Shown: positions 1 to 64,000 of the stretch, in pieces
Layout of the letters: each line of letters opens with the position of its first letter
How positions within the stretch are numbered: position 1 is the first letter of the stretch
Assembly (NCBI GenBank): GCA_027449125.1
Contig: DAIDME010000102.1
Coordinates: 1 to 64,000, forward strand
Reading direction: 5' to 3'
Origin: Solirubrobacterales bacterium
GTDB lineage: Bacteria; Actinomycetota; Thermoleophilia; Solirubrobacterales; Solirubrobacteraceae
Length of the DNA: 64,000 nt
Position numbers and translations under genes: made by a program
The notes under the pieces: generated by a model
Database searches by the model: none
What the model was told of the DNA's origin: nothing
The model's input: the letters and a program-made list of their open reading frames with translations, nothing else

Positions 1-131
1 ACCGCAGCGACTCCAATCCCCCTCTGGTGATCTCGCGGTTGCGGTCCGCGCCATCCGGCCGGTGTCCGCGGTTTCCGCGGCGCTGTCGACGCGCCCAGCC
101 GGGTCATTGTCTTGTGTCTCGCTCTCGCGGT

Positions 132-179
132 ACTGCCCGGCCAGCGACGGGCATCCGAGCCCGTCACCGGCCGGGCAGT
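132..179. repeat. Long perfect hairpin near the left edge
   Basis: The arms at 132-142 and 169-179 are perfect 11-base inverted repeats, and a second nested pair of 7 bases (146-152 and 159-165) extends the stem. No T tract follows, so a rho-independent terminator is possible but not typical. It lies 67 bases beyond the stop of the minus-strand AlpA-like gene, so it could end that transcript. I see no convincing gene in 1-246. Confidence 0.5.
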
Positions 180-246
180 CTTCGGTACCCAGAGCTGAAC
201 AACCCCACCTCAGGAATACGGATCTGAAACGGCAACGACTCGGGCG

Positions 247-477
247 TCAGCCGTTGTCGGCTGGCGTCGACGGTCGGCTTGTCACGTCGGAGCGCCAATG
301 TTCGATGTCCGAGCGGAGCCAGAGCTTCGCTCGGCGGTCACCGAAATCGCGTACGGGGCGGGGCATGTCGGGATAGCGATGCTGATAGACGCTCACGGTG
401 TTGCGGTGGGCGAAGCCGAGCAGTTCGGCGACTCCGTTGGCGTCCAGCAGGTCATCCGCATCGACTGCTCGACCCAT
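247..477 (-). CDS. AlpA/excisionase-like small DNA-binding protein
   Basis: This 76-residue protein has an N-terminal helix-turn-helix segment (GVAELLGFAHRNTVSVY) followed by a basic wing with LWLRSDIEHW. That arrangement is usual for MerR-like excisionases and AlpA-type regulators, which direct integrase or control phage and island genes. It diverges from the excisionase-like gene at 605-829 across a 127-base gap, so both may share a control region. The role in this mobile element is inferred from fold and context. No catalytic residues are expected. It could instead be a plain transcriptional regulator of the island. Confidence 0.65.
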   Translation of the reverse strand: MGRAVDADDLLDANGVAELLGFAHRNTVSVYQHRYPDMPRPVRDFGDRRAKLWLRSDIEHWRSDVTSRPSTPADNG

Positions 478-604
478 GCGAGGAGATTACTACTGGAAGC
501 GGATCTGTCCGACGTGGGCGGTAGATTCCCGTAGTCATCACGAGTCGGCCCTGGCGGTGCGGGAACGCCCCGGGGCCAGGCCAGACCTAATTGGAGGTCT
601 GACA

Positions 605-829
605 ATGTCAGCCTACGCGACCAGCCCAACGCCAGCAGAAGCCGCGCCGATCCGCAAGACCATGCTCACGAGAGACGAGGTGCTGACGGCGCGTGAGGTT
701 GCGGATCTGCTGAAGATGCCCGGATCCACCGTCTACGAGCTGGCCCGGCGCGGGGAGCTGCCTGCCAGTCGTCTTGGGAAGACGTGGCGGTTTCTGCGGC
801 CCAGACTGGAAAACTTGCTGGCCGGCTAG
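605..829 (+). CDS. Excisionase-family helix-turn-helix protein
   Basis: The 74-residue protein carries the excisionase (Xis/HTH_17) pattern: LTAREVADLLKMPGSTVYEL, then RRGELPASRLGKTWRF and a short C-terminal helix. Proteins of this family bind next to attachment sites and steer tyrosine integrases toward excision. The ATG at 605 is chosen because GGAGGT lies 7 bases upstream; longer readings of the frame extend into sequence with no coding character. With the broken integrase at 1283-2614 it marks the left part of the window as an integrated element. Confidence 0.8.
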   Translation: MSAYATSPTPAEAAPIRKTMLTRDEVLTAREVADLLKMPGSTVYELARRGELPASRLGKTWRFLRPRLENLLAG

Positions 830-847
830 CTGACGTGCCGGTGTTCC

Positions 848-1111
848 CTACGCGGCTTGGAGGGGGCGGGCGGTCTCGATCGACAGTTCGAAGCCAGCGA
901 GTTCGGCCGCCACTGACGCGCACTCTTCGCCCTCTCCTGCTAGGTAGAGAGCGATCGCCTCTTCGACGGACTCGATCAGCTCGGCGACAGTGAATCCCGA
1001 CGCGAAGCAGCCAGGCAGCTCACTGACCTCGGCCCAGTAGGAGCCGTCCTCGTGATGTACGGCGACGTGTAGTTGCTTCTGATCCATCGGCGTCCTCGTA
1101 GCGTCGATCAT
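848..1111 (-). CDS. hicB: HicB-family antitoxin
   Basis: The 87-residue protein shows the HicB partial RNase H-like fold signature: LHVAVHHEDGSYWAEVSELP, then GCFASGFTVAELIESVEEAI. HicB neutralises the HicA mRNA interferase. The ATG at 1111 overlaps the stop of hicA as ATGA, the classic toxin-first hicA-hicB arrangement with translational coupling. An internal ATG at 1087 is an alternative start. No separate C-terminal DNA-binding domain is evident, so autoregulation may need another factor. Confidence 0.85.
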   Translation of the reverse strand: MIDATRTPMDQKQLHVAVHHEDGSYWAEVSELPGCFASGFTVAELIESVEEAIALYLAGEGEECASVAAELAGFELSIETARPLQAA

Positions 1112-1293
1112 AGACCCGCCTGTTTCTTTATCGCAGAATCGAGGCCTTTGCTGTAGGTCTGGCCACGATGATGCGGCAGAGTGATTGGCCGCGCGCCAGG
1201 CTTGGTCATCTTGACCACGTGCTTGCCGCCGCGTTCCTGGGTCCAGCCCTCGGTCTCCAACGTCTTGATCCATTCGCGCTGGTTACGCGGCAT
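1108..1293 (-). CDS. hicA: HicA-family mRNA interferase toxin
   Basis: The 61-residue protein has the double-stranded-RNA-binding-like HicA fold, with WIKTLETEGWTQERGGKHVV containing the conserved His, followed by PITLPHHRGQTYSKG and a C-terminal helix. HicA cleaves mRNA and is blocked by HicB, encoded immediately downstream with a 4-base overlap. The ATG at 1293 is chosen because MPRNQREW begins the family's usual N-terminus. It overlaps the last codons of the integrase frame by 11 bases, which couples the toxin-antitoxin unit to the integration module. Confidence 0.85.
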   Translation of the reverse strand: MPRNQREWIKTLETEGWTQERGGKHVVKMTKPGARPITLPHHRGQTYSKGLDSAIKKQAGL

Positions 1294-2614
1294 GCGTAAG
1301 CTCTTCTGAGTGGGAGGACAGTCCGGCCAGGGCACGCGTGAAGCGATCGGCTTGCTCGCCGGCTGGGCGGGCGTGGAGATAGCGCTCCGTCGTTGCGATC
1401 CGAGAGTGACCCATCGCTGCCTTGACGCTCACCTAATCGATACCGCCGGCGACGAGCAGTGAGCCATGGGTGTGGCGTAGGTCGTGGAACCGCAGCGGCT
1501 GAAGTTCCGCTGCATCACGAGCGCGCTCGAAGCGGCGGCGCAGGGCCGACGGGTCAATGCGACGCCCAAGGCGGTTGGCAAACACGTAGTCGTCGGGACG
1601 CGTGAACTCGCCGCGAGCCTTCAGTCGCTCGAGAGCTTGGGCGGCCTGCTCGGGAAGCGGCACCTGCCGCGTGCGGCGGCTCTTGCTCGAGCTGACCTCG
1701 GTAGCGCCCGAGAGTGCACGTCGGACGGTGAGCTTGCGTCCGGTGAAGTCCACGTCGCGCCAGCGGAGCGCGACAAGCTCGCCTCTGCGCAGCCCTGCGT
1801 AAGCGGCTACTCGGACGAGTTCGGCGTCTTGGGTGTCCTCGTCCGCGCGAGCCTCGCGCTCTCCGGCGCTGAGTGCCGGCCGTGATGGATTCCGGTGGGC
1901 TCCGGAGGCCAGCGCGTCCGCAAGCTGCTCGATCTCTCCTGGCGAGTAGAACGAGAGCGGGCCGCGCTCGGGCTCAACTCGCCGGTCGGCGTGAGCGGCG
2001 GGATTCGCTGCCAGCCCGTACGTGCTGGGCTTCATTCCGTAGTTGAAGATGGCGCAAACGAGCTGGCGTGTCTTGTTGACCGTGCGTGGCGCCACGCCGG
2101 TTCTGGAGATCGACCGCAGCAGCTCCTCGATCTGGCGAGTCGTGATCTCGCGTGCCGGCTCGTCGCCGAGCGCTGCCATCACCAGGCCACGGGAGGTCCC
2201 GGATCCGCGACGGTAAGCGCTACCTGGCTCGGCAAGAAGCAGCCGATGATCCCGCAGCGTCGATGGTTTGGCGTCCTTCACATCCTCAAGCCATGCCAGA
2301 TAGTCGGCAGAGAGCTCCCGAAATGTCACGCCTCGGCGGCGACGCGCCTCGGCGTCCCGCTCGAGCAGTGTCTGTTCGGTGTCGTGCATGCGGACGAGCT
2401 CGAGCATGCGCTGGCATGCCTGCGCCTCGGTGAGAACACCTTTGGGTGGGCGGCCGCGTCGTCGCCGCCAGCCGCCCGATCCGTCAGCTTCGGCCCACGC
2501 ACGACCCAAGCCCCGGATCACCGGCTGCCCATTCCGCGACCACTTCCCATACCAGAACGGTCCGGTGGCACGCTGGCGTACGAACGGCCGAGAGGTGGGG
2601 CCAGGGGTTGCCAT
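1283..2614 (-). pseudogene. Tyrosine integrase interrupted by in-frame TAG
   Basis: This is a phage-type tyrosine recombinase: an N-terminal arm and SAM-like domain (TFRELSADYLAWLEDV) followed by a catalytic domain with AGLRRGELVAL (first Arg), the KSRR Lys region and RFHDLRHTHGSLL (HxxR). A TAG at 1433-1435 falls after GGID. In the same frame the sequence continues VSVKAAMGHSRIATTERYL, which supplies the second catalytic His and the nucleophile Tyr, and ends at a TAA at 1283. One T-to-A change from TTG (Leu, common here) would explain it. The ATG at 2614 is preferred to the one at 2701 because MATPGPTSRPF fits the family start. Without readthrough the product lacks its nucleophile. Confidence 0.9.
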
Positions 2615-2797
2615 GAACCCATAAGCTACCGCTCGTGTCGAACGAAAGAGAAACGGGCAACCGTCCAGGCAACATCTACCATCGGTAACGGTCGCAGGCA
2701 CCCCTTACGTGGCATAGACGCCGTATTCATAGGCTATTCAACCCTCGCAAGACCAGGCATCCATGGCGTTCGGAACCACATCTTCCGCCCGTCACGC

Positions 2798-2829
2798 CGG
2801 AGGTCGCGGGTTCGAGTCCCGTCGCTCCC
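2798..2829 (+). repeat. tRNA 3'-end attachment site, copy 1
   Basis: This segment has a T arm (GCGGG, TTCGAGT, CCCGT) followed by the 3' acceptor strand CGCTCCC, exactly as at the end of a tRNA gene. No matching 5' half (a GGGAGCG acceptor strand with D arm) precedes it, so it is a tRNA fragment and not a tRNA gene. It lies just upstream of the integrase start, the usual place for an att site. The anticodon cannot be read with confidence. Confidence 0.75.
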
Positions 2830-3357
2830 GTTCCAATAACGGCAGTGTTTCCAGGGCTTTGGGTGTCAGAGCTGTCGACGAGCTGTCGGCGTCCAGCTCG
2901 GGGGTAGCACCAGCGAATAGCAAGCTAGGCTCCGGAACGGTGGACTGCCCGGCTAGCGCGACCGGCCGCTGCCAGATCTACGTCAGGACCCGAACGGCCG
3001 TGGGCAGTCCTCCTAAGTGCAGCGTTGATTGTTGCGGATGGTGGATTCTCGGCCAGGGGCAGCAGGTTGAGTCCGGCGTTTTGAGTCCGGTTCCAGGGCT
3101 AGAACGCGCTTTACGCCGCTCGCAGTCCCGCGACAGCGCTCCCGATCCAGCTGGGAGCCGGCAGAGCGGCAAAACGGATCGACGGAGACGGGCCGGTAGT
3201 TGGACAAGGGCGGTCGGGTTCGTGCTTGCCGCTTGCGCGACTCGCTCGGGCGGGAGTCTCGCGTCGGTGCTAACAGCGCATGTTCCACGCTCGTTCTGTC
3301 ACTGAGTCCCGAGTTGACTTCCACTATTTTCCGAGTTAGCAGATACTGTTCTCCGGG
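2830..3357. other. Gene-free stretch between att copy 1 and the ATPase gene
   Basis: I see no protein family, RNA gene or strong hairpin in these 528 bases. Open frames on either strand lack coding character. The last 30 bases presumably carry the promoter of the ATPase gene. It may be island junk or remnant DNA. Confidence 0.5.
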
Positions 3358-4650
3358 GTGATTGACGGGCTGCTATCCGGTGGGTTGATTGAGCGTCGGC
3401 TTGGGCCGGTTGTTGTTGAGGCGATGGGTAGTGCCCGGGCGGTGGCGGTGCTCGGGGCGCGGCAGGCTGGGAAGAGCACGCTCGTTCGGGCGCTCGCGGT
3501 CGGGCCGTTGTCTGCGGAGTACTTCACTCTGGATGATGAGCCGACCCGGGCCGCTGCCCTGGCAGATCCGGTGGGCTTTGTCGCGGCACTCGGCGCTCGC
3601 ACTGTTCTGGATGAGGTTCAGCGTGCGCCGGAGTTGTTGTTGGCGATCAAGGCGCGGCTTGATCGTGACGGGACGCGTGGGCAGTTCCTGCTGACGGGGT
3701 CTGCGAATCTGCGTCGGATCCCAGCGGTCGCCGACGCGCTTCCGGGTCGCGTGGATTATCTGACGTTGTGGCCGTTTACTCAGGGCGAGATCGCCGGCCC
3801 CCGCGAGGGGTTTCTGGACCGGGCGTTCGACGGTGAAGTCCGGAGCGTGGCTGACGCTCCGGTCGGCCGCCACGAATATGCTGCGCGGCTGCTCGCCGGC
3901 GGCTTTCCCGAGGCGCTCGCGCGGGCCGGGTCTGCGCGGACACGATTCTTCTCAAGCTATGTCGCCTCGATTCTTGACCGTGATCTTGCCGACGCGGCGC
4001 GCGTCCACGACCCGGTCTCGGTCGCAACGCTGCTGCGCTTGGTTGCTGCTCGCTCGGGTTCGCTCGCACGCTATGAGGCGCTCGGGCGTGAGGCCGGGAT
4101 CGACGGGAAGACCGCCAAGAGCCACCTCGATGTGCTTGAGCGGCTGTTCCTCGTGCGGATCCGTGCGTCGTGGCATGTCAACCTCGGCCAGCGCCAGGTC
4201 AAAGCACCGAAGCTGTATGTCTCCGATCCTGGGCTGCTGGCCGGCCTGATCGGCGTCGACGAACGGCGTCTGCGTGCCGACGATGGCTTGGCGGGGGCGC
4301 TGTTTGAGACGTTCGTCGCGACCGAGCTTGAGCGGCAGGCATCGTGGTCTGAGCAGCCACAATCGTTCTGGCATTACCGCGAGGGCGAGCGTGAGGTTGA
4401 CGTGATCGCGGAGCGGCCCTCTGGCGAGGTCGTCGGGATCGAGGTCAAAGCGGCCGCCACGGTCCGGGCCCGCGACTTCGCGGGGCTTGTGCACCTCCGT
4501 GACCGCCTCGGGGCGCGGCTGCGGGCTGGGATCCTTCTCTACACGGGCCAGCGGACGCTGCCGTTCGGGGACCGCATGCACGCCGTCCCGCTGGAAGCGA
4601 TCTGGCAATCAGAACAGCTGCGCCACCGGCCCCGAGCGTCCACCGTCTGA
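3358..4650 (+). CDS. ATP-binding protein, AAA_14 plus DUF4143
   Basis: The 430-residue protein has a Walker A near residues 32-40 (GARQAGKSTLVRAL), a Walker B-like TVLDEVQRAPELL, a sensor segment FLLTGSANL and a C-terminal DUF4143 domain ending in a nuclease-like core, with YREGEREVDVI followed by GEVVGIEVKAA. The last segment resembles the D-(X)n-ExK pattern of PD-(D/E)XK folds. The GTG start at 3358 is in frame; no strong ribosome-binding site is visible. The family is widespread in mobile and accessory DNA and its function is unknown. It sits between two tRNA-end repeats, which suggests it came in with an island. Confidence 0.85.
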   Translation: MIDGLLSGGLIERRLGPVVVEAMGSARAVAVLGARQAGKSTLVRALAVGPLSAEYFTLDDEPTRAAALADPVGFVAALGARTVLDEVQRAPELLLAIKARLDRDGTRGQFLLTGSANLRRIPAVADALPGRVDYLTLWPFTQGEIAGPREGFLDRAFDGEVRSVADAPVGRHEYAARLLAGGFPEALARAGSARTRFFSSYVASILDRDLADAARVHDPVSVATLLRLVAARSGSLARYEALGREAGIDGKTAKSHLDVLERLFLVRIRASWHVNLGQRQVKAPKLYVSDPGLLAGLIGVDERRLRADDGLAGALFETFVATELERQASWSEQPQSFWHYREGEREVDVIAERPSGEVVGIEVKAAATVRARDFAGLVHLRDRLGARLRAGILLYTGQRTLPFGDRMHAVPLEAIWQSEQLRHRPRASTV

Positions 4651-4802
4651 GCGACAATCCGAGAAGCTCGCGCGTCACTCGATGATCAGCGGGACGATCC
4701 CAATGCGTGCGCAAGCCAAAGCCGTGACATTTGCGGTTGCGCCGCGCCCAGGAAATGCATATTTGCAGCGCAAACGCGCTGTTGAGCTGCGTACTGTGAC
4801 GG

Positions 4803-4835
4803 CGGAGGTCGCGGGCTTCGAGTCGCGTCGCTCCC
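4803..4835 (+). repeat. tRNA 3'-end attachment site, copy 2
   Basis: This repeats 2798-2829 with one inserted C and one C-to-G change, in the same orientation. The changes disrupt the T arm, so it cannot be the end of a functional tRNA. With copy 1 it brackets a 2-kb segment holding the AAA/DUF4143 gene. Confidence 0.7.
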
Positions 4836-5301
4836 ATACACGAAATCACCTGGCGACGGCGTCATCCGCAACCGTTCATTCCGCCGGTCTGGGGGCTTGC
4901 TAAGAACGGCGCGTGGAGCGAGCCGCCGTCGCGGCGGACGGCGTGGACGTCGCGTAGTTGGGCCGGCAGAGGCAGATGTCGCAGGCGGCGGCTCACGGAT
5001 GCCGGTGGCGAGCGTTCGCCGAAGCGCTCGCCTCCGCCTGGCTGGGCTGAGCGCGGGTGCCCTGGCCCGACGGTGGTGGTGCACGGCGCCGGTCCCTGAC
5101 TGCGGAACCTGATCCACCGCCGAGACTCCGCGGCCGGACCGCTCGGCCTGCCCAGGGGCCCGCGGACCCGCGGTCACGTCGCGCGAATCACAGCCGCGGT
5201 GATCGTCATCTGAAACCAGATCAGGCGGACGCCGGCCCGGGCGGTCGCCGCCCCTGGGGCAGCCGGCCCGCTGGCTCGGCTGCCCCGCCCGACCGTCCCC
5301 C
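4836..5301. other. Gene-free stretch
   Basis: I recognise no gene, RNA or repeat in this stretch. A minus-strand reading across 4686-5417 is low-complexity and Arg/Pro-rich with no family features, so it is not called. Confidence 0.5.
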
Positions 5302-6210
5302 TCACTGCTCGAAGTAGTGCCCCGTCGCCAGGTCATCGAGCAGCCCGGGCTGCATCGGCTCCCAGCCGAGCGTCGCACGCGTCCAGGCGTTTGACATCGG
5401 GTTGTCAACGCCGGCAAACGCGGCGAGAAAGCCCAGGTACGCGGGCGCCTCTTCGACGCTCACGCCGCGCGCGGGCACACCGGCGCCGCGGCCGATGGCC
5501 TCGGCGATCTGTCTGAAGGGGATGCCCTCCCCCTCGACTCCGTGGTAGCGGCTCCCGGCTGGGCCGCGCTCGAGCGCTAGCCGGTAGAGGCGGGCGATGT
5601 CCCGGGTGTTGGCGGCCGGCCAGCGGTTGGCGCCGTCCCCGATGTAGGCGGAAAACCCGTGCTTGCGTGCGAAGCCGATCAGGGTCGGCACGAAGCCGTG
5701 CTTATCGAGGTCACTGTGAACGGTCGGAGCCAGGCGCACTGTGCCCGAGCGGACGCCCTGGTCAGCCAGCCCGATGAGGTGGTTCTCGGCCTCGATGCGC
5801 GGGAAGTCACCGCTCACCGCGTCCTGTTCGGTGCCGACCCTGCCGGGCCTGGTCAAGCCGAGCACCAGTGAGCCACTGGCGCCGACGAATGGTCTGTCGC
5901 TGCCCGCCAGGGCGGCGCCGATGGCCCTGATGGCCGCCAGGTCCGAGGCTGCCGCGGCCGCGAAGTCCCCGCTGAACGCGAGGTCGTGACGCATCGCCAG
6001 GTGGATCACGCCGTCAGTCTCGGCGGCGGCCAGCGCGAGGTCATCCGGATCGGTGAGGTCGCCGCGGCGAACCTGCGCGCCGAGCGCCTTGACCTTGGCG
6101 GCAGCCTCGTCGCTGCGGGCGAGGCCGAGCACCGTGTGGCCGTTGGCGATCAGCTCGGGGATGACGGCGGATCCGATGTGTCCAGATGCGCCGGTGACGA
6201 AAACATGCAT
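5302..6210 (-). CDS. NAD(P)-dependent epimerase/dehydratase-type SDR
   Basis: The 302-residue protein opens with the Rossmann motif MHVFVTGASGHIGSAV, followed by acidic and strand segments typical of extended or atypical short-chain dehydrogenases (RRGDLTDPDDLA, DGVIHLAM). The substrate is unknown; related genes are annotated as NAD-dependent epimerases. The ATG at 6210 is chosen because a GAGGTCTCC ribosome-binding site precedes it and the motif begins at once. An upstream in-frame ATG at 6264 would add 18 residues of no family character. The gene diverges from a TetR regulator 114 bases away, which probably controls it. Confidence 0.8.
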   Translation of the reverse strand: MHVFVTGASGHIGSAVIPELIANGHTVLGLARSDEAAAKVKALGAQVRRGDLTDPDDLALAAAETDGVIHLAMRHDLAFSGDFAAAAASDLAAIRAIGAALAGSDRPFVGASGSLVLGLTRPGRVGTEQDAVSGDFPRIEAENHLIGLADQGVRSGTVRLAPTVHSDLDKHGFVPTLIGFARKHGFSAYIGDGANRWPAANTRDIARLYRLALERGPAGSRYHGVEGEGIPFRQIAEAIGRGAGVPARGVSVEEAPAYLGFLAAFAGVDNPMSNAWTRATLGWEPMQPGLLDDLATGHYFEQ

Positions 6211-6324
6211 GGAGACCTCTGCGTGTTGTGTTGTGGAGTCGAGCAGCGCCGCGCTCGATGTCATTTAGTGCCATCACGTTAGCACAGCTATGTCACGGAG
6301 TGTCATCAGCTACGCTTGCGGGCT
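6211..6324. promoter_or_regulatory. Divergent promoter region with repeated TGTCA elements
   Basis: The gap between the SDR and its divergent TetR regulator holds two TGTCA units separated by five bases (6291-6305) and a GTGC/GCAC inverted pair around 6270-6287. TetR proteins usually bind in such gaps to repress both genes. The exact operator is not certain from sequence alone. Confidence 0.35.
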
Positions 6325-6891
6325 ATGCGCTGGCTTCCGGACGCGATGGGCAGACTTCAGGCCGCTGCCCTCGAGCTCTTCCTGGAGCGCGGCTACGAGG
6401 CCACGACCGTGGCGGACATCGCCGAGCGGGCGGGGCTTACCAAGCGGACCTTCTTCCGCTACTTCGCAGACAAGCGTGAGGTGCTCTTCATAGGCTCCGA
6501 GCGGCTCGTCGAGGCGTTCGTGGCGGCCGTCACGCAGGCACCCGCGGAGGCGCCGCCGCTGGCTGCGATGGAAGCCGGCCTGCACGCGCTGGGCGACAGC
6601 TTCACCGCCGAACGCCACCGGTTCGCCGCCGAGCGCGCCGCGATCATCGCCTCGAGCCCCGAACTTCAGGAGCGCGAGCTGATCAAGCTGGCGGCCATGG
6701 CCGCCGCCGCCGCCGCCGCGCTGCGCGCGCGCGGTGTCGGTGAGCCCGCCGCCACGCTCGCCGCCGACGCCGCGATCACCGTGTTTCGCGTCGCCTTCTC
6801 TCGCTGGGTCGCCGATGACCGCCCCGAGGGCTTCCGGGCGCTCACGCGCGAATCGCTGGACACGCTCCGGATGCTGGCGGCTGCACCGTGA
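6325..6891 (+). CDS. TetR-family transcriptional regulator
   Basis: The 188-residue protein has an N-terminal TetR helix-turn-helix (TTVADIAERAGLTKRTFFRY, then FADKREVL) and an alanine-rich helical ligand-binding domain. It is divergent from the SDR at 5302-6210, so that gene is the likely target and its substrate or product a possible ligand. The ATG at 6325 is preferred; a TTG three codons upstream is also in frame. A very strong terminator follows at 6940-6986. Confidence 0.85.
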   Translation: MRWLPDAMGRLQAAALELFLERGYEATTVADIAERAGLTKRTFFRYFADKREVLFIGSERLVEAFVAAVTQAPAEAPPLAAMEAGLHALGDSFTAERHRFAAERAAIIASSPELQERELIKLAAMAAAAAAALRARGVGEPAATLAADAAITVFRVAFSRWVADDRPEGFRALTRESLDTLRMLAAAP

Positions 6892-6939
6892 GCATCCACG
6901 CAAGCGGGTGCCGGCGGGTCGGCGCCGGCGGGCGCGGGT

Positions 6940-6986
6940 ACGCCGGGGGCCGGCCGTGCGGATCGCGAACGGCCGGCCCCCGGCGT
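6940..6986. terminator. Strong bidirectional hairpin terminator
   Basis: The arms at 6940-6957 and 6969-6986 form a perfect 18-bp stem with an 11-base loop, followed by TTCCT on the plus strand. It sits between the plus-strand TetR gene and the minus-strand three-gene sulfur operon, so it can end both transcripts. Confidence 0.8.
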
Positions 6987-6998
6987 TTCCTGCCCGCC

Positions 6999-7148
6999 TC
7001 AGCGGCGGGTGGCGGCAGCCTGTTCCCTGGCAGAGTGGCCCTGGCAGCGTTGTGGGGCGGGAACGTCGCGCATCACTTCATCCACGTGCTGGCCGCAGCC
7101 GGCCCACGTGATCTTGCCGCAAACGTTGCACTTGACTGCGTGACACAT
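6999..7148 (-). CDS. Small Cys/His-rich protein, copy 1
   Basis: This 49-residue protein is rich in potential metal ligands: Cys at 2, 7, 10, 18 and 35 and His at 21 and 38 (MCHAVKCNVCGK, then TWAGCGQHV, then CQGH). A zinc or other metal site is likely, but the function is unknown. It is the last gene of a minus-strand operon behind the CstR-like repressor, 41 bases after that gene. A clear paralogue lies at 10688-10870, again next to a thiol- or metal-responsive regulator. The ATG at 7148 is chosen because the conserved MC-x4-C-x2-C motif starts there. Confidence 0.75.
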   Translation of the reverse strand: MCHAVKCNVCGKITWAGCGQHVDEVMRDVPAPQRCQGHSAREQAAATRR

Positions 7149-7189
7149 GTCGCTCTCGTTTCTGTGGTTGGGTTTGGTGGAGGGTTGGT

Positions 7190-7483
7190 CTATGCGAGCC
7201 CGAGAAACAGCCGTTCCAGCGCGTCCAGGTCGGGGCCGCCGCTCGAGGCGCCGCTGACACAGTCGTGCATCGCCTCGGCAACGATTTTGAAGCCGGCCCG
7301 CTCGACGGCATGAAGGACCGCGGAAAGCTGCGTGAGAACCTCGTCGCACGGCTGGTCGGCCTCCACGGCGCGGATGACGGCGTCGAGCTGACCCTGGGCG
7401 CGCCGCAGACGGTTGACGATACGGTGGTGACGCTCCGAACGCTGCGTCGAGACGGAGGTCTCCGGAACGGGTGCGGCGATCAT
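7190..7483 (-). CDS. CsoR/RcnR-family repressor, CstR-like (persulfide sensor type)
   Basis: The 97-residue DUF156 protein has RLRRAQGQLDAVIRAVEADQ followed by Cys46, and Cys75 in AMHDCV. The 29-residue spacing equals that of the two thiol ligands of copper CsoR and of the two reactive cysteines of CstR. The CsoR copper His, four residues before the second Cys, is Ala71 here, which points to a sulfane-sulfur sensor of CstR type. The gene overlaps the persulfide-reductase gene as ATGA, and a perfect GC-rich palindrome precedes the operon (9259-9274). The sulfur-sensing call is inference from residues and context; a different metal remains possible. Confidence 0.8.
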   Translation of the reverse strand: MIAAPVPETSVSTQRSERHHRIVNRLRRAQGQLDAVIRAVEADQPCDEVLTQLSAVLHAVERAGFKIVAEAMHDCVSGASSGGPDLDALERLFLGLA

Positions 7484-9249
7484 GCGGCGAGCCTCCCCGT
7501 GCTCGCTTCGCGGGCGCTCAGTGAGCCGTGAACGTGCCGGTAGGTGGTCAGGCCACCGGACAGGCTGGTGGCGTTGAAGCCGGCCAGGCGGAGCGCTCGG
7601 TGGGCCAAGTACGAGCGCATTCCGGAAGCGCAGATCACGACAACGCGCTGGTCGCCGGCCAGCGCGCGCAACTCGTCGATGTGGTCGCGGAGTTCTGTGT
7701 GAGGCACGTTGACTGCGCCCGGCAGATGGCCCGAGCGGAACTCTCCACGTGAGCGCACATCGAGCAGGAGGTGGCGATCATCAGCTTCCGGCAGGTCTTG
7801 CGCGTAGGTGGCCGCAAGCGTGCCGTCGAGCAGGTTGGCGCCGACCATGCCGGCGAGGTTGACCGGGTCCTTGGCCGACCCGTAAGGCGGCGAGTAGGCC
7901 AGATCGAGCTCGACCAGGTCGGCGGCCGTCAGGGCGGAGCGAATCGCGGTCGCGAGCACGTCGATGCGCTTGTCGACGCCGGCTTTGCCCGCTATCTGCG
8001 CGCCGAGCAACCTCCCGCCTTCACGGTCGAAGTGGAGCAGCATGTGCAGCACCTGGGCGCCTGGGAAGTAAGAGGCGTGATGCCTGGGGTGCAGGTGCGC
8101 GGTCACGTGAGCGACGCCAGCCGCCGCCAGGGTCCTGCGGTTCGCCCCGGTGCTGGCCACGGTGAGCTCGCCAATCCGCGCGATCACCGTTCCGACAGCG
8201 GCCGGCAGGGGACGTGTCGCAGCGCCGAAGATGTTGTCTGACACGATCCGGCCGGCGCGGCTTGCAGGTCCCGCGAGCGCGACCATCCGACGCTCCCCGC
8301 TGGTCGCGTCGGATGCCAATGCGGCATCGCCGACCGCCCAGACGTGTGGCAGGTTCGTGCGGCCCTGGGCATCGGTGATGAGCGATCCGCGCTGCTCTGC
8401 GACACCCGCCGAAACGAACAACGAGGTGGCCGGCCGCACGCCGGTAGCAAGGATGATCAGGTCGGCGCTGAGTGCTGACCCGTCGGAGAACTCCACGACG
8501 CTGTCATCTCGGCCGTGCTCGATGCGCTCCGCTGTGAGCCCGACTCGCAGATCGACGCCCAGCTCGCGTAGGGCCTCGGCGGCAACGGAGGCTGTCTCCT
8601 CGTCGAGTGGCGGCAGCACATGCGAGCCGGCCTCCACGAGCGTCACCGGGAGCTCGCGCAGCGCGAGAGCCTCCGCGATCTCCACGCCGATGAAGCCTGC
8701 GCCGAGCACGAGCGGCCGCCAGTTGCGGCGCAGGCCCTCCGAAGTGTGGCCGTCAGACAGCGTTTCGTAGACCCGGAGCGCATCGTCTACGGTGCGGAGC
8801 GTCTGCACGCGGGGATGGTCGAGTCCTGGTATGGGCGGCCGGGCGGTCTCGGTGCCCACCGCGATGATCAGCTCGTCGTAGGCGATCTCCTCGGCGCCGT
8901 TGGGCGTGATCACCTCGACGACGCGGTGCTCTGCGTCAAGGGCAGTCACCTCGTGCTCGGTGCGGACGTCGAGGTTCAGCCAAGCGCGCAGTGTCTCAGG
9001 CGTGTGGACGGTCAGTTGGTCAGGATCGTCGATCTCGCCGCCGACGTAATAAGGCAGCGCGCAGCTCGCCGACGATACGTGGCGCTGGCGCTCGAGGACG
9101 ATGATCTCAGCGGTTTCGCTGTGGCGGCGCGCGCGCGCGGCGGCGCTCATGCCAGCCGCGGTGCCGCCGACGATCACGAGGCGGCCGGGGGCGGTGGTCG
9201 AGCGATCGCCAAGCACCGCTCTACTACTGTGTGCTTGTTCTTGGTCCAT
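7480..9249 (-). CDS. CoA-disulfide reductase/rhodanese fusion (persulfide reductase)
   Basis: The 589-residue flavoprotein begins with an FAD site (VIVGGTAAGMSAAARARR), then SSASCALPYYVGG with the single redox Cys of CoA-disulfide reductases. A second dinucleotide site (VLGAGFIGVEIAEAL), ATGVRP and VWAVGDAA follow, and a C-terminal rhodanese domain carries the active-site loop ICASGMRS. Such fusions reduce CoA or glutathione persulfides and polysulfides using NAD(P)H. It leads the operon with the CstR-like repressor and the small Cys/His protein. The ATG at 9249 is preferred because the ATG at 9267 lies inside the palindromic operator; no ribosome-binding site is seen, so the mRNA may be leaderless. 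Confidence 0.9.
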   Translation of the reverse strand: MDQEQAHSSRAVLGDRSTTAPGRLVIVGGTAAGMSAAARARRHSETAEIIVLERQRHVSSASCALPYYVGGEIDDPDQLTVHTPETLRAWLNLDVRTEHEVTALDAEHRVVEVITPNGAEEIAYDELIIAVGTETARPPIPGLDHPRVQTLRTVDDALRVYETLSDGHTSEGLRRNWRPLVLGAGFIGVEIAEALALRELPVTLVEAGSHVLPPLDEETASVAAEALRELGVDLRVGLTAERIEHGRDDSVVEFSDGSALSADLIILATGVRPATSLFVSAGVAEQRGSLITDAQGRTNLPHVWAVGDAALASDATSGERRMVALAGPASRAGRIVSDNIFGAATRPLPAAVGTVIARIGELTVASTGANRRTLAAAGVAHVTAHLHPRHHASYFPGAQVLHMLLHFDREGGRLLGAQIAGKAGVDKRIDVLATAIRSALTAADLVELDLAYSPPYGSAKDPVNLAGMVGANLLDGTLAATYAQDLPEADDRHLLLDVRSRGEFRSGHLPGAVNVPHTELRDHIDELRALAGDQRVVVICASGMRSYLAHRALRLAGFNATSLSGGLTTYRHVHGSLSAREASTGRLAA

Positions 9250-9258
9250 GGCAGCAGC

Positions 9259-9274
9259 ATACCCCATGGGGTAT
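9259..9274 (-). promoter_or_regulatory. Perfect 16-bp palindromic CsoR/CstR-type operator
   Basis: ATACCCCATGGGGTAT is a perfect palindrome ten bases before the ATG of the persulfide-reductase gene. It matches the AT-flanked run of C/G typical of CsoR-family operators. The CstR-like repressor encoded in the same operon is the natural ligand, giving autoregulation induced by reactive sulfur species. Confidence 0.75.
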
Positions 9275-9439
9275 CGATGCGCAATCGCCGCTCACCGACG
9301 TGTCCTGCCTGGCGATGACAATGCCACAACTAAACAGGGGTGCGAGGGTGTAGTAGTCACGTGGCGACCTCGTCGCGAACGGTGGCCCCAGACCACCGTG
9401 GCGGGCCGGAGGAGTTCGAGGAATCAATCGGGAGTGCGA

Positions 9440-10394
9440 GACGGGATGGCAACTGCAGACCCGACTTCAGCTGGGTCCCGTCGAACGCCTGGGTGGGAGT
9501 CGGGCTGATGAAGGCGACCAAGGTCCTGGTCGCGCCGCCGACCTGCTCGGCCGCGCAGTCGATCCACCCCGAGGGCGATGCTCAGTCGTAGACGCCGCAT
9601 GTGAGCTCCGTCAGCGCGGATGCACGGCGCACAGGGTGCCCTACGACTTCCTGGTCAACGCAGCCGGCCCCTCGCTGCAGCTCGACAAGACTGAGGGCCT
9701 GGGGCCGGAGATCGAGCGCATGCGCCGCGGCGAGCGGCGAACGTTGATCCTCGGTGCCGGCCACGGCACCTGCACGTGCGAGGGGGCGACCTTTGAGTAC
9801 ATCGTCAACCTCGAGTTCGAGCCGCGTCGAGTTCGAGCCGCGGCGCCACGGCGTGCGCTACAGAGCCGACATCACCGGGATCACCAACGAATACGAGCGC
9901 GGGACCGATTGGGTCACACGCGCGCACGTGCAGAGGGTGGAGCAGGATCGCATCGTGTGCGAGACGCTCGACGGCGGCGTGAGCGAACGCGAGTTTGACT
10001 TCGCGATGCCGCTGTCCCGTGCAGCGGCGTCGGCCTCGAGGCTGACGGACGTGATGGCGCCACGATCACCGATCGCCTCTTCCTGCCCAGCGACTTCATG
10101 CGCGTGGAAGCAGAACACGACCAGAAGCCATAGGCCGAGTGGAAGGCCGCTGACCGGCCCCGCACCTGCCAGTCGCCGGCCCGCCAGTAGATCTTCGCGG
10201 CTGGCGGCGCCTTCGCGCCCTCACACCAGATCTCCATGCCCCACACGAGCCCCGACGGCACCGTGATGGCTCCTGCGCCTACCCACGAGGCGTCGATCGC
10301 CGAGATGGGCGCCGCGTGCGTGGCCTCCGCCGGCGCGAGCCCCTTCGCCGGCACGGCCGCGTCGATGATCGTCTACCCGATCGTCCCCGACTAG
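9440..10394 (+). pseudogene. Decayed sulfide:quinone-oxidoreductase-like flavoprotein
   Basis: Recognisable segments of an SQR-like FAD oxidoreductase appear in order but in changing frames: DFSWVPSNAWVGVGLMK and IHPEGDA; then YDFLVNAAGPSLQLDKTEGL and GAGHGTCTCEGATFEYIVN; then DITGITNEYE and REFDFAMPL; then ITDRLFLPSDFMRVEAE, EWKAADRPRT, IFAAGGAFAP and the C-terminal MIVYPIVPD. Three frameshifts are needed; one comes from a 16-bp tandem duplication at 9811-9842. In-frame TAGs occur at 10131-10133 and 10188-10190. The N-terminal FAD part is not visible, so the gene is also truncated. It lies beside the persulfide operon, which suggests that a former sulfide-oxidation step was lost. Confidence 0.8.
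9811..9842 (+). repeat. 16-bp tandem duplication causing a frameshift
   Basis: The 16-base unit at 9811-9826 is repeated exactly at 9827-9842 inside the SQR-like pseudogene. Because 16 is not a multiple of three, it shifts the reading frame exactly where the protein similarity changes frame. Confidence 0.9.
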
Positions 10395-10622
10395 GATCGC
10401 CTCCCGCGGTAGGCAGATGAACGAAGATCAGGCTCGCTACGCGCCCAAGCTGGCGCGGTTCGCCGTCCTTCGTCGCACGTTCGTGCCATTGCAGACCTGG
10501 CGCCTTGCGGTCATCAACCCGAAGATGCTCGACATCACTCGCCGCAACCACAGCGGTGGCCATCAGCGCTGAGGGGCGATCGCGCACCGATCGGATCGCA
10601 GAGCCTCGCCACCCCTGCGCTC

Positions 10623-10674
10623 TGCCAGCCCCGCCGGCGCCCGACCGATTCGTCGCTCGCCGGCGGGGCTGGCA
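10623..10674. terminator. Hairpin terminator after second Cys/His gene
   Basis: The arms at 10623-10639 and 10658-10674 form a perfect 17-bp stem with an 18-base loop. It lies 14 bases past the stop of the minus-strand gene 10688-10870 and probably ends its transcript. The 228 bases between the SQR pseudogene and this stem hold no recognisable gene. Confidence 0.65.
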
Positions 10675-10687
10675 GCGTGATGGTGCG

Positions 10688-10870
10688 TCAGCTCGACGCC
10701 TTGCTCCCGGCCCCGAAGAGACGCCCAAAGATGCCGCCGCTGGAAGGCTGCTTGGGGTGCCCCTGGCACCATTGTGAAGCGGGGACTGAACGCCGAACCT
10801 GCTCGACGTGTTGGCCGCAGCCGGCCCAGGTGGTCTTTCCGCACTGCTTGCAGGTGACTGCTCGACACAT
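10688..10870 (-). CDS. Small Cys/His-rich protein, copy 2
   Basis: This 60-residue protein is a paralogue of 6999-7148: MCRAVTCKQCGKTTWAGCG, then QHV and CQGH are shared, keeping every Cys and both His of the first copy. It adds a Gly/Phe-rich tail (GIFGRLFGAG). The ATG at 10870 has GGAGCAAC upstream as ribosome-binding site. It is monocistronic with its own hairpin terminator and an 8-bp inverted repeat in its leader (10893-10911). The ArsR regulator at 11086 diverges from it. A thiol- or metal-linked role is inferred only from the ligands and neighbours. Confidence 0.8.
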   Translation of the reverse strand: MCRAVTCKQCGKTTWAGCGQHVEQVRRSVPASQWCQGHPKQPSSGGIFGRLFGAGSKASS

Positions 10871-10892
10871 CTGTTGCTCCTTGTCGTGGGTG

Positions 10893-10911
10893 GGGTCGGC
10901 GCTGCCGACCC
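10893..10911 (-). promoter_or_regulatory. Inverted repeat in leader of the second Cys/His gene
   Basis: GGGTCGGC and GCCGACCC form perfect 8-bp arms around GCT, 23 bases before the ATG at 10870. A TATAGT-like -10 lies just upstream on the minus strand near 10915-10925. It may be an operator for the divergent ArsR protein or an mRNA hairpin. Confidence 0.45.
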
Positions 10912-10985
10912 TGCTGAACTATACAACGCTGTAGTGGTAGCGGGCGGTTCGGTCGGGGCGGCGGTCGGGTTGGTCGGTGTCCGGT

Positions 10986-11041
10986 CGCTGAGCGGTGAGG
11001 CGCCCGGTTCGGCCGCTGAGCGGTGAGGCGCCCGGTTCGGC
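10986..11041. repeat. 28-bp tandem duplication
   Basis: Two identical 28-base units stand head to tail at 10986-11013 and 11014-11041, about 45 bases before the ArsR start. They contain no obvious palindrome. A recent slippage duplication is the simplest reading, but it alters promoter spacing. Confidence 0.85.
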
Positions 11042-11085
11042 CGCGGCCACCTCCACAACCGAGTGCTTGTGCTAGCGTATTACGC

Positions 11086-11439
11086 GTGACAACCGCTCGC
11101 CCAGTCCCACCGATGCCGCTCTCGGAGCCGCTCGTCGACCTCGTCGCCCAGCGCTTTCGCGTTCTGGGCGAGCCGATGCGGATCCGGCTGCTCGATCTTC
11201 TGCGCGAGGGCGAGGCCACGGTCGGCGAGCTTCAGCAGGCCCTGGGCGCCTCTCAGCAGAACGTCTCAAAGCACCTCGGCATCCTGCACGGTGCGGGGAT
11301 GGTCACCCGCGCCAAGCGCGGCACGAGCGTCGTGTACGCGATCACCGATGACAGCGTGTTCGATCTCTGTGAACAGGTGTGTGGCGGCATCCGCCGCCAG
11401 CTCTCGGACATGGAGTCGATCCTCGGGCAGCCGTCCTGA
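11086..11439 (+). CDS. ArsR-family transcriptional regulator
   Basis: The 117-residue winged-helix protein has VLGEPMRIRLLDLLREGEA, a recognition region LGASQQNVSKHLGILHGAGM and a wing with KRGTSVVYAI. A CxxxC pair lies in the last helices (DLCEQVCGGI), a plausible thiol or metal sensor site; the classic CVC metal box of ArsR is absent. The GTG at 11086 is chosen because a near-palindrome GCGTATTACGC abuts it and could be its operator in a leaderless promoter; an ATG at 11113 is the alternative. The divergent Cys/His gene is the likely target. Confidence 0.8.
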   Translation: MTTARPVPPMPLSEPLVDLVAQRFRVLGEPMRIRLLDLLREGEATVGELQQALGASQQNVSKHLGILHGAGMVTRAKRGTSVVYAITDDSVFDLCEQVCGGIRRQLSDMESILGQPS

Positions 11440-11444
11440 GCGCG

Positions 11445-12158
11445 CTAGCGCTTGGTGGCGACGAACAGGCAGGTGCGTGAGCCGACCCTCAGCGGACCGG
11501 CCAGCGCAGGCATCCTCGCGGCCAGATGCCCCCGAGAGGGCGAGGCGCTCATGTAGTCGCGGGCCGCTTCGGCATCGGCCAGCGTCAGCCATGCCTCGAC
11601 CCGCCTGGCGCTCACCGCGCCGAAGTGGCGAGCGAGCGCTGCCTCCCCGTTCTCGGCACTGAACGGCAGCTCCCAACGCTGCTCATCGACGAGCGACCAG
11701 AGCTCGCTCAGATGCCGCTCACTGTTGGTCACGGCCACCAGCGAGCCGCCAGGCCGGAGCACCCGTGTCATCTCCGCCAGGCCACGGTCGAGGTCGGGCA
11801 AGTGGTAGAGCATCCATGCGGCGACCACACAGTCAAACCGGCCGTCGGCGAAAGGCAGCGACTGCACGTCGGCAACTTCGGCGCTCAGACCGCGGGCACG
11901 CACGAGCTGCACCATGCGCGGCGAGATGTCAACCGCTCGGTAGTCCGCGACACCTGCCTCCACGAGGCGCTGACCGAGTTCGCCGCCGCCCGGGCCGACC
12001 TCGAGGATGGAGTCGGGCGCCAGTGCCAACACGGTTTGCGCCAGCACCTCCTTCATGTCCTCGCCGTCGATGCTCTCGTACAGCGCTCGTCTGGCCGCGA
12101 GGCCGGTCTCGGTGGCGTATTCGCGGGCGACGGCGGCCGGATCGTTCAGGCGCGACAC
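11445..12158 (-). CDS. SAM-dependent methyltransferase (class I)
   Basis: The 237-residue protein shows the class I methyltransferase motifs: ILEVGPGGGELGQRLVEAGV (motif I), YRAVDISPRMV (acidic end of strand 2), FDCVVAAWMLYHLPD (motif II region) and EMTRVLRPGGSLVAV (post-II). It belongs to the ubiE-like Methyltransf_11 group; the substrate is unknown. The GTG at 12158, preceded by GGGGAG, is preferred over an ATG at 12209. It is convergent with the ArsR gene, 5 bases apart, so both share a terminator region. Confidence 0.8.
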   Translation of the reverse strand: MSRLNDPAAVAREYATETGLAARRALYESIDGEDMKEVLAQTVLALAPDSILEVGPGGGELGQRLVEAGVADYRAVDISPRMVQLVRARGLSAEVADVQSLPFADGRFDCVVAAWMLYHLPDLDRGLAEMTRVLRPGGSLVAVTNSERHLSELWSLVDEQRWELPFSAENGEAALARHFGAVSARRVEAWLTLADAEAARDYMSASPSRGHLAARMPALAGPLRVGSRTCLFVATKR

Positions 12159-12298
12159 GCTCCCCAGCCTACAGCCCCATGGGCGTCGCGGATCGGCCGG
12201 CGCGGCCATCCGCTGAGCCGGTTGCTCATGGCTGCGCGCGCGCTGCCGATCTACTCAGGTGTAGCCAACAACAGGGCCCGCGTCCAGCGACGACCACC

Positions 12299-12556
12299 GT
12301 GCAAACGACAGCTCCAGATAGACCGACCGGCCAGGACGCCCCTGAGCGTCGGGTGCGAGAGCTCCACACTCGCTCGGCTGACGGGCTGGACGTGGCGCTG
12401 CTCTGGTGTGTTGCCGACGACCTGGTCTTCGTCCGCGTCGAGGACAGGCGCACAGGCGACACGTTCTCGGTCCCCGTCGCGCGCGGACAGTCGCCGCTCG
12501 AGGTCTTTCACCATCCCTACGCATACGCGCCCGCGTACGCCGCGCTCGAGCTCTGA
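12299..12556 (+). CDS. Small conserved actinobacterial protein of unknown function
   Basis: The 85-residue product has a coherent folded region (VALLWCVADDLVFVRVEDRR, then GDTFSVPVARGQSPLEVFHH and PYAYA). Similar short proteins ending in FHHPYAYA are familiar from actinobacterial genomes but have no assigned function. The GTG start at 12299 is chosen because the frame upstream lacks coding character. It lies 31 bases before the oxidoreductase gene and could be co-transcribed with it. Confidence 0.6.
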   Translation: MQTTAPDRPTGQDAPERRVRELHTRSADGLDVALLWCVADDLVFVRVEDRRTGDTFSVPVARGQSPLEVFHHPYAYAPAYAALEL

Positions 12557-12587
12557 GCCGAGCGGCGGATCAAGGTAAGCTCGCCCG

Positions 12588-13658
12588 GTGTCCGAGCGCC
12601 GGATCGCGATCATCGGCTACGGCCTGGCGGGCAGGGTATTCCACGCTCCGCTCGTACAGGCGACCGATGGCCTGAACGTCGCCGCGATCGTCACGGCGAA
12701 CGCGGAGCGCCAAGCTCAGGCGCGCCAGGATCACCCTCACGCCCGTCTGCTGGCCGACACGGACGCGCTCTGGGCGCTCGCGGGCGAGCTGGACGCCGTG
12801 GTCATCGCCACCACCAACGACTCGCACGTGGACCTGGCGATGCGCGCGATCGATCTGGGCCTCGCGGCGGTCGTGGACAAACCGCTGGCGCCAACCTTGC
12901 AGGCTGCCAACGACCTGGTAGCGCACGCTGAGGCGAGCGGTGCTCTGCTCACCGTCTTTCAGAACCGCCGCTGGGACTCAGACCAGCTCACGCTCGCGCG
13001 CCTGATTGCGAGCGGCGCGCTCGGCCAGGTGCTCCGCTACGAGTCGCGCTTCGAGCGCTGGCGCCCGCAGCCGCGACCCGACGCGTGGCGCGAGCGCTCC
13101 GCCCCTGAGCAGGGCGGCGGGCTGCTGCTCGACCTCGGCAGCCATCTCGTGGACCAGGCGCTCCAACACTTCGGGCCGGTGCGGAGCGTCTACGCGGAGA
13201 TCTCCCACCATCGCCGGACCCCTGCCGATGACGATGTGTTCCTCGCGCTTTCCCACTGCTCCGGCACGATCAGTCATCTGCGCGCCTCGGTGCTCGCGGC
13301 GGCACCCGGCCCGCGGCTGCGGGTGTTGGGCACACAGGCGGCACTGATCGTGCGTGAGCTCGACTCGCAGGAGGAGCGCCTGCGCGCCGGCCGGCGCCCC
13401 GACACCGACCCAGAGTGGGGAGTTGAGCCGGTGCACGCTCACCCGCGCCTGATCGCCGGCGAGCGTAGCGTTCCGCTGACGCCCGAGCGCGGCGCCTGGC
13501 AGACCTTCTACGCGCAGCTGCGCGACGCGCTCGACGCGCGCGCGGGCGGCCGCGAGCCGGTGCCACCGGTCGACTCGTCCGACGCGGTCCAGGCTCTCCG
13601 CGTGCTGGAAGCGGCGCAGGCGAGTGCCGCTTCCAGCACCGTCGTCACGCTGGCGTAG
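12588..13658 (+). CDS. Gfo/Idh/MocA-family oxidoreductase
   Basis: The 356-residue protein has an N-terminal Rossmann fold (IAIIGYGLAGRVFHAPLV), the family's xKP motif as VVDKPLAPTLQ and a C-terminal alpha/beta domain with GGGLLLDLGSHLVDQAL, where the His is the usual catalytic or substrate residue. The family oxidises or reduces sugars and related polyols with NAD(P). The specific substrate cannot be told. The GTG start at 12588 fits MSERRIAIIG directly before the fold. Confidence 0.85.
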   Translation: MSERRIAIIGYGLAGRVFHAPLVQATDGLNVAAIVTANAERQAQARQDHPHARLLADTDALWALAGELDAVVIATTNDSHVDLAMRAIDLGLAAVVDKPLAPTLQAANDLVAHAEASGALLTVFQNRRWDSDQLTLARLIASGALGQVLRYESRFERWRPQPRPDAWRERSAPEQGGGLLLDLGSHLVDQALQHFGPVRSVYAEISHHRRTPADDDVFLALSHCSGTISHLRASVLAAAPGPRLRVLGTQAALIVRELDSQEERLRAGRRPDTDPEWGVEPVHAHPRLIAGERSVPLTPERGAWQTFYAQLRDALDARAGGREPVPPVDSSDAVQALRVLEAAQASAASSTVVTLA

Positions 13659-13711
13659 GATGGCCAGCGGTGGTGTTGACGGAGTGAACCTGTGTTTGGA
13701 GGTGATGGTGG

Positions 13712-14689
13712 ATGTATCGCCTGGTGTCGTGGATGCGGCGGCGGCTTGGTGTGTCGGTGTCGCTGGCGGTGGTGTTGCTTGGTGGCGCGTCGGCGGCGGT
13801 GGCGTTGGCGGCCACGCGGCCTGCGCCGAGGATCTCCGCGTGCGTGCAGCGCCGCGGCGGGGTCATGTACATGGCGCGGCGCTGCCGGCGTGGTGACCGT
13901 CGCGTCGTGTGGTCTGTGCGCGGGCCCCAGGGTTTGCGTGGTCTGAGGGGCCTGGTCGGTCGTGCTGGTGCGGCTGGGCCCGCGGGTCCTGCGGGTGCGA
14001 CCGGCGCGCAGGGTGGTGCTGGGCTGAGCGGCGCTACTGGCGCGAGGGGTCCCGCGGGCGCGACCGGTGCGACCGGTCCCGCCGGGCCGGGAGCGCAGTC
14101 CTTTACGGGCTCCGGTAGCTACACCGTGCCCTCCGGGGTGTCGATGATCGAGGTTGAGGCCTGGGGTGCCGGCGGTGGCGGCGGCGGCTATGTGTCCGGC
14201 GCCAGCAGTGGTGGCGCCGGCGGTGGCGGCGGCGCAACGGCTACTGGCCTGATTGCCGTAGCGGTCGGCTCCACCTGCGCCGTCACGGTCGGCGCCGGTG
14301 GCGTCGGCGGCGCTCAGACAATAAACGGCTCGGCGGGTACCAGCACCGAGGTATCGTGTGGATCGGCTACGGTGCTGGCAGGGGGCGGCGGTGGCGGGTC
14401 TGGCGGCAGCGGGTCCGTGGGCTCGGGCGGCACGACTGGCTATTCGGGAGATGCGATCGGTCTCACCAGCAGCGCGGGGGGGACCGGAGCGACCGGTACG
14501 GGGAACACCGGCGGCGCTGGAGGGGCCAACGGTGGCGGCAGCGGCAGTGGCGCGTCCAGCAGTTCCAACGGCGGCAATGGCGGTACCGGTGGTGGCGGTG
14601 GCGGTGGTGGCGCCCTCGGTCCCGGCAGCGCCAACGGTAGCGGCGGCGCCGGTGGTAACGGCTTGGTGGTGATCATCCCAGTTCATTGA
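13712..14689 (+). CDS. Secreted collagen-like, glycine-rich protein
   Basis: The 325-residue protein has a basic N-terminus and a hydrophobic segment (SVSLAVVLLGGASAAVALAA) acting as a signal peptide or anchor. About 19 Gly-X-Y triplets follow (residues about 70-128), then a beta-rich segment with GSGSYTVPSGVSMIEVEAWG, and a Gly/Ser-rich tail. The beta segment plus glycine-rich tail resembles phage tail-fibre-like and bacterial surface glycine-rich domains. The ATG at 13712 has GGAGGTGATGG upstream. It is probably surface-exposed or adhesive; the role is unknown. The repetitive DNA is prone to slippage. Confidence 0.7.
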   Translation: MYRLVSWMRRRLGVSVSLAVVLLGGASAAVALAATRPAPRISACVQRRGGVMYMARRCRRGDRRVVWSVRGPQGLRGLRGLVGRAGAAGPAGPAGATGAQGGAGLSGATGARGPAGATGATGPAGPGAQSFTGSGSYTVPSGVSMIEVEAWGAGGGGGGYVSGASSGGAGGGGGATATGLIAVAVGSTCAVTVGAGGVGGAQTINGSAGTSTEVSCGSATVLAGGGGGGSGGSGSVGSGGTTGYSGDAIGLTSSAGGTGATGTGNTGGAGGANGGGSGSGASSSSNGGNGGTGGGGGGGGALGPGSANGSGGAGGNGLVVIIPVH

Positions 14690-14701
14690 GTGCAGGCGTC
14701 G

Positions 14702-14733
14702 GCGAGTGGGCCGCCGGCAGGCGGCCCGCTCGC
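14702..14733. terminator. Hairpin between convergent genes
   Basis: Arms of 14 bases (14702-14715 and 14720-14733) pair with a single G-U wobble. The stem lies just after the collagen-like gene and 82 bases from the end of hutU on the other strand. Confidence 0.6.
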
Positions 14734-14814
14734 ACTCGCCACCGCTGCGGTGGGGGTCCCGGATGGCCGGCGTCACACCGCATGCGCGGCGAGCGCGCGT
14801 GGCGGCTTGTGATC

Positions 14815-16505
<1,691 letters not shown>

Positions 16506-16509
<4 letters not shown>

Positions 16510-17861
16510 GGGTAGATCGCCCTCAGCTTCGAGGCCTCGGAGACGTGGGTGATCGCGCTGGCGAGCGCCGCGGTGCGGTTCTCCACCCCCAGGTCGGTCG
16601 CGGTGGCGCGCACGCGGTCGTAGGCGGAGCGCATCTGCGTGCGCAGCCGCTCCTGCACCTCCAGGGCCTGCCAGCTGTACTTCTGGTGACTCTGCACCCA
16701 CTCGAAGTAGCTGACGATCACGCCTCCGGAGTTGGCCAGCACGTCCGGCACCACCACGACCCCGCGCTCTGCGAGGATGCGGTCGGCAGCCGGAGTGGTG
16801 GGGCCGTTGGCGCCCTCCACCACCAGCTTGCAGCGCAGCCGTGGGGCGTTGTGCTCGGTGATCTGCTCCTCGCGCGCCGCAGGCACGAGCACGTCGCAGT
16901 CGAGCTCGAGCATCGCCTCGCCGTCGACCGGCTCGGCGTCCGGGAAACCCTCCAGGTAGTAGTGCTCGGCCACCCAGCGCAGGACCGCCGGGATGTCCAG
17001 CCCGTGCGGGTTTGCGATCGCGCCACGGATGTCTGAGACGGCGACGACCTTGGCGCCGCGCGCGTGCAGCTCCCGGGCCGCCACCGAGCCGACGTTGCCG
17101 AAGCCCTGCACCACGAAGCGTGACTCCGGAAGCGACCAGCCGAGCTCCTCGAAGGCGCTCTCAATCGAGAAGACGACGCCCAGGCCGGTCGCGTCGTGGC
17201 GCCCGACGGTGCCGCCCAGCGCCACCGGCTTGCCGGTCACCACCGCCGGCACCGAGTAGCCGACCGACTGCGAGTAGGTGTCATAGAACCAGGCCATCTC
17301 GCGCTCGCTGGTACCCATGTCGGGCGCCGGGATGTCCATGTCCGGCCCCACGACCGGCAGCAGCTCGGCCGTGTAGCGGCGCGTGATCCGCTCCAGCTCG
17401 CCGGCCGAGAGCGTGTAGGGGTCGCAGCGCACGCCGCCCTTGGCGCCGCCGAACGGCAGCCCAGCCAGCGAGCACTTCCAGGTCATCCACATCGCCAGCG
17501 CGGCGCACTCGCCGAAGCCGAGGTCGGGCGCGTAGCGCAGGCCGCCCTTGGTCGGGCCCATCGCGAGCGTGTGCTGCACCCGGTAGCCGGTGTAGTTGAC
17601 AACCTCGCCGGAGTCCATCCGCACCGGAAAGTTGCAGACCAGCGAGCGGCGCGGCTCGAGCAGCCGGGTGCGGACCTCATCCTCCAGGGCCAGCACGTCA
17701 GCCGCGCGGGCGAACTGGCGACAGGCCATGGCGTAGAGCGGCGAGTGCCACTCCTCGCCCAGCGGCACGTCGTCAAAGCGCGGCTGTCCAGCCGTCATCC
17801 CGCCCGGCCGCGCCGCTGCTTGGCCGGGCGCCGAACCGTCATCCAGGGCAGTTGCGGTCAT
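16506..17861 (-). CDS. Glutamate dehydrogenase (Glu/Leu/Phe/Val family)
   Basis: The 451-residue protein has [27 protein letters not shown] with the catalytic Lys, and the dinucleotide fold [20 protein letters not shown]. It interconverts glutamate and 2-oxoglutarate plus ammonia. Being co-transcribed with hutU, it would feed the glutamate made from histidine into the TCA cycle. Leucine- or phenylalanine-type specificity cannot be ruled out from sequence alone, but the hut context favours glutamate. It is the first gene of the operon, and its promoter lies in the 172-base gap shared with the divergent SDR operon. Confidence 0.9.
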
Positions 17862-17989
17862 CGCCCCGGCGCTCCGCCGCTCGTCGGATCAGGCATATCT
17901 CCTCCTCGGTCGTCGCGTCGCCGCGATCTGGTTGGGCTGCCATGGACCATACGCCTTCGGCTGGCGTCAGCGCAGGTCATCCGGGCGTG

Positions 17990-18021
17990 TAGACTCTGTA
18001 CAGATTTTGTAGAGCTTCTGT
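17990..18021. promoter_or_regulatory. Divergent promoter region with palindromes
   Basis: TCTGTACAGA at 17995-18004 is a perfect 10-bp palindrome, and CTCT and AGAG flank it in an extended inverted repeat. This lies between the GDH-hutU operon and the divergent SDR operon, the most AT-rich part of the gap. The regulator is unknown. Confidence 0.4.
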
Positions 18022-18033
18022 CTGGACCCCGGA

Positions 18034-19173
18034 GTGTTCGACGCCGCGATCGATGATCTGCTTGACCGCACCGTCTTGGCGGGCTACACCAGCGTCGGTT
18101 ACCGGCTGCGCAGCCGGTCGTGGCCCCCGGCCGCGCTCGAGCCGCTCCCCGGCGGGGTCGTGATGATCACCGGCGCCGCATCGGGGCTGGGCCTGGCCGC
18201 GGCCGCCGGCTTCGCCCGGCTGGGGGCCACGGTCTGGCTCGTCGTGCGCTCACAGGCGCGCGGCGAGGAAGCGCTCGGTGCGCTGCGCAGGCGCGGGCTC
18301 GGCGCCAGCCTGCGGATCGGGGTCTGCGACCTCAGCGATCTGGGCTCGGTCAGGCGCTTCGCGGACGAGTTCCGGGCGGCGTCCGAGCGTCTGGATGTCC
18401 TGGTCAACAACGCCGGCGTCCTCACCGCCTCGCGCGAGGTCTCGGCGGATGGGATCGAGCTCACCTTCGCCGTGAACGTCGTGGCGCCGTTCCTCCTGAC
18501 CAACCTGCTGCTGCCGCGGCTGATCGGGGGTGCCGGTGCCGGGGCCGGTGCCGCGACCGCGAGGGAGGGGTTTTGCGTCGCTACGACGCAAAACCCCTCC
18601 CTCGCGGCGGGCGTAGACCCCTCTCTCGCCCCGGACGCCGCTCTCGCCGTGGGCGCTGCCGCTGGGGCCCGCATCATCAACGTCTCCTCGGGCGGCATGT
18701 ACCTCCGGCGGCTGCGTGTCGAGGACCTGCAGAGCGCGCAAGGGCGCTTTGACGGCGCCGCCGTCTACGCGCGCAGCAAGCGCGCCGAGGTCGTGCTCAC
18801 CGAGCTCTTCGCAGAGCGCCTGCACGCCGCTCCGGTGGCCGTGCACGCGATGCACCCAGGGTGGGCGGACACGCCGGGCTTGCAGGCTTCGCTGCCGGGC
18901 TTCAGCCGGCTGGTGCGGCCGCTGCTGCGCACGCCCGAACAGGGCGCCGACACGATCGTCTGGCTCGGCGCCGCCGCGGAGCCGGGCCGCTCGAGCGGCC
19001 GCTTCTGGCACGACCGGCGTGCCCGGCCCACGCACCTGCTCGGCCTCGCGCGCGAGACCGAGCGCGAGCGCGAGGCGCTGTGGTCGGCGTGCGTCGAGCT
19101 TGCCGGCCTGAGTGATAGACCAACTGACAGACCATGGGAGATGAGCGATGGCGCGCTACCGAGCCACAGTTGA
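18034..19173 (+). CDS. Short-chain dehydrogenase/reductase with internal palindrome insertion
   Basis: The 379-residue protein is a classical SDR: VVMITGAASGLGLAAAAGFA, DVLVNNAGVL, IINVSSGGMYLRRL and the YxxxK pair in AVYARSKRA. Substrate unknown; related proteins act on lipids or retinol-like compounds. Between LLLPRLI and ARIINVSS, where the family usually has a few residues, about 40 extra residues are encoded. The core of this insert is a perfect 24-bp inverted repeat (18557-18607). The frame is kept, so the protein may still fold with a surface loop. It overlaps the SRPBCC gene downstream by 26 bases. The GTG start at 18034 is the first in frame. Confidence 0.85.
   Translation: MFDAAIDDLLDRTVLAGYTSVGYRLRSRSWPPAALEPLPGGVVMITGAASGLGLAAAAGFARLGATVWLVVRSQARGEEALGALRRRGLGASLRIGVCDLSDLGSVRRFADEFRAASERLDVLVNNAGVLTASREVSADGIELTFAVNVVAPFLLTNLLLPRLIGGAGAGAGAATAREGFCVATTQNPSLAAGVDPSLAPDAALAVGAAAGARIINVSSGGMYLRRLRVEDLQSAQGRFDGAAVYARSKRAEVVLTELFAERLHAAPVAVHAMHPGWADTPGLQASLPGFSRLVRPLLRTPEQGADTIVWLGAAAEPGRSSGRFWHDRRARPTHLLGLARETEREREALWSACVELAGLSDRPTDRPWEMSDGALPSHS
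18557..18607. repeat. Perfect 24-bp inverted repeat inserted in a coding region
   Basis: The arms at 18557-18580 and 18584-18607 are exact inverted complements with a 3-base loop. The hairpin encodes an in-frame peptide insert within the SDR gene. It looks like a mobile palindromic element of the REP or intragenic type rather than a normal part of an SDR. Confidence 0.85.
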
Positions 19174-19654
19174 GACCGACCGGGACGCCGGCGAGGTCTT
19201 CACCTACCTGAGCGACTTCTCCACGACCGCGGAGTGGGATCCGGGCGTGATCGAGGCGCAGCAGCTCGACCCCGAGATCAGGGTCGGCTCGCGCGTGCGT
19301 CTGCTCGCGAGCTTCCGCGGCCGGGAGGCGGAGCTCGTCTACACGGTCGTCCGCTACGAGCCGCCGCGGCTGATCACGCTGCGCGGTGAGAACGCCACCG
19401 TCGTCTCGCTCGACACCATCGAGGTGGACGCGATCGACACCCCTGCGAGCGGAGCCGCGCGAGCGCGCGTCACCTACGATGCGCAGCTGACCATGAAGGG
19501 CATCCTGCGCATCGGCGAGCCGCTGCTGGCCCGGGCCTTCAAGCCGGTCGGCGACAACGCGCTCGCCGGGCTGCGAGCCAGGCTGGCGGATGCCTCGCGG
19601 CCACTCGCGTCGCCCGGAGCGGCCGCTGATGCGGGAGCGCCCGCCGAGCCGTGA
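19148..19654 (+). CDS. SRPBCC (polyketide cyclase/START-like) protein
   Basis: The 168-residue protein has the SRPBCC helix-grip pattern: YRATVETDRDAGEVFTYLSD, then FSTTAEWDPGVIEA, GSRVRLLASF and PRLITLRGENA, with a C-terminal helix (PLLARAFKPVGDNALAGL). Such proteins bind hydrophobic ligands in a cavity. The ATG at 19148+ follows the GAGATGAGCG ribosome-binding segment and the gene overlaps the SDR end. Its stop overlaps the next gene by 4 bases. The cluster may act on a lipid or terpenoid ligand. Confidence 0.8.
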   Translation: MARYRATVETDRDAGEVFTYLSDFSTTAEWDPGVIEAQQLDPEIRVGSRVRLLASFRGREAELVYTVVRYEPPRLITLRGENATVVSLDTIEVDAIDTPASGAARARVTYDAQLTMKGILRIGEPLLARAFKPVGDNALAGLRARLADASRPLASPGAAADAGAPAEP

Positions 19655-20595
19655 GCCAGCGCGTCCTCGTCACCGGCGCGACCGGCTTCGTCGGCGGCCG
19701 GCTGGCGCGCGAGCTGGCCGCGGCCGGCGCGGAGGTTCGCTGCCTGGTACGCAGCCGCACGAGTCCCGGGGGGCGGGCGCTCGAGCGCGAGGGATTCAGT
19801 CTGCACGAGGGTGACGTGCTGGACCCGCCCAGCCTGCGCGGGCTCGGCGCCGGGGTCGATGCGGCCTACTACCTGATCCACTCGATGGGGCGCGGCAACT
19901 CCGGTGAGTTCGCCGCGCGCGAGCGGGCGGCCGCGGTCGCGTTCGCCCAGATGGCGCGAGCCGAGGGCGTCGGCCGCGTGATCTACCTCGGCGGTCTGGG
20001 CGAGGCGCACTCGCGTCATCTGCGCTCGCGCCACGACACCGCGCTCCTGCTGCGCGAGTACGGGCCGCCGCTGACCTACTTTCGCGCGGGCATGGTCGTG
20101 GGCCCTGAGAGCGAGTCCTACCGCACGCTGCGCTATCTGGTCCAGCGCCTGCCCGCGATGATCGCGCCGGCGTGGCTTCGCAACGAGACCCAGCCGATCC
20201 ACGTCGACGACGCGCTCGCGTTCCTGGCGCGCAGCCTCGAGCTCGACGCCTCGACCGGCCAGGAGATCCAGATCGGCGGCCCGGACGTGCTCTCCTACGC
20301 GGAGATGCTCGACCGCATGGCCGCGATCCTCGGCATCCCCCGCCGGCCGCGCGTGCCGGTGCCGCTGATCACGCCCTGGCTCTCATCACTGTGGGTGGGC
20401 CTGGTCACGCCGGTCGACGCCGGCGTGGCGCGCCCGCTGATCGAGGGGCTCGCCTCACCCACCGTGGTCACCGACCCGGAGCCGATGCGCGGCTTCGCCA
20501 TAGATCCGATCGGCTTTGACGAGGCCCTGCGCCTGGCTGTCGCCGCCGACCCTGAGCTCTCCCGCGCGCGGCCCGCTGGCCGCGCGCGCGGCTGA
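19651..20595 (+). CDS. NAD(P)H-binding atypical SDR
   Basis: The 314-residue protein has VLVTGATGFVGGRLARELAA, the NmrA-like segment AYYLIHSMGRGNSGEF and YLGGLGEAHSRHLRSRHDTA, followed by a region reading IHVDDALAFLARSL. It is an atypical SDR of the kind often found beside SRPBCC and photoreceptor genes. The GTG start at 19651 overlaps the previous stop (GTGA), so translation is coupled. The substrate is unknown. Confidence 0.85.
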   Translation: MSQRVLVTGATGFVGGRLARELAAAGAEVRCLVRSRTSPGGRALEREGFSLHEGDVLDPPSLRGLGAGVDAAYYLIHSMGRGNSGEFAARERAAAVAFAQMARAEGVGRVIYLGGLGEAHSRHLRSRHDTALLLREYGPPLTYFRAGMVVGPESESYRTLRYLVQRLPAMIAPAWLRNETQPIHVDDALAFLARSLELDASTGQEIQIGGPDVLSYAEMLDRMAAILGIPRRPRVPVPLITPWLSSLWVGLVTPVDAGVARPLIEGLASPTVVTDPEPMRGFAIDPIGFDEALRLAVAADPELSRARPAGRARG

Positions 20596-20600
20596 AGGCG

Positions 20601-21068
20601 ATGCCCGAGAGCGTCTGGGACTACCCGCGCCCGCCGGCCGTCGTGGCCGAGGGGCGACGGGTGCGGGCAGAACTCGCCGGCGTGCTGCTCGCCGACTCCA
20701 CGCGGGCGCTGCGCGTGCTCGAGACGAGCCACCCGCCGACGATCTATGTCCCGCCCGCCGATCTGCGCATGGACCTGCTGTGCGCGAGCGAGCATCCGTC
20801 GAGCTGGTGCGAGTTCAAGGGACGGGCCGGCTATCTGGATGCGGTCATCGGCGGCCGGCGCTTTGCGGCTGTCGGCTGGCGCTACGACGAGCCGTCGGCG
20901 GGTTACGAGGTTCTCGCGGGCGCCGTCGCGTTCTATCCCGGCCGGCTCGACGCGGCCTGGCTGGGGGAAGAGCGGGTCGCGGCACAGGCCGGAGACTTCT
21001 ACGGCGGTTGGATCACGAGCGAGCTCGTGGGGCCGTTCAAGGGCGGACCGGGGACGGCGGGCTGGTAG
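20601..21068 (+). CDS. DUF427-domain protein
   Basis: The 155-residue protein is a single DUF427 domain: YPRPPAVVAEGRRVRAELAG, RVLETSHPPTIYVPPADLR, SWCEFKGRAGYLDAVIGGRR and AVAFYPGRLD. The family is a small beta barrel of unknown function. It lies five bases after the SDR stop and is probably the last gene of the four-gene cluster, with the CarH-like regulator convergent to it 36 bases away. Confidence 0.9.
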   Translation: MPESVWDYPRPPAVVAEGRRVRAELAGVLLADSTRALRVLETSHPPTIYVPPADLRMDLLCASEHPSSWCEFKGRAGYLDAVIGGRRFAAVGWRYDEPSAGYEVLAGAVAFYPGRLDAAWLGEERVAAQAGDFYGGWITSELVGPFKGGPGTAGW

Positions 21069-21104
21069 CGCGAGGGCGCTCCGGCGGCTCGGCGCTTGAG
21101 CCCC

Positions 21105-21995
21105 TCAGGCCGCTTGCGGCCGCGGTCCGAACAGCTCGTCGAGCTCGCGTGCGGCGACGACCAGGTCGCCGCCCAGTCGCTGCAGCCGCAGGCGCCGGGA
21201 GAGCTCGTCGCTCACGCCGGGCCCGCTCAGCAGCACGGGCGTCTCGCGCGCCAGACGGCGCAGCGCCGGGCCTTCTGCGTCCAGCAGCGCCGGTGCGAAT
21301 GCCGACAGCACGCACACCGTCGGCCCGGTTGCAGAGACCGCCTGGCGCACCGTGTCGATCGGCGTGTCGGTGCCGAGAAAGACGATGCGCCAGCCGTAGC
21401 TGCGCAGCACCAGGCCGAAGGCGATCAGGCTGATGTCGTGCCGCTCGCCCGGGACGCAGGCGAGCAGGGCCAGCGGCCCGCTCCCCCTGCCCCACAGCCG
21501 GGCCAGCGCCATCAGGCGAGCGCGGATCAGGTTGCTGGCGAAGTGCTCCTGGCCGATCGTCGGCGCGCCACCCTCCCAGGCGGCGCCGACGGTTCTGAGC
21601 GCCGGCAGCACGAGTTCCGTCAGGCAGGCCTCGAGCCCGTAGGCGGCCAGCACATCGTCGATCACCGCGTGCACGGCCCCCTCGTCGTAGCCGCCGAACG
21701 CCGCGAGCAGCCGTTCGCGCGCGAGCGCCAGGTCGCCGGTATCGGCCGTGGCCGCGCCGACGGGAGCGGCGCTCAGCGCCGCCGAGGCCGCCTCCGCAGC
21801 GGAGAGCCCCTGTGCGAGCCCGCGGAGCATCAGCTCCACGCGCCGCGCGTCGGCGTCGCCGTAGAGCCGGAAGCCGCCGGCGGAGCGCGCCGGAGCGAGC
21901 AGGCCGTAGCGGCGCTCCCAGGCTCGAAGTGAGGTGGCTGGGACACCGACACGGCGCGCGAACTCTCCGATCCTCAAGGCTTGCACGGTGACCAC
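21105..21995 (-). CDS. CarH/LitR-like B12-dependent photoreceptor repressor
   Basis: The 296-residue protein has a MerR-type helix-turn-helix (IGEFARRVGVPATSLRAWER, then RYGLL), a helical domain with the CarH signature W-x9-EH (AAWEGGAPTIGQEHFASN), and a cobalamin-binding Rossmann domain (CVPGERHDISLIAFGLVLR, with the His that would ligate cobalt). In CarH the dark adenosylcobalamin-bound tetramer binds DNA and light releases it. Start codons GTG at 21995 or 21986 are possible; no ribosome-binding site is seen, consistent with a leaderless mRNA. The convergent SDR-SRPBCC-SDR-DUF427 cluster is a plausible but unproven light-induced target. Confidence 0.85.
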   Translation of the reverse strand: MVTVQALRIGEFARRVGVPATSLRAWERRYGLLAPARSAGGFRLYGDADARRVELMLRGLAQGLSAAEAASAALSAAPVGAATADTGDLALARERLLAAFGGYDEGAVHAVIDDVLAAYGLEACLTELVLPALRTVGAAWEGGAPTIGQEHFASNLIRARLMALARLWGRGSGPLALLACVPGERHDISLIAFGLVLRSYGWRIVFLGTDTPIDTVRQAVSATGPTVCVLSAFAPALLDAEGPALRRLARETPVLLSGPGVSDELSRRLRLQRLGGDLVVAARELDELFGPRPQAA

Positions 21996-22143
21996 TTAGT
22001 CTATGCGAACCTTGGACGAAAGTTAGGCAGGCTCGATCCAGAGGGGTGCCTGGGCCGGGCGCTGCCGTTCTTTCGTTTCTTTCGTGCGGGACGGCCGATC
22101 GGGCGCGTATTTCTCGCTCGCCCGGGCCCGGCTTCTCAAGTCG

Positions 22144-22250
22144 TTGACATCCGCCACGCGGGCCGGTGATGAGCTTGCTCCTGTAGGCCCGGCATCCGTC
22201 TCGCAGCGTGAGTCCGGCCGCCGGCGGCACTGCCCAACCGACTGGAAGGA
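22144..22250 (+). promoter_or_regulatory. Promoter and possibly structured leader of the ECF operon
   Basis: A TTGACA at 22144-22149 is a good -35 for a transcript into the HAD and ECF genes. The following leader has a GGGCC/GGCCC pair closing a loop (about 22160-22190), a palindrome GCCGCCGGCGGC and a strong GGAAGGA ribosome-binding site before 22257. No known riboswitch class matches on inspection. Confidence 0.35.
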
Positions 22251-22256
22251 GTCCAT

Positions 22257-22955
22257 GTGACGTGGTTTCAAGCCGTGCTCTTCGACAACGGTGACACGTT
22301 GTTCCACAAGGCGGACCGTGCGCCTGCGATCACCGGACTGGCGGCCCAGCTCGGCTGCCAGGTCGACCTGGAGCGTGCCCGCGAAGCCTGGCTCGAGGTC
22401 AAAGCCCACAAGCACGCGATCAGGGACGAGGCGCTCGTGTTCGGGCGCAACCGCTCCGCGGAGGGACACCGCCGTTACTACGGCGAGTGCTACGCGCCGC
22501 TCGACGCGATCGTCCCCGGCCTGGCGGAGAGCTTCTACGAGCAGTTCAAGACGAGCCCCGTGTCGATGATCCCCTACCCCGACACGGCGCCGACGCTCGC
22601 GGCGCTGCGCGACGCCGGTGTCAGCGTCGGCATCGTCTCCAACACCGGCTGGAACATCCGTGAGGGTTACGAGCGGGCGGGCCTGGACGTCTACATCGAC
22701 GCCTGGGTGCTCTCGTTCGAGCACGGTATCGCCAAGCCGGAGCCGGAGATCTTCGCGATCGCCTGCGCGCAGCTGGACGTCGACCCGGCGGTGACGCTCA
22801 TGGTCGGCAACAACGGCTACGCCGACAGCGGCGCGGTCGCGGCCGGCTGCGCGAGCCTGGTGCTGCCCAAGACGCGTCCGGGTGAGCGCCGCGGGCTCGA
22901 CGCGGTGCTGCGCCTGGTCGGAATCGAACAACCGTCGGCGATCGGCGCGCTCTAA
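22257..22955 (+). CDS. HAD-superfamily hydrolase
   Basis: The 232-residue protein has HAD motif I as LFDNGDTLF, motif II VGIVSNTGW, motif III GIAKPEPEIF and motif IV VGNNGYADSGAVAAG. Motif I reads DNGDT where most phosphatases have DxDxT, so the second Asp is a Gly; motif IV is also altered. It may be a non-phosphatase HAD or use different acid-base chemistry. The GTG start at 22257 has GGAAGGA upstream. It leads the ECF transporter operon, which suggests it acts on the imported compound or a phosphorylated form, but this is inference. Confidence 0.75.
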   Translation: MTWFQAVLFDNGDTLFHKADRAPAITGLAAQLGCQVDLERAREAWLEVKAHKHAIRDEALVFGRNRSAEGHRRYYGECYAPLDAIVPGLAESFYEQFKTSPVSMIPYPDTAPTLAALRDAGVSVGIVSNTGWNIREGYERAGLDVYIDAWVLSFEHGIAKPEPEIFAIACAQLDVDPAVTLMVGNNGYADSGAVAAGCASLVLPKTRPGERRGLDAVLRLVGIEQPSAIGAL

Positions 22956-22986
22956 AGGGCGCGTCGCCAATCGAAAGGAGCCTCAC

Positions 22987-23886
22987 ATGCTGCTATCCGC
23001 CGCCGCCACCCTGCACGGGTGGCTGTACGGCACCTTTGACCCGCCCAACGCCATCAAGGCGCTGCTCTACGCGGCCACCTGGCTGGTGATGCTCGCCGGT
23101 GTGGTCTACCTGTTCGTGATCGCGCCCCGCCGCAACCGTGCCAACAGGTGGAGCACCGAGGACGTGTTCGTGCTCGCCATCCTGTCGGTGCTGCTCCTGG
23201 CCTGGGACACCTTCCTCAACGACCAGCTGTTCGGGCCGCTGGTCTCGAGCATCCCGGTGGCGGGCAACTTCCTGAACTGGATCCAGCTCCCGGACCTCCC
23301 CTACATGTTCATCGTCATGGTGGCGGTCGCCACGATCCGCAAACCGGGCACGGTGACCTCGCTGATCTTCGTCAAGCGTGTGCTCGGCGAGATCATGTTC
23401 TCGACCCACGGCCTGAACATCCCAAATTGGCCCGATGCGCTGGACGAGGGGATCCTCACCGACCTCTTCATCATGAGCCGCGGCGCCGGCCTGCTGTCCA
23501 GCCCGCGGGCGATGCTGATCGACGGATTCATCATCGGCGTGCTGCGCGGTGGCCCCAACGTCCTGGTCGGGGACGCCGTGCTCGACCCCTTCCTGAACGG
23601 CCAGATCCACACCTGGGCGAGCTTCATCGGCACGAACATCGCCGGCAGCGGCGGCTTCTTCGGCAACGCGATCGGTAACGGCATCGAGGCAGCCGTGACC
23701 GCGCCGCTCGCGGTCTCCGTCGCACGCGCGGTCGGGATAGCGTCCGGAACCACGGTCGGACGTGGCGGGTCGCCGACCGGCATGCCGGCGGTCGCGGGCT
23801 TCGGCGCGGTCACGGCCGGCGCCGCCGTTGCCGGCGGGGGCGCCTCCTCGTCCGGTTCTGGGGATGGCGGAGGGGAGCGGCGATGA
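22987..23886 (+). CDS. Multispanning membrane protein, candidate ECF substrate-binding subunit
   Basis: The 299-residue protein has about six hydrophobic segments, for example ALLYAATWLVMLAGVVYLFV and DVFVLAILSVLLLAWDTFL, with a Gly/Ser-rich C-terminal tail. I do not recognise a named S-component family. Its place directly before a small two-helix protein, a fused ECF ATPase and EcfT makes it the likely substrate-binding (S or CbiM-like) component. The ATG at 22987 has AAAGGAG upstream. It overlaps the next gene as ATGA. The substrate is unknown. Confidence 0.65.
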   Translation: MLLSAAATLHGWLYGTFDPPNAIKALLYAATWLVMLAGVVYLFVIAPRRNRANRWSTEDVFVLAILSVLLLAWDTFLNDQLFGPLVSSIPVAGNFLNWIQLPDLPYMFIVMVAVATIRKPGTVTSLIFVKRVLGEIMFSTHGLNIPNWPDALDEGILTDLFIMSRGAGLLSSPRAMLIDGFIIGVLRGGPNVLVGDAVLDPFLNGQIHTWASFIGTNIAGSGGFFGNAIGNGIEAAVTAPLAVSVARAVGIASGTTVGRGGSPTGMPAVAGFGAVTAGAAVAGGGASSSGSGDGGGERR

Positions 23887-24164
23887 CGGGCACGCGGCCA
23901 CTGCGCCGCTTCCTCATCCTCGCCGCGATTCTGGCGGCCGCGGTGCTGGCCGACGGGATCGTCCTGGCCGCCACCAACGGCCTCAGTTCGGACGCGACCC
24001 CCGTCTTCCCGGTGCTCGGCGGCTCGTTTGCCAAGACCCGCAACTCCGGTACTTCGCTGATCATCCTCGGCGTGCTGATGGAGCTCGTGATCGTCGCTGC
24101 CTGGATCGTGATGGGTCGCCGCGCGCGGCGGATCCAGGCCGGCGCCGGTGCCAGTCGGCCATGA
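23883..24164 (+). CDS. Small two-helix membrane protein (CbiN-like in position)
   Basis: The 93-residue protein has two membrane helices (FLILAAILAAAVLADGIVLA and LIILGVLMELVIVAAWIVMG) joined by an outside loop. This topology and position recall CbiN/NikN accessory subunits of metal ECF transporters, but I see no sequence match. It overlaps both neighbours by four bases, so the three proteins are translated together. Confidence 0.6.
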   Translation: MTGTRPLRRFLILAAILAAAVLADGIVLAATNGLSSDATPVFPVLGGSFAKTRNSGTSLIILGVLMELVIVAAWIVMGRRARRIQAGAGASRP

Positions 24165-25924
24165 GCCCGCGGTTTCAGTTGCGCGCCGCGATCAGCTCGT
24201 TCCGGTACCACGAGCAGGGGCCGGCGGTCCTCACCGGCATCGAGCTGTCGTTTCGGCCTGGGGAGCTGGTGGTGATCGCGGGCCCGTCGGGAAGCGGCAA
24301 GTCGACGCTCGCGCTGGCGCTCGCCGGCCTGGTCCCGGGCCGGGTCGGCGGTCGCCTGGACGGGCAGGTGATGCTGGACCGAGGCGGCGACGGCACGGTG
24401 GATCTGACGAGCGTGCCGCTGCACGAGGCGGCCCAGCATGTCGGCATCACCTTCCAGAACCCCGAGTACCAGCTGATCCAGTACCAGGTCGCGGCGGAGG
24501 TCGCCTTCGGCCCGGAGAACCTCGGGCTGCCGCACGAGGAGGTCGTGAGGCGGGTCCACGCCGCGCTGGCGGCCGTGCGCGCGGAGGAGCTGGCCGGGGA
24601 GGCGATCGGCAGCCTGTCCGGCGGTCAGAAGCAGCGGGTCGCGATCGCCGCGGCCCTGGCGATGGCGCCCCCGCTGCTGGTCCTGGATGAGCCCACATCC
24701 GACCTGGATCCGGTCGGCACCCAGCAGGTGATGGAGATCCTCTCAGGGCTGAGCCACGAGCGCGGGCACGGCGTGGTGCTCGTCGAGCACAAGCTCGACG
24801 AGGTCGTCCGCTACGCCGACCGCGTGATCCTCGTCGACGGCGGCCGCGTGGTCGTCGACGAACACCCGCGCCGCGCCTTCACGCCCACGGCCCGCTGGCA
24901 CGCGGCGGGGGTGAGGCCGCCGGAGCTCGTCACGCTCGCCGAGCTGACGCCCGAGTGGTTTGCGTCCGGCGTACCGCTAACGGTTGAAGAGGCCGCGCAG
25001 GCGCTGGCCGATGCTGGGATCCAGTCGTGCGCGGCGCGCCGGGCGCCGTCGCCTCCGGCCGCTGACGCGCCGCGTCCGCGCGCCGCGTCCGCGATGGAGG
25101 TGTGCGGCCTCTCGGTCTCCTACAAGCAGAAGCGGGCCCTCGGCGACGTGAGCCTGCGGATCGCGGAAGGGGAGTGGGTTGCGCTTGTCGGGGCCAACGG
25201 CTCCGGCAAGACGACGCTTGGCGCTGCGCTGATGGGCTTTGTGACCCCGGACACGGGTACCGCGACGTGCTTCGGCGAGCCGGTCAGGTTCGGCCGGATC
25301 GCCAAGCAGGCAGACCGTGTCGGCTACCTGTTCCAGAACGTCGACGACATGCTGTTCGGCGCGAGCGTCGCGGCGGAGCTCGAGTTCACCTCCAGGCATC
25401 AGGTGGCCGCCGGTGGCGACGCGCCCGCGGCGGCGGAGGTCGCCACGCTGATCGGCCTGGAGGGCAGGTGGGAGGCCCACCCCTACAACCTGAGTGGCGG
25501 TGAGCGCCAGCGTCTCGCGCTGGGCGCGCTGCTGACCCGGGCACCGCGCGCGCTGATTCTCGACGAGCCGACCACCGGCCTGGACGAGGTGCACGCGGAG
25601 GCGCTCTTTGACCTGCTGGCGCGCGTGCGCACCGCGCTCGGCTCGCTGACCTGTGTGCTGATCACCCACGACATGCGGCTCGTGGCGCGCTTCGCGGACC
25701 GTGTCGTTGCCCTGCGCGCCGGCGAGGTCGTGCTCGACACGAGCCCACGGCGAGCCTTCGCGCAGGGGCGGCTGCTCGCGGACTGCGGTGTGCGCCCACC
25801 TGAGATAGCCGCCCTCCACAGCCTCCTGGACCCTGACGCCGAGGAGGTTGCGGTGAGCGCCCATGAGCTCTCGAGCCTGCTCTCACCCAGCCGCGAAAGG
25901 AGCCTGCATGCCGCACTTCGTTGA
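24161..25924 (+). CDS. Fused double ATPase of an ECF transporter
   Basis: The 587-residue protein has two ABC ATPase domains in tandem. Domain 1: Walker A GPSGSGKSTLALAL, Q-loop FQNPEYQLI, signature LSGGQKQRVAIA and Walker B LLVLDEPTSDLDP. Domain 2: Walker A GANGSGKTTLGAAL, Q-loop LFQNVDDM, signature LSGGERQRLALG and Walker B LILDEPTTGLDE. Both sets are complete, equivalent to EcfA1 plus EcfA2 (CbiO-like) in one chain. It powers import with EcfT encoded downstream. The ATG at 24161 overlaps the previous stop. Confidence 0.9.
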   Translation: MSPRFQLRAAISSFRYHEQGPAVLTGIELSFRPGELVVIAGPSGSGKSTLALALAGLVPGRVGGRLDGQVMLDRGGDGTVDLTSVPLHEAAQHVGITFQNPEYQLIQYQVAAEVAFGPENLGLPHEEVVRRVHAALAAVRAEELAGEAIGSLSGGQKQRVAIAAALAMAPPLLVLDEPTSDLDPVGTQQVMEILSGLSHERGHGVVLVEHKLDEVVRYADRVILVDGGRVVVDEHPRRAFTPTARWHAAGVRPPELVTLAELTPEWFASGVPLTVEEAAQALADAGIQSCAARRAPSPPAADAPRPRAASAMEVCGLSVSYKQKRALGDVSLRIAEGEWVALVGANGSGKTTLGAALMGFVTPDTGTATCFGEPVRFGRIAKQADRVGYLFQNVDDMLFGASVAAELEFTSRHQVAAGGDAPAAAEVATLIGLEGRWEAHPYNLSGGERQRLALGALLTRAPRALILDEPTTGLDEVHAEALFDLLARVRTALGSLTCVLITHDMRLVARFADRVVALRAGEVVLDTSPRRAFAQGRLLADCGVRPPEIAALHSLLDPDAEEVAVSAHELSSLLSPSRERSLHAALR

Positions 25925-26876
25925 CCATCTGATGCTGCACACGCTGGTCGGCCGCACGGCGATCGCCTGGGCGATCAGCTTCCTGGTGCCGCTGATCGGC
26001 CCGGCGCTCTTCATCCGCTTCGTCGGCATCCGCGGGTTGCGCAACGTGCTCACCTACGAGCCGTCCGCCTCGGTGATCCACCGGCTCGACCCACGCCTGA
26101 AGCTGCTCTACCCGGCGCTGATCGGCGTGCTCTCGGTGCTGCTCTCCTGGCGCTGGGTCTACGTGCTCTTCGGCCTGACGCTGATCCCCTGGGCGCTGTT
26201 GCGCCCGTCGATGGTGCGCGTGCGCATCCTGACCGTGATCGTCGTGGCGCCGGCGCTCCTGTCGGTCTGGTCCCAGGGCCTCTACTACACGACGCCGGGC
26301 GACCACCTGATCTTCGCCTACCCGATCACGATGGCCTGGGCGGGGACGGCCGGCCTGTCCACGGCCGGGCTCGTCTACGGGGCCCACGAGGCGGCGAGGG
26401 TGCTGGTGACCGCGTCCGCGGCGCTCGTCTTCGTGTTCACGACACAACCCTCCGATGTGGTGTGGGCCACAAATCGGCTGCTGGTCTCCCAGCGGCTCGG
26501 GCTGGCGCTGTCGGTCGGTGTGCGCTTCCTGCCGAACCTGTTCGAGCGCCTCAACCTGGTGATGCGCGCCGCCGAGGTCCGCGGCTACGACTTCTCGCGC
26601 CCGGATCGCTGGTGGCGTCCGCGGCAGACGGTCGGCTACGCGCGTCGCATGCTCCAGGCGCTGCCGCTTTTGACCGTGCCGATCCTGGTCGGTTCGCTGC
26701 GCGGCTGCCGGCAGATGGCGCTCGTCGCCGACTCGCGCGCGCTGGGCGTGACGAAGCAGCGCAGCACCTACCGGACCGTGGCGCTCGGCGTCGCCGACCG
26801 GGTCGCGCTGGTCTGCGGGGTGCTGCTGGTGGCCGGCACCGCGGTGGTCATCAACTTCGGCGGTGGGCGGTTCTGA
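25908..26876 (+). CDS. ecfT: ECF transporter transmembrane protein EcfT
   Basis: The 322-residue protein has several membrane helices and the two coupling motifs of EcfT/CbiQ proteins, here AAEVRGYDF and ADSRALGV (variants of A-R-G), in the cytoplasmic helices that contact the ATPases. The ATG at 25908 follows AAAGGAGCCTGC and overlaps the ATPase gene by 17 bases. It is the energy-coupling subunit linking the double ATPase to the substrate-binding protein. Confidence 0.85.
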   Translation: MPHFVDHLMLHTLVGRTAIAWAISFLVPLIGPALFIRFVGIRGLRNVLTYEPSASVIHRLDPRLKLLYPALIGVLSVLLSWRWVYVLFGLTLIPWALLRPSMVRVRILTVIVVAPALLSVWSQGLYYTTPGDHLIFAYPITMAWAGTAGLSTAGLVYGAHEAARVLVTASAALVFVFTTQPSDVVWATNRLLVSQRLGLALSVGVRFLPNLFERLNLVMRAAEVRGYDFSRPDRWWRPRQTVGYARRMLQALPLLTVPILVGSLRGCRQMALVADSRALGVTKQRSTYRTVALGVADRVALVCGVLLVAGTAVVINFGGGRF

Positions 26877-26929
26877 ACGGGCAGAGCGTCGATCTGGGCG
26901 CCGCGCTGAGCGGGCCGCTGGGTTCCTGG

Positions 26930-28081
26930 GTGCAGGAGGTCGGTGCGCACACGGAGGCCGACCCGGCGGCGTTGATGCTGAGCGCGCTGGTCGCCTTTGG
27001 CGTGGCAGCCGGCTCCGGCCGCCACATGATGGCCGGCAGCCGTCCGCAGAGCGGGCGCCTGTTCGTGATGCTCGTGGCGCAGAGCCCAAAGTCCAACCGC
27101 GGACTCTCGTGGGCGCTCACCCGTGACCTGCTGGAGGTGATCGACCCGCGCCTGGCGCACGCACGTGTGCTCATGGGCCTGGGGACCGGCAGGCCGTTGA
27201 TCGACGCGCTGACACCACGCCGCTCCGCCTACGCGGACGAGCGCCTGCTGGTCTTCGAGCCCGGGGTGACGCGCGCGCTCGCGATCGCCTCGCGGCCCAG
27301 CTCGCCGCTCGCCTGGCTGTTGCGCAACGCCTGGGACGGTGCGCCGATCGAGCTTCCCGGACAGGCGCGGCGGCTGGTGGTCGAGCGCCATCACGTCGGC
27401 GTGATCAGCCACGCGACGATCGACCAGCTGCGCCCGCAGCTGACGCTGACGGACGCCTCCGCCAGCTTCGTCAACCGCTTCGTCTACGCGGTGCTCAAGC
27501 GGCAGCGCAGCGTACCCGACGAGGGCAACGTCCCGCCCGAGCTGCACCTGCGCCACGGTCGCCCGCTCGCGCGGGCTGCGGCCGCCGCCCGCGCGCCGGC
27601 CCAGGTGCAGCGCACGCCCGCCGCCGAGCGGCTGTGGCGCGCCGCCTACGAGGAGCTCTCCGAGGACGACCCCGATGGATTGCTCGGCATAGCCCTGGCG
27701 CGCAGCGCCCGGCACGTGCTGCGCATGTCCCTGATCTACGCGCTGGCCGACGGCGCCGAGCGCGTCGGTCCCGGACACGTCGAGTCGGCGCTCGCGCTGT
27801 GGCGCTACACGCGGGCGAGCGCGGTGCAGATCTTCGGCGACCAGCCGGGCGACGGTGTCAGCCGCCGCCTGCTCGCGGCCGTGCGGGCCGCCGGCCCGGC
27901 GGGTCTCACCCTCACCGAGCAGGCGGCGCTCTTCGGCCGCAACGTGCCGGCCGCGAGGATCGACGAGGCACGCCTGGGGCTCGAGCGCTCCGGGATCGTC
28001 GTCACGGCCGCCGAGCGCCGTGCGGCCGCCGGCCGGCTCGCGCGCGTCACGCGCCTGGCCGAGCCCCAGCGCGGGGTTTGA
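26930..28081 (+). CDS. DUF3987-like protein of unknown function
   Basis: The protein of about 383 residues resembles the C-terminal DUF3987-type domain found in actinobacterial primase/ATPase-like proteins: HTEADPAALMLSALVAFGVA, GSRPQSGRLFVMLVAQSPKS, RLLVFEPGVTRALAIA, ADGAERVGPGHVESALALW and a C-terminal winged helix. A proper Walker A is not visible. Similarity seems to begin upstream near 26880, but the first ordinary start in frame is GTG at 26930; a CTG at 26873 overlapping the ecfT stop is possible. It follows ecfT directly, an odd partner for a transporter. Its end overlaps hutF by 35 bases, tail to tail. Confidence 0.65.
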   Translation: MQEVGAHTEADPAALMLSALVAFGVAAGSGRHMMAGSRPQSGRLFVMLVAQSPKSNRGLSWALTRDLLEVIDPRLAHARVLMGLGTGRPLIDALTPRRSAYADERLLVFEPGVTRALAIASRPSSPLAWLLRNAWDGAPIELPGQARRLVVERHHVGVISHATIDQLRPQLTLTDASASFVNRFVYAVLKRQRSVPDEGNVPPELHLRHGRPLARAAAAARAPAQVQRTPAAERLWRAAYEELSEDDPDGLLGIALARSARHVLRMSLIYALADGAERVGPGHVESALALWRYTRASAVQIFGDQPGDGVSRRLLAAVRAAGPAGLTLTEQAALFGRNVPAARIDEARLGLERSGIVVTAAERRAAAGRLARVTRLAEPQRGV

Positions 28082-29243
28082 GCGCCGCGATCGCGCCCGG
28101 CTCCGCGCAGGTTGCAAGCGCGTAGGTCAGGTCGGGCTCGGAGATGCCTCGGATGGAGGGGTGGTTGGGGTCGAGTTCGAGTGTCGCCGGGTTGGCGTCC
28201 AGGCCGAGGCTGGCGGCGCCGTCGCGGGCGAGCTCGCCCCAGAGCTCGCCGGTCCTGGCCAGCAGGCCGTTGCGCGAGAGGCTGATCCGGCGGGCGATCC
28301 CTTCGAGCTCGCGCGTCTCCTCGAAGGGGTCGATGCGGACGTTCGAGTCCGAGCCGATCGCGATCCGCACGCCGGCGTCGCGGTAGCGGATGGCTGGGAA
28401 GAAGCCGTCGCCGAGGTTGGCTTCGGTGGTGGGGCAGGCGGCCACGATCGTCTGTGAGCGTGCGATCAGCTCGAGGTCTCGCCTGCTCACGTGGATCGCG
28501 TGCACAAGCGTGGTGCGGGGCCCGAGGAAGCCGTGCTCGCTGAGCAGCTCGATCGGCGAGCAGCCGTGCTCGGCCCGGCACTCCTCCAGCTCGCGCGGCT
28601 GCTCCTGCGCGTGGATGTGGCACACCAGCCCGTGGCGGCGCGCGTAGGCGGCGATTGGCGCAAGCCAGGAGGCGGGCACGGCACGCACCGAGTGCGCCGC
28701 GATCCCGACGTGCACCCCGGGGCGGCCCTGGGCCCAGGCGCGCAGCGCATCCACACGCTCCAGAAACGTCTCCACGTCGGGGTCGCAGAAGCGTCGCTGG
28801 CCCGGCCCTGGCGCGAGGTCGGCGCCGCCCCGCCAGCCGTTGCGGTGGTAGGCGGCGGGCAGGAGCACCAGCTCGATCCTGGCCTCGAGCGCCGCGTGCG
28901 CGAGCGCCTTGGCGAGCTCATTGGGGTCCGCGTAGGGGGTCCCGTCCGGCTGGTGGTGGACGTAGTGGAACTCCCCGACGGTGCCGTAGCCGGCCGCCAC
29001 CATCTCCCTGTAGGTGGCAAGCGCGACCGCATAGATCGAGTCGGGGTCGATCGCCGCGACCGCCGCGAACATCGCCTGGCGCCAGCTCCAGAAGTCATCG
29101 TCGGCCCGGGTGGCGCTGAGCCGCTCGGCGGCGCCGCGCATGTCGCGCTGGAAGGCGTGCGAGTGGACGTTGACCATCGCGGGGATGAGCGGCGCGGCCC
29201 CTCCGCCGCCGATGTCGGCGCCACGGGGCTCGCGGGCGCTCAT
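28047..29243 (-). CDS. hutF: Formimidoylglutamate deiminase
   Basis: The 398-residue amidohydrolase-superfamily enzyme converts N-formimidoyl-L-glutamate to N-formyl-L-glutamate and ammonia. Metal-site segments are NVHSHAFQRDMRG, HIHAQEQPRELEEC, LVHAIHV and AIGSDSNVRIDPFEE. It is the last gene of the hut operon, overlapping hutI as ATGA. HutF requires a downstream deformylase to reach glutamate; the M20 hydrolase at 32021-33307 is the candidate. Confidence 0.9.
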   Translation of the reverse strand: MSAREPRGADIGGGGAAPLIPAMVNVHSHAFQRDMRGAAERLSATRADDDFWSWRQAMFAAVAAIDPDSIYAVALATYREMVAAGYGTVGEFHYVHHQPDGTPYADPNELAKALAHAALEARIELVLLPAAYHRNGWRGGADLAPGPGQRRFCDPDVETFLERVDALRAWAQGRPGVHVGIAAHSVRAVPASWLAPIAAYARRHGLVCHIHAQEQPRELEECRAEHGCSPIELLSEHGFLGPRTTLVHAIHVSRRDLELIARSQTIVAACPTTEANLGDGFFPAIRYRDAGVRIAIGSDSNVRIDPFEETRELEGIARRISLSRNGLLARTGELWGELARDGAASLGLDANPATLELDPNHPSIRGISEPDLTYALATCAEPGAIAALKPRAGARPGA

Positions 29244-30499
29244 CAGGCCGATCCCTCAAAGCGCCAGCGGTGATCTTCGCGCACCCACACCGGCACCCCG
29301 GCCACCAGCACCGCCGCCACAGGGTTGTGGCCGAACCGGTAGGGGATGTGGCCGGCGGGGCAGTCGAGCAGCAGCACGTCGGCGCGGCGGCCGACCGTCA
29401 ACGCGCCCAGCTCACGCGAGCGGCCGATCACCCAGGCGGCGTTCAGGGTGAGCGCGAGCAGCGCCTCCTTCACGGTCCAGCCGTAGCGGCGCACCGCGAG
29501 CCCGGCGATCAGCGGCAGCGAGACGATCGGTGAGGTGCCGGGGTTCAGGTCGGTCGCGAGCGCGCACACGACGCCCGCGTCCGCGAGCTCGCGCGCGGGC
29601 GGGGTGTGCTCTGCGCCGATGAACTCGGCGCCTGGCAGCAGGACCGCGGCGCACTCAGTGCCCACCAGCGCCGGGATGTCAGCGGCGGGCATACAGGAGA
29701 GATGGTCCACCGAGCGCGCGCCGGCGGCGACCGCGACCGGCACCGAGCCGTAGCTGGAGAGCTGCTCCACGTGCGCCCGCAGCGCCAGGCCGTGCTCACG
29801 CGCCAGCGCGCCCATGCGCGTCAGCTCGTCGTTTGAGAACGCCACCGACTCGACGAAGATGTCGAGCGCCTGCGCCCGCGTGTGCGCGCACACCGCGCCG
29901 AGCATCCCCTCCACCTCATCCATCCAGCCGGCGGCCGTGTGGCCGTCGGGTATCGCGTGGGCGAGCAGGGCGGTCACCGCCACCGGCTGCTCGACGCCCG
30001 CGGCGAGCTCGCCGGCCAGCCGCAGCGCGCGCAGCTCTCCCGCCACCGACAGCCCGTAGCCGCTCTTGGCCTCAAAGGCGGTGGTGCCGTGGCGCAGCAT
30101 CTCGGCCGCGAGCGCCCGCGCCTGATCGAGCACCTGCGTGTCCGCAGCGTCCGCCAGCGCGCGGGCGCTCGCACGGATGCCGCCGCCCGAGCGGGCGATC
30201 GCTTCATACGGCTCACCGGCCACGCGCCGTGCATACTCCTGCGCCCGCCAGCCCACGAACGGCAGGTGCGTGTGACAGTCGACCAGGCCGGGCAGCACGC
30301 TCAAGCCCGCGCAATCAACCCGCCGGCAGGATGAGTCGGCCTCAAAGCCAGCGATCAGCCCTTCGTCTGAGACGACGACGTCGCCCGGCTCGAGCGTGAG
30401 CTCGCCGGCGCGGCTCTGGGGCAGGCGCTCGGCGCTCTCGGCGTCTGGTGGCAGGCGCAGGAGCTCGGCGGCGCCGGAGAGGGCGATTGGGGCGCTCAT
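29243..30499 (-). CDS. hutI: Imidazolonepropionase
   Basis: The 418-residue amidohydrolase opens the ring of 4-imidazolone-5-propionate to give N-formimidoylglutamate. Key segments are LPGLVDCHTHLPFVGWR (metal His pair), RHGTTAFEAKSGYGLS, LRAHVEQLSSYG, SVDHLSCM and LATDLNPGTSPI with the catalytic Asp. It overlaps hutH upstream and hutF downstream by four bases each, indicating coupled translation. Confidence 0.95.
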   Translation of the reverse strand: MSAPIALSGAAELLRLPPDAESAERLPQSRAGELTLEPGDVVVSDEGLIAGFEADSSCRRVDCAGLSVLPGLVDCHTHLPFVGWRAQEYARRVAGEPYEAIARSGGGIRASARALADAADTQVLDQARALAAEMLRHGTTAFEAKSGYGLSVAGELRALRLAGELAAGVEQPVAVTALLAHAIPDGHTAAGWMDEVEGMLGAVCAHTRAQALDIFVESVAFSNDELTRMGALAREHGLALRAHVEQLSSYGSVPVAVAAGARSVDHLSCMPAADIPALVGTECAAVLLPGAEFIGAEHTPPARELADAGVVCALATDLNPGTSPIVSLPLIAGLAVRRYGWTVKEALLALTLNAAWVIGRSRELGALTVGRRADVLLLDCPAGHIPYRFGHNPVAAVLVAGVPVWVREDHRWRFEGSA

Positions 30500-32028
30500 C
30501 CGAGCGCCCCAATCGCCCTCTCCGCGGCCTCGACGATCGCGCCGCTCGCGACCAGCCCGGCAACCCGCTCGAGCTCCGGCGCGGGGCTGCGGTCCGGGCC
30601 GGGACGCGGGTCGATCAGCTCCGTCACGGCCGCCGTCGCCGGCGCGGCCTCGAGCGGCGCGCGCAGCTGCAGCGCGCGCGCCGAGCAGAGCAGCTCCACG
30701 GCCAGGATCCGGGTGAGGTTGGCGAGCGCGAGCCGCAGCTTGCGCGCGGCGCTCCAGCCCATTGAGACGTGGTCCTCCTGCATCCCCGAGGTCGGGATCG
30801 AATCGACGCTCGCGGGCGCCGCCAGCCGGCGGTTCTCGGCCACCAGCGCCGCCGCCGTGTACTGGGCGATCATCAGCCCCGAGTCGACCCCTGGGCTCGC
30901 GCCCAGGAACGCGGGCAGCCCGATCGAGCGCGTGACGTCGAGCAGCCGGTCGACGCGGCGCTCCGCGATCGCGCCGATCTCGGCGGCGGCGATCGCCATG
31001 AAGTCGGCCGCGAAGCCGAGCGGGATGCCGTGGAAGTTGCCGTTGGACACGAGCCGCCCGTCGTCGAGCACGCTCGGGTTGTCAACGGCGGAGCCGAGCT
31101 CGATCGCCACCACCCCGCGCGCGTGGGCGAGCACGTCGCGGGCGGCGCCGAGCACCTGCGGTGCGCAGCGCATCGAGTAGGCGTCCTGCACCCGGTTGTC
31201 GTGCTCGCGGTGGGAGGCGACGATCTCAGAGCCCGCCATCAGCCGCATGAGGTTGGCGGCGCTGGCAGCCTGCCCGGCGTGCGGGCGCAGCGCCTGCACG
31301 GCCGGGTCAAAGGCTGAGTCGGTGCCGAGCAGCGCCTCGACGCTCATCGCCGCCGCCACGTCGGCGCTGCGGCAGAGAAGCTCCAGATCCACGCACGCCA
31401 GGCACAGCATCCCGAGCATCCCGTCGGTGCCGTTGATCAGCGACAGGCCCTCCTTGGGCCCGAGCTCGAGCGGCTCGAGCCCCGCCTGCGCGAGCGCCTC
31501 GCCGCCCGGCAGCCGCCGCCCCCGGGCATCCACGGCCTCGCCCTCACCGAGCAGCACCAGCGCACAGTGCGCGAGCGGCGCCAGATCGCCGCTCGCACCG
31601 AGCGACCCGTACTCGGGCACGACCGGCGTGACGCCGGCGTTCAGGAGCGCGAGCACCTGCGCGACCGTGCGCGGGTGCACGCCCGAGTAGCCCAGCGCCA
31701 GCGTGCGGGCGCGCAGCAGCATCATCGCGCGCACCACCTCGCGCGCCACCGGCTCCCCCATGCCGGCGGCGTGCGAGCGCACCAGCGAGTGCTGCAGCGC
31801 CGTCCACTGCTCGCGCGCGATGCGCGTGGTCGACAGCGCCCCGAACCCGGTCGATACGCCATACACCGCCGCTCCCGACTCGGACAGGCGCACGATGCGC
31901 TCGTGGGCGCGCGCGATCCGGGCCTTCGCGTCCGGGTGAAGCTCCGCGGGCGCGCCGGCGCGCGCGACCAGCACGACGTCCTCCGGCGCGAGCGCCGGGC
32001 CACCGACCAGCACAGTTCTCTCAGACAT
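30496..32028 (-). CDS. hutH: Histidine ammonia-lyase
   Basis: The 510-residue enzyme removes ammonia from histidine to form urocanate. The Ala-Ser-Gly triad that forms the MIO cofactor is in GSLGASGDLAPLAH, and GVSTGFGALST and NGNFHGIPLGFAAD are also typical. The ATG at 32028 is chosen because MSERTVLVGG fits the usual start; longer readings run into the previous gene. It overlaps the M20 hydrolase stop by eight bases. Confidence 0.95.
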   Translation of the reverse strand: MSERTVLVGGPALAPEDVVLVARAGAPAELHPDAKARIARAHERIVRLSESGAAVYGVSTGFGALSTTRIAREQWTALQHSLVRSHAAGMGEPVAREVVRAMMLLRARTLALGYSGVHPRTVAQVLALLNAGVTPVVPEYGSLGASGDLAPLAHCALVLLGEGEAVDARGRRLPGGEALAQAGLEPLELGPKEGLSLINGTDGMLGMLCLACVDLELLCRSADVAAAMSVEALLGTDSAFDPAVQALRPHAGQAASAANLMRLMAGSEIVASHREHDNRVQDAYSMRCAPQVLGAARDVLAHARGVVAIELGSAVDNPSVLDDGRLVSNGNFHGIPLGFAADFMAIAAAEIGAIAERRVDRLLDVTRSIGLPAFLGASPGVDSGLMIAQYTAAALVAENRRLAAPASVDSIPTSGMQEDHVSMGWSAARKLRLALANLTRILAVELLCSARALQLRAPLEAAPATAAVTELIDPRPGPDRSPAPELERVAGLVASGAIVEAAERAIGALG

Positions 32029-33307
32029 CTGCAAGCGCTCCGCTCTCCTGGTTTGCAAGCTCGAGCAGCACATCGGTCAGCGCGCCGATCCCGGTCAGGC
32101 AGTCCTCGCTGCGCGCGTGCTCGCGCGGTGAATGGCCGGCGCCGCCGTCACTGCGCACGAACAGCATCGCCGTCGGCACGCAGGCGGCCAATGCCCCCGC
32201 GTCGTGCCCGGCGCCGGTCGCCATCGGCAGCGCTCGCAGGCCCCGCTCGGTGAGCACCGCCGCCACACGCGCGCGCAGTGCCGGCGAGAACTCGACCGCC
32301 GGCGTGAAAGACTCGCGTCGCATCTCAACACGCACGCCATCGTGGTCGGCCCGCGCGCGTATCGCGGCGAGCACATCATCGACGGTGCCGGCAACGGTGC
32401 TCTCCTGCGCGGCGCGGACGTCGAGCCAGGCCGAGACCCGCTCGGCGACCGCGTTGGTCGCGTTCGGCGATACCTCGAGCTTGCCAACCGTCGCAAGCGC
32501 GCCGTGGCGCAGGGCCGCGGCGTGGGCGGCGCTGACCGCCTCCGCGAGCGCCAGCATCGGGTCTCGGCGCGCGTCGATCGGCGTCGTGCCGGCGTGCGCG
32601 GCCTCGCCGTGCAGGTCGAGTCGCCAGCGCCCGTGCGGCATGATCCGGGTGCCGAGCGCGAGCGCTGCGCCCTCCCGCTCGAGCAGCGTGTCCTGCTCGA
32701 TGTGCAGCTCCACCAGCGCGCCGATCTGCGCGAGGCGCTCGGGTTCGGGCCCGATCCCGTCCGGGTCCACCCCGAAGGCGCTGAGCGCGTCGCGCAGGCT
32801 CACGCCGTCACGGTCGCGGCGCTCCAGCGCCGCCGCCACGTCCAGAGTGCCGCAGAGCGCCCGGCTGCCGAACGTCGGGGAGTCGAAGCGCCCGCCCTCC
32901 TCGTCGGCGAACGCCACCACCCCCAGCGTGACGGCGGCCAGCGGGCCGCCGTCACGGCCGCCGAGCTCACGTCGGCGGGCGGCCAGATGCACCGCGACGA
33001 ACCCGGCCACCACGCCCAGCGCGCCGTCGTAGCGCCCACCCTCGCGCACGCTGTCCAGGTGGCTGCCGCTCACCACCGCGCCGGGGCCGCGCTCGCCGAG
33101 CCACGCCCACTGGTTGCCGCACGCGTCGCGCTCGGGCTCGAGGCCGAGCGCGCGTGCCGTCTGATCGAACCACCGCGCGGCCGCGGCCGCCTCGGGCGTC
33201 CACGCCAGCCGGGTGGTCGCGCCCGCCGCGTCCAGGCCGATCGCGCTCAGCTCGCGGAACAGCCGCTCGAACAGCTCGTGGGCGTATGCGTGCTCGACCG
33301 GGTCCAT
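32021..33307 (-). CDS. M20-family amidohydrolase (allantoate/carbamoyl-amino-acid type), probable N-formylglutamate deformylase
   Basis: The 428-residue metallopeptidase-fold enzyme has GSHLDSVREGGRYDGALGVV (metal ligands), AFADEEGGRF (catalytic Glu pair), ELHIEQDTLLE, GEAAHAGTTPIDARRDPM and GAGHDAGALAACVPTAMLFV. By family it hydrolyses allantoate or N-carbamoyl amino acids. Here it sits second in the hut operon, and no hutG is present although hutF is. The same family occurs with hut genes in Streptomyces, so it probably removes the formyl group from N-formylglutamate. That assignment is inference. Confidence 0.85.
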   Translation of the reverse strand: MDPVEHAYAHELFERLFRELSAIGLDAAGATTRLAWTPEAAAAARWFDQTARALGLEPERDACGNQWAWLGERGPGAVVSGSHLDSVREGGRYDGALGVVAGFVAVHLAARRRELGGRDGGPLAAVTLGVVAFADEEGGRFDSPTFGSRALCGTLDVAAALERRDRDGVSLRDALSAFGVDPDGIGPEPERLAQIGALVELHIEQDTLLEREGAALALGTRIMPHGRWRLDLHGEAAHAGTTPIDARRDPMLALAEAVSAAHAAALRHGALATVGKLEVSPNATNAVAERVSAWLDVRAAQESTVAGTVDDVLAAIRARADHDGVRVEMRRESFTPAVEFSPALRARVAAVLTERGLRALPMATGAGHDAGALAACVPTAMLFVRSDGGAGHSPREHARSEDCLTGIGALTDVLLELANQESGALADV

Positions 33308-34161
33308 CAGTCGACGAAGTACTCGCGCTCGTCGGCCCAGGCGTCGAAGCGCTCGAGCCGCTCGCGGGTCCGCTCCGGGACGACGTCTGCGACCGCCTCG
33401 AGCAGCACCGCCAGCAGCGCGAGCGGCGCGGTGGCCGCGTCGAAGACCAGGTCCGAGCTGACCGGCGCGGCGAGCGTGATGCTCGCGTGCGCGGCCGGCG
33501 GTGAAAGCGGCGAGTCGGTGAGCAGGACCACCTCCAGCCCCTGCTCGCGAGTCAGGTCCAGCACCTCGATCAGCTCGCGCGGGTGGCGTGGCATCGACAC
33601 CGCGAAGAGCGCGGTGGCGCCGGCCTGCGCGCTGCGCGCGAGCGCGTCGAGCACCTCGGTGCGCGAGCCGGTCAAAAGGCGCACGTCGGGGTGGATCTTG
33701 GCGGCAAAGAAGGCGAACTCCGCCGCCAGCGCGGCCCCGCTGCGGCTGCCGTGCACGGGCATGACCGGGCTGCGGGCGAGTGCGCCGGCGGCATCTCGCA
33801 CCGCGTCCAGGTCGGCGAGCTGGCGCTGGAGCTCGAGCAGCGAGCCGATCGCGTGGCCGACGGCGCGCTGCATCTTGTTCTGTGAGGCGGCGGGCGCCCC
33901 GCTGGGCGCCCGCTGCTCCAGCACGATCGACTGGAGCTCGCGCTGCAGCTCCGTGAAGCCGGCGTAACCGAGCGCCGTGGCCATCCGCGTCACCGACGGC
34001 TGGCTGACCCCGACCTGCTCGGCCAGCTCCACGCTCGAGCTGAACGCGGCCTGCGGGCCGCGTTCGATGATGTGCGCGGCGATCCGCCGCTGCACCGGCG
34101 TGAGCCGCGCGCGGTCGAAGAGGTCGGCCAGCTGGCGGGGCGTGGCGACGGCTGGCTGCAT
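33307..34161 (-). CDS. RpiR/MurR-family regulator of the hut operon
   Basis: The 284-residue protein has an RpiR helix-turn-helix (SSSVELAEQVGVSQPSVTRM, then ATALGYAGFTEL) and a C-terminal SIS domain (PVMPVHGSRSGAALAAEF, LFAVSMPRHPRELIEVLDL). SIS domains usually bind sugar phosphates; here the ligand may be a histidine-pathway intermediate. It is the first gene of the operon and overlaps the next start (TGATG). A 7-bp inverted repeat abuts its start codon (34161-34177), pointing to autoregulation. Confidence 0.85.
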   Translation of the reverse strand: MQPAVATPRQLADLFDRARLTPVQRRIAAHIIERGPQAAFSSSVELAEQVGVSQPSVTRMATALGYAGFTELQRELQSIVLEQRAPSGAPAASQNKMQRAVGHAIGSLLELQRQLADLDAVRDAAGALARSPVMPVHGSRSGAALAAEFAFFAAKIHPDVRLLTGSRTEVLDALARSAQAGATALFAVSMPRHPRELIEVLDLTREQGLEVVLLTDSPLSPPAAHASITLAAPVSSDLVFDAATAPLALLAVLLEAVADVVPERTRERLERFDAWADEREYFVD

Positions 34162-34177
34162 AGCCTGATACAGGCTA
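34161..34177 (-). promoter_or_regulatory. Candidate operator of the hut operon
   Basis: TAGCCTG and CAGGCTA are perfect 7-bp arms around ATA, touching the start codon of the RpiR-family gene. A second palindrome, AGTAGCTACT, lies at 34193-34202. Both are placed where the operon's own regulator could block transcription. Confidence 0.55.
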
Positions 34178-34345
34178 CTGGAAGTCGGTATGAGTAGCTA
34201 CTGCGTCTGGCTCGGGCGCGGAGCGCGCCCACACCGTCGCTGGGTTTCCCTGTGCGCCACTTGCAGGGATGATGAATTGGGTGTAAACCATCAGCTGTCG
34301 GGGGTGACGGCATGTGCGAGGCCCAGCGACCGAGGCGGAGGGACG

Positions 34346-35719
34346 TTGACAGCATGGCGGCGAACGAACCTTGTATCGGCTGAACCAGGCGGTGGTGCCG
34401 GTGCCGTCGTAGCGCGGCGGTTGCGTCGTAGCCAGCGGACCTGTGACCTGCTCACCGGGCTGGCGGACCGCGATGCCTTTGATCGCCTGAGCGTGGCGAG
34501 CGGGCCGGCGTGGCCGCGGTCCGTGCTGCTGCTCGACCTCGACCGTTTCCGCGCCATCAACGACGTGCATGGTTGTGCACTCGGGGACCACGTCCTGCGG
34601 GCGGTGGCCGCGCGAATGGAGGCGGTCTGCTCCAGCTGGCCGTCGGTCGTGCTGCTGGCCCGGCTCGCCGGCGACGAGTTCGCGGTCGTGCTCGAAGGCG
34701 GCGAGCGGGCCGCTTGCGAGGCGCTGGCGGAGGCGCTGCGCGACGCCATTCGGGAGCCGATCGCGGTCGGAGGTGTCCAGCTGCTGCTGGACGCGGGCAT
34801 CGGCATCGCGCTGCCCCACGGCGAGCTGACCATCTGGGAGCTCGCCAGCCGCGCCGGCGCCGCGCTCAGGCCGCTGAAGCAGACCGGGAAGCTTCCGCGC
34901 ACGATCGTCTACGAGGAGGCCGAGCACGCGCAGCTGCTCGACCGCCTGGCACTCGGCCTGGATCTCCGCACGGCGCTCGCGGAAGACCAGGTGGAGCTCG
35001 ACTACCAGCCGATCGTCGACCTCGGCCGCCGCTGCGTGATCGGCTACGAGGCGTTGGTGCGCTGGTCGCATCCGGAGCGGGGCCGGCTTGGACCGCTGAC
35101 CTTCGTGCCGCTCGCCGAGGAGGCGGGGCTGATCGTGGAGCTGGGCGAGTGGGTGCTCACGCACGCCTGCGCAGAGGCCGTCGGTTGGCGTGGCAGGGGG
35201 CCGGCGCCGGCGCCGTTCGTGACCGTCAACCTGTCGGTGCGAGAGTTGGATGACCCCACCTTCGTCGCACGCTTCAGGGCCACGCTGGCGAACTCGGGAC
35301 TCGCGCCCGAGCGGCTCAAGGTCGAGCTGACCGAGAGCGTGCTCGCCGCCGGGCTCGACCGTGTGGTGCCGCCGCTGAAGGCCCTCCGCCAGGCCGGCGT
35401 GGGGGTCCTGCTCGATGACTTCGGAACCGGTTACTCCTCGCTTCAGTACATCCGCGAGCTGCCGCTCGACGGCGTCAAGCTCGACCGGGTCTTCGCCAGC
35501 GACCTCGACGTGTCCGCCGGTGCCTGGACGCTCACGCGCGCGGCTGTCGGGATGCTCGGGGAGCTCGGCCTGGAAGTGATCGCGGAGGGGGTGGAGAGCG
35601 CCGCGCAGCTGGCGCAGCTGCGCTCGCTCGGCTGCCGCTTCGGTCAGGGCTATTACTTTGCGCGCCCGCTCCCGGGGTCGCGGGTGTCAGCTGAGCTTCC
35701 GGATTGCGAGCCGGCATGA
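34346..35719 (+). CDS. GGDEF-EAL signalling protein
   Basis: The protein of about 457 residues has a GGDEF domain (CDLLTGLADRDAF, LLLDLDRFRAIND, RLAGDEFAVVLEG) whose signature reads AGDEF, and an EAL domain with an intact YEALVRW, LSVRELDDPTF, DDFGTGYSSLQYI and VIAEGVES. It therefore could break down cyclic di-GMP; the changed first Gly may reduce cyclase activity. No sensor domain or membrane helix is seen. The TTG at 34346 follows GGAGGGACG; GTG at 34304 is an alternative. The stop overlaps the response regulator start (ATGA). Confidence 0.85.
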   Translation: MTAWRRTNLVSAEPGGGAGAVVARRLRRSQRTCDLLTGLADRDAFDRLSVASGPAWPRSVLLLDLDRFRAINDVHGCALGDHVLRAVAARMEAVCSSWPSVVLLARLAGDEFAVVLEGGERAACEALAEALRDAIREPIAVGGVQLLLDAGIGIALPHGELTIWELASRAGAALRPLKQTGKLPRTIVYEEAEHAQLLDRLALGLDLRTALAEDQVELDYQPIVDLGRRCVIGYEALVRWSHPERGRLGPLTFVPLAEEAGLIVELGEWVLTHACAEAVGWRGRGPAPAPFVTVNLSVRELDDPTFVARFRATLANSGLAPERLKVELTESVLAAGLDRVVPPLKALRQAGVGVLLDDFGTGYSSLQYIRELPLDGVKLDRVFASDLDVSAGAWTLTRAAVGMLGELGLEVIAEGVESAAQLAQLRSLGCRFGQGYYFARPLPGSRVSAELPDCEPA

Positions 35720-36169
35720 GCTCCAGCGCGGCCGCGCCGATCCTGTTGCTCGAGGACGATCGTGTGACCGCCACGCTGATCACCCAGCTGCTGGCCGCGC
35801 AGCAGATCACCAATCCGGTGCGGGTCATGCGCTCCGGCGCAGCGGCGCTCGAGTACTTCGACCGCGTGGCGGACGGTGCGGAGCCGCTGCCGGTGCTCTG
35901 CGTGCTCGACCTCTCGCTGCCGGACGTGTCGGGCCTGGATGTTCTGCGCGCCATACGCGCGGCGCCTGCGCTGGCCGCGGCGCCGGTGATCATGCTGACC
36001 GGTTCCAGTGAGGACGCCGACGTGAGCTGCGCCTACGCGCTCGGAATCGACGCGTACCTGGTCAAGCCGGCGGGTCTCCACGGCCTGCCTGACGTGATCC
36101 GCGAGCTGCGCCTGCCGCACGAGTTGATCGCGCGGGACGCGCCCGGCTCGGCCGGTCCGGGAGACCACC

Positions 36170-36177
<8 letters not shown>
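35716..36177 (+). CDS. Single-domain response regulator
   Basis: The 153-residue protein is a stand-alone receiver: LLLEDDRVTA (acidic pocket), LCVLDLSLPDVSG with the phospho-acceptor Asp, VIMLTGSSED and YLVKPAG with the conserved Lys. There is no output domain, so it probably relays phosphate or acts by protein contact. It overlaps both the GGDEF-EAL gene and the kinase gene, so the three are translated as one unit. Confidence 0.9.
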
Positions 36178-38440
<2,263 letters not shown>

Positions 38441-38499
38441 GCCACGTGGCGCGCTTGCATACGGCGCCCTTGCGCCTCCGCGGCGTGTGCCGCCCCAAC

Positions 38500-38528
38500 C
38501 GCTCGGACTGCGCGTAGCAATCCGAGCG
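38500..38528. terminator. Hairpin after the signalling operon
   Basis: CGCTCGGA (38500-38507) and TCCGAGCG (38521-38528) form an 8-bp stem about 60 bases after the kinase stop. No T tract is present. Confidence 0.4.
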
Positions 38529-38608
38529 TGACGCCTCTGTGCCGCACGGTCCTCGCGGTAGAGTCGTGTGCGAGGTTGGTGGCCCTAGACCAGATCGGGA
38601 GGCGGCAG

Positions 38609-39979
38609 ATGTCCCCACAGGCAGGTACCTACGCGCAGGGCTCGGCGCTCCTGCATTTCGCGCGCAACGGCAACTTCGGCGCCGGCGGGCAGGAGCTGAT
38701 GGTGCTCGAGCGGGGAGAGGGGGCGTACGTCTTCGACACGCACGGCAACCGCTACCTGGATGGCCTGTCGAGCCTCTTCTGCGCGCAGATCGGCTATTCC
38801 TACGGCGAGGAGATGGGCGCTGTCGCCGCGGCCCAGCTGCAGCGGCTGGCGTTCAGCACGATGTGGGGCACCGCCCACCCGGCCGCGCTCGAACTGGCCG
38901 ACCGGCTGGCCGCGCTGGCCCCGGACGGGGTCGACCGGGTGTTCTTCACCTCCGGCGGGTCGGAGTCGGTTGAGGCCGCCTGGAAGATCGCCCGCCAGTA
39001 CCACGTCGCCAACGGCGAGCCGCAGCGGCTCAAGGCGATCGCGCGCCACATCGCCTATCACGGCGTCACGCTCGGCGCGCTGGCGCTGACCGGCGTGCCC
39101 GGCTACAAGGAGCCGTTCGGGCCGCCCGCGATCCACACCCGGCACGTCTCGAACACCAATGCCTTCCGCTCCGAGCTCGAAGGCGAGCAGCTGACCGCCA
39201 AGCTGCTCGCCGAGATCGAGGACGTGATCATCGAGGAGGGGCCCGACACGGTCGCCGTGATCGTCGCCGAGCCGGTCCAGAACGCCGGTGGCTGCCTGGT
39301 GCCGCCACCCGGCTACTGGGAGGGGTTGCGGCGGATCGCGGATCGCTACGGCATCCTGCTGCACGCCGACGAGGTGATCACCGGCTTCGGCCGCCTGGGC
39401 GAGTACTTCGGCGTGACCCGCTTCGGCGCCACCCCGGACCTGATCACGGTCGCCAAGGGGCTCACCTCCGCCTACGCGCCGATGGGCGCCGTACTGGTCG
39501 CCGAGCGCGTCGCCGCGCCGCTTTATGAGGACCGGCGCACGCTGATGCACGGCATCACCTTCGGCGGGCACCCGCTGAGCGCCGCGATCGCGCTCAAGAA
39601 CCTGGAGATCTTCGAGCGTGAGGGCGTGCTCGAGAACGTGCGCGCCCGCGAGGACGGGCTGCGCGAGCGTCTTTGGCGGCTCGCCGACGAGCTGCCGATC
39701 GTCGGCGATGTGCGCGGCGCCGGCTTCTTCTGGGCCGTGGAGCTCGTCAAGGACGCCGATAACACGCGCTTCGACGCCGACGAGCGCGAACGGTTGCTGC
39801 GCGGCTACATGGTGCCGGCGCTCCAGCGTGCGGGCCTGATCGCGCGCGCCGACGACCGCGGTGACTCGGTGCTCCAGATCGCACCGCCGCTGATCGCAGA
39901 CGATGATGTGCTCGATGAGGTCGTCGCGCGGATGCACGAGGTTCTGGTCGGAGCGCAGCACGAGCTTGCACTCGTATAG
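38609..39979 (+). CDS. Class III (omega-type) PLP aminotransferase
   Basis: The 456-residue enzyme shows MVLERGEGAYVFDTHGNRYL, FFTSGGSESVEAAWKIAR, the PLP-contact DEVITGFGRLG and the lysine loop DLITVAKGLTSAYAPMGA (Schiff-base Lys about 284). Length and motifs fit omega-amino acid:pyruvate or putrescine-type transaminases; the donor cannot be told. The ATG at 38609 follows GGGAGGCGG. The CDF-like gene downstream overlaps it, but a functional link is not obvious. Confidence 0.9.
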   Translation: MSPQAGTYAQGSALLHFARNGNFGAGGQELMVLERGEGAYVFDTHGNRYLDGLSSLFCAQIGYSYGEEMGAVAAAQLQRLAFSTMWGTAHPAALELADRLAALAPDGVDRVFFTSGGSESVEAAWKIARQYHVANGEPQRLKAIARHIAYHGVTLGALALTGVPGYKEPFGPPAIHTRHVSNTNAFRSELEGEQLTAKLLAEIEDVIIEEGPDTVAVIVAEPVQNAGGCLVPPPGYWEGLRRIADRYGILLHADEVITGFGRLGEYFGVTRFGATPDLITVAKGLTSAYAPMGAVLVAERVAAPLYEDRRTLMHGITFGGHPLSAAIALKNLEIFEREGVLENVRAREDGLRERLWRLADELPIVGDVRGAGFFWAVELVKDADNTRFDADERERLLRGYMVPALQRAGLIARADDRGDSVLQIAPPLIADDDVLDEVVARMHEVLVGAQHELALV

Positions 39980-40583
39980 CCGCGAGCGGCTGCTGGCGCA
40001 CGGCCTGCGGCTCTCCTGGGCCTCGATCGGCTTCGGGCTGGCTGCCGGGTCGGTCTCGGTTGCGTCGGGGATCGCCGATCACAGCCTCGGCGTGCTGGCG
40101 GCCGGCCTTTCGGTGCTGGCCGACGTGTCCGGCTCGGTCGTGCTCGTGTGGCGGTTTCGCACCGAGCGCTCGGACCCGGCCCGTGCGCAGCGGGTGGAGG
40201 ATCTGGCGGCTCGTGCGGTCGCAGGTGCGCTCGCGCTCATCGCGGTGGTGCTCGTCTACGAGTCGGTCAGCGCGCTGCTGTCCGGCAGCCACCCCGGGTC
40301 GAGCGCCGTCACGGTCACGGTGGCCGCCGTCTCGCTCGTGGTGCTCGGTCCGCTCGCCTACCTGAAGCGGCTGACGGCGCTGCGCCTGGCAAGCCACGCG
40401 CTGCGGGGCGACAGCACGCTGAGCGCGATCGGCGCCGCGACGGCGGGCTTGGCGCTGGTCGGCCTCGCGCTCTTCGACATCTTCGGCTGGTGGTGGGCCG
40501 ACCGCGTGGTGGCGCTGGTGGTCGCCGCGGCGGCGGCGGCCGAGGCGCGCACGCTGCTGGCGGCGGAGCGAGCGGCGGGCTGA
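39966..40583 (+). CDS. CDF-like cation-efflux membrane protein
   Basis: The protein of about 205 residues has five or six membrane helices. GIADHSLGVLAAGLSVLADV and HALRGDSTLSAIGA match the transmembrane metal-site helices of cation diffusion facilitators. The cytoplasmic C-terminal domain of most CDF proteins is absent, so it is a short member or a truncated copy. The TTG at 39966, overlapping the aminotransferase end by 14 bases, is the best start; ATG at 39903 lies deeper in that gene. Confidence 0.65.
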   Translation: MHSYSRERLLAHGLRLSWASIGFGLAAGSVSVASGIADHSLGVLAAGLSVLADVSGSVVLVWRFRTERSDPARAQRVEDLAARAVAGALALIAVVLVYESVSALLSGSHPGSSAVTVTVAAVSLVVLGPLAYLKRLTALRLASHALRGDSTLSAIGAATAGLALVGLALFDIFGWWWADRVVALVVAAAAAAEARTLLAAERAAG

Positions 40584-40639
40584 ATGACCGCCGTGCCGAT
40601 CTGCGACAGTCTGCGGGTGGACAGCGACGAGCGAGGTGG

Positions 40640-41575
40640 ATGGTGTCTCGAGCGGTGATGTTCCAGCGCTATGGGCCGCCGGAGGTGCTGGAGGTGGTGG
40701 ACGTTGAAGCGCCCACCCCGGGCGACGGCGAGGTCCGGCTGCGCGTGCGTGCGGCGGGGATCAACCCATTCGAGAGCAAGCTCCGCGCTGGTCTGTTCGC
40801 CGGCCAGATCCCGGTCAGCTTCCCCGCGGCCCAGGGAACGGACGTCGCCGGTGTGGTCGAGTCCATCGGCGCCGGCGTGGACACGTTCGCGCCCGGAGAC
40901 GAGGTGTACGGGGCGAGCGCGCGCCGCGGCAGCCACGCCGAGCTGGCGCTCGCCGTCCCCGGCCAGTTGCTCCGGCGTCCCGCGGCGCTTGACTGGGAAC
41001 TCGCCGGTGGCCTGTGGACGGTCGCGAGCACCGCTGTCGCAGCCGTCGATGCGGTCGGCGTACAGGCCGGAGACCTCGTGGTGGTCGCGGGCGCGGCGGG
41101 CGCCGTCGGCTGCCTGGCGGCGCAGCTCGCGCGGCAGCAGGGCGCGAGCGTGGTCGGTGTGGCGAGTGAGCGCAGCCACGCGTGGCTGCGCTCACTGGGC
41201 ATCCTGCCGGTCGCCTACGGCGACGGGATCGCGGAACGTCTGCGCGCAGCGGCGCGCGCCGCCGGCGCCGCGCTCGCCGCGCTGGTCGACACGGTCGGGG
41301 GTGGCTACGTGGCGCTGGGTGTCGAGCTTGGGGTAGCGCCGGAGCGGATCGACACGATCGCCGACTTTGAAGGCGCCCGCGAGCATGGCGCCAAGGCCGA
41401 CGGGCAGTCCGCCCTGGTGGACATTCCCGCGGCGGTCGAGCGCGTCGCGTCGCTGATCGTCGCGGGCTCAGTGGCGCTGCCGGTCGCCGCCTGCTTCCCG
41501 CTCGAGCGCGTGCGAGACGCGTACGAGCTGCTGGAGCACGGCCATCCGCCCGGCAAGATCGTGCTGACGGTGTGA
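40640..41575 (+). CDS. Zinc-type alcohol dehydrogenase family quinone oxidoreductase
   Basis: The 311-residue MDR protein has AVMFQRYGPPEVLEVVDVEA, RVRAAGINPFESKLRAGLF, QGTDVAGVVESIGAGV and the NADP site VVVAGAAGAVGCLAAQLARQ. It lacks the zinc-binding Cys/His residues, typical of NADPH:quinone oxidoreductases. The ATG at 40640 has GAGGTGG just upstream. It is monocistronic, with a hairpin terminator at 41579-41612. Confidence 0.85.
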   Translation: MVSRAVMFQRYGPPEVLEVVDVEAPTPGDGEVRLRVRAAGINPFESKLRAGLFAGQIPVSFPAAQGTDVAGVVESIGAGVDTFAPGDEVYGASARRGSHAELALAVPGQLLRRPAALDWELAGGLWTVASTAVAAVDAVGVQAGDLVVVAGAAGAVGCLAAQLARQQGASVVGVASERSHAWLRSLGILPVAYGDGIAERLRAAARAAGAALAALVDTVGGGYVALGVELGVAPERIDTIADFEGAREHGAKADGQSALVDIPAAVERVASLIVAGSVALPVAACFPLERVRDAYELLEHGHPPGKIVLTV

Positions 41576-41578
41576 TTG

Positions 41579-41612
41579 CCCGCGGGGGCGCAACCTTCCC
41601 GCGCCCCCCGGG
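41579..41612. terminator. GC-rich terminator hairpin
   Basis: CCCGCGGGGGCGC (41579-41591) pairs with GCGCCCCCCGGG (41601-41612) with one bulge, followed by TTTCG, directly after the oxidoreductase stop. Confidence 0.6.
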
Positions 41613-41716
41613 TTTCGTGAGTGAGACCGATGCGCTGCCCAGCGCGCGCTCGATCTGCACGCTTTGCTGCCGGATACCTGGGTTCGGCTGCTAGAAATAG
41701 CCAACTCTTGAAGTCG

Positions 41717-42919
41717 ATGATCCTGAGCCCGATTCGCCCCCTGCGCACCCTGGCGCCGCTCGCCGTCTGTGTCCTCGCGCTGGCGCTGCCCGCGGCCGCC
41801 TTCGCCGCAACTCACATCGTCAAGTGGAACCGCTCGGTGCTGCTCGACAACCCCAACCGCGGCGGTGGACTGGACGCGGTGAGCTGCGCCCCCACCGTGG
41901 CCGGCTCACGCGCACTGCTGTGCGTGGCGGCCGACGTCAGGGGGGACGTGCTGGTCTCCGAGCATCCTGCTCGCGCCGCCAGCTTCTGGCAGCGACAGGT
42001 GATCGACCCGCCGATCGCGATCACGGGCGTGAGCTGCCCGTCGACGACGCTCTGCGTCGCGGTCGACGCGCACGGCCAGGTGATGCACACGCTCGACCCG
42101 CTCGGTGGAGCGAAGTACTGGACCCACCCGCGCAGGGTCGACAAGTCGACGCAGACGGGTGGCGGGTTCGCGGGCTTTGCGGCGATCTCCTGCCCGACCA
42201 CGACACTCTGCGTGGCGGTCGACAACTCGTCGAACGGTCAGGTGGCTGTGACCACCGACCCGACCGGCCCGGCCAGCGCCTGGACGCTCACGCCGCTCGG
42301 CAGCGGCGTGACGCTCGACGCGGTCAACTGCGTCTCCGCGACGTTCTGCATGATCGGCGGCAGCGACGGCTACTACAGCACCGATCCGACCGGTGGCGCT
42401 AGCGCCTGGAAGGCGGTCACCTCGCTGAGCGCCAGCGACTCCGTGATCGCCGCGGTCGACTGCAACACGCTCAAGCTCTGCGTCGGCGTCGGCTACGGAG
42501 ACGCGGGTGCGGGCCTCGCGACGGCCAGCTCCACCCCCACGGCCGCGACCTGGACCAACTCGGCAGTAGGCTCGGACCCGCCGGCGCTGGGCGCGGGCGT
42601 GCTGGATAGCGTGGCCTGCCCGCTGCGCAACTTCTGCGTGGCCGCGGACGCCGCGTCCAACGTCTACACGACCAACTTTCCGGTGCGCGGACACTGGAGC
42701 GTCGCCAGGCCGCTCAAGCGCGCGTCGCAGGCGACATTGAGCCAGATCTCCTGCAACCAGACGATCTGCGTGGAGGTCGACAACCGCGGCACCGTGACCT
42801 ACGGCCTGGTCAAGGTCGTCCTACCGCGCAAGACGACGTCCAGCACGACCACGACCACGACCACGTCGCCCGGCAGCACAACCACCACCACGGGTACGAG
42901 CACCTCCACGACGGGCTGA
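41717..42919 (+). CDS. Secreted seven-repeat (propeller-like) protein
   Basis: The 400-residue protein has a signal peptide (LAPLAVCVLALALPAAAFAA) and seven repeats of about 45 residues, each opening with a Cys pair, as in VSCPSTTLCVAVDAHGQV and ISCPTTTLCVAVDNSSNGQV, and most closing with DP-x-GGA-x-x-W. Seven such units suggest a beta-propeller with one disulfide per blade. A Thr/Ser-rich tail (SSTTTTTTTSPGSTTTTTGT) could be glycosylated or span the wall. The ATG at 41717 starts the signal peptide. The function is unknown; the family is frequent in Solirubrobacterales. Confidence 0.75.
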   Translation: MILSPIRPLRTLAPLAVCVLALALPAAAFAATHIVKWNRSVLLDNPNRGGGLDAVSCAPTVAGSRALLCVAADVRGDVLVSEHPARAASFWQRQVIDPPIAITGVSCPSTTLCVAVDAHGQVMHTLDPLGGAKYWTHPRRVDKSTQTGGGFAGFAAISCPTTTLCVAVDNSSNGQVAVTTDPTGPASAWTLTPLGSGVTLDAVNCVSATFCMIGGSDGYYSTDPTGGASAWKAVTSLSASDSVIAAVDCNTLKLCVGVGYGDAGAGLATASSTPTAATWTNSAVGSDPPALGAGVLDSVACPLRNFCVAADAASNVYTTNFPVRGHWSVARPLKRASQATLSQISCNQTICVEVDNRGTVTYGLVKVVLPRKTTSSTTTTTTTSPGSTTTTTGTSTSTTG

Positions 42920-42945
42920 GCGGCAGCCCTCGATAATTCCGGTCG

Positions 42946-44595
42946 GTGCGGTTTACCACGGACAGCTCCAGGCCCAGACGACCGCCTGACGGGATCGGCG
43001 TCAGGCAACTCGTCAACGAGGCGTTCTACCTCGGCTACTGCCTGCGCGGCGGCATGTTCGGCGTCGAGCCCCCGGCCCGCATCGCGGCGATCGGTAGGGC
43101 GCTGGCGGATTACGGCATGCTCGGTGCCGGGGTCGCCGTGGCCGCGACCCGGCACCCCGCGCGGACCGCTGTCATCGACGAGCTCGGCAGCCTCACATAC
43201 GGAGAGCTGGACGCCCGCGTGAACGCGCTGGCCAACGCCTGGCGCGCCGCCGGGCTGCTGCCCCGTGACGGCGTGGCGATCATGACGCGCAACCACCGTG
43301 GCTTCCTGGAGGCGCTGTTCGCGGGCGCCAGGTGCGGCGCCCGCGTGGTCCTCATGAACACCGGGTTCTCGGCGCCACAGGTGCGCGAGGTTCTGGCCAG
43401 CGAGCGGGTGGATCTCCTCGTCCACGACGACGAGTTCACGCCACTCCTGGGGGGCTTGGAGCTGCGCCACGGCCGCCTGCGGGCCTGGGAGGAGGACCCG
43501 AGCGCATCGGGCCCGACCGTGGCCGGGCTGATCTCGGGGGCGTCGGATGCCCCGCCGCCCAAGCCCGTCCAGACGCCGCGGCTGGTGATCCTGACCAGCG
43601 GCACGACCGGATCCCCCAGGGGCGCGGGGCGCGAGGTGCCCCTCTCACTTGCGCCGGTCGGCGGGCCACTCAGCAGGGTGCCGTTCAGATCCGGTGACAC
43701 GACCCTCATATCGGCCCCCCTGTTTCATGCGCTCGGCTTCACCCAGGGCCTCCTGCAGATCGGGCTCGGTGCGACGCTCGTTCTGCAGCGCCGCTACGAG
43801 CCCGCCGCGGCGCTGTCCGCGCTCGCCGCCAGGCGTGTCACCACCTGGATCACCGTGCCGGTCATGCTCCAGCGCCTGATGGCGCTCGGCGCCGAGGTCG
43901 AGGCTCACGACCTGGCGGCGCTCAGGATCGTCTACGTGAGCGGCTCGCAGCTCGGCCCCGCGCTCGCGCAGGTCACCCTGGATCGGCTCGGCCCCGTGCT
44001 CTACAACCTCTACGGGTCGACCGAGATCGCCTACGCCTCCATCGCCACCCCCGAGGACCTCGCGGCCGCGCCGGCCTGCGTGGGACGGCCCGTGCGCGGC
44101 GCTCGCATAGAGATCCTCGACGCGGACGGCACGGAGCTCCCCGCCGGTCAGGTGGGCCGCATCTTCGTGGGGCACATGATCCGCTTCGAGGGCTACACCG
44201 GCGGTGGCGACAAGGAGCGGGTGCGTGGGCTCGTCGCCTCGGGCGACGTGGGTCACTTCGACGCTGCCGGCCGGCTGTTCATCGACGGGCGTGACGACGA
44301 GATGATCGTCTCAGGGGGCGAGAACGTGTTTCCGCGTGAGGTGGAGGACCTGCTGCACGGCCACCCGGCCGTGCTCGAGGCAGCTGCCGTCGGTGTGGAT
44401 GATGCGCACTACGGGCAGCGGCTCAGCGTGTTCCTGGTCTGCCGCCCCGGCGTGCAGATCTCGGAGGAGGATGTCAAGCGCTACGTGCGTGAGAACCTCG
44501 CCCGCTACAAGGTGCCGCGAAGCGTCACCTTCCTGGCCGAGCTGCCACGCAACCCCACCGGCAAGGTGCTCAAGCGGGAGCTTGTCGCTCGCTGA
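42946..44595 (+). CDS. AMP-forming acyl-CoA synthetase
   Basis: The 549-residue adenylating enzyme has VILTSGTTGSPRGAGR (phosphate loop, with Arg for the usual Lys), LYGSTEIAYASIA, SGDVGHFDAAGRLFIDGRDD and the terminal catalytic Lys in NPTGKVLKREL. It would activate a fatty or other carboxylic acid with ATP and CoA. The GTG start at 42946 follows the secreted-protein stop by 27 bases. It is followed by DUF192 and NlpC/P60 genes with overlaps, possibly one transcript. Confidence 0.85.
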   Translation: MRFTTDSSRPRRPPDGIGVRQLVNEAFYLGYCLRGGMFGVEPPARIAAIGRALADYGMLGAGVAVAATRHPARTAVIDELGSLTYGELDARVNALANAWRAAGLLPRDGVAIMTRNHRGFLEALFAGARCGARVVLMNTGFSAPQVREVLASERVDLLVHDDEFTPLLGGLELRHGRLRAWEEDPSASGPTVAGLISGASDAPPPKPVQTPRLVILTSGTTGSPRGAGREVPLSLAPVGGPLSRVPFRSGDTTLISAPLFHALGFTQGLLQIGLGATLVLQRRYEPAAALSALAARRVTTWITVPVMLQRLMALGAEVEAHDLAALRIVYVSGSQLGPALAQVTLDRLGPVLYNLYGSTEIAYASIATPEDLAAAPACVGRPVRGARIEILDADGTELPAGQVGRIFVGHMIRFEGYTGGGDKERVRGLVASGDVGHFDAAGRLFIDGRDDEMIVSGGENVFPREVEDLLHGHPAVLEAAAVGVDDAHYGQRLSVFLVCRPGVQISEEDVKRYVRENLARYKVPRSVTFLAELPRNPTGKVLKRELVAR

Positions 44596-44596
44596 G

Positions 44597-44983
44597 ATGG
44601 AGGTCAGGGTCGTCAACCGCAGCCGTGACGGGAGCGTCGTATGCGAGCGTGCGCTGGTGGCCGACAACCCCCTCTTGCGGCTGCGCGGGTTGCTCGGACG
44701 CGCGTCGTTGCCGGCCGGGGAGGGCATGCTCTTCCGCGGCGAGTCGTCGATTCACAGTGCCTTTATGCGCTTCCGCTTCGATGCGGTGTTCATGGATCGT
44801 GAGCTGCGCGTGGTGGGGCTGGCAGAGCGCGTCCCGCCGTGGCGGGTGCGCGGCGCCCGCGGCGCCCGCAACGTGCTGGAGCTCGCGGCGGGGGAGATCG
44901 CGCGGACTGGCGTGGCGATCGGCGATCAGCTAGCCGAGGCGGAGAGCGACGGTGCCGGCGCAACCGAGCAACCAAGGCTCTGA
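44597..44983 (+). CDS. DUF192-family protein
   Basis: The 128-residue protein is a single DUF192 domain: LLRLRGLLGRASLPAGEGML, SSIHSAFMRFRFDAVFMDR and NVLELAAGEIARTGVAIGD. The family forms a small beta barrel, often exported, with unknown function; no signal peptide is seen here. It starts one base after the acyl-CoA synthetase stop and overlaps the NlpC/P60 gene by 32 bases. Confidence 0.85.
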   Translation: MEVRVVNRSRDGSVVCERALVADNPLLRLRGLLGRASLPAGEGMLFRGESSIHSAFMRFRFDAVFMDRELRVVGLAERVPPWRVRGARGARNVLELAAGEIARTGVAIGDQLAEAESDGAGATEQPRL

Positions 44984-46397
44984 ACGACGGGTCCCGCCGC
45001 TCGCGGTCAGCCCCCAGCGGCGCGCGCAGCCGGCGGCGGACGCCGCCGCCGCGGAACGCCGTCGTCGCCGTGCGCGCTTGGCTGCCGCTCCCGCCGCGGT
45101 GCTGGTGGCGGGAGCCTGCGCCGCCCTGCTGCTGGCGTCGGGCGGCGGTCGCGGGCCGGCCGCGAGCCCGGCGTCGTCTGCGGGGGAGCATGTGGTCCTG
45201 CGGGTGAGCTCACGCGGGCGTGGGGCGCCTCGCGACAGGCGGGCCGCTGAGGCCCGCACCGCGCGGGCTGACGCCCAGCGGGCTCGGGCCGCGGGTGCGC
45301 GCCCTGCGCGCGAGCACGGGAGCCCCGCAGCCGCGGCGGCAAGCCCGCACGTGCTGAGCGCGTCGGAGCTGGTCAGTCTGGCGAGCGGCGCGAGTGGCTA
45401 CCGGCCACCGCCGGTCCTGCTCAGCGCCTACCGGGCGGCGGCGGCTCGCTACCGCATTCCCTGGCGGCTGCTCGCCGCCGTGGAGTACGTCACCGGCGGT
45501 TACGGCGACGCGGCTTCGGTCGCGACGCCAGGCGCCGAGCGGCGCCTGGCGGAGCAGGTGCGGGGCTTGGGCGCGGCGGCGGTCAACGGCCAGGCTCTGG
45601 CGGCGGCCGCCGGCCGGACGGCCGGGCCCAGCCCGGTGCTGCTGCGTGCGGCCGCGAGGCTGGCGGCGGCGGGTGCGCGACGGGATCCCGGTGCTGCGGC
45701 GGCGGCCGCGGTGAGCGGCACCGGCACCACGGCCGGTGCCGTGCTGACGCTGGCGCAGGCGACCGATACGCGACTGGCAGCCGCCGCCTCGCCACGAAGG
45801 AGGATCAGGGCGATGCTCGAGGAGGCGCGTCTGCTGAACGGGCTTCCATACGTCTGGGGTGGCGGGCACACCGATCCGGCTTGGGTCGTCGGCACCGGGT
45901 ATGACTGCTCGGGCTTCGTCTCCGCGGTCCTGCACGCCGGCGGGTATCTGAGCTCACCCGACACGACGCAGACGCTCCCCGGATCGTCGGGGATTCGCGA
46001 CGGTCCCGGCAGATACGTCACGATCTACGACCGCACGATCGCCACGCTGCGCGTACCGGTGCGTAAGCTCGAGACCAGGACCGTCAGGCGCCTGCTGGCG
46101 CCCGCGACGCGCGGCGTGCACGTGACCAGGGGCGGCCGCGCGCAGAACCCCGACTCGATACCGATTCGGCTGCCGCCATGGGTCGGCGTCCGGCAGACGG
46201 TGCGCGTCACGCGGTTGGTGCGCAGCGAGGACACGACCAACAACGACGAGCACGTGATCATCGACATCGACGGTCAGTGGTGGGAGAGCGGCGGCTCTCC
46301 CACCGACGGTGGCGCCGCGAAGGTCCACCGGATCGCTCGCCCCAGCGCCGCCTACCTCAGGAGCTTCAACCGGATCCTGCACCCGCAGGGCCTGTAG
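44952..46397 (+). CDS. Secreted NlpC/P60 cell-wall peptidase
   Basis: The 481-residue protein has a cytoplasmic basic stretch, one signal/anchor helix (LAAAPAAVLVAGACAALLLA), an Ala/Arg-rich helical region and a lysozyme-like segment (YRIPWRLLAAVEYVTGGYGD) that lacks a full catalytic set. The NlpC/P60 domain has the catalytic Cys in GYDCSGFVSAVLHAGGYL (about residue 319) and a His in NDEHVIIDIDGQWWESGG. It probably cuts peptide links in peptidoglycan. The GTG at 44952 places the start inside the DUF192 gene. Confidence 0.8.
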   Translation: MPAQPSNQGSERRVPPLAVSPQRRAQPAADAAAAERRRRRARLAAAPAAVLVAGACAALLLASGGGRGPAASPASSAGEHVVLRVSSRGRGAPRDRRAAEARTARADAQRARAAGARPAREHGSPAAAAASPHVLSASELVSLASGASGYRPPPVLLSAYRAAAARYRIPWRLLAAVEYVTGGYGDAASVATPGAERRLAEQVRGLGAAAVNGQALAAAAGRTAGPSPVLLRAAARLAAAGARRDPGAAAAAAVSGTGTTAGAVLTLAQATDTRLAAAASPRRRIRAMLEEARLLNGLPYVWGGGHTDPAWVVGTGYDCSGFVSAVLHAGGYLSSPDTTQTLPGSSGIRDGPGRYVTIYDRTIATLRVPVRKLETRTVRRLLAPATRGVHVTRGGRAQNPDSIPIRLPPWVGVRQTVRVTRLVRSEDTTNNDEHVIIDIDGQWWESGGSPTDGGAAKVHRIARPSAAYLRSFNRILHPQGL

Positions 46398-46418
46398 CGG
46401 GCGTTAGCCTCGGGTGCC

Positions 46419-48083
46419 GTGAACGATCATCAGCTGCGTGCCGACGCGATCATCGTCGGCGCCGGATTGGCCGGACTGGTGGCCGCCTCCGAGCTGGCGG
46501 CCCGGCACAGGCACGTGCTGGTGCTCGACCAGGAGCCTGAGGCATCGCTCGGCGGCCAGGCGTTCTGGTCGCTCGGCGGCCTGTTCCTCGTCGATTCGCC
46601 CGAGCAGCGGCGGGCCCGCATCCACGACTCGTTCGAGCTCGCATGGTCGGACTGGCTCGCGAGCGCCGGGTTCGACCGACCGGAGGACGAACACCCGAGG
46701 CGCTTCGCGCGCGCCTACGTCGAGTTTGCGACGGTCGAGCAGCGAGAATGGCTGCGCTCGCTCGGAGTTCGGCTCCTGCCGAGCCCCGGGTGGGCTGAAC
46801 GGGGCGGCGGCCAGGCGCTGGCGCCCGGTAACTCCGTGCCCCGCTTCCACCTGACCTGGGGCACCGGGCCGGCGCTGGTCGAGCCGTTCGCGCAGCGCGT
46901 GCGCGCGGCGGTTGACGCCGGCCTGGTGCGGCTCGCCTTCCGGCACCGCGCCGACGAGCTGGTGATCGAGCGCGGCAGGGTGGTCGGCGTCGACGGGACC
47001 GTGCTGGCGCGCTCGCTCGTCGGGCGGGGCCAGGAGAGCTCGCGCGAAGCGGTCGGGAGCTTCCAGGCGCGCGCGGGCGCTGTGCTGATCGCGAGCGGCG
47101 GCATCGGCGGCAACCTCGACCTGGTCCGAGCCCACTGGCCGCCACGGCTCGGCTCGCCGCCGCGTGCGCCGCTCACCGGCGTGCCGGCCAGCACCGACGG
47201 GCGCATGCTGCAGATCGCCGAGCGTGCCGGAGCGCAATGGATCGGCCGCGACCGCATGTGGCACTACACGGAGGGGGTGCGCAACTGGAATCCGGTTTGG
47301 GAGAACCACGGCATCCGCATCCTGCCGGGGCCGTCCGCGATGTGGCTCGACGCCCGCGGTCAGCGCCTGCCGGCGCCGCTCTTTCCAGGGTTCGACACGG
47401 TCTCGACGCTCGCTCACCTGCGCCGCAGCGGCCACGACCACAGCTGGTTCCTGCTGAACCGGCGGATCATCGCGCGTGAGTTCGCGCTCTCCGGCTCGGA
47501 GCAGAACCCGGACCTCACCGGCAAGGACCTGGAGGCCGCACTGCGCTCGCGCCTGCTGCCGGAGGTGCCGGCGCCGATCCAGGCGTTCCTGGACTACGGA
47601 GAGGACTTCCTCATCGCTTCCGGACTGCGGGAGCTGGTGGACGGGATGAACGCGCTGGTCGGCGAGCCTCTGGTTGACCACGACGCGCTCGAGCCCCAGA
47701 TCGTCGCCCGCGACCGCGAGCTGGCGAACCACTTCGGCAAGGACCTGCAGCTGATGGCGATCCGCTCCGCCAGGCGGTATCTGCCGGATCGCGTGAGCAG
47801 GGTGACGCCGCCGCACCGCATCCTCGACCCGGCGGCCGGCCCGCTGATCGCCGTGAGGCTGCACGTGCTGACCCGCAAGACCCTCGGCGGCATCGCCACC
47901 GACCTGGAGGCACGCGCGCTCGGCTCGGACTGGGAGCCGCTGGACGGCCTCTGGGCAGCCGGCGAAGTTGCCGGCTTCGGTGGCGGCGGCATGCATGGTC
48001 ACAGCGCGCTGGAGGGCACGTTCCTCGGCGGCTGCATGTTCAGCGCCCTGCAGGCGGCCCGCAGCATGGCCACGCGGCTCTGA
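46419..48083 (+). CDS. FAD-binding dehydrogenase (KstD/fumarate-reductase-like)
   Basis: The 554-residue flavoprotein has [57 protein letters not shown] and the C-terminal [20 protein letters not shown], as in ketosteroid dehydrogenase/fumarate reductase-type flavoproteins. The substrate is unknown; the GTG start at 46419 fits the N-terminal fold. It is 64 bases from icd and may have its own promoter. Confidence 0.85.
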
Positions 48084-48147
48084 TCGGCTCACCGCGCTCC
48101 ACGCTCACCGCGCGTCGCGCCCCAGAGCCACTAACGTCCCCCGCAGC

Positions 48148-50298
48148 ATGAAGATCATCTACACCTACACCGACGAGGCGCCGGCGCTTGCGACCGGCTC
48201 GCTGCTACCGATCCTCCAGACCTTCGCGTCGCCTGCCGGCGTCGAGGTTGAAACGCGCGATATCTCGCTGGCGGGGCGCATCCTCGCCCAGTTCCCCGAC
48301 CGCCTGCGCGCCGAGCAGTTCACGCCCGACGCGCTGACCGAGCTGGGCGAGCTCGCCAAGACCCCCGAGGCGAACATCATCAAGCTTCCCAACATCAGTG
48401 CCTCCGTGCCGCAGCTGAAGGCGGCCATCGCCGAGCTGCAGGGGCAGGGCTACGACGTCCCCGATTACCCGGATGACCCGCACACCGCCGAGCAGCAGGA
48501 GACGCGCGAGCGCTACGACCGCGTCAAAGGCAGCGCGGTGAACCCCGTCCTGCGACAGGGGAACTCGGACCGGCGTGCGCCGGCCTCCGTCAAGGCTTAC
48601 GCGCGCAAGCACCCGCACACGATGGGCCCGTGGTCGCCACAGTCGCGGTCGCACGTGGCGACCATGGCGGACGGCGACTTCCGCGCCACCGAGCTCTCGG
48701 TGACGGTCCCGGAGGCGACCACGGTCCGCATCGAGCACGTCGCCGAGGACGGCACGGTGACGTCGCTGAAGGCCGACTTCCCCGTGCAGGCCGGCGAGGT
48801 GCTGGACGGGTCGGTGATGCGCGTGGCCGCGCTGCGCGCGTTCTTCGCCGGCCAGGTCAGGGAGGCCCTCGACAGTGGCCTGCTCTACTCGGTCCATCTC
48901 AAGGCGACGATGATGAAGGTCTCGGACCCGATCATCTTCGGGCATGCGGTGACGACCTTCTTCCCCGAGCTGGAAGGGACGCCGGCATGGAGCCCGAACG
49001 ACGGCCTGGGTGCGCTGCCCGCCGGAGTCGAGGTCTCCTTCGAGGGCAAGCCGGCGCTGGCGATGGTCGACTCGGACCGCGGCATCACCAACCTCCATGT
49101 GCCCAGCGACGTGATCGTCGATGCCTCGATGCCCGCCGCGATCCGCGCCTCCGGTCAGATGTGGAACGCGCGCGGGATCCAGCAGGACACTAAGTTCGTG
49201 ATACCCGACCACACCTACGCCGCGCTCTACGCCGAGACGATCGAGGACTGCCGGCGCAACGGTGCCTTCGACCCCGCGACCATGGGCACGACGCCCAACG
49301 TCGGCCTGATGGCGCAGGCGGCCGAGGAGTACGGCTCCCACGACAAGACCTTCGAGGTAGGGCGGCCGGGCGTGGTACGGATCGTCGATGCCCAGGGCCG
49401 GGCGTTGATCGAGCACGACGTCGCCGCGGGCGACATCTGGCGGGCGTGCCAGACCAAGGACGCGCCGATCCGCGACTGGGTGCGGCTGGCGGTGAGGCGC
49501 GCGGGCGCGACCGGTGCGCCGGCCGTGTTCTGGCTCGACGAGGATCGGCCCCACGACCGCGAGCTGCTCGTCAAGGTCAGGGACGAGCTCACCCGGCTCG
49601 ACACCAAGGGGCTCCAGATCGAGGTGATGCCGGTTGCCGAGGCCATCCGCTTCACGCTGGCACGCGCGCGCGCCGGACAGGACACCATCTCGGTCACCGG
49701 CAACGTGCTGCGCGACTACCTCACCGACCTCTTTCCGATCATCGAGCTGGGCACGAGCGCCAAGATGCTCTCGATCGTGCCGCTGATGGACGGCGGCGGG
49801 ATGTTCGAGACCGGTGCCGGTGGCTCGGCGCCCAAACACGTCCAGCAGTTCGTGCGCGAGAACCACCTGCGCTGGGACTCGCTGGGCGAGTTCCTGGCGC
49901 TGGCCGTCTCACTCGAGCTGGTGGCCGACCGCGACGCCAACCAACGCGCCAGGCTGCTCGCGCAGGCCCTGGATCGCGCGACCGGCAGGGTGCTCGAGGA
50001 GCGTCGTTCGCCGTCGCGCAGGGTCGGCGAGCTGGACAACCGTGGCAGCCACTTCTACCTCGCGCTCCACTGGGCTCGGGAGCTGGCCACGCAGGCCGAC
50101 GACAGGGAGCTGGCAGCGCTCTTTGAGCCGCTTGCCGCCGGGCTCGCGGCTCGGGAGCTGCAGATCGTCTCGGAGCTCGAGGCCGTTCAGGGGCGGCCGG
50201 TTGACATCGGCGGCTACTACCACCCGGACCTGGGTCTGGTGGACGCCGCGATGAGGCCCTCCACGACGCTGAACGCGACGCTCGCCGGCTTCCGGTAG
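48148..50298 (+). CDS. icd: Monomeric NADP-dependent isocitrate dehydrogenase
   Basis: The 716-residue enzyme oxidises isocitrate to 2-oxoglutarate with NADP. It belongs to the large monomeric type common in Actinobacteria: [43 protein letters not shown]-like region as [27 protein letters not shown] and [14 protein letters not shown]. Length is close to the family's 740. The ATG at 48148 begins the conserved N-terminus. It is convergent with the TetR gene, 11 bases apart. Confidence 0.95.
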
Positions 50299-50309
50299 CG
50301 CCGGCCGGC

Positions 50310-50930
50310 TCAGTCCGGCCGAATCATCCGCCAGATCTGATCCATCACCGCGCGACGCGACGGCAGGCGCTCCTCGCCTCCGAGGTGCGTCTGCCGTCGC
50401 ACGGCGCGCGCGAAGCTGGTGTCGATCACGAACAGCGCGATGACACCCGGTTCGAAGTCGGCATTGAGCGTGCCCGCCCGCTGCTGGGCCCTCAGGTAGC
50501 CGCTGATCGTATCGACACCCTTATGCGGGCCCAGGTCCTTGAGCTCCATGTAACGGGCGACCGCCTCCTTGAGGTCCGGGTCCGACTGGGCAGCGAGCAG
50601 GATCGGGAGCACGTCGTCAAAGAACCGTTCGAGCCGGTCCGCCGCGCGGTTCAGGATGGTCAGCGGCTCGCGCGCGTCCGGCTCCTCGGCCCCGACCAGC
50701 AACAGTGGCTTCATGCCGCACTCGAACGCAGCCTCGAGCAGGCCGGCACGATCGTGGAAGTGGTAGTAGACGCTCGCGTCGGAGACGCCCGCGCGGGAGG
50801 CGACTTCACGGCTGGTCAGGTGCGCGATGCCCTGCTCACGCAGGACCGCGAGCGCGGCTTCGAGGATCGCCTCGCGGCCGCCGGTCGGTGGGCGGCCACG
50901 GCGTTTGGGCTGCTCGTCAGTACTGGTCAT
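50310..50930 (-). CDS. TetR-family regulator of the MFS exporter
   Basis: The 206-residue protein has the TetR DNA-binding domain (REAILEAALAVLREQGIAHL, then TSREVASRAGVSDASVYYHF) and a C-terminal ligand domain (FFDDVLPILLAAQSDPDL). It diverges from the MFS exporter gene, and two identical-pattern operators lie in the 115-base gap (50971-50986 and 51003-51018). It most likely represses both genes until a drug or metabolite binds. Confidence 0.9.
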   Translation of the reverse strand: MTSTDEQPKRRGRPPTGGREAILEAALAVLREQGIAHLTSREVASRAGVSDASVYYHFHDRAGLLEAAFECGMKPLLLVGAEEPDAREPLTILNRAADRLERFFDDVLPILLAAQSDPDLKEAVARYMELKDLGPHKGVDTISGYLRAQQRAGTLNADFEPGVIALFVIDTSFARAVRRQTHLGGEERLPSRRAVMDQIWRMIRPD

Positions 50931-50970
50931 CGTTACCCGGATGCAGGCTAGCCGCTCTGAAGGCAGATTT

Positions 50971-50986
50971 CTGAGTTGCAGCTCAG
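50971..50986. promoter_or_regulatory. TetR operator 1 (CTGAG-N6-CTCAG)
   Basis: CTGAG and CTCAG are perfect 5-bp arms around six bases. The same 16-bp pattern recurs at 51003-51018 with its centre 32 bp away, about three helix turns, so two dimers could bind on the same face. Confidence 0.75.
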
Positions 50987-51002
50987 GGCAGCCGCTGATA
51001 TT

Positions 51003-51018
51003 CTGAGCGTGAACTCAG
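51003..51018. promoter_or_regulatory. TetR operator 2 (CTGAG-N6-CTCAG)
   Basis: This second copy of the CTGAG-N6-CTCAG pattern has a different spacer. It lies 27 bases before the MFS start, over the probable transcription start, with a TGATATT -10-like sequence just upstream. Confidence 0.75.
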
Positions 51019-51045
51019 GAAACTGTCCAGGATTGGAGCGCGACG

Positions 51046-52581
51046 ATGGACCGAAAGTGGTGGACCCTGATCGCCGTCTGCACGGGCGTGTTCATGTTGC
51101 TGCTCGACCTGACGATCGTCAACGTCGCGCTGCCCCAGATCGAGCGAGCGTTCAACGCGAGCCTCTCGGACCTGCAGTGGGTGATCGACGCCTACGCGCT
51201 GATGCTCGCCGCGCTGCTCCTGACCGCCGGGTCGCTCGCCGACCTCTTCGGTCGCAGGCGCCTGTTCGCGACCGGGATCGTCGTCTTCACGCTCGGCTCC
51301 GTGCTGTGCGGGTTCGCCCAGGGCTCGTTGATGCTGTCGCTCTCACGGGCGCTCCAGGGTGTCGGCGGCGCGATCATGTTCGCAACCTCGCTGGCGCTGA
51401 TCGCGCAGGCCTTCCAGCCGCGCGAGCGCGGTGTGGCCTTTGCCGCGTTCGGTGCCGTCACCGGTGTGGCGGTCGCGATCGGCCCGGTGCTCGGCGGTGC
51501 CATCACCAGCGGCCTGTCCTGGCGCTGGATCTTCTTCGTCAACGTGCCGATCGGCGTCATCGCCCTGGCCGTGACGCTGCGTCGCGTCGAGGAGTCGCGG
51601 CTGCCAGGCGCGCCGCGCCCTGACTTCCTCGGCTTTGTCACCTTCAGCCTGGCGCTGGCGGGGCTCGTGTACGGCCTGATCCGCAGCCAGACCGAGGGCT
51701 GGGGCGGGTTCGAGGTGATCGGCTCGCTGGCTGCCGCGGTCCTGCTGCTGATCGCGTTCTTCGCGATCGAGCGGCGCGTGAAGGGCCCGATGTTCGACCT
51801 CAGGCTCCTGCGCGTCTCGACCTTCAACGGCGGCCTGGCCGCCGCCTGGGCCGTTTCCGCGTCGATCTTCTCGCTGCTCACCTACCTGATCATCTACTTC
51901 CAGGATCTGCTCGGCTACTCCGCTGTCGGGGCGGGTCTGCGCTTCCTGCCCCTGAGTGGCTGCATCTTCCTCGTCGCCGGGGTTGCCGGACGGCTCACCA
52001 CAAAGGTGCCGGTGAGCCTGCTGATCGGCGCCGGCTTCGCCCTCGTGACCGCCGGTCTGCTGATGATGCACGGGGTCACGGCCGGCGGCGGTTGGACCCA
52101 CTTCCTGCCCGGATTCGTCGTGGCCGGCCTTGGCACCGGCCTGATCAACGTGCCGCTGGCTTCCACTGCGGTTGGCGTCGTGCCTGCACAGCGCGCTGGC
52201 ATGGCGTCCGGGATCAACTCCACCCTGCGACAGGTCGGGATCGCCACCGGCGTCGCGGCCCTGGGCACGATCCTGATCAGCACGGTCAAGTCCGACGTGG
52301 TCTCCAGTCTGCTACGCACGCCGCTGCACGCCCAGGCCCACGCGATTGCGACCGCACTGAGCGCCGGCGGCTTCAGCCAGGCGCTGGCCCAGGCGCCGCG
52401 CCGCTATCAGGGCCTGGTCGCGGCCGCTGCCCGCAGCAGCTACGGCGATGCCCTCAACACGATCCTGCTGGTGGGGGCGGGGATCGCGCTCTTCGGCATG
52501 GTCATGGCGTTCGCGACGATCCGCCAGCGCGATTTCCACCAGGCTCCCTCGCAGGTCGCCAAGGCGGCCGCGGCCGTCTGA
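51046..52581 (+). CDS. MFS multidrug exporter, DHA2 (EmrB/QacA) type
   Basis: The 511-residue transporter has about 14 helices. Signature segments are LDLTIVNVALPQIERAF (motif D1 of DHA2 proteins), LTAGSLADLFGRRRLF (motif A) and SWRWIFFVNVPIG. It would export drugs or toxic metabolites by proton antiport. The ATG at 51046 has GGAGCG upstream. It is controlled by the divergent TetR through two operators. Confidence 0.9.
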   Translation: MDRKWWTLIAVCTGVFMLLLDLTIVNVALPQIERAFNASLSDLQWVIDAYALMLAALLLTAGSLADLFGRRRLFATGIVVFTLGSVLCGFAQGSLMLSLSRALQGVGGAIMFATSLALIAQAFQPRERGVAFAAFGAVTGVAVAIGPVLGGAITSGLSWRWIFFVNVPIGVIALAVTLRRVEESRLPGAPRPDFLGFVTFSLALAGLVYGLIRSQTEGWGGFEVIGSLAAAVLLLIAFFAIERRVKGPMFDLRLLRVSTFNGGLAAAWAVSASIFSLLTYLIIYFQDLLGYSAVGAGLRFLPLSGCIFLVAGVAGRLTTKVPVSLLIGAGFALVTAGLLMMHGVTAGGGWTHFLPGFVVAGLGTGLINVPLASTAVGVVPAQRAGMASGINSTLRQVGIATGVAALGTILISTVKSDVVSSLLRTPLHAQAHAIATALSAGGFSQALAQAPRRYQGLVAAAARSSYGDALNTILLVGAGIALFGMVMAFATIRQRDFHQAPSQVAKAAAAV

Positions 52582-52613
52582 GCCGCCAAGGTCCCACCGG
52601 GTCCCCGCTCGCG

Positions 52614-53627
52614 CTACTTCGGCGGCTCGACGTCTTTGACGATCAGCAGCGCGATGTTGGTGAAGTCATCCCAGTAATCCGCGCCACTGCGTCTGTAGAG
52701 CACGAGCGGCACGCGCGCCTTGGCGATCTCTGCCTGAAGCGAGTCGACGAGCGTTCGCGCCTGGCTCGCGCGCAGGTAGGGGGAGAGCTCCTGCAGACCG
52801 GGCTTTCTGAGAAAGCGGATGACGTGTGTGAGTGCCCGCAGCGTCGCCGCCCAGTCGTGGTAGAAGGGAAACATGGGGGCGCTCCCGAGGCCGAGCGCCT
52901 GCGCCCAGGCGCTGTGGTCGATCGTGTAGTGACGGCCGTTTGGCATCTCGACGAGCTGCACGACTCCGGCGTTGTGCAGCTGGCCGAGCGCCTCGCGCAC
53001 GTTGCGCTCGGAGAAGCCGGCGGCGTCGCTGACCATGCTCACCGAGAGGCGGTGGGCCCTGATCGTGAGCAGTGCGCGCAGCACTTCGGCGCGTGCGCCG
53101 ATCCCGCAGAGGACCCGCATGCGCAGAGCGAAGGCGATCGGCTCGAGCAGCGCCGGCTCGAGCGACTTGCCCGAGCGCGTTGTCGGAAGCCGAATCAGAC
53201 CGTGGCGCGCAAACACCTCGTCGCACTGGCCGGCTCCTACCGGTGGCAGGGCTGGAAACAACGGCTCCGGCTGGGCCGTGGCGTGTGAGCGCCCAGGGCG
53301 CCTGGCCCTGCCGCCCTGCGCAAGCGCCCAGTCGAGCGCCGCGCCCGCAAGCCGCCTGTCCGTCTCGTCGCTACAGAGGTTCGCGAGCCGCTGTGCGCTG
53401 ACCAGGCGCTCATTCAGCGCAAGCCAGTCGAGCGCCTCGTCGAACAGGCGCGGGTCCTCGCGGGCGAGCTCCAGCGTGAAGAGCAAAAGCGCCTCCGGGT
53501 CGGCGACGCGTCGCTCCGGTGACGCGGGCCTGTGGCCCGAGACCCCGAGCTGCGCCCACTGCTCCCAGGCGAACGCCAGGCTGCGCTCCACGACCTCGTC
53601 TCTAAGCGTCGCGACCAAGGTCGTCAA
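52614..53627 (-). CDS. Winged-helix protein paired with a nucleotidyltransferase
   Basis: The protein of about 337 residues has an N-terminal helical part (ERSLAFAWEQWAQLGVSG), a winged helix in the middle (SVSMVSDAAGFSERNVREAL, then GQLHNAGVVQLV) and a C-terminal conserved domain (KARVPLVLYRRSGADYWDDF). No named family is certain. The TTG at 53627 overlaps the nucleotidyltransferase end by 26 bases. Such HTH plus nucleotidyltransferase pairs resemble type IV or defence-like modules, but neither role is shown here. The order on the minus strand is nucleotidyltransferase first. Confidence 0.65.
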   Translation of the reverse strand: MTTLVATLRDEVVERSLAFAWEQWAQLGVSGHRPASPERRVADPEALLLFTLELAREDPRLFDEALDWLALNERLVSAQRLANLCSDETDRRLAGAALDWALAQGGRARRPGRSHATAQPEPLFPALPPVGAGQCDEVFARHGLIRLPTTRSGKSLEPALLEPIAFALRMRVLCGIGARAEVLRALLTIRAHRLSVSMVSDAAGFSERNVREALGQLHNAGVVQLVEMPNGRHYTIDHSAWAQALGLGSAPMFPFYHDWAATLRALTHVIRFLRKPGLQELSPYLRASQARTLVDSLQAEIAKARVPLVLYRRSGADYWDDFTNIALLIVKDVEPPK

Positions 53628-54186
53628 CCCCAAAATCAGCGAGCGCCTGGGCGAGCGCCTTGTCGAACGGGCCGGGCATGTTGTGAGTGCGCGCCCACGC
53701 CGCGGCCTGGTGCAGCTCGGTCTCGGTCGGCTCGAGCTGCTGGAGGTCATTGAAGTCCCGCGACTCACGCCGGTCTGCCCAGGCGTAGAGCTTGAAGAAG
53801 ATCTGGTCGATCCGGGAGGCAAACGACACGCGCAACGCCGGGCCGTACTCGCGGCTCTGCAGCCGCTCGGCAAAACCGTCCGGCAGGCCCTGCTTGAGGA
53901 GCCCTGCGGGCCCGTGGTTCAGCCAGTTCTCGGGGAGGCCAAAATCGCGCGCCACAAGCTTGGCCGCCTGCGCGATCTCCTCGGGAAGCGGCTCGGCTGG
54001 CAGCAACGCACCGTTGTGCTCTAGCGCCACTACGTCGACGTCCCGCGTAACGCCTCTGGGGATGCCAAGCATGAGCAGGCCGCTGCCGCCGATCACCACC
54101 AGATGGGCGCTGAAGCCCATGAACCCGAGCTGTTCGCCCAGGGCGGCGAGTGCGCGGTCGAGCGAGTATGAGTCCAGATCGCCCAT
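53602..54186 (-). CDS. DUF6036-type nucleotidyltransferase
   Basis: The 194-residue protein has a polymerase-beta-like core: VVIGGSGLLMLGIPRGVTRD followed by DVDVVAL (the GS and DxD motifs), a helical segment and RIDQIFFKLYAWADRRESRD. It should transfer a nucleotide to an RNA or protein target, as in MNT/AbiEii-like systems. The ATG at 54186 is chosen; longer readings cover promoter repeats. A direct repeat, CAGATGT(T)ATAC, lies just upstream (54191-54223). It is transcribed first, with the winged-helix gene overlapping. Confidence 0.75.
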   Translation of the reverse strand: MGDLDSYSLDRALAALGEQLGFMGFSAHLVVIGGSGLLMLGIPRGVTRDVDVVALEHNGALLPAEPLPEEIAQAAKLVARDFGLPENWLNHGPAGLLKQGLPDGFAERLQSREYGPALRVSFASRIDQIFFKLYAWADRRESRDFNDLQQLEPTETELHQAAAWARTHNMPGPFDKALAQALADFGVDDLGRDA

Positions 54187-54190
54187 CGCC

Positions 54191-54223
54191 CAGATGTTAT
54201 ACAGCCTCAAAACAGATGTATAC
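54191..54223 (-). promoter_or_regulatory. Direct repeats in front of the nucleotidyltransferase gene
   Basis: CAGATGTTATAC (54191-54202) and CAGATGTATAC (54213-54223), read on the plus strand, start 22 bp apart, two helix turns. They overlap the AT-rich promoter and the leader, so they may be operator half-sites for the winged-helix partner. Confidence 0.5.
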
Positions 54224-54314
54224 CATCTCACAACGCCACTGGCCGACCGCCGATCGAGATGCGATACGGCGCCGCGGTTGCCGTATCCCGCCGCGGTTCG
54301 GTATGCTCACCACA

Positions 54315-54406
54315 GGTCAGATGGAGCCCTGACGCGCGGACCGGAGCGGCACCCAGCCGCAAGGCCCTCCGAACCGCCCACATGGAAAAGGGCTGATGAC
54401 TCCTTT
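54315..54406 (+). ncRNA. Fluoride riboswitch (crcB motif) aptamer
   Basis: The aptamer elements are in place. GTCA-GATGGAGCCC-TGAC (54317-54334) forms the first stem with the conserved ten-base loop. AACCGCCC (54372-54379) and GGGCTGATGACTCC (54390-54403) form the second stem and the CTGATGA segment. GGAG (54323-54326) can pair with CTCC (54400-54403) as the pseudoknot that closes the fluoride site. The order matches the Thermotoga aptamer as known from its structure, with a longer joining loop here (54335-54371). It precedes crcB and DUF190 genes, the usual partners. Confidence 0.9.
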
Positions 54407-54442
54407 CGCCGGTTGTCAAATGTCGAGCTGACGCGAAAGGAG
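54400..54442 (+). promoter_or_regulatory. Translational expression platform of the fluoride riboswitch
   Basis: CTCCTTTCGC (54400-54409) is exactly complementary to GCGAAAGGAG (54433-54442), which contains the ribosome-binding site of the first gene. The first four bases also belong to the aptamer pseudoknot. With fluoride bound the pseudoknot would hold CTCC and free the ribosome-binding site; without it a 10-bp hairpin would hide it. This predicts a translational ON switch. Confidence 0.8.
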
Positions 54443-54455
54443 CACTTCAAGGCGC

Positions 54456-54683
54456 ATGCCCACACTCCCCGACTGGGCGATTCAGATGCTGCAGGTGCTC
54501 GCCATCCTCGCGCTGGCGCGGCTCGTCACGGGCGTCAGCGCGCGCGCCGAGGCGATCATCCGGAAGCGCCGCGTACGCGGAAGCGGGCGAGGGCGCGCTG
54601 GCCGGCGGCTGTTCGAGGGGACCGTGCCCGCCCTGATCGAGGACGGCATGCCGGTTCTGGTCGTAAACGACGGTTCCCGATAG
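54456..54683 (+). CDS. Short membrane protein, first gene of the fluoride-regulated operon
   Basis: The 75-residue protein has one hydrophobic segment (IQMLQVLAILALARLVTGVS) followed by a basic stretch (ARAEAIIRKRRVRGSGRGR). It weakly recalls the N-terminus of NuoH/HyfC-type subunits (QxLxxLxxLAPLxxGVxxxxxA), and formate-hydrogenlyase genes are known downstream of some fluoride riboswitches. It stops where the family would continue, so it may be a remnant. The ATG at 54456 lies 13 bases from AAGGAG, slightly far. Function unknown. Confidence 0.5.
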   Translation: MPTLPDWAIQMLQVLAILALARLVTGVSARAEAIIRKRRVRGSGRGRAGRRLFEGTVPALIEDGMPVLVVNDGSR

Positions 54684-54698
54684 GCGTCGCTTTTCAGC

Positions 54699-55025
54699 GT
54701 GCGGTTCGATCGGCGAGAATGGGCCGCGATCTAGGCCGGCGGCGCGATCGGTGCGCTCGCACGCGTGTGGCTCGCCCTGCACATCGTCCAGCGCGACACC
54801 TCGTGGCCCTGGACGATCTTTGCGACCAACGTCTGCGGGGCATTCTTGTTGGGGTACTTGGTCACGCGTCTGCAGGAGCGCCTGCCGCTGTCCACCTACC
54901 GCCGCCCACTGCTCGGAACCGGCTTCTGCGGTGCCTTCGCAACCTTCTCCACGATGGAGGTGGAGCTCTTGAAGATGGTGCACTGGCTGGCCTCGACGCT
55001 GGTGCGAACGGGGCGCGGGAGGTGA
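54699..55025 (+). pseudogene. crcB: crcB1 fluoride channel gene with in-frame TAG and deletion
   Basis: From GTG at 54699 the frame reads MRFDRREWAAI, then TAG at 54732-54734, then [13 protein letters not shown], the conserved GGxxGAxxR segment of CrcB/Fluc channels. It continues [19 protein letters not shown] and [19 protein letters not shown], after which the fourth helix is missing: only about 13 more residues precede the stop. The first start after the TAG (GTG 54765) would lose the conserved N-terminal motif. Both defects argue for a pseudogene. CrcB proteins export fluoride as dimers, in Actinobacteria often as two different chains. Confidence 0.8.
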
Positions 55026-55267
55026 CGCTCTGGCTCTGGCTGGCGGTGGCGGGCGTCGTGGGCTGCGGAGCGCTCCTTCGCTTCCTGGCTGACGGGCTGG
55101 TGAGCGCCCGCGCCGGTGGCGGCCTCCCGGTCGGCACGCTCGCGATCAACCTCACCGGCTCCCTTGCGCTCGGCCTGCTCACCGGTCTTGGCGCCCGCGG
55201 CAACCTGCTGCTGCTCGCCGGCTTCGCCGCGACCGCACCGAGCACGGTCTGCTCGCCGACGAGCTGA
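55022..55267 (+). pseudogene. crcB: crcB2 fluoride channel gene, 3' half deleted
   Basis: The 81 residues read MTLWLWLAVAGVVGCGALLR, then LPVGTLAINLTGSLALGLLT and NLLLLAGF, as in a CrcB N-terminal half, then switch to unrelated ATAPSTVCSPTS and stop. Helices three and four, including the Phe-box TTFST, are gone. The change falls where DUF190 sequence begins in another frame, so a deletion joined the two genes. The GTG start overlaps the crcB1 stop (GTGA). Confidence 0.8.
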
Positions 55268-56268
55268 TGGGCATATACGGCGACCAGCGCCTTGCCGCCA
55301 GCGTCGTGCTGCGCGGCGTCGCGGGGTTCGGGCGTCTTCACCATCTCCACAGCGACCGGATGCTCACGACCTCGGAGGATCTGCCGGTGGTCTCGATCGC
55401 GGTCGACGAGCGCTCGCGGATCGAGTCGGTGCTGGAGCCTGTCCTGCGGATAAAGCGCCGTGGTCTGACCACGCTCGAGCGCGCGCGCATGCTCTCCGGA
55501 GAGATCGGCCCGGTGGCGCTGCAAGATCTGCCCGGCCAGGCCACGCGCCTGACCGTGTACCTCGGCCGGCGTGAGCAGGTGCTGCGGAAGCCGGCCTTCA
55601 TCGCCGTCTGCGACCTGCTGCACCGCCGTGGCCTCACCGGGGCGACCGTGCTGCTCGGGGTCGACGGCACGCGCGCGGGCCGCCGTCACCGTGCGCGCTT
55701 CTTCAGCCGCAACGCGGACGTGCCGCTGGCGCTCGAGGCGGTCGCACCCGCCGAGCAGATCGCCGCCGTGCTGCCGGAGCTCGAGAGCCTGCTCGAGGCT
55801 CCGCTGCTGACGCTCGAGGGCGTGCGCATCCGCAAGCGCGACGGTGAGCTTCTCTCCGTCCCGCACGAGCTTCCCGGAACAGGCGAGCACGGGCTCGGGA
55901 TCTGGCAGAAGCTGACGGTGTACACCTCACACGCCGCGCTCGCCAGGAGCGGCCGTCCACCGCACGTCGAGCTCATCCACTGCCTGCTGCGCGAGACAGA
56001 TGCCGCCGGTGCGACCGCGCTGCGTGGCATCTGGGGCTTTCATGGCGACCACGCGCCGCACGGCCACCGGCTCCTCCAGATCCGGCGGCACGTCCCGGTC
56101 TGCACGGTGGTGATCGACAGGCCCGAGCGGATCGGGCGGACGTTTCAGATCATCGACGAGATCAGCGAGCAGCACGGCCTGGTCATCAGTGAGACGGTCC
56201 CGGCGGCCCAGGCGATGAGCGAATCAGCGATACGTGGCGGCCTACGACTCTCGAGGCCCGGCGCCTGA
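55267..56268 (+). CDS. DUF190 triple-domain protein lacking its N-terminus
   Basis: The 333-residue protein has three GlnB-like DUF190 units: ASVVLRGVAGFGRLHHLHSD; CDLLHRRGLTGATVLLGVDG; and HCLLRETDAAGATALRGIWG followed by FHGDHAPHG. DUF190 proteins accompany crcB genes and are thought to aid fluoride resistance. In the same frame before the ATG at 55267 the DNA reads RRDRTEHGLLADEL, the tail of the usual N-terminal strand and helix, so the native start was lost in the deletion that truncated crcB2. The shortened protein may still be made. Confidence 0.8.
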   Translation: MGIYGDQRLAASVVLRGVAGFGRLHHLHSDRMLTTSEDLPVVSIAVDERSRIESVLEPVLRIKRRGLTTLERARMLSGEIGPVALQDLPGQATRLTVYLGRREQVLRKPAFIAVCDLLHRRGLTGATVLLGVDGTRAGRRHRARFFSRNADVPLALEAVAPAEQIAAVLPELESLLEAPLLTLEGVRIRKRDGELLSVPHELPGTGEHGLGIWQKLTVYTSHAALARSGRPPHVELIHCLLRETDAAGATALRGIWGFHGDHAPHGHRLLQIRRHVPVCTVVIDRPERIGRTFQIIDEISEQHGLVISETVPAAQAMSESAIRGGLRLSRPGA

Positions 56269-56719
56269 GCGGCGGACCCGAGCTTCGAGCAGCCCGAACG
56301 GAACGGAGCTTGTCTGAAGCGCGCCGCGAACGTCTCGGTGCGGTGTCCGCCGTCTGCCTGTGCAGAGCTGGCCCCTCGGCCACCTCGAAGCTGACGCGGA
56401 GCCCGTCGCCGATCAGCGCCCGCGCCCGCGCCAGCTGCTCGGAGGTGATCTCGTCGAGCTGCTGGTTCCACGATGCCGCGCCCTGTCGGCACCGGCCGCA
56501 GCCCAGATCGGTTCGCTCGCGGCGGGCAAGCGCGACCACCGTGATCGGCGCGTCGGCGGACCGTGCGGCCTCCGCGGCCCAGCACAGGGCAGCACGCCCG
56601 CCGCGCGAGAGGTCGCAGGCGGCGAGCAGATGCCTCGCGCGCGCGGACTCCGCGACCGGCCGGGCGGCTCCTCGGTCGGACGCGCCGCTGCCGGTTCTGT
56701 GCTCGGGTGATCTGAACAA
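56186..56719 (-). CDS. Universal stress protein-like, abnormal C-terminus
   Basis: From TTG at 56719 (AAGGAG five bases upstream) the protein reads HLLAACDLSRGGRAALCWAA, APITVVALARRERTDLGCGR and EVAEGPALH, a UspA-type alpha/beta domain with a Cys pair seen in this subfamily. After residue about 120 it becomes Arg/Ser-rich and lacks the final strand, helix and the G-x9-G-S/T nucleotide motif, and it runs into the DUF190 gene end on the other strand. A frameshift or end-joining event is likely. Usp genes often accompany fluoride riboswitches. A GTG two codons upstream is an alternative start. Confidence 0.55.
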   Translation of the reverse strand: MFRSPEHRTGSGASDRGAARPVAESARARHLLAACDLSRGGRAALCWAAEAARSADAPITVVALARRERTDLGCGRCRQGAASWNQQLDEITSEQLARARALIGDGLRVSFEVAEGPALHRQTADTAPRRSRRASDKLRSVRAARSSGPPLRRRASRVVGRHVSLIRSSPGPPGPSH

Positions 56720-56862
56720 AGCCACTCCTTGAGTCTCCCGCGTGATCCGCTGTCTCTCGCCTGATCGGCTTGTAATAAGACATTCTGCCGCGGCTCCAAG
56801 CTCGCCGGGCACCGCGCTCACAGCCCTCGCGGAACGCCGCGCTCTCAGCGGCCCTGCTAAGA

Positions 56863-56878
56863 TGCTTGCTGGCAAGCA
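56863..56878. promoter_or_regulatory. MarR-type palindromic operator
   Basis: TGCTTGC (56863-56869) and GCAAGCA (56872-56878) are perfect 7-bp arms around TG, next to a TAAGAT -10-like element. The site is 57 bases before the MarR gene, typical for autoregulation of a MarR-exporter operon. Confidence 0.65.
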
Positions 56879-56934
56879 AATAAATGCCGGGCGCTCGGCC
56901 GCGAGCGCGATGCGGTGAAAGAAGGGGGGCCGCG

Positions 56935-57405
56935 GTGACGCGGGTCGTGGAAGCAGAGCAGCAGGTGCAGGCCGACACGGCCCAGCGCCTGCGCCAGGTG
57001 GTGGGCCACCTGACGCGGCTCCTGCGCCCGGTCGACGCAAGCCTCGCCGCGGACCTCACGCCCACCCGCACGGCGGTGCTGCTGAACACGGTCCGCAACG
57101 GGCGCGCGCGGCTCGCCGACGTGGCCGAGCAGGAGGGCCTGCACCCGACGCTGCTCTCGCGCACACTCGCGGCGCTGGCGGGGGACGGCCTGGTCGAGCG
57201 CTTCCCCGATCCCGATGACCGGCGCGTCGCCTGGGTGGCGCCGACGCCCGCCGGGCGCCGCCTGGCGCAGCGCATCCGCGCGCGGCGCACCGCCGTCCTG
57301 CAGGAGGCGCTCAGCGGTCTCAGCGACTCCGAGCGCCACCGGATCGAGGCCGCGCTGCCGGCGCTCGAGCGTCTCGCCGAGCGCGTCCACGGGAACATGA
57401 CATGA
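56935..57405 (+). CDS. MarR-family transcriptional regulator
   Basis: The 156-residue protein has a MarR winged helix: RARLADVAEQEGLHPTLLSR, TLAALAGDGLVERFPDPDDR and RRVAWVAPTPAGRRLAQRI. The GTG at 56935, with GGGGGG upstream, is preferred; an in-frame ATG at 56884 would put the operator side into the coding region. It overlaps the MFS gene as ATGA, so regulator and transporter are co-expressed, probably repressed at the palindrome 56863-56878. Confidence 0.85.
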   Translation: MTRVVEAEQQVQADTAQRLRQVVGHLTRLLRPVDASLAADLTPTRTAVLLNTVRNGRARLADVAEQEGLHPTLLSRTLAALAGDGLVERFPDPDDRRVAWVAPTPAGRRLAQRIRARRTAVLQEALSGLSDSERHRIEAALPALERLAERVHGNMT

Positions 57406-58649
57406 GCCCGATCCGGCGTATCTCCACCAAGACCTTCTCGGCGCTCGAGGTGCCCAACTACCGCCTCTACGTCTACGGGCAGGGGATCTCGCTGACCGGC
57501 ACCTGGATGCAGATGGCCGCACAGTCCTGGCTGGTGATCCAGCTGACCCACTCGGCCACCACGCTCGGCATCATCGTCGCGCTCCAGACCCTGCCGGTCC
57601 TGCTGCTCGCGCCCTACGGGGGCCTCGTCGCCGACCGTGTCGACAAGCGCAGGGCCACGATCGTCGCCCAGACGCTCATGGGCCTGCAGGCCCTGGCCCT
57701 GGGTCTGCTCACGATCACGCACCTCGTGCACGTCTGGGAGATCGGCGTGCTGGCAGTGGTGCTCGGCGTAAACAACGCCTTCGAGGGCCCCGCGCGCCAG
57801 TCCTTCATGCTCGAGCTCGTCGGTGGCGAGCACCTGCGCAACGCGGTCAGCCTGAACTCGACGATGGTCAACATGGCGCGTCTGGTCGGACCGGCGATCG
57901 GCGGGCTGATGATCGCCGCCGTCGGCACCGGCTGGTGCTTTCTGTTCAACGCCGTCAGCTTCATCGCCGTGATCAGCTCGCTCATGCGCATGGACAAGAG
58001 CCAGCTCGATCCGGTGCCCCCGAGCCCGCGCACCAAGGGCCAGGTGCGCGAGGGCATCCGCTACGTGCGCGGCGTGCCGCGCCTGGTTATCCCGCTGATG
58101 ATGATGGGGATCGTCGGCTGCTTCACCTACGAGTTCCAGGTCTCGCTGCCGTATCTGGCCCAGCACGGCCTGCACGCGGGCCCCGCCGCCTACGGCTTCA
58201 TGACCGCCTCGATGGGCGCCGGCGCCGCGCTCTGGGGCCTCGTCGTGGCTACCAAGGGCAAGACCGGCATCCGCACGCTCGTGCTCTCCTGCATCGCCTT
58301 CGGCACGATGATGACCTTCGCCACGCTCGCACCGACGCTCGCCTTCGAGCTGGTCGCGCTCGCTCTGGTGGGCGCCGCCAGCATCTCCTTCATGTCGCAG
58401 GCCAACGCCACGATCCAGCTCTCCGCCGCCCCCGAGATGCGCGGCCGCGTGATGGCCCTGTGGTTCATCGCGCTGCAGGGCTCGACCCCGATCGGCGGCC
58501 CGATCGTCGGCCTGGTGATGAGCCGGTTCGGCGCCCGCGCCGGCCTCGGGCTCGGCGCGCTCACCTGCTTCATCGTCGCCGCCGGCGGCGCCATGGCACT
58601 GCGCGCCGTCCGCGCCCGCCACGCCGAGCAGGCGCTCGTCGCCGCCTGA
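57402..58649 (+). CDS. MFS transporter (EntS/MFS_3 type)
   Basis: The 415-residue transporter has 12 helices: EVPNYRLYVYGQGISLTGTW at the start, PYGGLVADRVDKRRATIVAQ (motif A) and NNAFEGPARQSFMLELVG, typical of the MFS_3/TMS family that includes the enterobactin exporter EntS. Probably it exports a small molecule whose accumulation is sensed by the MarR protein encoded just upstream. Confidence 0.85.
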   Translation: MSPIRRISTKTFSALEVPNYRLYVYGQGISLTGTWMQMAAQSWLVIQLTHSATTLGIIVALQTLPVLLLAPYGGLVADRVDKRRATIVAQTLMGLQALALGLLTITHLVHVWEIGVLAVVLGVNNAFEGPARQSFMLELVGGEHLRNAVSLNSTMVNMARLVGPAIGGLMIAAVGTGWCFLFNAVSFIAVISSLMRMDKSQLDPVPPSPRTKGQVREGIRYVRGVPRLVIPLMMMGIVGCFTYEFQVSLPYLAQHGLHAGPAAYGFMTASMGAGAALWGLVVATKGKTGIRTLVLSCIAFGTMMTFATLAPTLAFELVALALVGAASISFMSQANATIQLSAAPEMRGRVMALWFIALQGSTPIGGPIVGLVMSRFGARAGLGLGALTCFIVAAGGAMALRAVRARHAEQALVAA

Positions 58650-58712
58650 CCCCCGGGCGCCTCGCCGCTGCTTCGGCGCCCGGGCCGGACCGCACCCCGC
58701 TACGCTCGCGCC

Positions 58713-59465
58713 GTGACCGAGCCCGAGCAGCCGCTGACGGGCGGCAACGCGAGCACCGGCGTCGTGCGTGTCGGCGACACCGTCCGCAAGCCCTGGAGCG
58801 CCGCCACGCCGGCGGTGATCGAGCTGATGGCCCAGGTCCGCGAGGCCGGCGTCGACGTGCCCGCCCACCTCGGCCGTGACGAGCGCGGCCGCCAGGTGAT
58901 CGAGCACATCCCCGGCGTGCTGGCGCAGCACTCCGAGCCGCTGGGGCTCGACGGACTGGCCCGGGTGGGCGCGATGGTGCGGCAGATCCACGACGCGAGC
59001 GCCGGCTTCAGGTCGAGCGCCGCGCCGGCCTGGGCCCAGGCGATCCGCTCGCCCGGCGCCGATCTCATCTGCCACGGCGACCTTGCGCCCTGGAACCTGA
59101 TCGTCGGCGAGCGTTGGGTCTTCATCGACTGGGACGGCGCCGGCCCGAGCACGCGCCTGTGGGACCTCGCCTACGCGGCCCAGTCCTTCACTCTCAACGA
59201 CGCCGCGGCGTCCGTGCCCACGAGCGCCGCGCGGCTCGCGGCGCTCGTGGATGGCTACCAAGCGAGCGCGGCGCTGCGCGCCGCGCTCGCGGACGCCATG
59301 GCCGACCGCGTGCGCGCGATGTGCGAGCTGCTGCGATCATCGCACTCAGCCGGCGTCGAGCCTTGGGCGAGCATGTACCTGGGCGGCCACGGCGAACACT
59401 GGGCGAGCGTCGGCCGCTACGTCGCCGAGCACCGCGACGCCTGGGCGGGTGCGCTCAGGCGCTGA
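58713..59465 (+). CDS. Aminoglycoside phosphotransferase-family kinase
   Basis: The 250-residue protein has the kinase loop LICHGDLAPWNLIVGERWVF and the metal-binding IDWDGAGPSTRLWDLAYAA of the APH family. The N-terminal lobe is short but includes RVGDTVRKPWS with the likely ATP Lys. These enzymes phosphorylate small molecules; the substrate is unknown and drug resistance need not be its role. The GTG start at 58713 lies 63 bases after the MFS stop. It is convergent with the Tim44-like gene, overlapping by 11 bases. Confidence 0.8.
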   Translation: MTEPEQPLTGGNASTGVVRVGDTVRKPWSAATPAVIELMAQVREAGVDVPAHLGRDERGRQVIEHIPGVLAQHSEPLGLDGLARVGAMVRQIHDASAGFRSSAAPAWAQAIRSPGADLICHGDLAPWNLIVGERWVFIDWDGAGPSTRLWDLAYAAQSFTLNDAAASVPTSAARLAALVDGYQASAALRAALADAMADRVRAMCELLRSSHSAGVEPWASMYLGGHGEHWASVGRYVAEHRDAWAGALRR

Positions 59466-60867
59466 GCGCCGGCGTCTTGACGGCGACGATCCGCCACGGT
59501 TGCGCGGCATCGTCGGTCAGCGCGAAGGTCCAGCGCTCCGTGAAGCCGGTGGGCCGTGTCGCGCTGCCCGCCAGAACCCGGGTGGTGTTGCGGTCCTCGA
59601 TGTAGCGCCGGCCGCGCAGGTCCACGTCGACCGTCATGCTCGCGGGCTCCGCCGCGGCGTCGAGCGCCACGATCCTGATCCGCGTGACCTGTGGGCCACG
59701 CACCACAAGGCGCGTCGCACCGCTTGGGTCGCCGGGGTGCAGCAGCTCCTGCACCGCCTCGGGGGAGGCCAGCGCGCGCAGCTCGTCGGCCGAGCCGTCC
59801 ACCGCCTGCGCCCAGGCGTTCACCGCGCGCCTGGCCGCGACCTCGAGAATGTCGGGCGCGAAGCGGCCGTCGGCGAGGCTCAGGTCCATCGCCTGGGCGT
59901 GCGCGTCGCCCGTGAACTGCAGCGCGGCCAGGTCGGCCACCTTGGTGCCTGCCGGCGCCCGCTCCGCGACGGCGCCCTCGACCAGCGCCTCGTCGCGCAT
60001 CGCCTGCTCGTCGGAGAAGTGCGTCTGCACGATGCGGTCCTTCAGGCTGTGTTCGCCCTCGGCGCCCGACTCGATCGAGGCGAGCACCCAGTGCTCGCCG
60101 CGGCGCTCGAGCGTCCAGTACTCGCGCATGCGCACCGACTCGGTGACGGCTCCGGTGCGCCTGATCCGCCGGCCGGCGCGGTCCACCACGTAGTCGCGCA
60201 GCTTCGCCTCGATCAGCACCACCACGCGGTCCACATCCTGGGCGCCGCGCTCACGCCGCACCAGGCCGACGTAGCGCACCTGCGGCGCTCCGACGGGCTC
60301 CACGTGGTTGCGCCAGCCCCGGCGCTCGAAGTCGTCCAGGCGCCGCTCCCACTCGACCAGCAGCGCGGGCGTGATCAGCCCGCGCAGGGCGATGCGGTCA
60401 TCCTCGGACCAGGCCCGCTGGATGTCGGCAAACAGCCGCGCGCCGGATTCGCGCACCGCCGCCGGTCCGAAGATCGGATTCTCGTCTTCGGCCTCCGCGG
60501 CTGCCAGCTCGACGTGGCGCTCGCGGCGGCGGCTCTCCCGCCGGTGCGCACGGCCCTGGCGCTGGTGCGCGCCCCAGTAGGCCATGAAGCCCGGCATCCC
60601 GCGGGTCGAGACCCACCAGATCGCGATCCCGGCGGCGATGAAGATCAGGGCGACGCCGTGCGTCGCGATCGCCAGGTCGATGATCACCCGGAAGATCAGG
60701 AAGACGACGAAGACGTTGGCGCCACCACCACCGCCACCACCACCGCCGCCACCGCTGAAGCCGGCCGAGCCGCCGCCGGCCGAGGCCAGCGCCGCCGGCG
60801 CGAGCACCAGCGCGGCCGCCGCGACCAGCGCCAGCGCGAGGACGAGCCTGCCGCGCGACGGTCGCAT
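59455..60867 (-). CDS. Tim44-like membrane protein
   Basis: The 470-residue protein has a signal or first helix (LVLALALVAAAALVLAPAAL), a run of glycines, a second helix (GVALIFIAAGIAIWWVSTRG), then a Tim44-like domain with LFADIQRAWSEDDRIALRGL and ITPALLVEWERRLDDFE, and ADGRFAPDILEVAARRAVNA. Bacterial Tim44-like proteins are membrane-attached and of unknown role. It follows lipA by 12 bases on the minus strand and may be co-transcribed. Confidence 0.75.
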   Translation of the reverse strand: MRPSRGRLVLALALVAAAALVLAPAALASAGGGSAGFSGGGGGGGGGGGANVFVVFLIFRVIIDLAIATHGVALIFIAAGIAIWWVSTRGMPGFMAYWGAHQRQGRAHRRESRRRERHVELAAAEAEDENPIFGPAAVRESGARLFADIQRAWSEDDRIALRGLITPALLVEWERRLDDFERRGWRNHVEPVGAPQVRYVGLVRRERGAQDVDRVVVLIEAKLRDYVVDRAGRRIRRTGAVTESVRMREYWTLERRGEHWVLASIESGAEGEHSLKDRIVQTHFSDEQAMRDEALVEGAVAERAPAGTKVADLAALQFTGDAHAQAMDLSLADGRFAPDILEVAARRAVNAWAQAVDGSADELRALASPEAVQELLHPGDPSGATRLVVRGPQVTRIRIVALDAAAEPASMTVDVDLRGRRYIEDRNTTRVLAGSATRPTGFTERWTFALTDDAAQPWRIVAVKTPALSA

Positions 60868-60879
60868 CGCCGCCCCGCC

Positions 60880-61854
60880 TCAGCCCGCCGCCGCGGCGCG
60901 CAGCGGCCCGACGCCCGGTTCGCTCTGGGGAACGTGCTGGTCGGCGTGGTAGCTCGAGCGCACCAGCGGCCCGGCCGCGACGTGCTCGAACCCGAGCCGG
61001 TAGGCCTCGGCCTCCAGCGCCGCGAACTCGTCCGGGTGCCAGAAACGCACGATCGGCAGGTGGTTCTCGGTCGGGCGCAGATACTGGCCGACGGTGAGCA
61101 CCTGGACGTGGTTTTCTCGCAGCGTCCCGATCGCGTCGACCATCTCCGCGAAGGACTCACCCAGTCCCACCATCAGCCCAGACTTGGTGACGACCTCGTT
61201 CCCGCCCATCTCCTTGGCGTTGCGCAGGACGCGGTTGGAGCGCTCCCAGGTCGAGCCGCGGCGGGCGACGGCGTAGAGGCGGGGGACGACCTCGACGTTG
61301 TGGTTGAAGACGTCGGGCCGCTCGGCGATCACCTTCGCGAGCGGCATCTCCTGGCCGCGGAAGTCCGGGGTGAGCACCTCGATCTTGGTCTGCGGCGACT
61401 GGCGGCGGATCTGGCGGATCACGCCGACGAAGGCGTGGGCACCGTAGTCGTAGAGGTCGTCGCGGTCGACGCTCGTGATCACGGCGTGGCGCAGGCCCAT
61501 CTGCGCCACCGAGCGCGCCACGCGGGCGGGCTCCAGGGGGTCGTTCCAGGTCGGCTTGCCGCTGCGCACGTTGCAGAAGCCGCAGCGCCGGGTGCAGGTG
61601 TCGCCGAGGATCATGAAGGTCGCGGTGCCGCGCTGCCAGCACTCGCCGATGTTCGGGCAGGCGGCCTCCTGACAGACGGTGTTGAGGTTCTCCGAGCGGA
61701 TCAGCGACTGCAGCTCGCGGTAGCGCGAACCACCCGGCGCGGGCACCTTGAACCACGGCGGCTTGCGGCCTCGGTGCGGCTGCACCTCGGGCCCGAGCAC
61801 GGCGAGCACGTCGGTGATGCCGCCGGGGTTGGAGCGTGCGCGGGTTGCGCTCAT
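60880..61854 (-). CDS. lipA: Lipoyl synthase
   Basis: The 324-residue radical SAM enzyme inserts two sulfurs into protein-bound octanoyl groups. It has both clusters: the auxiliary CQEAACPNIGECW and the radical SAM CTRRCGFC, plus TATFMILGDTC and the C-terminal RSSYHAD. It overlaps no gene but lies four bases from lipB on the same strand, giving a complete lipoylation unit. The start is ATG at 61854. Confidence 0.95.
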   Translation of the reverse strand: MSATRARSNPGGITDVLAVLGPEVQPHRGRKPPWFKVPAPGGSRYRELQSLIRSENLNTVCQEAACPNIGECWQRGTATFMILGDTCTRRCGFCNVRSGKPTWNDPLEPARVARSVAQMGLRHAVITSVDRDDLYDYGAHAFVGVIRQIRRQSPQTKIEVLTPDFRGQEMPLAKVIAERPDVFNHNVEVVPRLYAVARRGSTWERSNRVLRNAKEMGGNEVVTKSGLMVGLGESFAEMVDAIGTLRENHVQVLTVGQYLRPTENHLPIVRFWHPDEFAALEAEAYRLGFEHVAAGPLVRSSYHADQHVPQSEPGVGPLRAAAAG

Positions 61855-61858
61855 ACGC

Positions 61859-62560
61859 CTACAAGCGTACCGCCGCCGGGGTGGCGGCCCGTTCGAGGGT
61901 CGCGCGAGTCACCGGTACGGTCTCGTGGCCGAGCGCGCCGGCGAGCGAAGCAGCGGCGAGCTCGCCGCAGTGGGCCAGGGAGGCGTCGGCGCCCTCCGCG
62001 TGCACGCAGGTCATGGTCACGTCGGGCAGGCCGCAGGCGACGATCCAGCCGAAGGGCTCGAGCGCGCAGCGCTCGACGTTGAGCGCGAAGCCGTGCGTGG
62101 TCACCGCTTGGGAGACGTGCACGCCGATCGAGGCGATCTTGCGGTCCTCGACCCAGACGCCGGTGTAGTCGGGGCCCTCGTCGGCGCGGGCGCGGGCGCC
62201 GATGCCGACCTGCTCCAGGGCGGCGATCAGCGAGCGCTCCAGGAGGCGCACGTAGGCGACCACGTCGCCGGTCGCGACGATCGGGTAGCCGACCAGCTGG
62301 CCGGGGCCGTGGTAGGTGACCCTGCCGCCGCGCTTGGTCTCGATGATCTCGATGCCGCGCGCGGCGTAGAAGGCCTCGCCCATCGTCAGCTCGCCCGGCT
62401 GGGAGCGCCGGCCGCGGGTGTAGACCGCCGGGTCGTGCTCGAGCAGGAGCAGCGTGTCGGGGATCTGGTCCTGCTGGCGGGCGCTGCGCAGCGCCTCCTG
62501 GAGGGCGAGCGCGTCGCGGTAGGCGACCGGGCCCAGGTCGGCAACCCACATCTCGGACAT
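61859..62560 (-). CDS. lipB: Octanoyl transferase
   Basis: The 233-residue enzyme moves octanoate from acyl carrier protein to lipoyl domains. It has LLLLEHDPAVYTRGRRSQPG, RGGRVTYHGPGQLVGYPI, the catalytic Lys in VEDRKIASIGVHVS and the catalytic Cys in VACGLPDVTMTCV. The ATG at 62560 is chosen; one at 62569 is also in frame. It precedes lipA by four bases, so the two are probably translated from one mRNA. Confidence 0.9.
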   Translation of the reverse strand: MSEMWVADLGPVAYRDALALQEALRSARQQDQIPDTLLLLEHDPAVYTRGRRSQPGELTMGEAFYAARGIEIIETKRGGRVTYHGPGQLVGYPIVATGDVVAYVRLLERSLIAALEQVGIGARARADEGPDYTGVWVEDRKIASIGVHVSQAVTTHGFALNVERCALEPFGWIVACGLPDVTMTCVHAEGADASLAHCGELAAASLAGALGHETVPVTRATLERAATPAAVRL

Positions 62561-62587
62561 GCTCTGCATCGTAGAGCGGGGACGGGC

Positions 62588-62621
62588 GGGCCAAATACAT
62601 GCTCTGGCATGTATTTGGCCC
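62588..62621. repeat. 15-bp perfect inverted repeat between divergent genes
   Basis: The arms at 62588-62602 and 62607-62621 are exact complements with a TCTG loop, AT-rich inside a GC-rich region. It lies 28 bases before lipB on the minus strand and 43 bases before the membrane-protein gene. It may be an operator or a palindromic mobile repeat. Confidence 0.7.
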
Positions 62622-62663
62622 CTCCGATCGGGAACGCGCGCCGGCAGGGCGTAGGATCGCGTC

Positions 62664-63248
62664 ATGAGCCTCACCCGTCTGCGCTGGCGCCTGCGCGGCG
62701 CCTGGCTGTGGCCGTCATTCCTGGTGCTGAGCCTCGCCGACGCGACGATCGTCCACGAGCTGCCGCCCGCGGGCGACAGCGCCACCTGGGTGGGCGGCTG
62801 GCTGCTTGCCTCGGTGCTCAACCTGCTGGCGATCGCGATGCTCGGGAGGGCGGGCGGGCGCGTGGTGCGCCGGCTGCGCGGCGATATGCCCGCGGTGGTC
62901 GCGCGCAACTACGCCGGTGCGCTGCTGACGCTGGTGATCACGCTCGGCTTCCTGGGAGCCGGTCTCCTGAACCAGGCGACGGTGCAGGCCGACCACGCCG
63001 CCCTGCGGGACGCGGTTGCCCGCGCCGAGGCCTACATCGGGACGCACGCGCCCGCAAGCTTTCAGGTGGGGTTGCGCGAGCTCGACACCTACGTGGTGCA
63101 GGAGCCCGTGATCTACCGGGTCTGCGCCGCCGACGTGAGCGGCGGCCGCTATTACTGCGTGGTGGTCAACCGGTCCCAGCCCTTTGGGCGCAGCGTGCAC
63201 TACTCGGGGGCCGAGTCCAACGCGCTGCTCGCGCAGGGCCAGGGTTAG
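62664..63248 (+). CDS. Conserved membrane protein of unknown function
   Basis: The 194-residue protein has three hydrophobic segments (LWPSFLVLSLADATIVHELP, WLLASVLNLLAIAMLGRAGG, ALLTLVITLGFLGAGLLNQA) and an outside C-terminal part with two Cys (YRVCAADVSGGRYYC). I do not recognise a family. The ATG start at 62664 follows the palindrome above; the role is unknown. Confidence 0.65.
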   Translation: MSLTRLRWRLRGAWLWPSFLVLSLADATIVHELPPAGDSATWVGGWLLASVLNLLAIAMLGRAGGRVVRRLRGDMPAVVARNYAGALLTLVITLGFLGAGLLNQATVQADHAALRDAVARAEAYIGTHAPASFQVGLRELDTYVVQEPVIYRVCAADVSGGRYYCVVVNRSQPFGRSVHYSGAESNALLAQGQG

Positions 63249-63620
63249 GGGCGCGTCGGCGCAGGCGGGAAGGCCGACTGCGGGCCGTGCTCGAGCAGGT
63301 GCGCGCCGCGGTCGAGGTCCGCCTCGACGCGTGCGGTGAGCTCGCCCGCGCTCGTTCCGGGGCCCGCCGCGTGGCGCAGCCGGGCGTCGTAGAGCAACTC
63401 GATCAGACCGGTGAGCGCCCGCGCCGCGACGAGCGGTTCGGGGTCACGCGCATCGACCCGAGCTCGGTTGCCAGCACGGCCGCCAGCTCGGCGACGATCC
63501 GCTGGCGATGCGCGCCGAGTGCGGCCCGCAGCGCGGCGTCTCGCGCAGCATCCGGCCGAAGGCCTCCAGGTCGGCCAGGCCGTAGGCGGGCATCGGCTTG
63601 ACGAGCATCCGCCACTCCGC
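63245..63620 (-). pseudogene. Decayed TetR-family regulator, C-terminal portion
   Basis: Segments of a TetR ligand domain appear in three frames: LADLEAFGRMLRETPR; then LGAHRQRIVAELAAVLATEL; then DPEPLVAARALTGLIELLYD and LDRGAHLLEHGPQSAFP. At least two frameshifts separate them, and no helix-turn-helix is visible before them. It looks like the remains of a regulator of the drug-type ABC transporter that follows on the other strand. Confidence 0.65.
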
Positions 63621-63679
63621 CACTCCGCCGTCAGCGCCGCCGTCAGCGCCGCGGCCGGCGTCACGCCGCCGGCCCGGTC

Positions 63680-64000
63680 GCGCACGGCTCCGACGAGCGG
63701 CTCGAGCGCTTCGACGCGACCGACTTCGCCGGGCGCCTCGCAAAGCGGCTCTCAGGCGGCCGGCGCCGCCGCGTCGACCTCGCCGCCGGCCTGATCGAAA
63801 GGCCCCAGCTGCCCGTGCTCGACGAGCCCACCACCGGCCTTGACCCCCGTAGCCGCCAGGTCGTCTGGTCGACGGTGAGGGAGCTGGTCGGCGAAGTGAT
63901 CACGCTGTTGCTCACCACCCAGTACCTGGAGGAGGCCGACGCCCCCGCCGACGACATCGTGCAGATCGACCACGGTCGCACGGTCGCCAGATCGCCAGGG
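63680..64000 (+). pseudogene. Fragment of a DrrA-type ABC transporter ATPase, continues past the window
   Basis: The frame reads DERLERFDATDFAGRLAKRL, signature LSGGRRRRVDLAAGLIE, Walker B LPVLDEPTTGLDPRS and LLLTTQYLEEADAPADDIV, the second half of a daunorubicin-exporter-type ATPase. The Walker A half is missing and there is no start codon in place, so the gene is 5'-truncated. It runs off the right edge, so the rest cannot be judged. Confidence 0.7.

Follow-up and report, generated by a model that had tools for sequence, protein, structure and literature searches.

The window analysed here, a stretch of 64,000 nucleotides from contig DAIDME010000102.1 of a Solirubrobacterales bacterium, carries two genes for small Cys/His proteins (mini-proteins) on its reverse strand. 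Copy 1 (49 aa; 6999..7148), known from the ORF list and from its homologues, is the last gene of a coaPR-cstR-mini operon; it sits within a longer GTG ORF in the mechanical ORF list. Copy 2 (60 aa; 10688..10870), known from the ORF list and a match within the genome, is divergent from an arsR gene. Both proteins begin with MC, and they align over 44 residues with 61% identity (E = 4.7e-15). The original prediction had described two paralogs sharing C2, C7, C10, C18, H21, C35, H38 and the segment TWAGCGQHV, one placed in a CstR-like operon and the other divergent from an ArsR protein, and the translations and neighbouring genes agree with it on every point. No third copy was found in the 3.2-Mb assembly, where the next match had an E of 0.1.

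Copy 1 lies 41 bp downstream of a DUF156 gene (7190..7483, reverse strand; PF02583, E = 5.3e-20), which overlaps by 4 bp the stop of coaPR, a flavoprotein gene resembling CoA-persulfide reductase and ending in a rhodanese domain (7480..9267, reverse strand; annotated start at 9267, possibly 9249). The DUF156 regulator has Cys46 and Cys75, 29 residues apart, and an Ala (+25) at the copper-His position. The best PDB match of the flavoprotein is the Coenzyme A-persulfide reductase 8a56 (E = 2.1e-125, residues 26-579), and its translation contains the loops SSASCALPYY and CASGMRS. It scores 360.4 bits against the CoA-disulfide reductase equivalog TIGR03385, below the cut-off of 578.8, and, judging from the extra rhodanese domain, it appears to fit CoAPR/Npsr better than that equivalog. 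An operator, ATACCCCATGGGGTAT, is found at the start of the operon (9259..9274); its exact core, TACCCCNNGGGGTA, is the single match in the window at up to two mismatches and the sole exact site genome-wide. The segment 6999-9274 therefore has the makings of a CstR-type operon, that is, a two-Cys DUF156 regulator without the copper His, an operator of the ATACCn6GGTAT kind and a reactive-sulfur enzyme.

Beside copy 2, the ArsR-family gene (11086..11439, forward strand; PF01022, E = 1.7e-11; NF033788, 83 bits with a cut-off of 55) encodes a CxxxC in the C-terminal half of the protein; its ORF opens at 11023 and the start is either 11086 or 11113. Two sites are predicted for this regulator, ACAACGCTGTAGTGGT in the copy-2 promoter (10923..10938) and ACAACCGAGTGCTTGT before arsR (11055..11070), each with one mismatch to ACAACn6GTTGT, a consensus derived from relatives of the window ArsR. 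The genes adjoining these relatives encode thioredoxin, DUF2892-like, MMPL, rhodanese, SQR-like and persulfide dioxygenase proteins, and the window ArsR is probably also a sulfur sensor. Against the BigR model it scores 41.5 bits and does not reach the cut-off of 155. The ArsR of Rhodococcus jostii RHA1, a strain whose pRHL3 locus includes a mini-protein gene, was considered as a member of the same subfamily but set aside, since it has 36% identity across 76 residues and lacks the CxxxC. Between the two mini-protein genes are SQR-like pieces in two frames, interrupted by stops, which we take as a decayed sulfide:quinone oxidoreductase-like gene (approximately 9440..10575, forward strand); an intact 481-aa counterpart in genome G012 (L186:8479-9924) matches SQR structures (E = 4.7e-40).

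A homologue search with tabulation of neighbouring genes, as the original prediction had proposed, recovered a large conserved family with repeated sulfur-gene neighbours. In the 151 distinct sequences collected, C2, C7, C10, C18, H21 and C35 are all kept, although C2, C7, C10, C18 and an aromatic residue at position 15 were demanded by the collecting pattern itself, and C10, W15 and C18 by the scan of genomes; H21, C35 and the seventh ligand were left free. This pattern matched at 149 of the 149 loci examined, among them the 52 loci that a profile had picked out in the phylum sample. The seventh ligand (H38, C37 or H39) varies in its arrangement, being CxxH in 101 sequences, CxC in 44 and CxxxH in six. 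AlphaFold predicts a beta-beta-alpha core of 37-40 residues (pLDDT 85-87 for residues 1-40; 79 for a complete 37-aa version), which, together with the C/H swap, suggests a metal-binding mini-domain. A fold search gave no match at E < 0.001 or Z >= 2 and was therefore left out as evidence.

None of 83 members had a convincing profile match to a named family in Pfam, NCBIfam or PHROGs, and no PDB match was found. The single literature mention that we found, in the accessible part of PMC6305408, is of a small hypothetical protein, and a literature search on motif strings returned nothing relevant. The gene is often unannotated because of its small size; our own gene caller was home-made.

The species-level scan yielded at least 585 loci with a mini-protein, and relatives are present in 73 plasmid records. 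A phage link is essentially absent, consisting of one unannotated 'Bacteriophage sp.' scaffold, with 3 of 15 pattern candidates lying in viral contigs. Nearer to the window, relatives occur in 7 of 61 genomes, all seven of the same genus, and the family has no member in 21 of 27 same-genus relatives or in any of 33 genomes of other genera. Across the phylum, 48 of 396 sampled genomes have the family and 302 have DUF156. The mini-protein is thus accessory, since it is absent from most DUF156-bearing genomes and from most same-genus relatives.

Scattered homologues showing no association with DUF156, ArsR or rhodanese genes would have spoken against the original prediction, and this is not what we observed: in the even phylum sample a DUF156 gene lies within 2 kb at 19 of 52 loci, where about 0.1 would be expected. 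Any gene of the sulfur set is present within the same distance at 24 of these 52 loci, and among the best 80 loci of the species-wide scan the corresponding figures are 50 for DUF156 and 64 for the sulfur set, although the models for flavoprotein, dioxygenase and rhodanese neighbours overlap because they share the rhodanese domain, and gene-level labels yield lower counts. The linked genes encode CstR-like DUF156 regulators, CoAPR/CoADR-like flavoproteins, persulfide dioxygenase, rhodanese and TauE. Linkage is weak in the CxC subclass, 22 of whose 44 members have neither a sulfur neighbour nor an operator.

The neighbouring regulators were also typed by computation, and their operators located. 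The copper His is missing from all 85 DUF156 neighbours that could be typed (90 called) and present in 30 of 30 control DUF156 proteins. The original prediction had left the choice between sulfur and metal stress; because the neighbouring regulators are CstR-like and not copper-type, the evidence favors a link to sulfur over one to metal. Of 159 mini-protein genes, 49 have the sequence ATACCn6GGTAT within 120 nt, compared with 32 of 1313 other genes of the same loci (Fisher P = 7e-30); according to the available part of PMC7533328, this is the exact sequence bound by a CsoR-like repressor of S. coelicolor that senses persulfide. The operator precedes 49 of 111 copies that lead a transcription unit and none of the 48 embedded ones. 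For ten copies that lack sulfur-set neighbours inside 2 kb, the operator lies 34-98 nt ahead of the gene, and a CstR-like gene is present in all ten genomes. CstR autoregulation was considered for these lone-copy genomes, but just 1 of their 12 CstR-type loci has the operator within ~1.5 kb. Membership of the mini-protein in a sulfur regulon is well supported by these data.

Across the Actinobacteria, members of the mini-protein family recur in association with one set of sulfur genes and one DNA switch, so that the family probably has a working role in sulfide defence that has been overlooked. As to what it does, the reading we favor, at a probability of roughly 45%, is that of a persulfide-response effector, a metal-held mini-protein whose thiolates accept or relay sulfane sulfur, induced via CstR (copy 1) or ArsR (copy 2). 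We infer that both regulators of the window are sensors: sulfide or persulfide would modify the CstR-like repressor, freeing the operator at 9259-9274 and switching on coaPR, cstR and copy 1 jointly, and copy 2 would be induced together with the divergent arsR. The protein itself would be a beta-beta-alpha unit of 37-40 residues, stabilized via the seven Cys/His by a metal, of which zinc is the likeliest. Neither fold nor profile searches speak for zinc beyond faint matches (E 0.004-0.1), several of them to zinc-finger families. The acceptor thiolates may be metal-bound, or may be the N-terminal Cys2 after Met removal, and would take sulfane sulfur from small-molecule persulfides; the sulfur would then be passed to rhodanese, CoA-persulfide reductase or persulfide dioxygenase, or the thiolates cleaned by them. 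Against this reading, one or two Cys would be enough for a protein that only carries sulfur, and here seven ligands are conserved. The accessory distribution, the presence of sulfur-set neighbours at only 24 of the 52 loci of the even sample, the weakly linked CxC subclass and the recognition of similar G-tract operators by copper-type CsoR proteins also count against it. No member matched TusA/DsrE/ThiS-type sulfur-carrier profiles in Pfam or NCBIfam. More tentatively, the family may represent a new class of reactive-sulfur proteins, with a metal-thiolate centre and an active N-terminal Cys, induced via two unrelated repressor families, buffering or relaying sulfane sulfur and, in some genomes, a CstR target without an adjacent detoxification enzyme.

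A role as metal buffer is less probable: the mini-protein would then be a tiny protein of metallothionein type that binds zinc or copper freed or mishandled under sulfide or persulfide attack, so that sulfur regulators would induce it but its substrate would be the metal. The conserved set of seven Cys/His, with its final position alternating between C and H, is a metal-ligand signature, and copper CsoR/RicR also use G-tract operators of similar type (PMC7533328, in the part available). Nevertheless, besides the typing given above, none of the copper-type loci, in sets of 30 and 16, has the exact operator core (a looser version turns up at five loci in each set), and no copper-type DUF156 is seen in two Agromyces genomes whose lone copy has an operator; a copper link as the main reading was rejected on the typing and the exact core. 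Moreover, a metallothionein would be expected to have more than six Cys, and the Pfam and NCBIfam matches of the 83 members included no profile of that kind.

Somewhat less likely still is a small regulatory or docking partner whose GxFxRLFGR tail binds CstR, reductase, rhodanese or the membrane and tunes activity, the metal being purely structural. This hydrophobic-basic tail pattern is found in 110 of the 151 sequences, the gene often directly adjoins the regulator (DUF156 is the upstream neighbour at 30 of the best 80 loci), and some single sulfur loci contain two divergent copies; yet the tail is disordered in the model, tail-less members of 37-38 aa exist, and lone copies with their own operator lie away from any fixed partner gene. 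A general zinc-finger-like housekeeping protein, for instance a nucleic-acid binder carried by chance on mobile sulfur islands, is very improbable. A sulfur link is indeed lacking at about half the loci of the even sample, and some islands seem to have been transferred from one genus to another. Yet most genomes have no member of the family, and hitch-hiking leaves unexplained an operator of its own before lone copies, placed solely before copies that need a promoter.

Bacterial persulfide defence is presented in terms of its sensors and its enzymes (reductase, dioxygenase, rhodanese, exporter). To this picture a persulfide-response effector, if confirmed, would contribute a part that is so far missing, and would do so for hundreds of species of actinobacteria, including Rhodococcus, Microbacterium, Corynebacterium and Bifidobacterium, and the mini-protein would provide a direct test of the deliberate use of metal thiolates for sulfane sulfur.

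Parts of this arrangement are familiar from other systems. The window ArsR shares its fold with SqrR, BigR and YgaV, and its relatives adjoin rhodanese, SQR-like and persulfide dioxygenase genes; unlike YgaV, whose sensing residues are given as Cys 31 and 98 in the available part of PMC9774250, it does not have the full pair and has just the CxxxC, in its C-terminal half. In the SUL module found on pA58H2 and two further Arthrobacter plasmids, the mini gene is noted in one phrase of the part of PMC6305408 at hand, which gives no family, ligands, regulation or function for it. The coaPR-cstR-mini operon resembles the cst-like CoAPR operon of Enterococcus faecalis in its two-Cys DUF156 regulator, its G-tract operator and its CoADR-rhodanese fusion, the best structural match (8a56); it differs in the mini-protein, which is not named in the component list (CoAPR, RhdA, RhdB and CstR) given in the available part of PMC9405070. 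Likewise, the accessible text of PMC7533328 describes the ScCsoR circuit of S. coelicolor as four genes (ScPDO, rhodanese, TauE and CsoR-like) and names no mini-protein, but the Cys37/Cys66 spacing of 29 in its regulator and its operator ATACCn6GGTAT are equal to those of the window.

The original prediction of two paralogous Cys/His-rich mini-proteins was borne out. Both reading frames lie on the minus strand (copy 1 at 6999-7148, 49 aa; copy 2 at 10688-10870, 60 aa), have the seven Cys/His positions and the segment TWAGCGQHV in common, and match each other with an E value of 4.7e-15. They are the only copies in the 3.2-Mb assembly. Each has a clear counterpart in G012, a genome of the same genus, with 36 (copy 1) and 39 (copy 2) of the first 40 residues identical, whereas a copy-1 and a copy-2 sequence have 26-28 identical residues, indicating that the duplication predates the split of the two species. 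The pair is a recurring arrangement: two divergent mini-protein genes in one sulfur locus were also found at L014, L025, L053, L074, L081, L095, L102 and L139. The paired genes are in tandem in some of these loci, and one of them is often tail-less (37-44 aa).

Near the window, relatives of the mini-protein were found in 7 of 61 genomes, all of the window's own genus. A species-wide scan confirmed at least 585 loci, and 79 of the best 80 of these, which were kept for further analysis, bear actinobacterial titles; when genomes were drawn evenly from the phylum, 48 of 396 were positive. The family is also present in 73 plasmid records, including 32 from Rhodococcus and 16 from Clavibacter. Over 151 distinct sequences, C2, C7, C10, G17, C18, G19, H21 and C35 are invariant, and the seventh ligand comes as CxxH (101), CxC (44) or CxxxH (6). 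The invariant ligands and the exchange between Cys and His suggest a metal site. The CxxxH variants of the last ligand pair (L081:6001-6186, L069, L071 and L087) show that the seventh ligand drifts in spacing as well as in residue.

The shortest member has 37 aa. AlphaFold models residues 1-40 as a helix and two short strands (pLDDT 85-87) with a disordered tail, and a 37-aa member has the same layout as the longer protein. In an alignment of 83 sequences no member had a convincing Pfam or NCBIfam match and none matched a PHROG; the family profile found nothing convincing in the PDB, and a fold search gave no match.

In the window genome, the exact operator core occurs at a single place, 9260-9273. 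Leftward of it lies a coaPR-like gene, whose best PDB match is E. faecalis CoA-persulfide reductase (8a56). The cstR-like gene that comes next shares 4 bp with coaPR and is followed, after a 41-bp gap, by copy 1. To the right, between the two mini-protein genes, is a decayed SQR-like gene (9440-10575) with frameshifts and stops, followed by copy 2 and a divergent arsR. The equivalent place in G012 holds an intact SQR-like gene of 481 aa (L186:8479-9924), divergent from coaPR. A 325-aa reading frame at 13712-14689 of the window encodes collagen-like GPA/GAT repeats and then a very glycine-rich stretch.

The loose palindrome TA[CT]CCC-n0-3-GGG[AG]TA was counted 90 times in 1.66 Mb of mini-protein loci, against 0.6 in shuffles. 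The operator ATACCn6GGTAT precedes 49 of 159 mini-protein genes by at most 120 nt, compared with 32 of 1313 other genes of the same loci. Mini-protein genes close behind a same-strand gene of the reactive-sulfur set (DUF156, CoAPR/CoADR-like flavoprotein, persulfide dioxygenase, rhodanese and TauE among others) have no operator (0/48), and the remaining ones have it in 49 of 111 cases. Ten mini-protein genes that lie more than 2 kb from any sulfur-set gene also have the operator, 34-98 nt ahead of them, and all ten of their genomes have a CstR-like DUF156 gene; in two of these genomes (G452 and G456, both Agromyces) the only other DUF156 protein is of a Cys-His-His, not copper, pattern. In 54 genomes the exact core occupies 45 places, against two in a reversed control, and 18 of the 45 are, by our own count, within 4 kb of a mini-protein gene.

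Neighbours were counted with home-made HMMs and a 2-kb limit. A DUF156 gene was found at 50, and any sulfur-set gene at 64, of the best 80 among at least 585 species-wide loci (46 and 60 of 76 after removal of near-duplicates). The phylum loci gave 19 and 24 of 52, unchanged by that removal. Chance would provide 0.1 DUF156 neighbours for these 52 loci (Poisson P about 3e-36), taking a hand-summed 76 DUF156 genes over the 48 positive genomes and assuming 3.4 Mb each. Nevertheless, 28 of the 52 evenly sampled loci lack any sulfur-set gene in their 2-kb surroundings, which counts against the sulfur link. In the CxxH class, 96 of 109 copies have the operator or lie within 2 kb of a sulfur-set gene; in the CxC class, part of which may have some other job, the figure is 22 of 44.

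In annotated plasmid loci the gene adjoins "metal-sensitive" DUF156 regulators, rhodanese, DsrE, TauE/SafE, MBL-fold and FAD enzymes. The gene of Rhodococcus jostii RHA1 is surrounded by MBL-fold hydrolase, thioredoxin, rhodanese, MMPL, DUF156, DUF2892, DUF302 and TauE genes and begins 44 nt after the end of an ATACCn6GGTAT operator. Loci L017, L043, L044, L047 and L048 have an identical mini-protein in nearly the same island. By title, their records come from Microbacterium (a plasmid), Cellulosimicrobium and Microlunatus, with over 91% of 25-mers in common, and from Thermocrispum, where the island is shared in part (49%), a result of either recent transfer or contamination.

Copper CsoR proteins have a His 25 residues past the first Cys. 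Among the 90 DUF156 genes called in mini-protein loci, 85 were typed and none has this His, against 30 of 30 control loci, the phylum's best matches to the Pfam profile rather than a random draw. That the mini-protein belongs to a persulfide regulon is well supported.

Relatives of the ArsR beside copy 2 occur in 31 of 61 genomes, and all 22 examined, of 30 loci kept, have CxxxC in the C-terminal half. Twenty regions were fetched and the ArsR gene was called in 19; by our reading of the gene lists, the closest genes in 17 of these include one for thioredoxin, a membrane protein resembling DUF2892, MMPL, an SQR-like protein, rhodanese or persulfide dioxygenase. Pfam confirmed examples of thioredoxin, MMPL, rhodanese, OsmC and MBL-rhodanese; the DUF2892-like label is our own, a Pfam match being absent in two examples, and two flavoproteins matched SQR type III of NCBIfam best, below cut-off. 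ACAA-n8-TTGT precedes arsR in 18 of 22 cases, compared with 6% of random windows, and one-mismatch ACAACn6GTTGT sites are found in both divergent promoters (copy 2 and arsR) of the window and of three same-genus genomes. From these neighbours and predicted sites, copy 2, like copy 1, is probably controlled by a sulfur regulator, and the window ArsR would sense sulfur. At L311-L330, an ArsR subfamily with CxxxC in the C-terminal half adjoins thioredoxin, DUF2892-like and MMPL genes, and the repeat ACAACn6GTTGT is conserved there; this may be a sulfur regulon that has yet to be described.

Removal of the initial Met exposes Cys2 as the N-terminus. We favour a putative role of the mini-protein as a metal-thiolate acceptor or relay of sulfane sulfur over its main rivals, a metal buffer or a docking protein, because the fold needs the ligands, the regulon serves persulfide, Cys2 would be N-terminal and zinc-finger thiolates are known to undergo persulfidation (PMC13215146, in part).

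In the literature on the sulfur/CsoR setting, ArsR sensors and motif strings, the only mention of the mini-protein found was for the SUL-module plasmids. One of these plasmids, pA58H2 of Arthrobacter, is our locus L019, the gene being a small hypothetical protein in PMC6305408. The passages of PMC8557817 have nothing on it. The CoA-persulfide reductase of E. faecalis is CstR-regulated, according to an excerpt of PMC9405070, and in S. coelicolor a persulfide-modified CsoR-like repressor binds, in a gel shift reported in part of PMC7533328, a promoter segment with ATACCn6GGTAT.

What the first reader, a model, noticed from the sequence alone, without database searches (positions are those of the whole stretch)
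54315..54442. Fluoride riboswitch with a fully legible translational ON switch
All core elements of the crcB-motif aptamer are visible. The 3' pseudoknot strand CTCC begins a ten-base sequence (54400-54409) exactly complementary to the ribosome-binding region (54433-54442). The same four bases cannot serve both, which gives a clean mechanism: fluoride frees the ribosome-binding site.
Basis: partly seen in the sequence, partly recalled or inferred. Interest (0 to 1): 0.75.

Follow-up and report, generated by a model that had tools for sequence, protein, structure and literature searches.

The report
Fluoride riboswitch before a broken operon
This is a real fluoride-sensing RNA switch that should hide or expose a ribosome-binding site, a known kind of switch, but here it sits in front of a deleted, broken copy of a fluoride-resistance operon whose intact twin lies elsewhere in the same genome.

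Summary
54316-54403 carries every core element of the crcB/fluoride aptamer. 54400-54409 (CTCCTTTCGC) is exactly complementary to 54433-54442 (GCGAAAGGAG). RF01734 hits below its gathering score (22.6 vs 34 bits; E 7.6e-4 for the whole genome) because an extra hairpin (P2) makes Rfam misplace P1. In 18 relatives, P1, the pseudoknot and the ribosome-site helix are kept with covariation. A model built from them hits about two dozen genomes of the same order.

A second copy (C29+C68, joined by a 141-nt contig overlap) leads an intact operon: HyfC/E - HyfF - NuoD-like - NuoB-like - HyfB - Usp - CrcB - CrcB - DUF190. The window copy has lost about 7.4 kb, fusing the HyfC start to the Usp end; crcB1 has a stop codon and a 66-bp deletion; about 200 bp is missing between crcB2 and DUF190.

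Likely mechanism: translational ON switch, with a four-base strand exchange (CUCC) on a standing six-pair stem. Translational fluoride riboswitches and 'formate hydrogen lyase' targets are already published. The surprise: this hydrogenase-like complex lacks its NiFe and most Fe-S cysteines in all four species examined. Fluoride binding was not tested.

The parts
54278..54307 (+). likely promoter: weak -35 TTGCCG (54278-54283), 18-nt spacer, -10 TATGCT (54302-54307); start expected at about 54313-54316
   Evidence: TANNNT lies 12-14 nt upstream of P1 in 17 of 18 relatives; the -35 is by eye only
54316..54333 (+). aptamer stem P1 GTCAG/CTGAC with loop ATGGAGCC
   Evidence: sequence; 95.6% of cells paired in 18 relatives, 2 pairs with changes on both sides
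54323..54326 (+). pseudoknot 5' strand GGAG
   Evidence: pairs with 54400-54403; GC to AU double changes in 3 relatives
54334..54371 (+). inserted hairpin P2 between P1 and P3, the reason Rfam scores low
   Evidence: a hairpin of 16-38 nt at this place in all 18 relatives; -14.7 kcal/mol here vs -26.3 in the intact copy
54372..54399 (+). conserved core AACC, stem P3 GCCC/GGGC (54376-54379 with 54390-54393), TGATGA
   Evidence: RF01734 alignment; near-invariant in 18 relatives
54400..54403 (+). shared strand CUCC: pseudoknot 3' strand or anti-ribosome-site strand
54400..54409 (+). 5' strand of the 10-bp switch helix
   Evidence: 98.3% of cells paired in 18 relatives
54433..54442 (+). 3' strand of the switch helix; GGAG (54439-54442) is the ribosome-binding site
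   Evidence: GGAG/GGAA in all 18 relatives
54456..54683 (+). 75-aa chimeric ORF: HyfC-like N-terminus (to about 54581) fused in frame to the Usp C-terminus (from about 54601); a relic
   Evidence: blastn against C29 and C68, translation, tblastn Usp
54699..55016 (+). broken crcB1: in-frame TAG at 54732-54734, 66-bp deletion at 54982/54983
55022..55255 (+). truncated crcB2, C-terminus lost in a deletion of about 200 bp that joins it to DUF190
55228..56268 (+). DUF190 gene without its first codons; the rest is open
   Evidence: PF02641 E 3e-58; dN/dS 0.27 against the intact copy

Best explanation
A fluoride riboswitch of the translational ON type, with a P2 hairpin, heading a decayed duplicate of a fluoride-response operon. 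Proposed mechanism: transcription starts at about P1. Without fluoride, the leader's six-pair stem UUUCGC/GCGAAA zips on by four pairs, pulling CUCC (54400-54403) out of the aptamer pseudoknot and hiding GGAG (54439-54442). With Mg-fluoride bound, the pseudoknot GGAG(54323-54326)/CUCC holds, the four pairs cannot form, and the ribosome-binding site is open. Shown: the sequence elements, their mutual exclusion, and their conservation and covariation in relatives. Inferred: fluoride binding, the persistence of the six-pair stem, and translation rather than transcription as the controlled step. In this genome the working copy is on C29/C68. The window copy can at most switch a 75-aa chimera and perhaps the DUF190 remnant, so its output is probably without use.
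For: RF01734 hits at both copies. Alignment of 18 relatives: aptamer 96.8% of cells paired (slid controls 28-56%), 12 cells with changes on both sides (0/500 shuffles reach this); switch helix 98.3% paired (slid controls 51-66%), 4 double changes (0/500). Chance of such a complement is 0-13 per 1000 shuffles in each relative. -10 box at a near-fixed distance from P1 in 17 of 18. In most relatives predicted GGAG pairing loosens when the pseudoknot bases are blocked. Standard-type fluoride riboswitches of the same family often carry the same arrangement: 21 of 39 have at least 8/9 complementarity. Decay: stop codon, three deletions and an in-frame fusion against the intact twin; no other genome among 28 of the genus shows the fused form. 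An intact operon lies on one contig in G079 (L109).
Against: RF01734 is below its gathering score. The ribosome site lies 13 nt before ATG, longer than the usual optimum, though 12-13 nt is kept in the HyfC-type relatives. Three of the four double changes in the switch helix come from one relative (L070) whose register is uncertain. Two relatives (L045, L087) carry CCCC and break one pair in both structures. In the window copy the freed GGAG can re-pair with CUCC of the weakened P2, and L033 and L087 show no predicted opening. The DUF190 remnant shows little sign of relaxed selection (24 vs 18 amino-acid changes on the two branches), so the copy may not be wholly dead.
Confidence: 0.85

Rival explanations
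1. Functional short operon: the window copy is a streamlined fluoride-response unit in which the riboswitch controls the chimeric small protein and DUF190.
For: The aptamer core and switch helix are intact; the 75-aa fusion is in frame; DUF190 is still open with dN/dS 0.27.
Against: Both CrcB genes are broken; DUF190 has lost its normal start; no other genome of the genus shows this form.
Confidence: 0.1
2. Transcriptional switch: the 54400-54442 helix acts as a terminator or a Rho-linked element rather than hiding the ribosome site.
For: Transcriptional fluoride riboswitches use the same strand in a terminator (PMC11077080).
Against: No U-run after the helix (sequence); the 3' strand holds the ribosome site GGAG/GGAA in all 18 relatives.
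Confidence: 0.08
3. Dead aptamer: like the genes behind it, the window riboswitch no longer binds fluoride or switches.
For: Operon decay; P2 stem weaker than in the twin (-14.7 vs -26.3 kcal/mol); ON-state opening 0.34 vs 0.88.
Against: Every core position that is invariant in the 18 relatives is intact by construction of that set, and the switch helix is a perfect 10 of 10 Watson-Crick pairs.
Confidence: 0.25

Closest known systems
Fluoride riboswitch, crcB motif, RF01734
   Same: P1 with the pseudoknot loop, P3, AACCGCC and UGAUGRCUCC core, location upstream of crcB-type genes
   Different: 38-nt hairpin inserted between P1 and P3; below Rfam's gathering score, as are all members of this subclass that RF01734 detected
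Translational fluoride riboswitches (Pseudomonas syringae and Burkholderia pseudomallei, so named in PMC13273304)
   Same: no terminator; control presumed at the ribosome-binding site
   Different: here the mutually exclusive pairing is readable and its conservation was counted; the downstream operon is broken in the window
Transcriptional fluoride riboswitch of Bacillus cereus (PMC11077080)
   Same: the pseudoknot 3' strand is claimed by a downstream hairpin in the apo state
   Different: the downstream hairpin there is a terminator, here a ribosome-site hairpin
crcB-motif RNAs upstream of 'formate hydrogen lyase' genes (Weinberg 2010, PMC2864571)
   Same: the intact twin precedes genes for an Hyf/Hyc-like complex
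   Different: the complex here lacks the NiFe and most Fe-S ligands, so it is not a hydrogenase of known type

Membership tests
Fluoride riboswitch (RF01734) | covariance-model score at or above the gathering score (34 bits) | tested here: not met
   22.6 bits, E 7.6e-4 for the genome; the likely cause is the P2 insert and misplaced P1. A curator's threshold, not a feature of the RNA
Fluoride riboswitch (RF01734) | P1 stem whose loop strand forms the pseudoknot with a CUCC-type strand | tested here: met
   GC to AU covariation in the pseudoknot
Fluoride riboswitch (RF01734) | AACCGCC junction, P3, UGAUGRC core | tested here: met
Fluoride riboswitch (RF01734) | upstream of fluoride-response genes | tested here: met
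   crcB remnants and DUF190 in the window, intact CrcB-CrcB-DUF190 behind the twin
Fluoride riboswitch (RF01734) | binds fluoride with Mg2+ | not testable with these tools
   needs probing
Translational ON riboswitch | ribosome site paired in the apo form by a strand that the ligand-bound aptamer claims | tested here: met
   CUCC shared; covariation in 18 relatives; predicted GGAG opening, partial in the window
Translational ON riboswitch | an intact regulated gene follows | tested here: not met
   window operon deleted and interrupted; met for the twin on C29/C68
NiFe formate hydrogenlyase / hydrogenase 4 (twin operon) | CxxC NiFe ligands in the large subunit and Fe-S cysteines in the small subunit | tested here: not met
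   CGIC of HycE reads AGIA, no C-terminal Cys pair; CGGCNGCE reads CGSDGSEE and PGCPP reads PGSPP; losses shared by 4 species

The most novel reading that the evidence does not exclude
The window riboswitch is a relic of a Solirubrobacterales fluoride-response operon in which a lineage-specific riboswitch subclass controls a complex I / hydrogenase-like membrane machine without NiFe or normal Fe-S ligands, together with two CrcB channels. That would be a fluoride-induced, redox-free relative of formate hydrogenlyase.
Probability: 0.45. Interest if true: 0.6.

Novelty: new member of a known kind. Interest (0 to 1): 0.35.

Why it matters
The switch itself adds a well-documented case of translational fluoride control and a P2-bearing subclass that Rfam's cut-off misses. 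The operon matters more: 'formate hydrogen lyase' has been listed as a fluoride-riboswitch target since 2010 without, as far as I found in the papers held here, an explanation. In this lineage the complex lacks the metal ligands that hydrogen chemistry needs, so its role in fluoride stress must be something else and can be tested by deletion. The window copy is also a small natural experiment: a regulatory RNA outlasting the genes it served.

Tried and rejected
Rfam's own placement of P1 inside the inserted hairpin: rejected, because the canonical P1-loop-P1 block lies at 54316-54333 and in the same place in all relatives. Intrinsic terminator: no U-run. Assembly error as the source of the broken operon: unlikely, because the two copies are only about 82% identical, the assembler overlap is 141 nt, and there are point changes as well as deletions. 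A conserved short form of the operon: not found in 28 genomes of the genus. Baker 2012 and Ren 2012 are not held, so whether their consensus names this exact hairpin P2 is inferred from the P1/P3 numbering used in PMC11077080. An error in my scripts (alignment rows shadowing locus names) left some loci without results; the missing searches and the promoter table were redone.

Full report
Observation. The window reads, from 54316: P1 GTCAG, loop ATGGAGCC, P1 CTGAC, a 38-nt hairpin, AACC, P3 GCCC...GGGC, TGATGA, CTCCTTTCGC, a 23-nt loop, GCGAAAGGAG, 13 nt, ATG. The ten-base complement at the stated coordinates is exact. RF01734 matches 54334-54412 at 22.6 bits against a gathering score of 34, with E 7.6e-4 for that family over the 3.17-Mb genome. 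The low score has a simple cause: Rfam aligned P1 inside the extra hairpin.

Relatives. RF01734 over 146 genomes of the family gave hits in 41. Eighteen sequences share the P1 CAGATG form, the inserted hairpin and the CTCCTTTCGC-type helix. None of this subclass that RF01734 detected passes Rfam's cut-off, and some members are missed altogether. A pattern scan of GTDB contigs found nine, most titled Solirubrobacterales or Solirubrobacteraceae MAGs, one only Actinomycetes and one only bacterium. A covariance model (R1) hits 25 of 232 genomes of the order at E 1e-3 or better, most at 59-99 bits; many of these are its training sequences. Outside the order only weak matches appear in the class.

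Structure test. On alignment A1 the aptamer pairs hold in 96.8% of cells (28-56% when slid), with 12 cells changed on both sides against 5.1 expected (0 of 500 shuffles); the pseudoknot includes GC to AU replacements in three sequences. The switch helix holds in 98.3% of cells (51-66% when slid) with four double changes (0 of 500). Three of those four come from one sequence, L070, with uncertain register. A 10/10 or 9/10 complement to the pseudoknot strand arises in 0-13 of 1000 shuffles per sequence. A TANNNT -10 box sits 12-14 nt before P1 in 17 of 18, so the RNA should begin at about P1.

Mechanism. CUCC 54400-54403 serves either the pseudoknot with 54323-54326 or the ribosome site 54439-54442. 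The remaining six pairs, UUUCGC/GCGAAA, are nearly invariant and do not clash with the aptamer, so I infer a standing stem on which four bases are exchanged. Nearest-neighbour energies for the window are -13.6 kcal/mol for ten pairs and -4.2 for six. With the pseudoknot bases blocked, mean unpaired probability of GGAG rises from 0.003 to 0.88 in the C29 copy and from 0.009 to 0.34 in the window copy; this model cannot represent the pseudoknot itself, and in two relatives (L033, L087) it predicts no opening. Many standard fluoride riboswitches of the family have the same design. Translational fluoride riboswitches are known (PMC13273304; PMC8814607), so this is not a new mechanism.

The operon. 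The genome has a second hit on C29, before a HyfC-like gene. C29 and C68 share an exact 141-nt end overlap, which joins them. The resulting operon is HyfC/E, HyfF, NuoD-like, NuoB-like, HyfB, Usp, CrcB, CrcB, DUF190. The same order is seen on single contigs of G079 and G077 in full, and up to Usp in G081 and G088. Against it the window copy has lost about 7.4 kb between HyfC and Usp, carries TAG in crcB1, lacks 66 bp of crcB1 and about 200 bp between crcB2 and DUF190. The fused form was not seen in the other genomes of the genus. DUF190 in the window still shows dN/dS 0.27 against the twin, so decay is probably recent.

The hydrogenase-like complex. Aligned to formate hydrogenlyase subunit 5 (7z0s), the large-subunit homologue reads AGIA where HycE has CGIC and has no C-terminal cysteine pair. 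The small-subunit homologue reads CGSDGSEE for CGGCNGCE and PGSPP for PGCPP. The losses are shared by four species. Weinberg et al. 2010 already placed crcB RNAs before 'formate hydrogen lyase' genes. At least in this lineage the complex cannot be a NiFe hydrogenase of known type. Its function is open; a fluoride-stress ion or proton pathway is a guess.

Verdict. Known kind, new member.

Noticed in passing
L078:223-2204 (-), L075, L076, L077: NuoD/HycE-like and NuoB/HycG-like subunits of the fluoride-riboswitch operon lack the NiFe cysteines and most Fe-S cysteines in all four species examined.
   Followed up: partly
L055 (G076:C255:1-11467), also L056 and L057: One genome of the same genus has 11 RF01734 hits, 7 of them within one 11.5-kb contig, in front of varied genes: a fluoride-response island.
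   Followed up: partly
L064, L065, L057, L062, L058: Several fluoride riboswitches in this genus come in divergent back-to-back pairs, roughly 50-150 nt apart.
   Followed up: no
window 53602-54231 (-): Nucleotidyltransferase-like gene (AbiEii / DUF6036, just under Pfam cut-offs) divergent from the riboswitch.
   Followed up: no
L045, L087: Two relatives carry CCCC instead of CUCC, breaking the same pair in both the pseudoknot and the ribosome helix.
   Followed up: no
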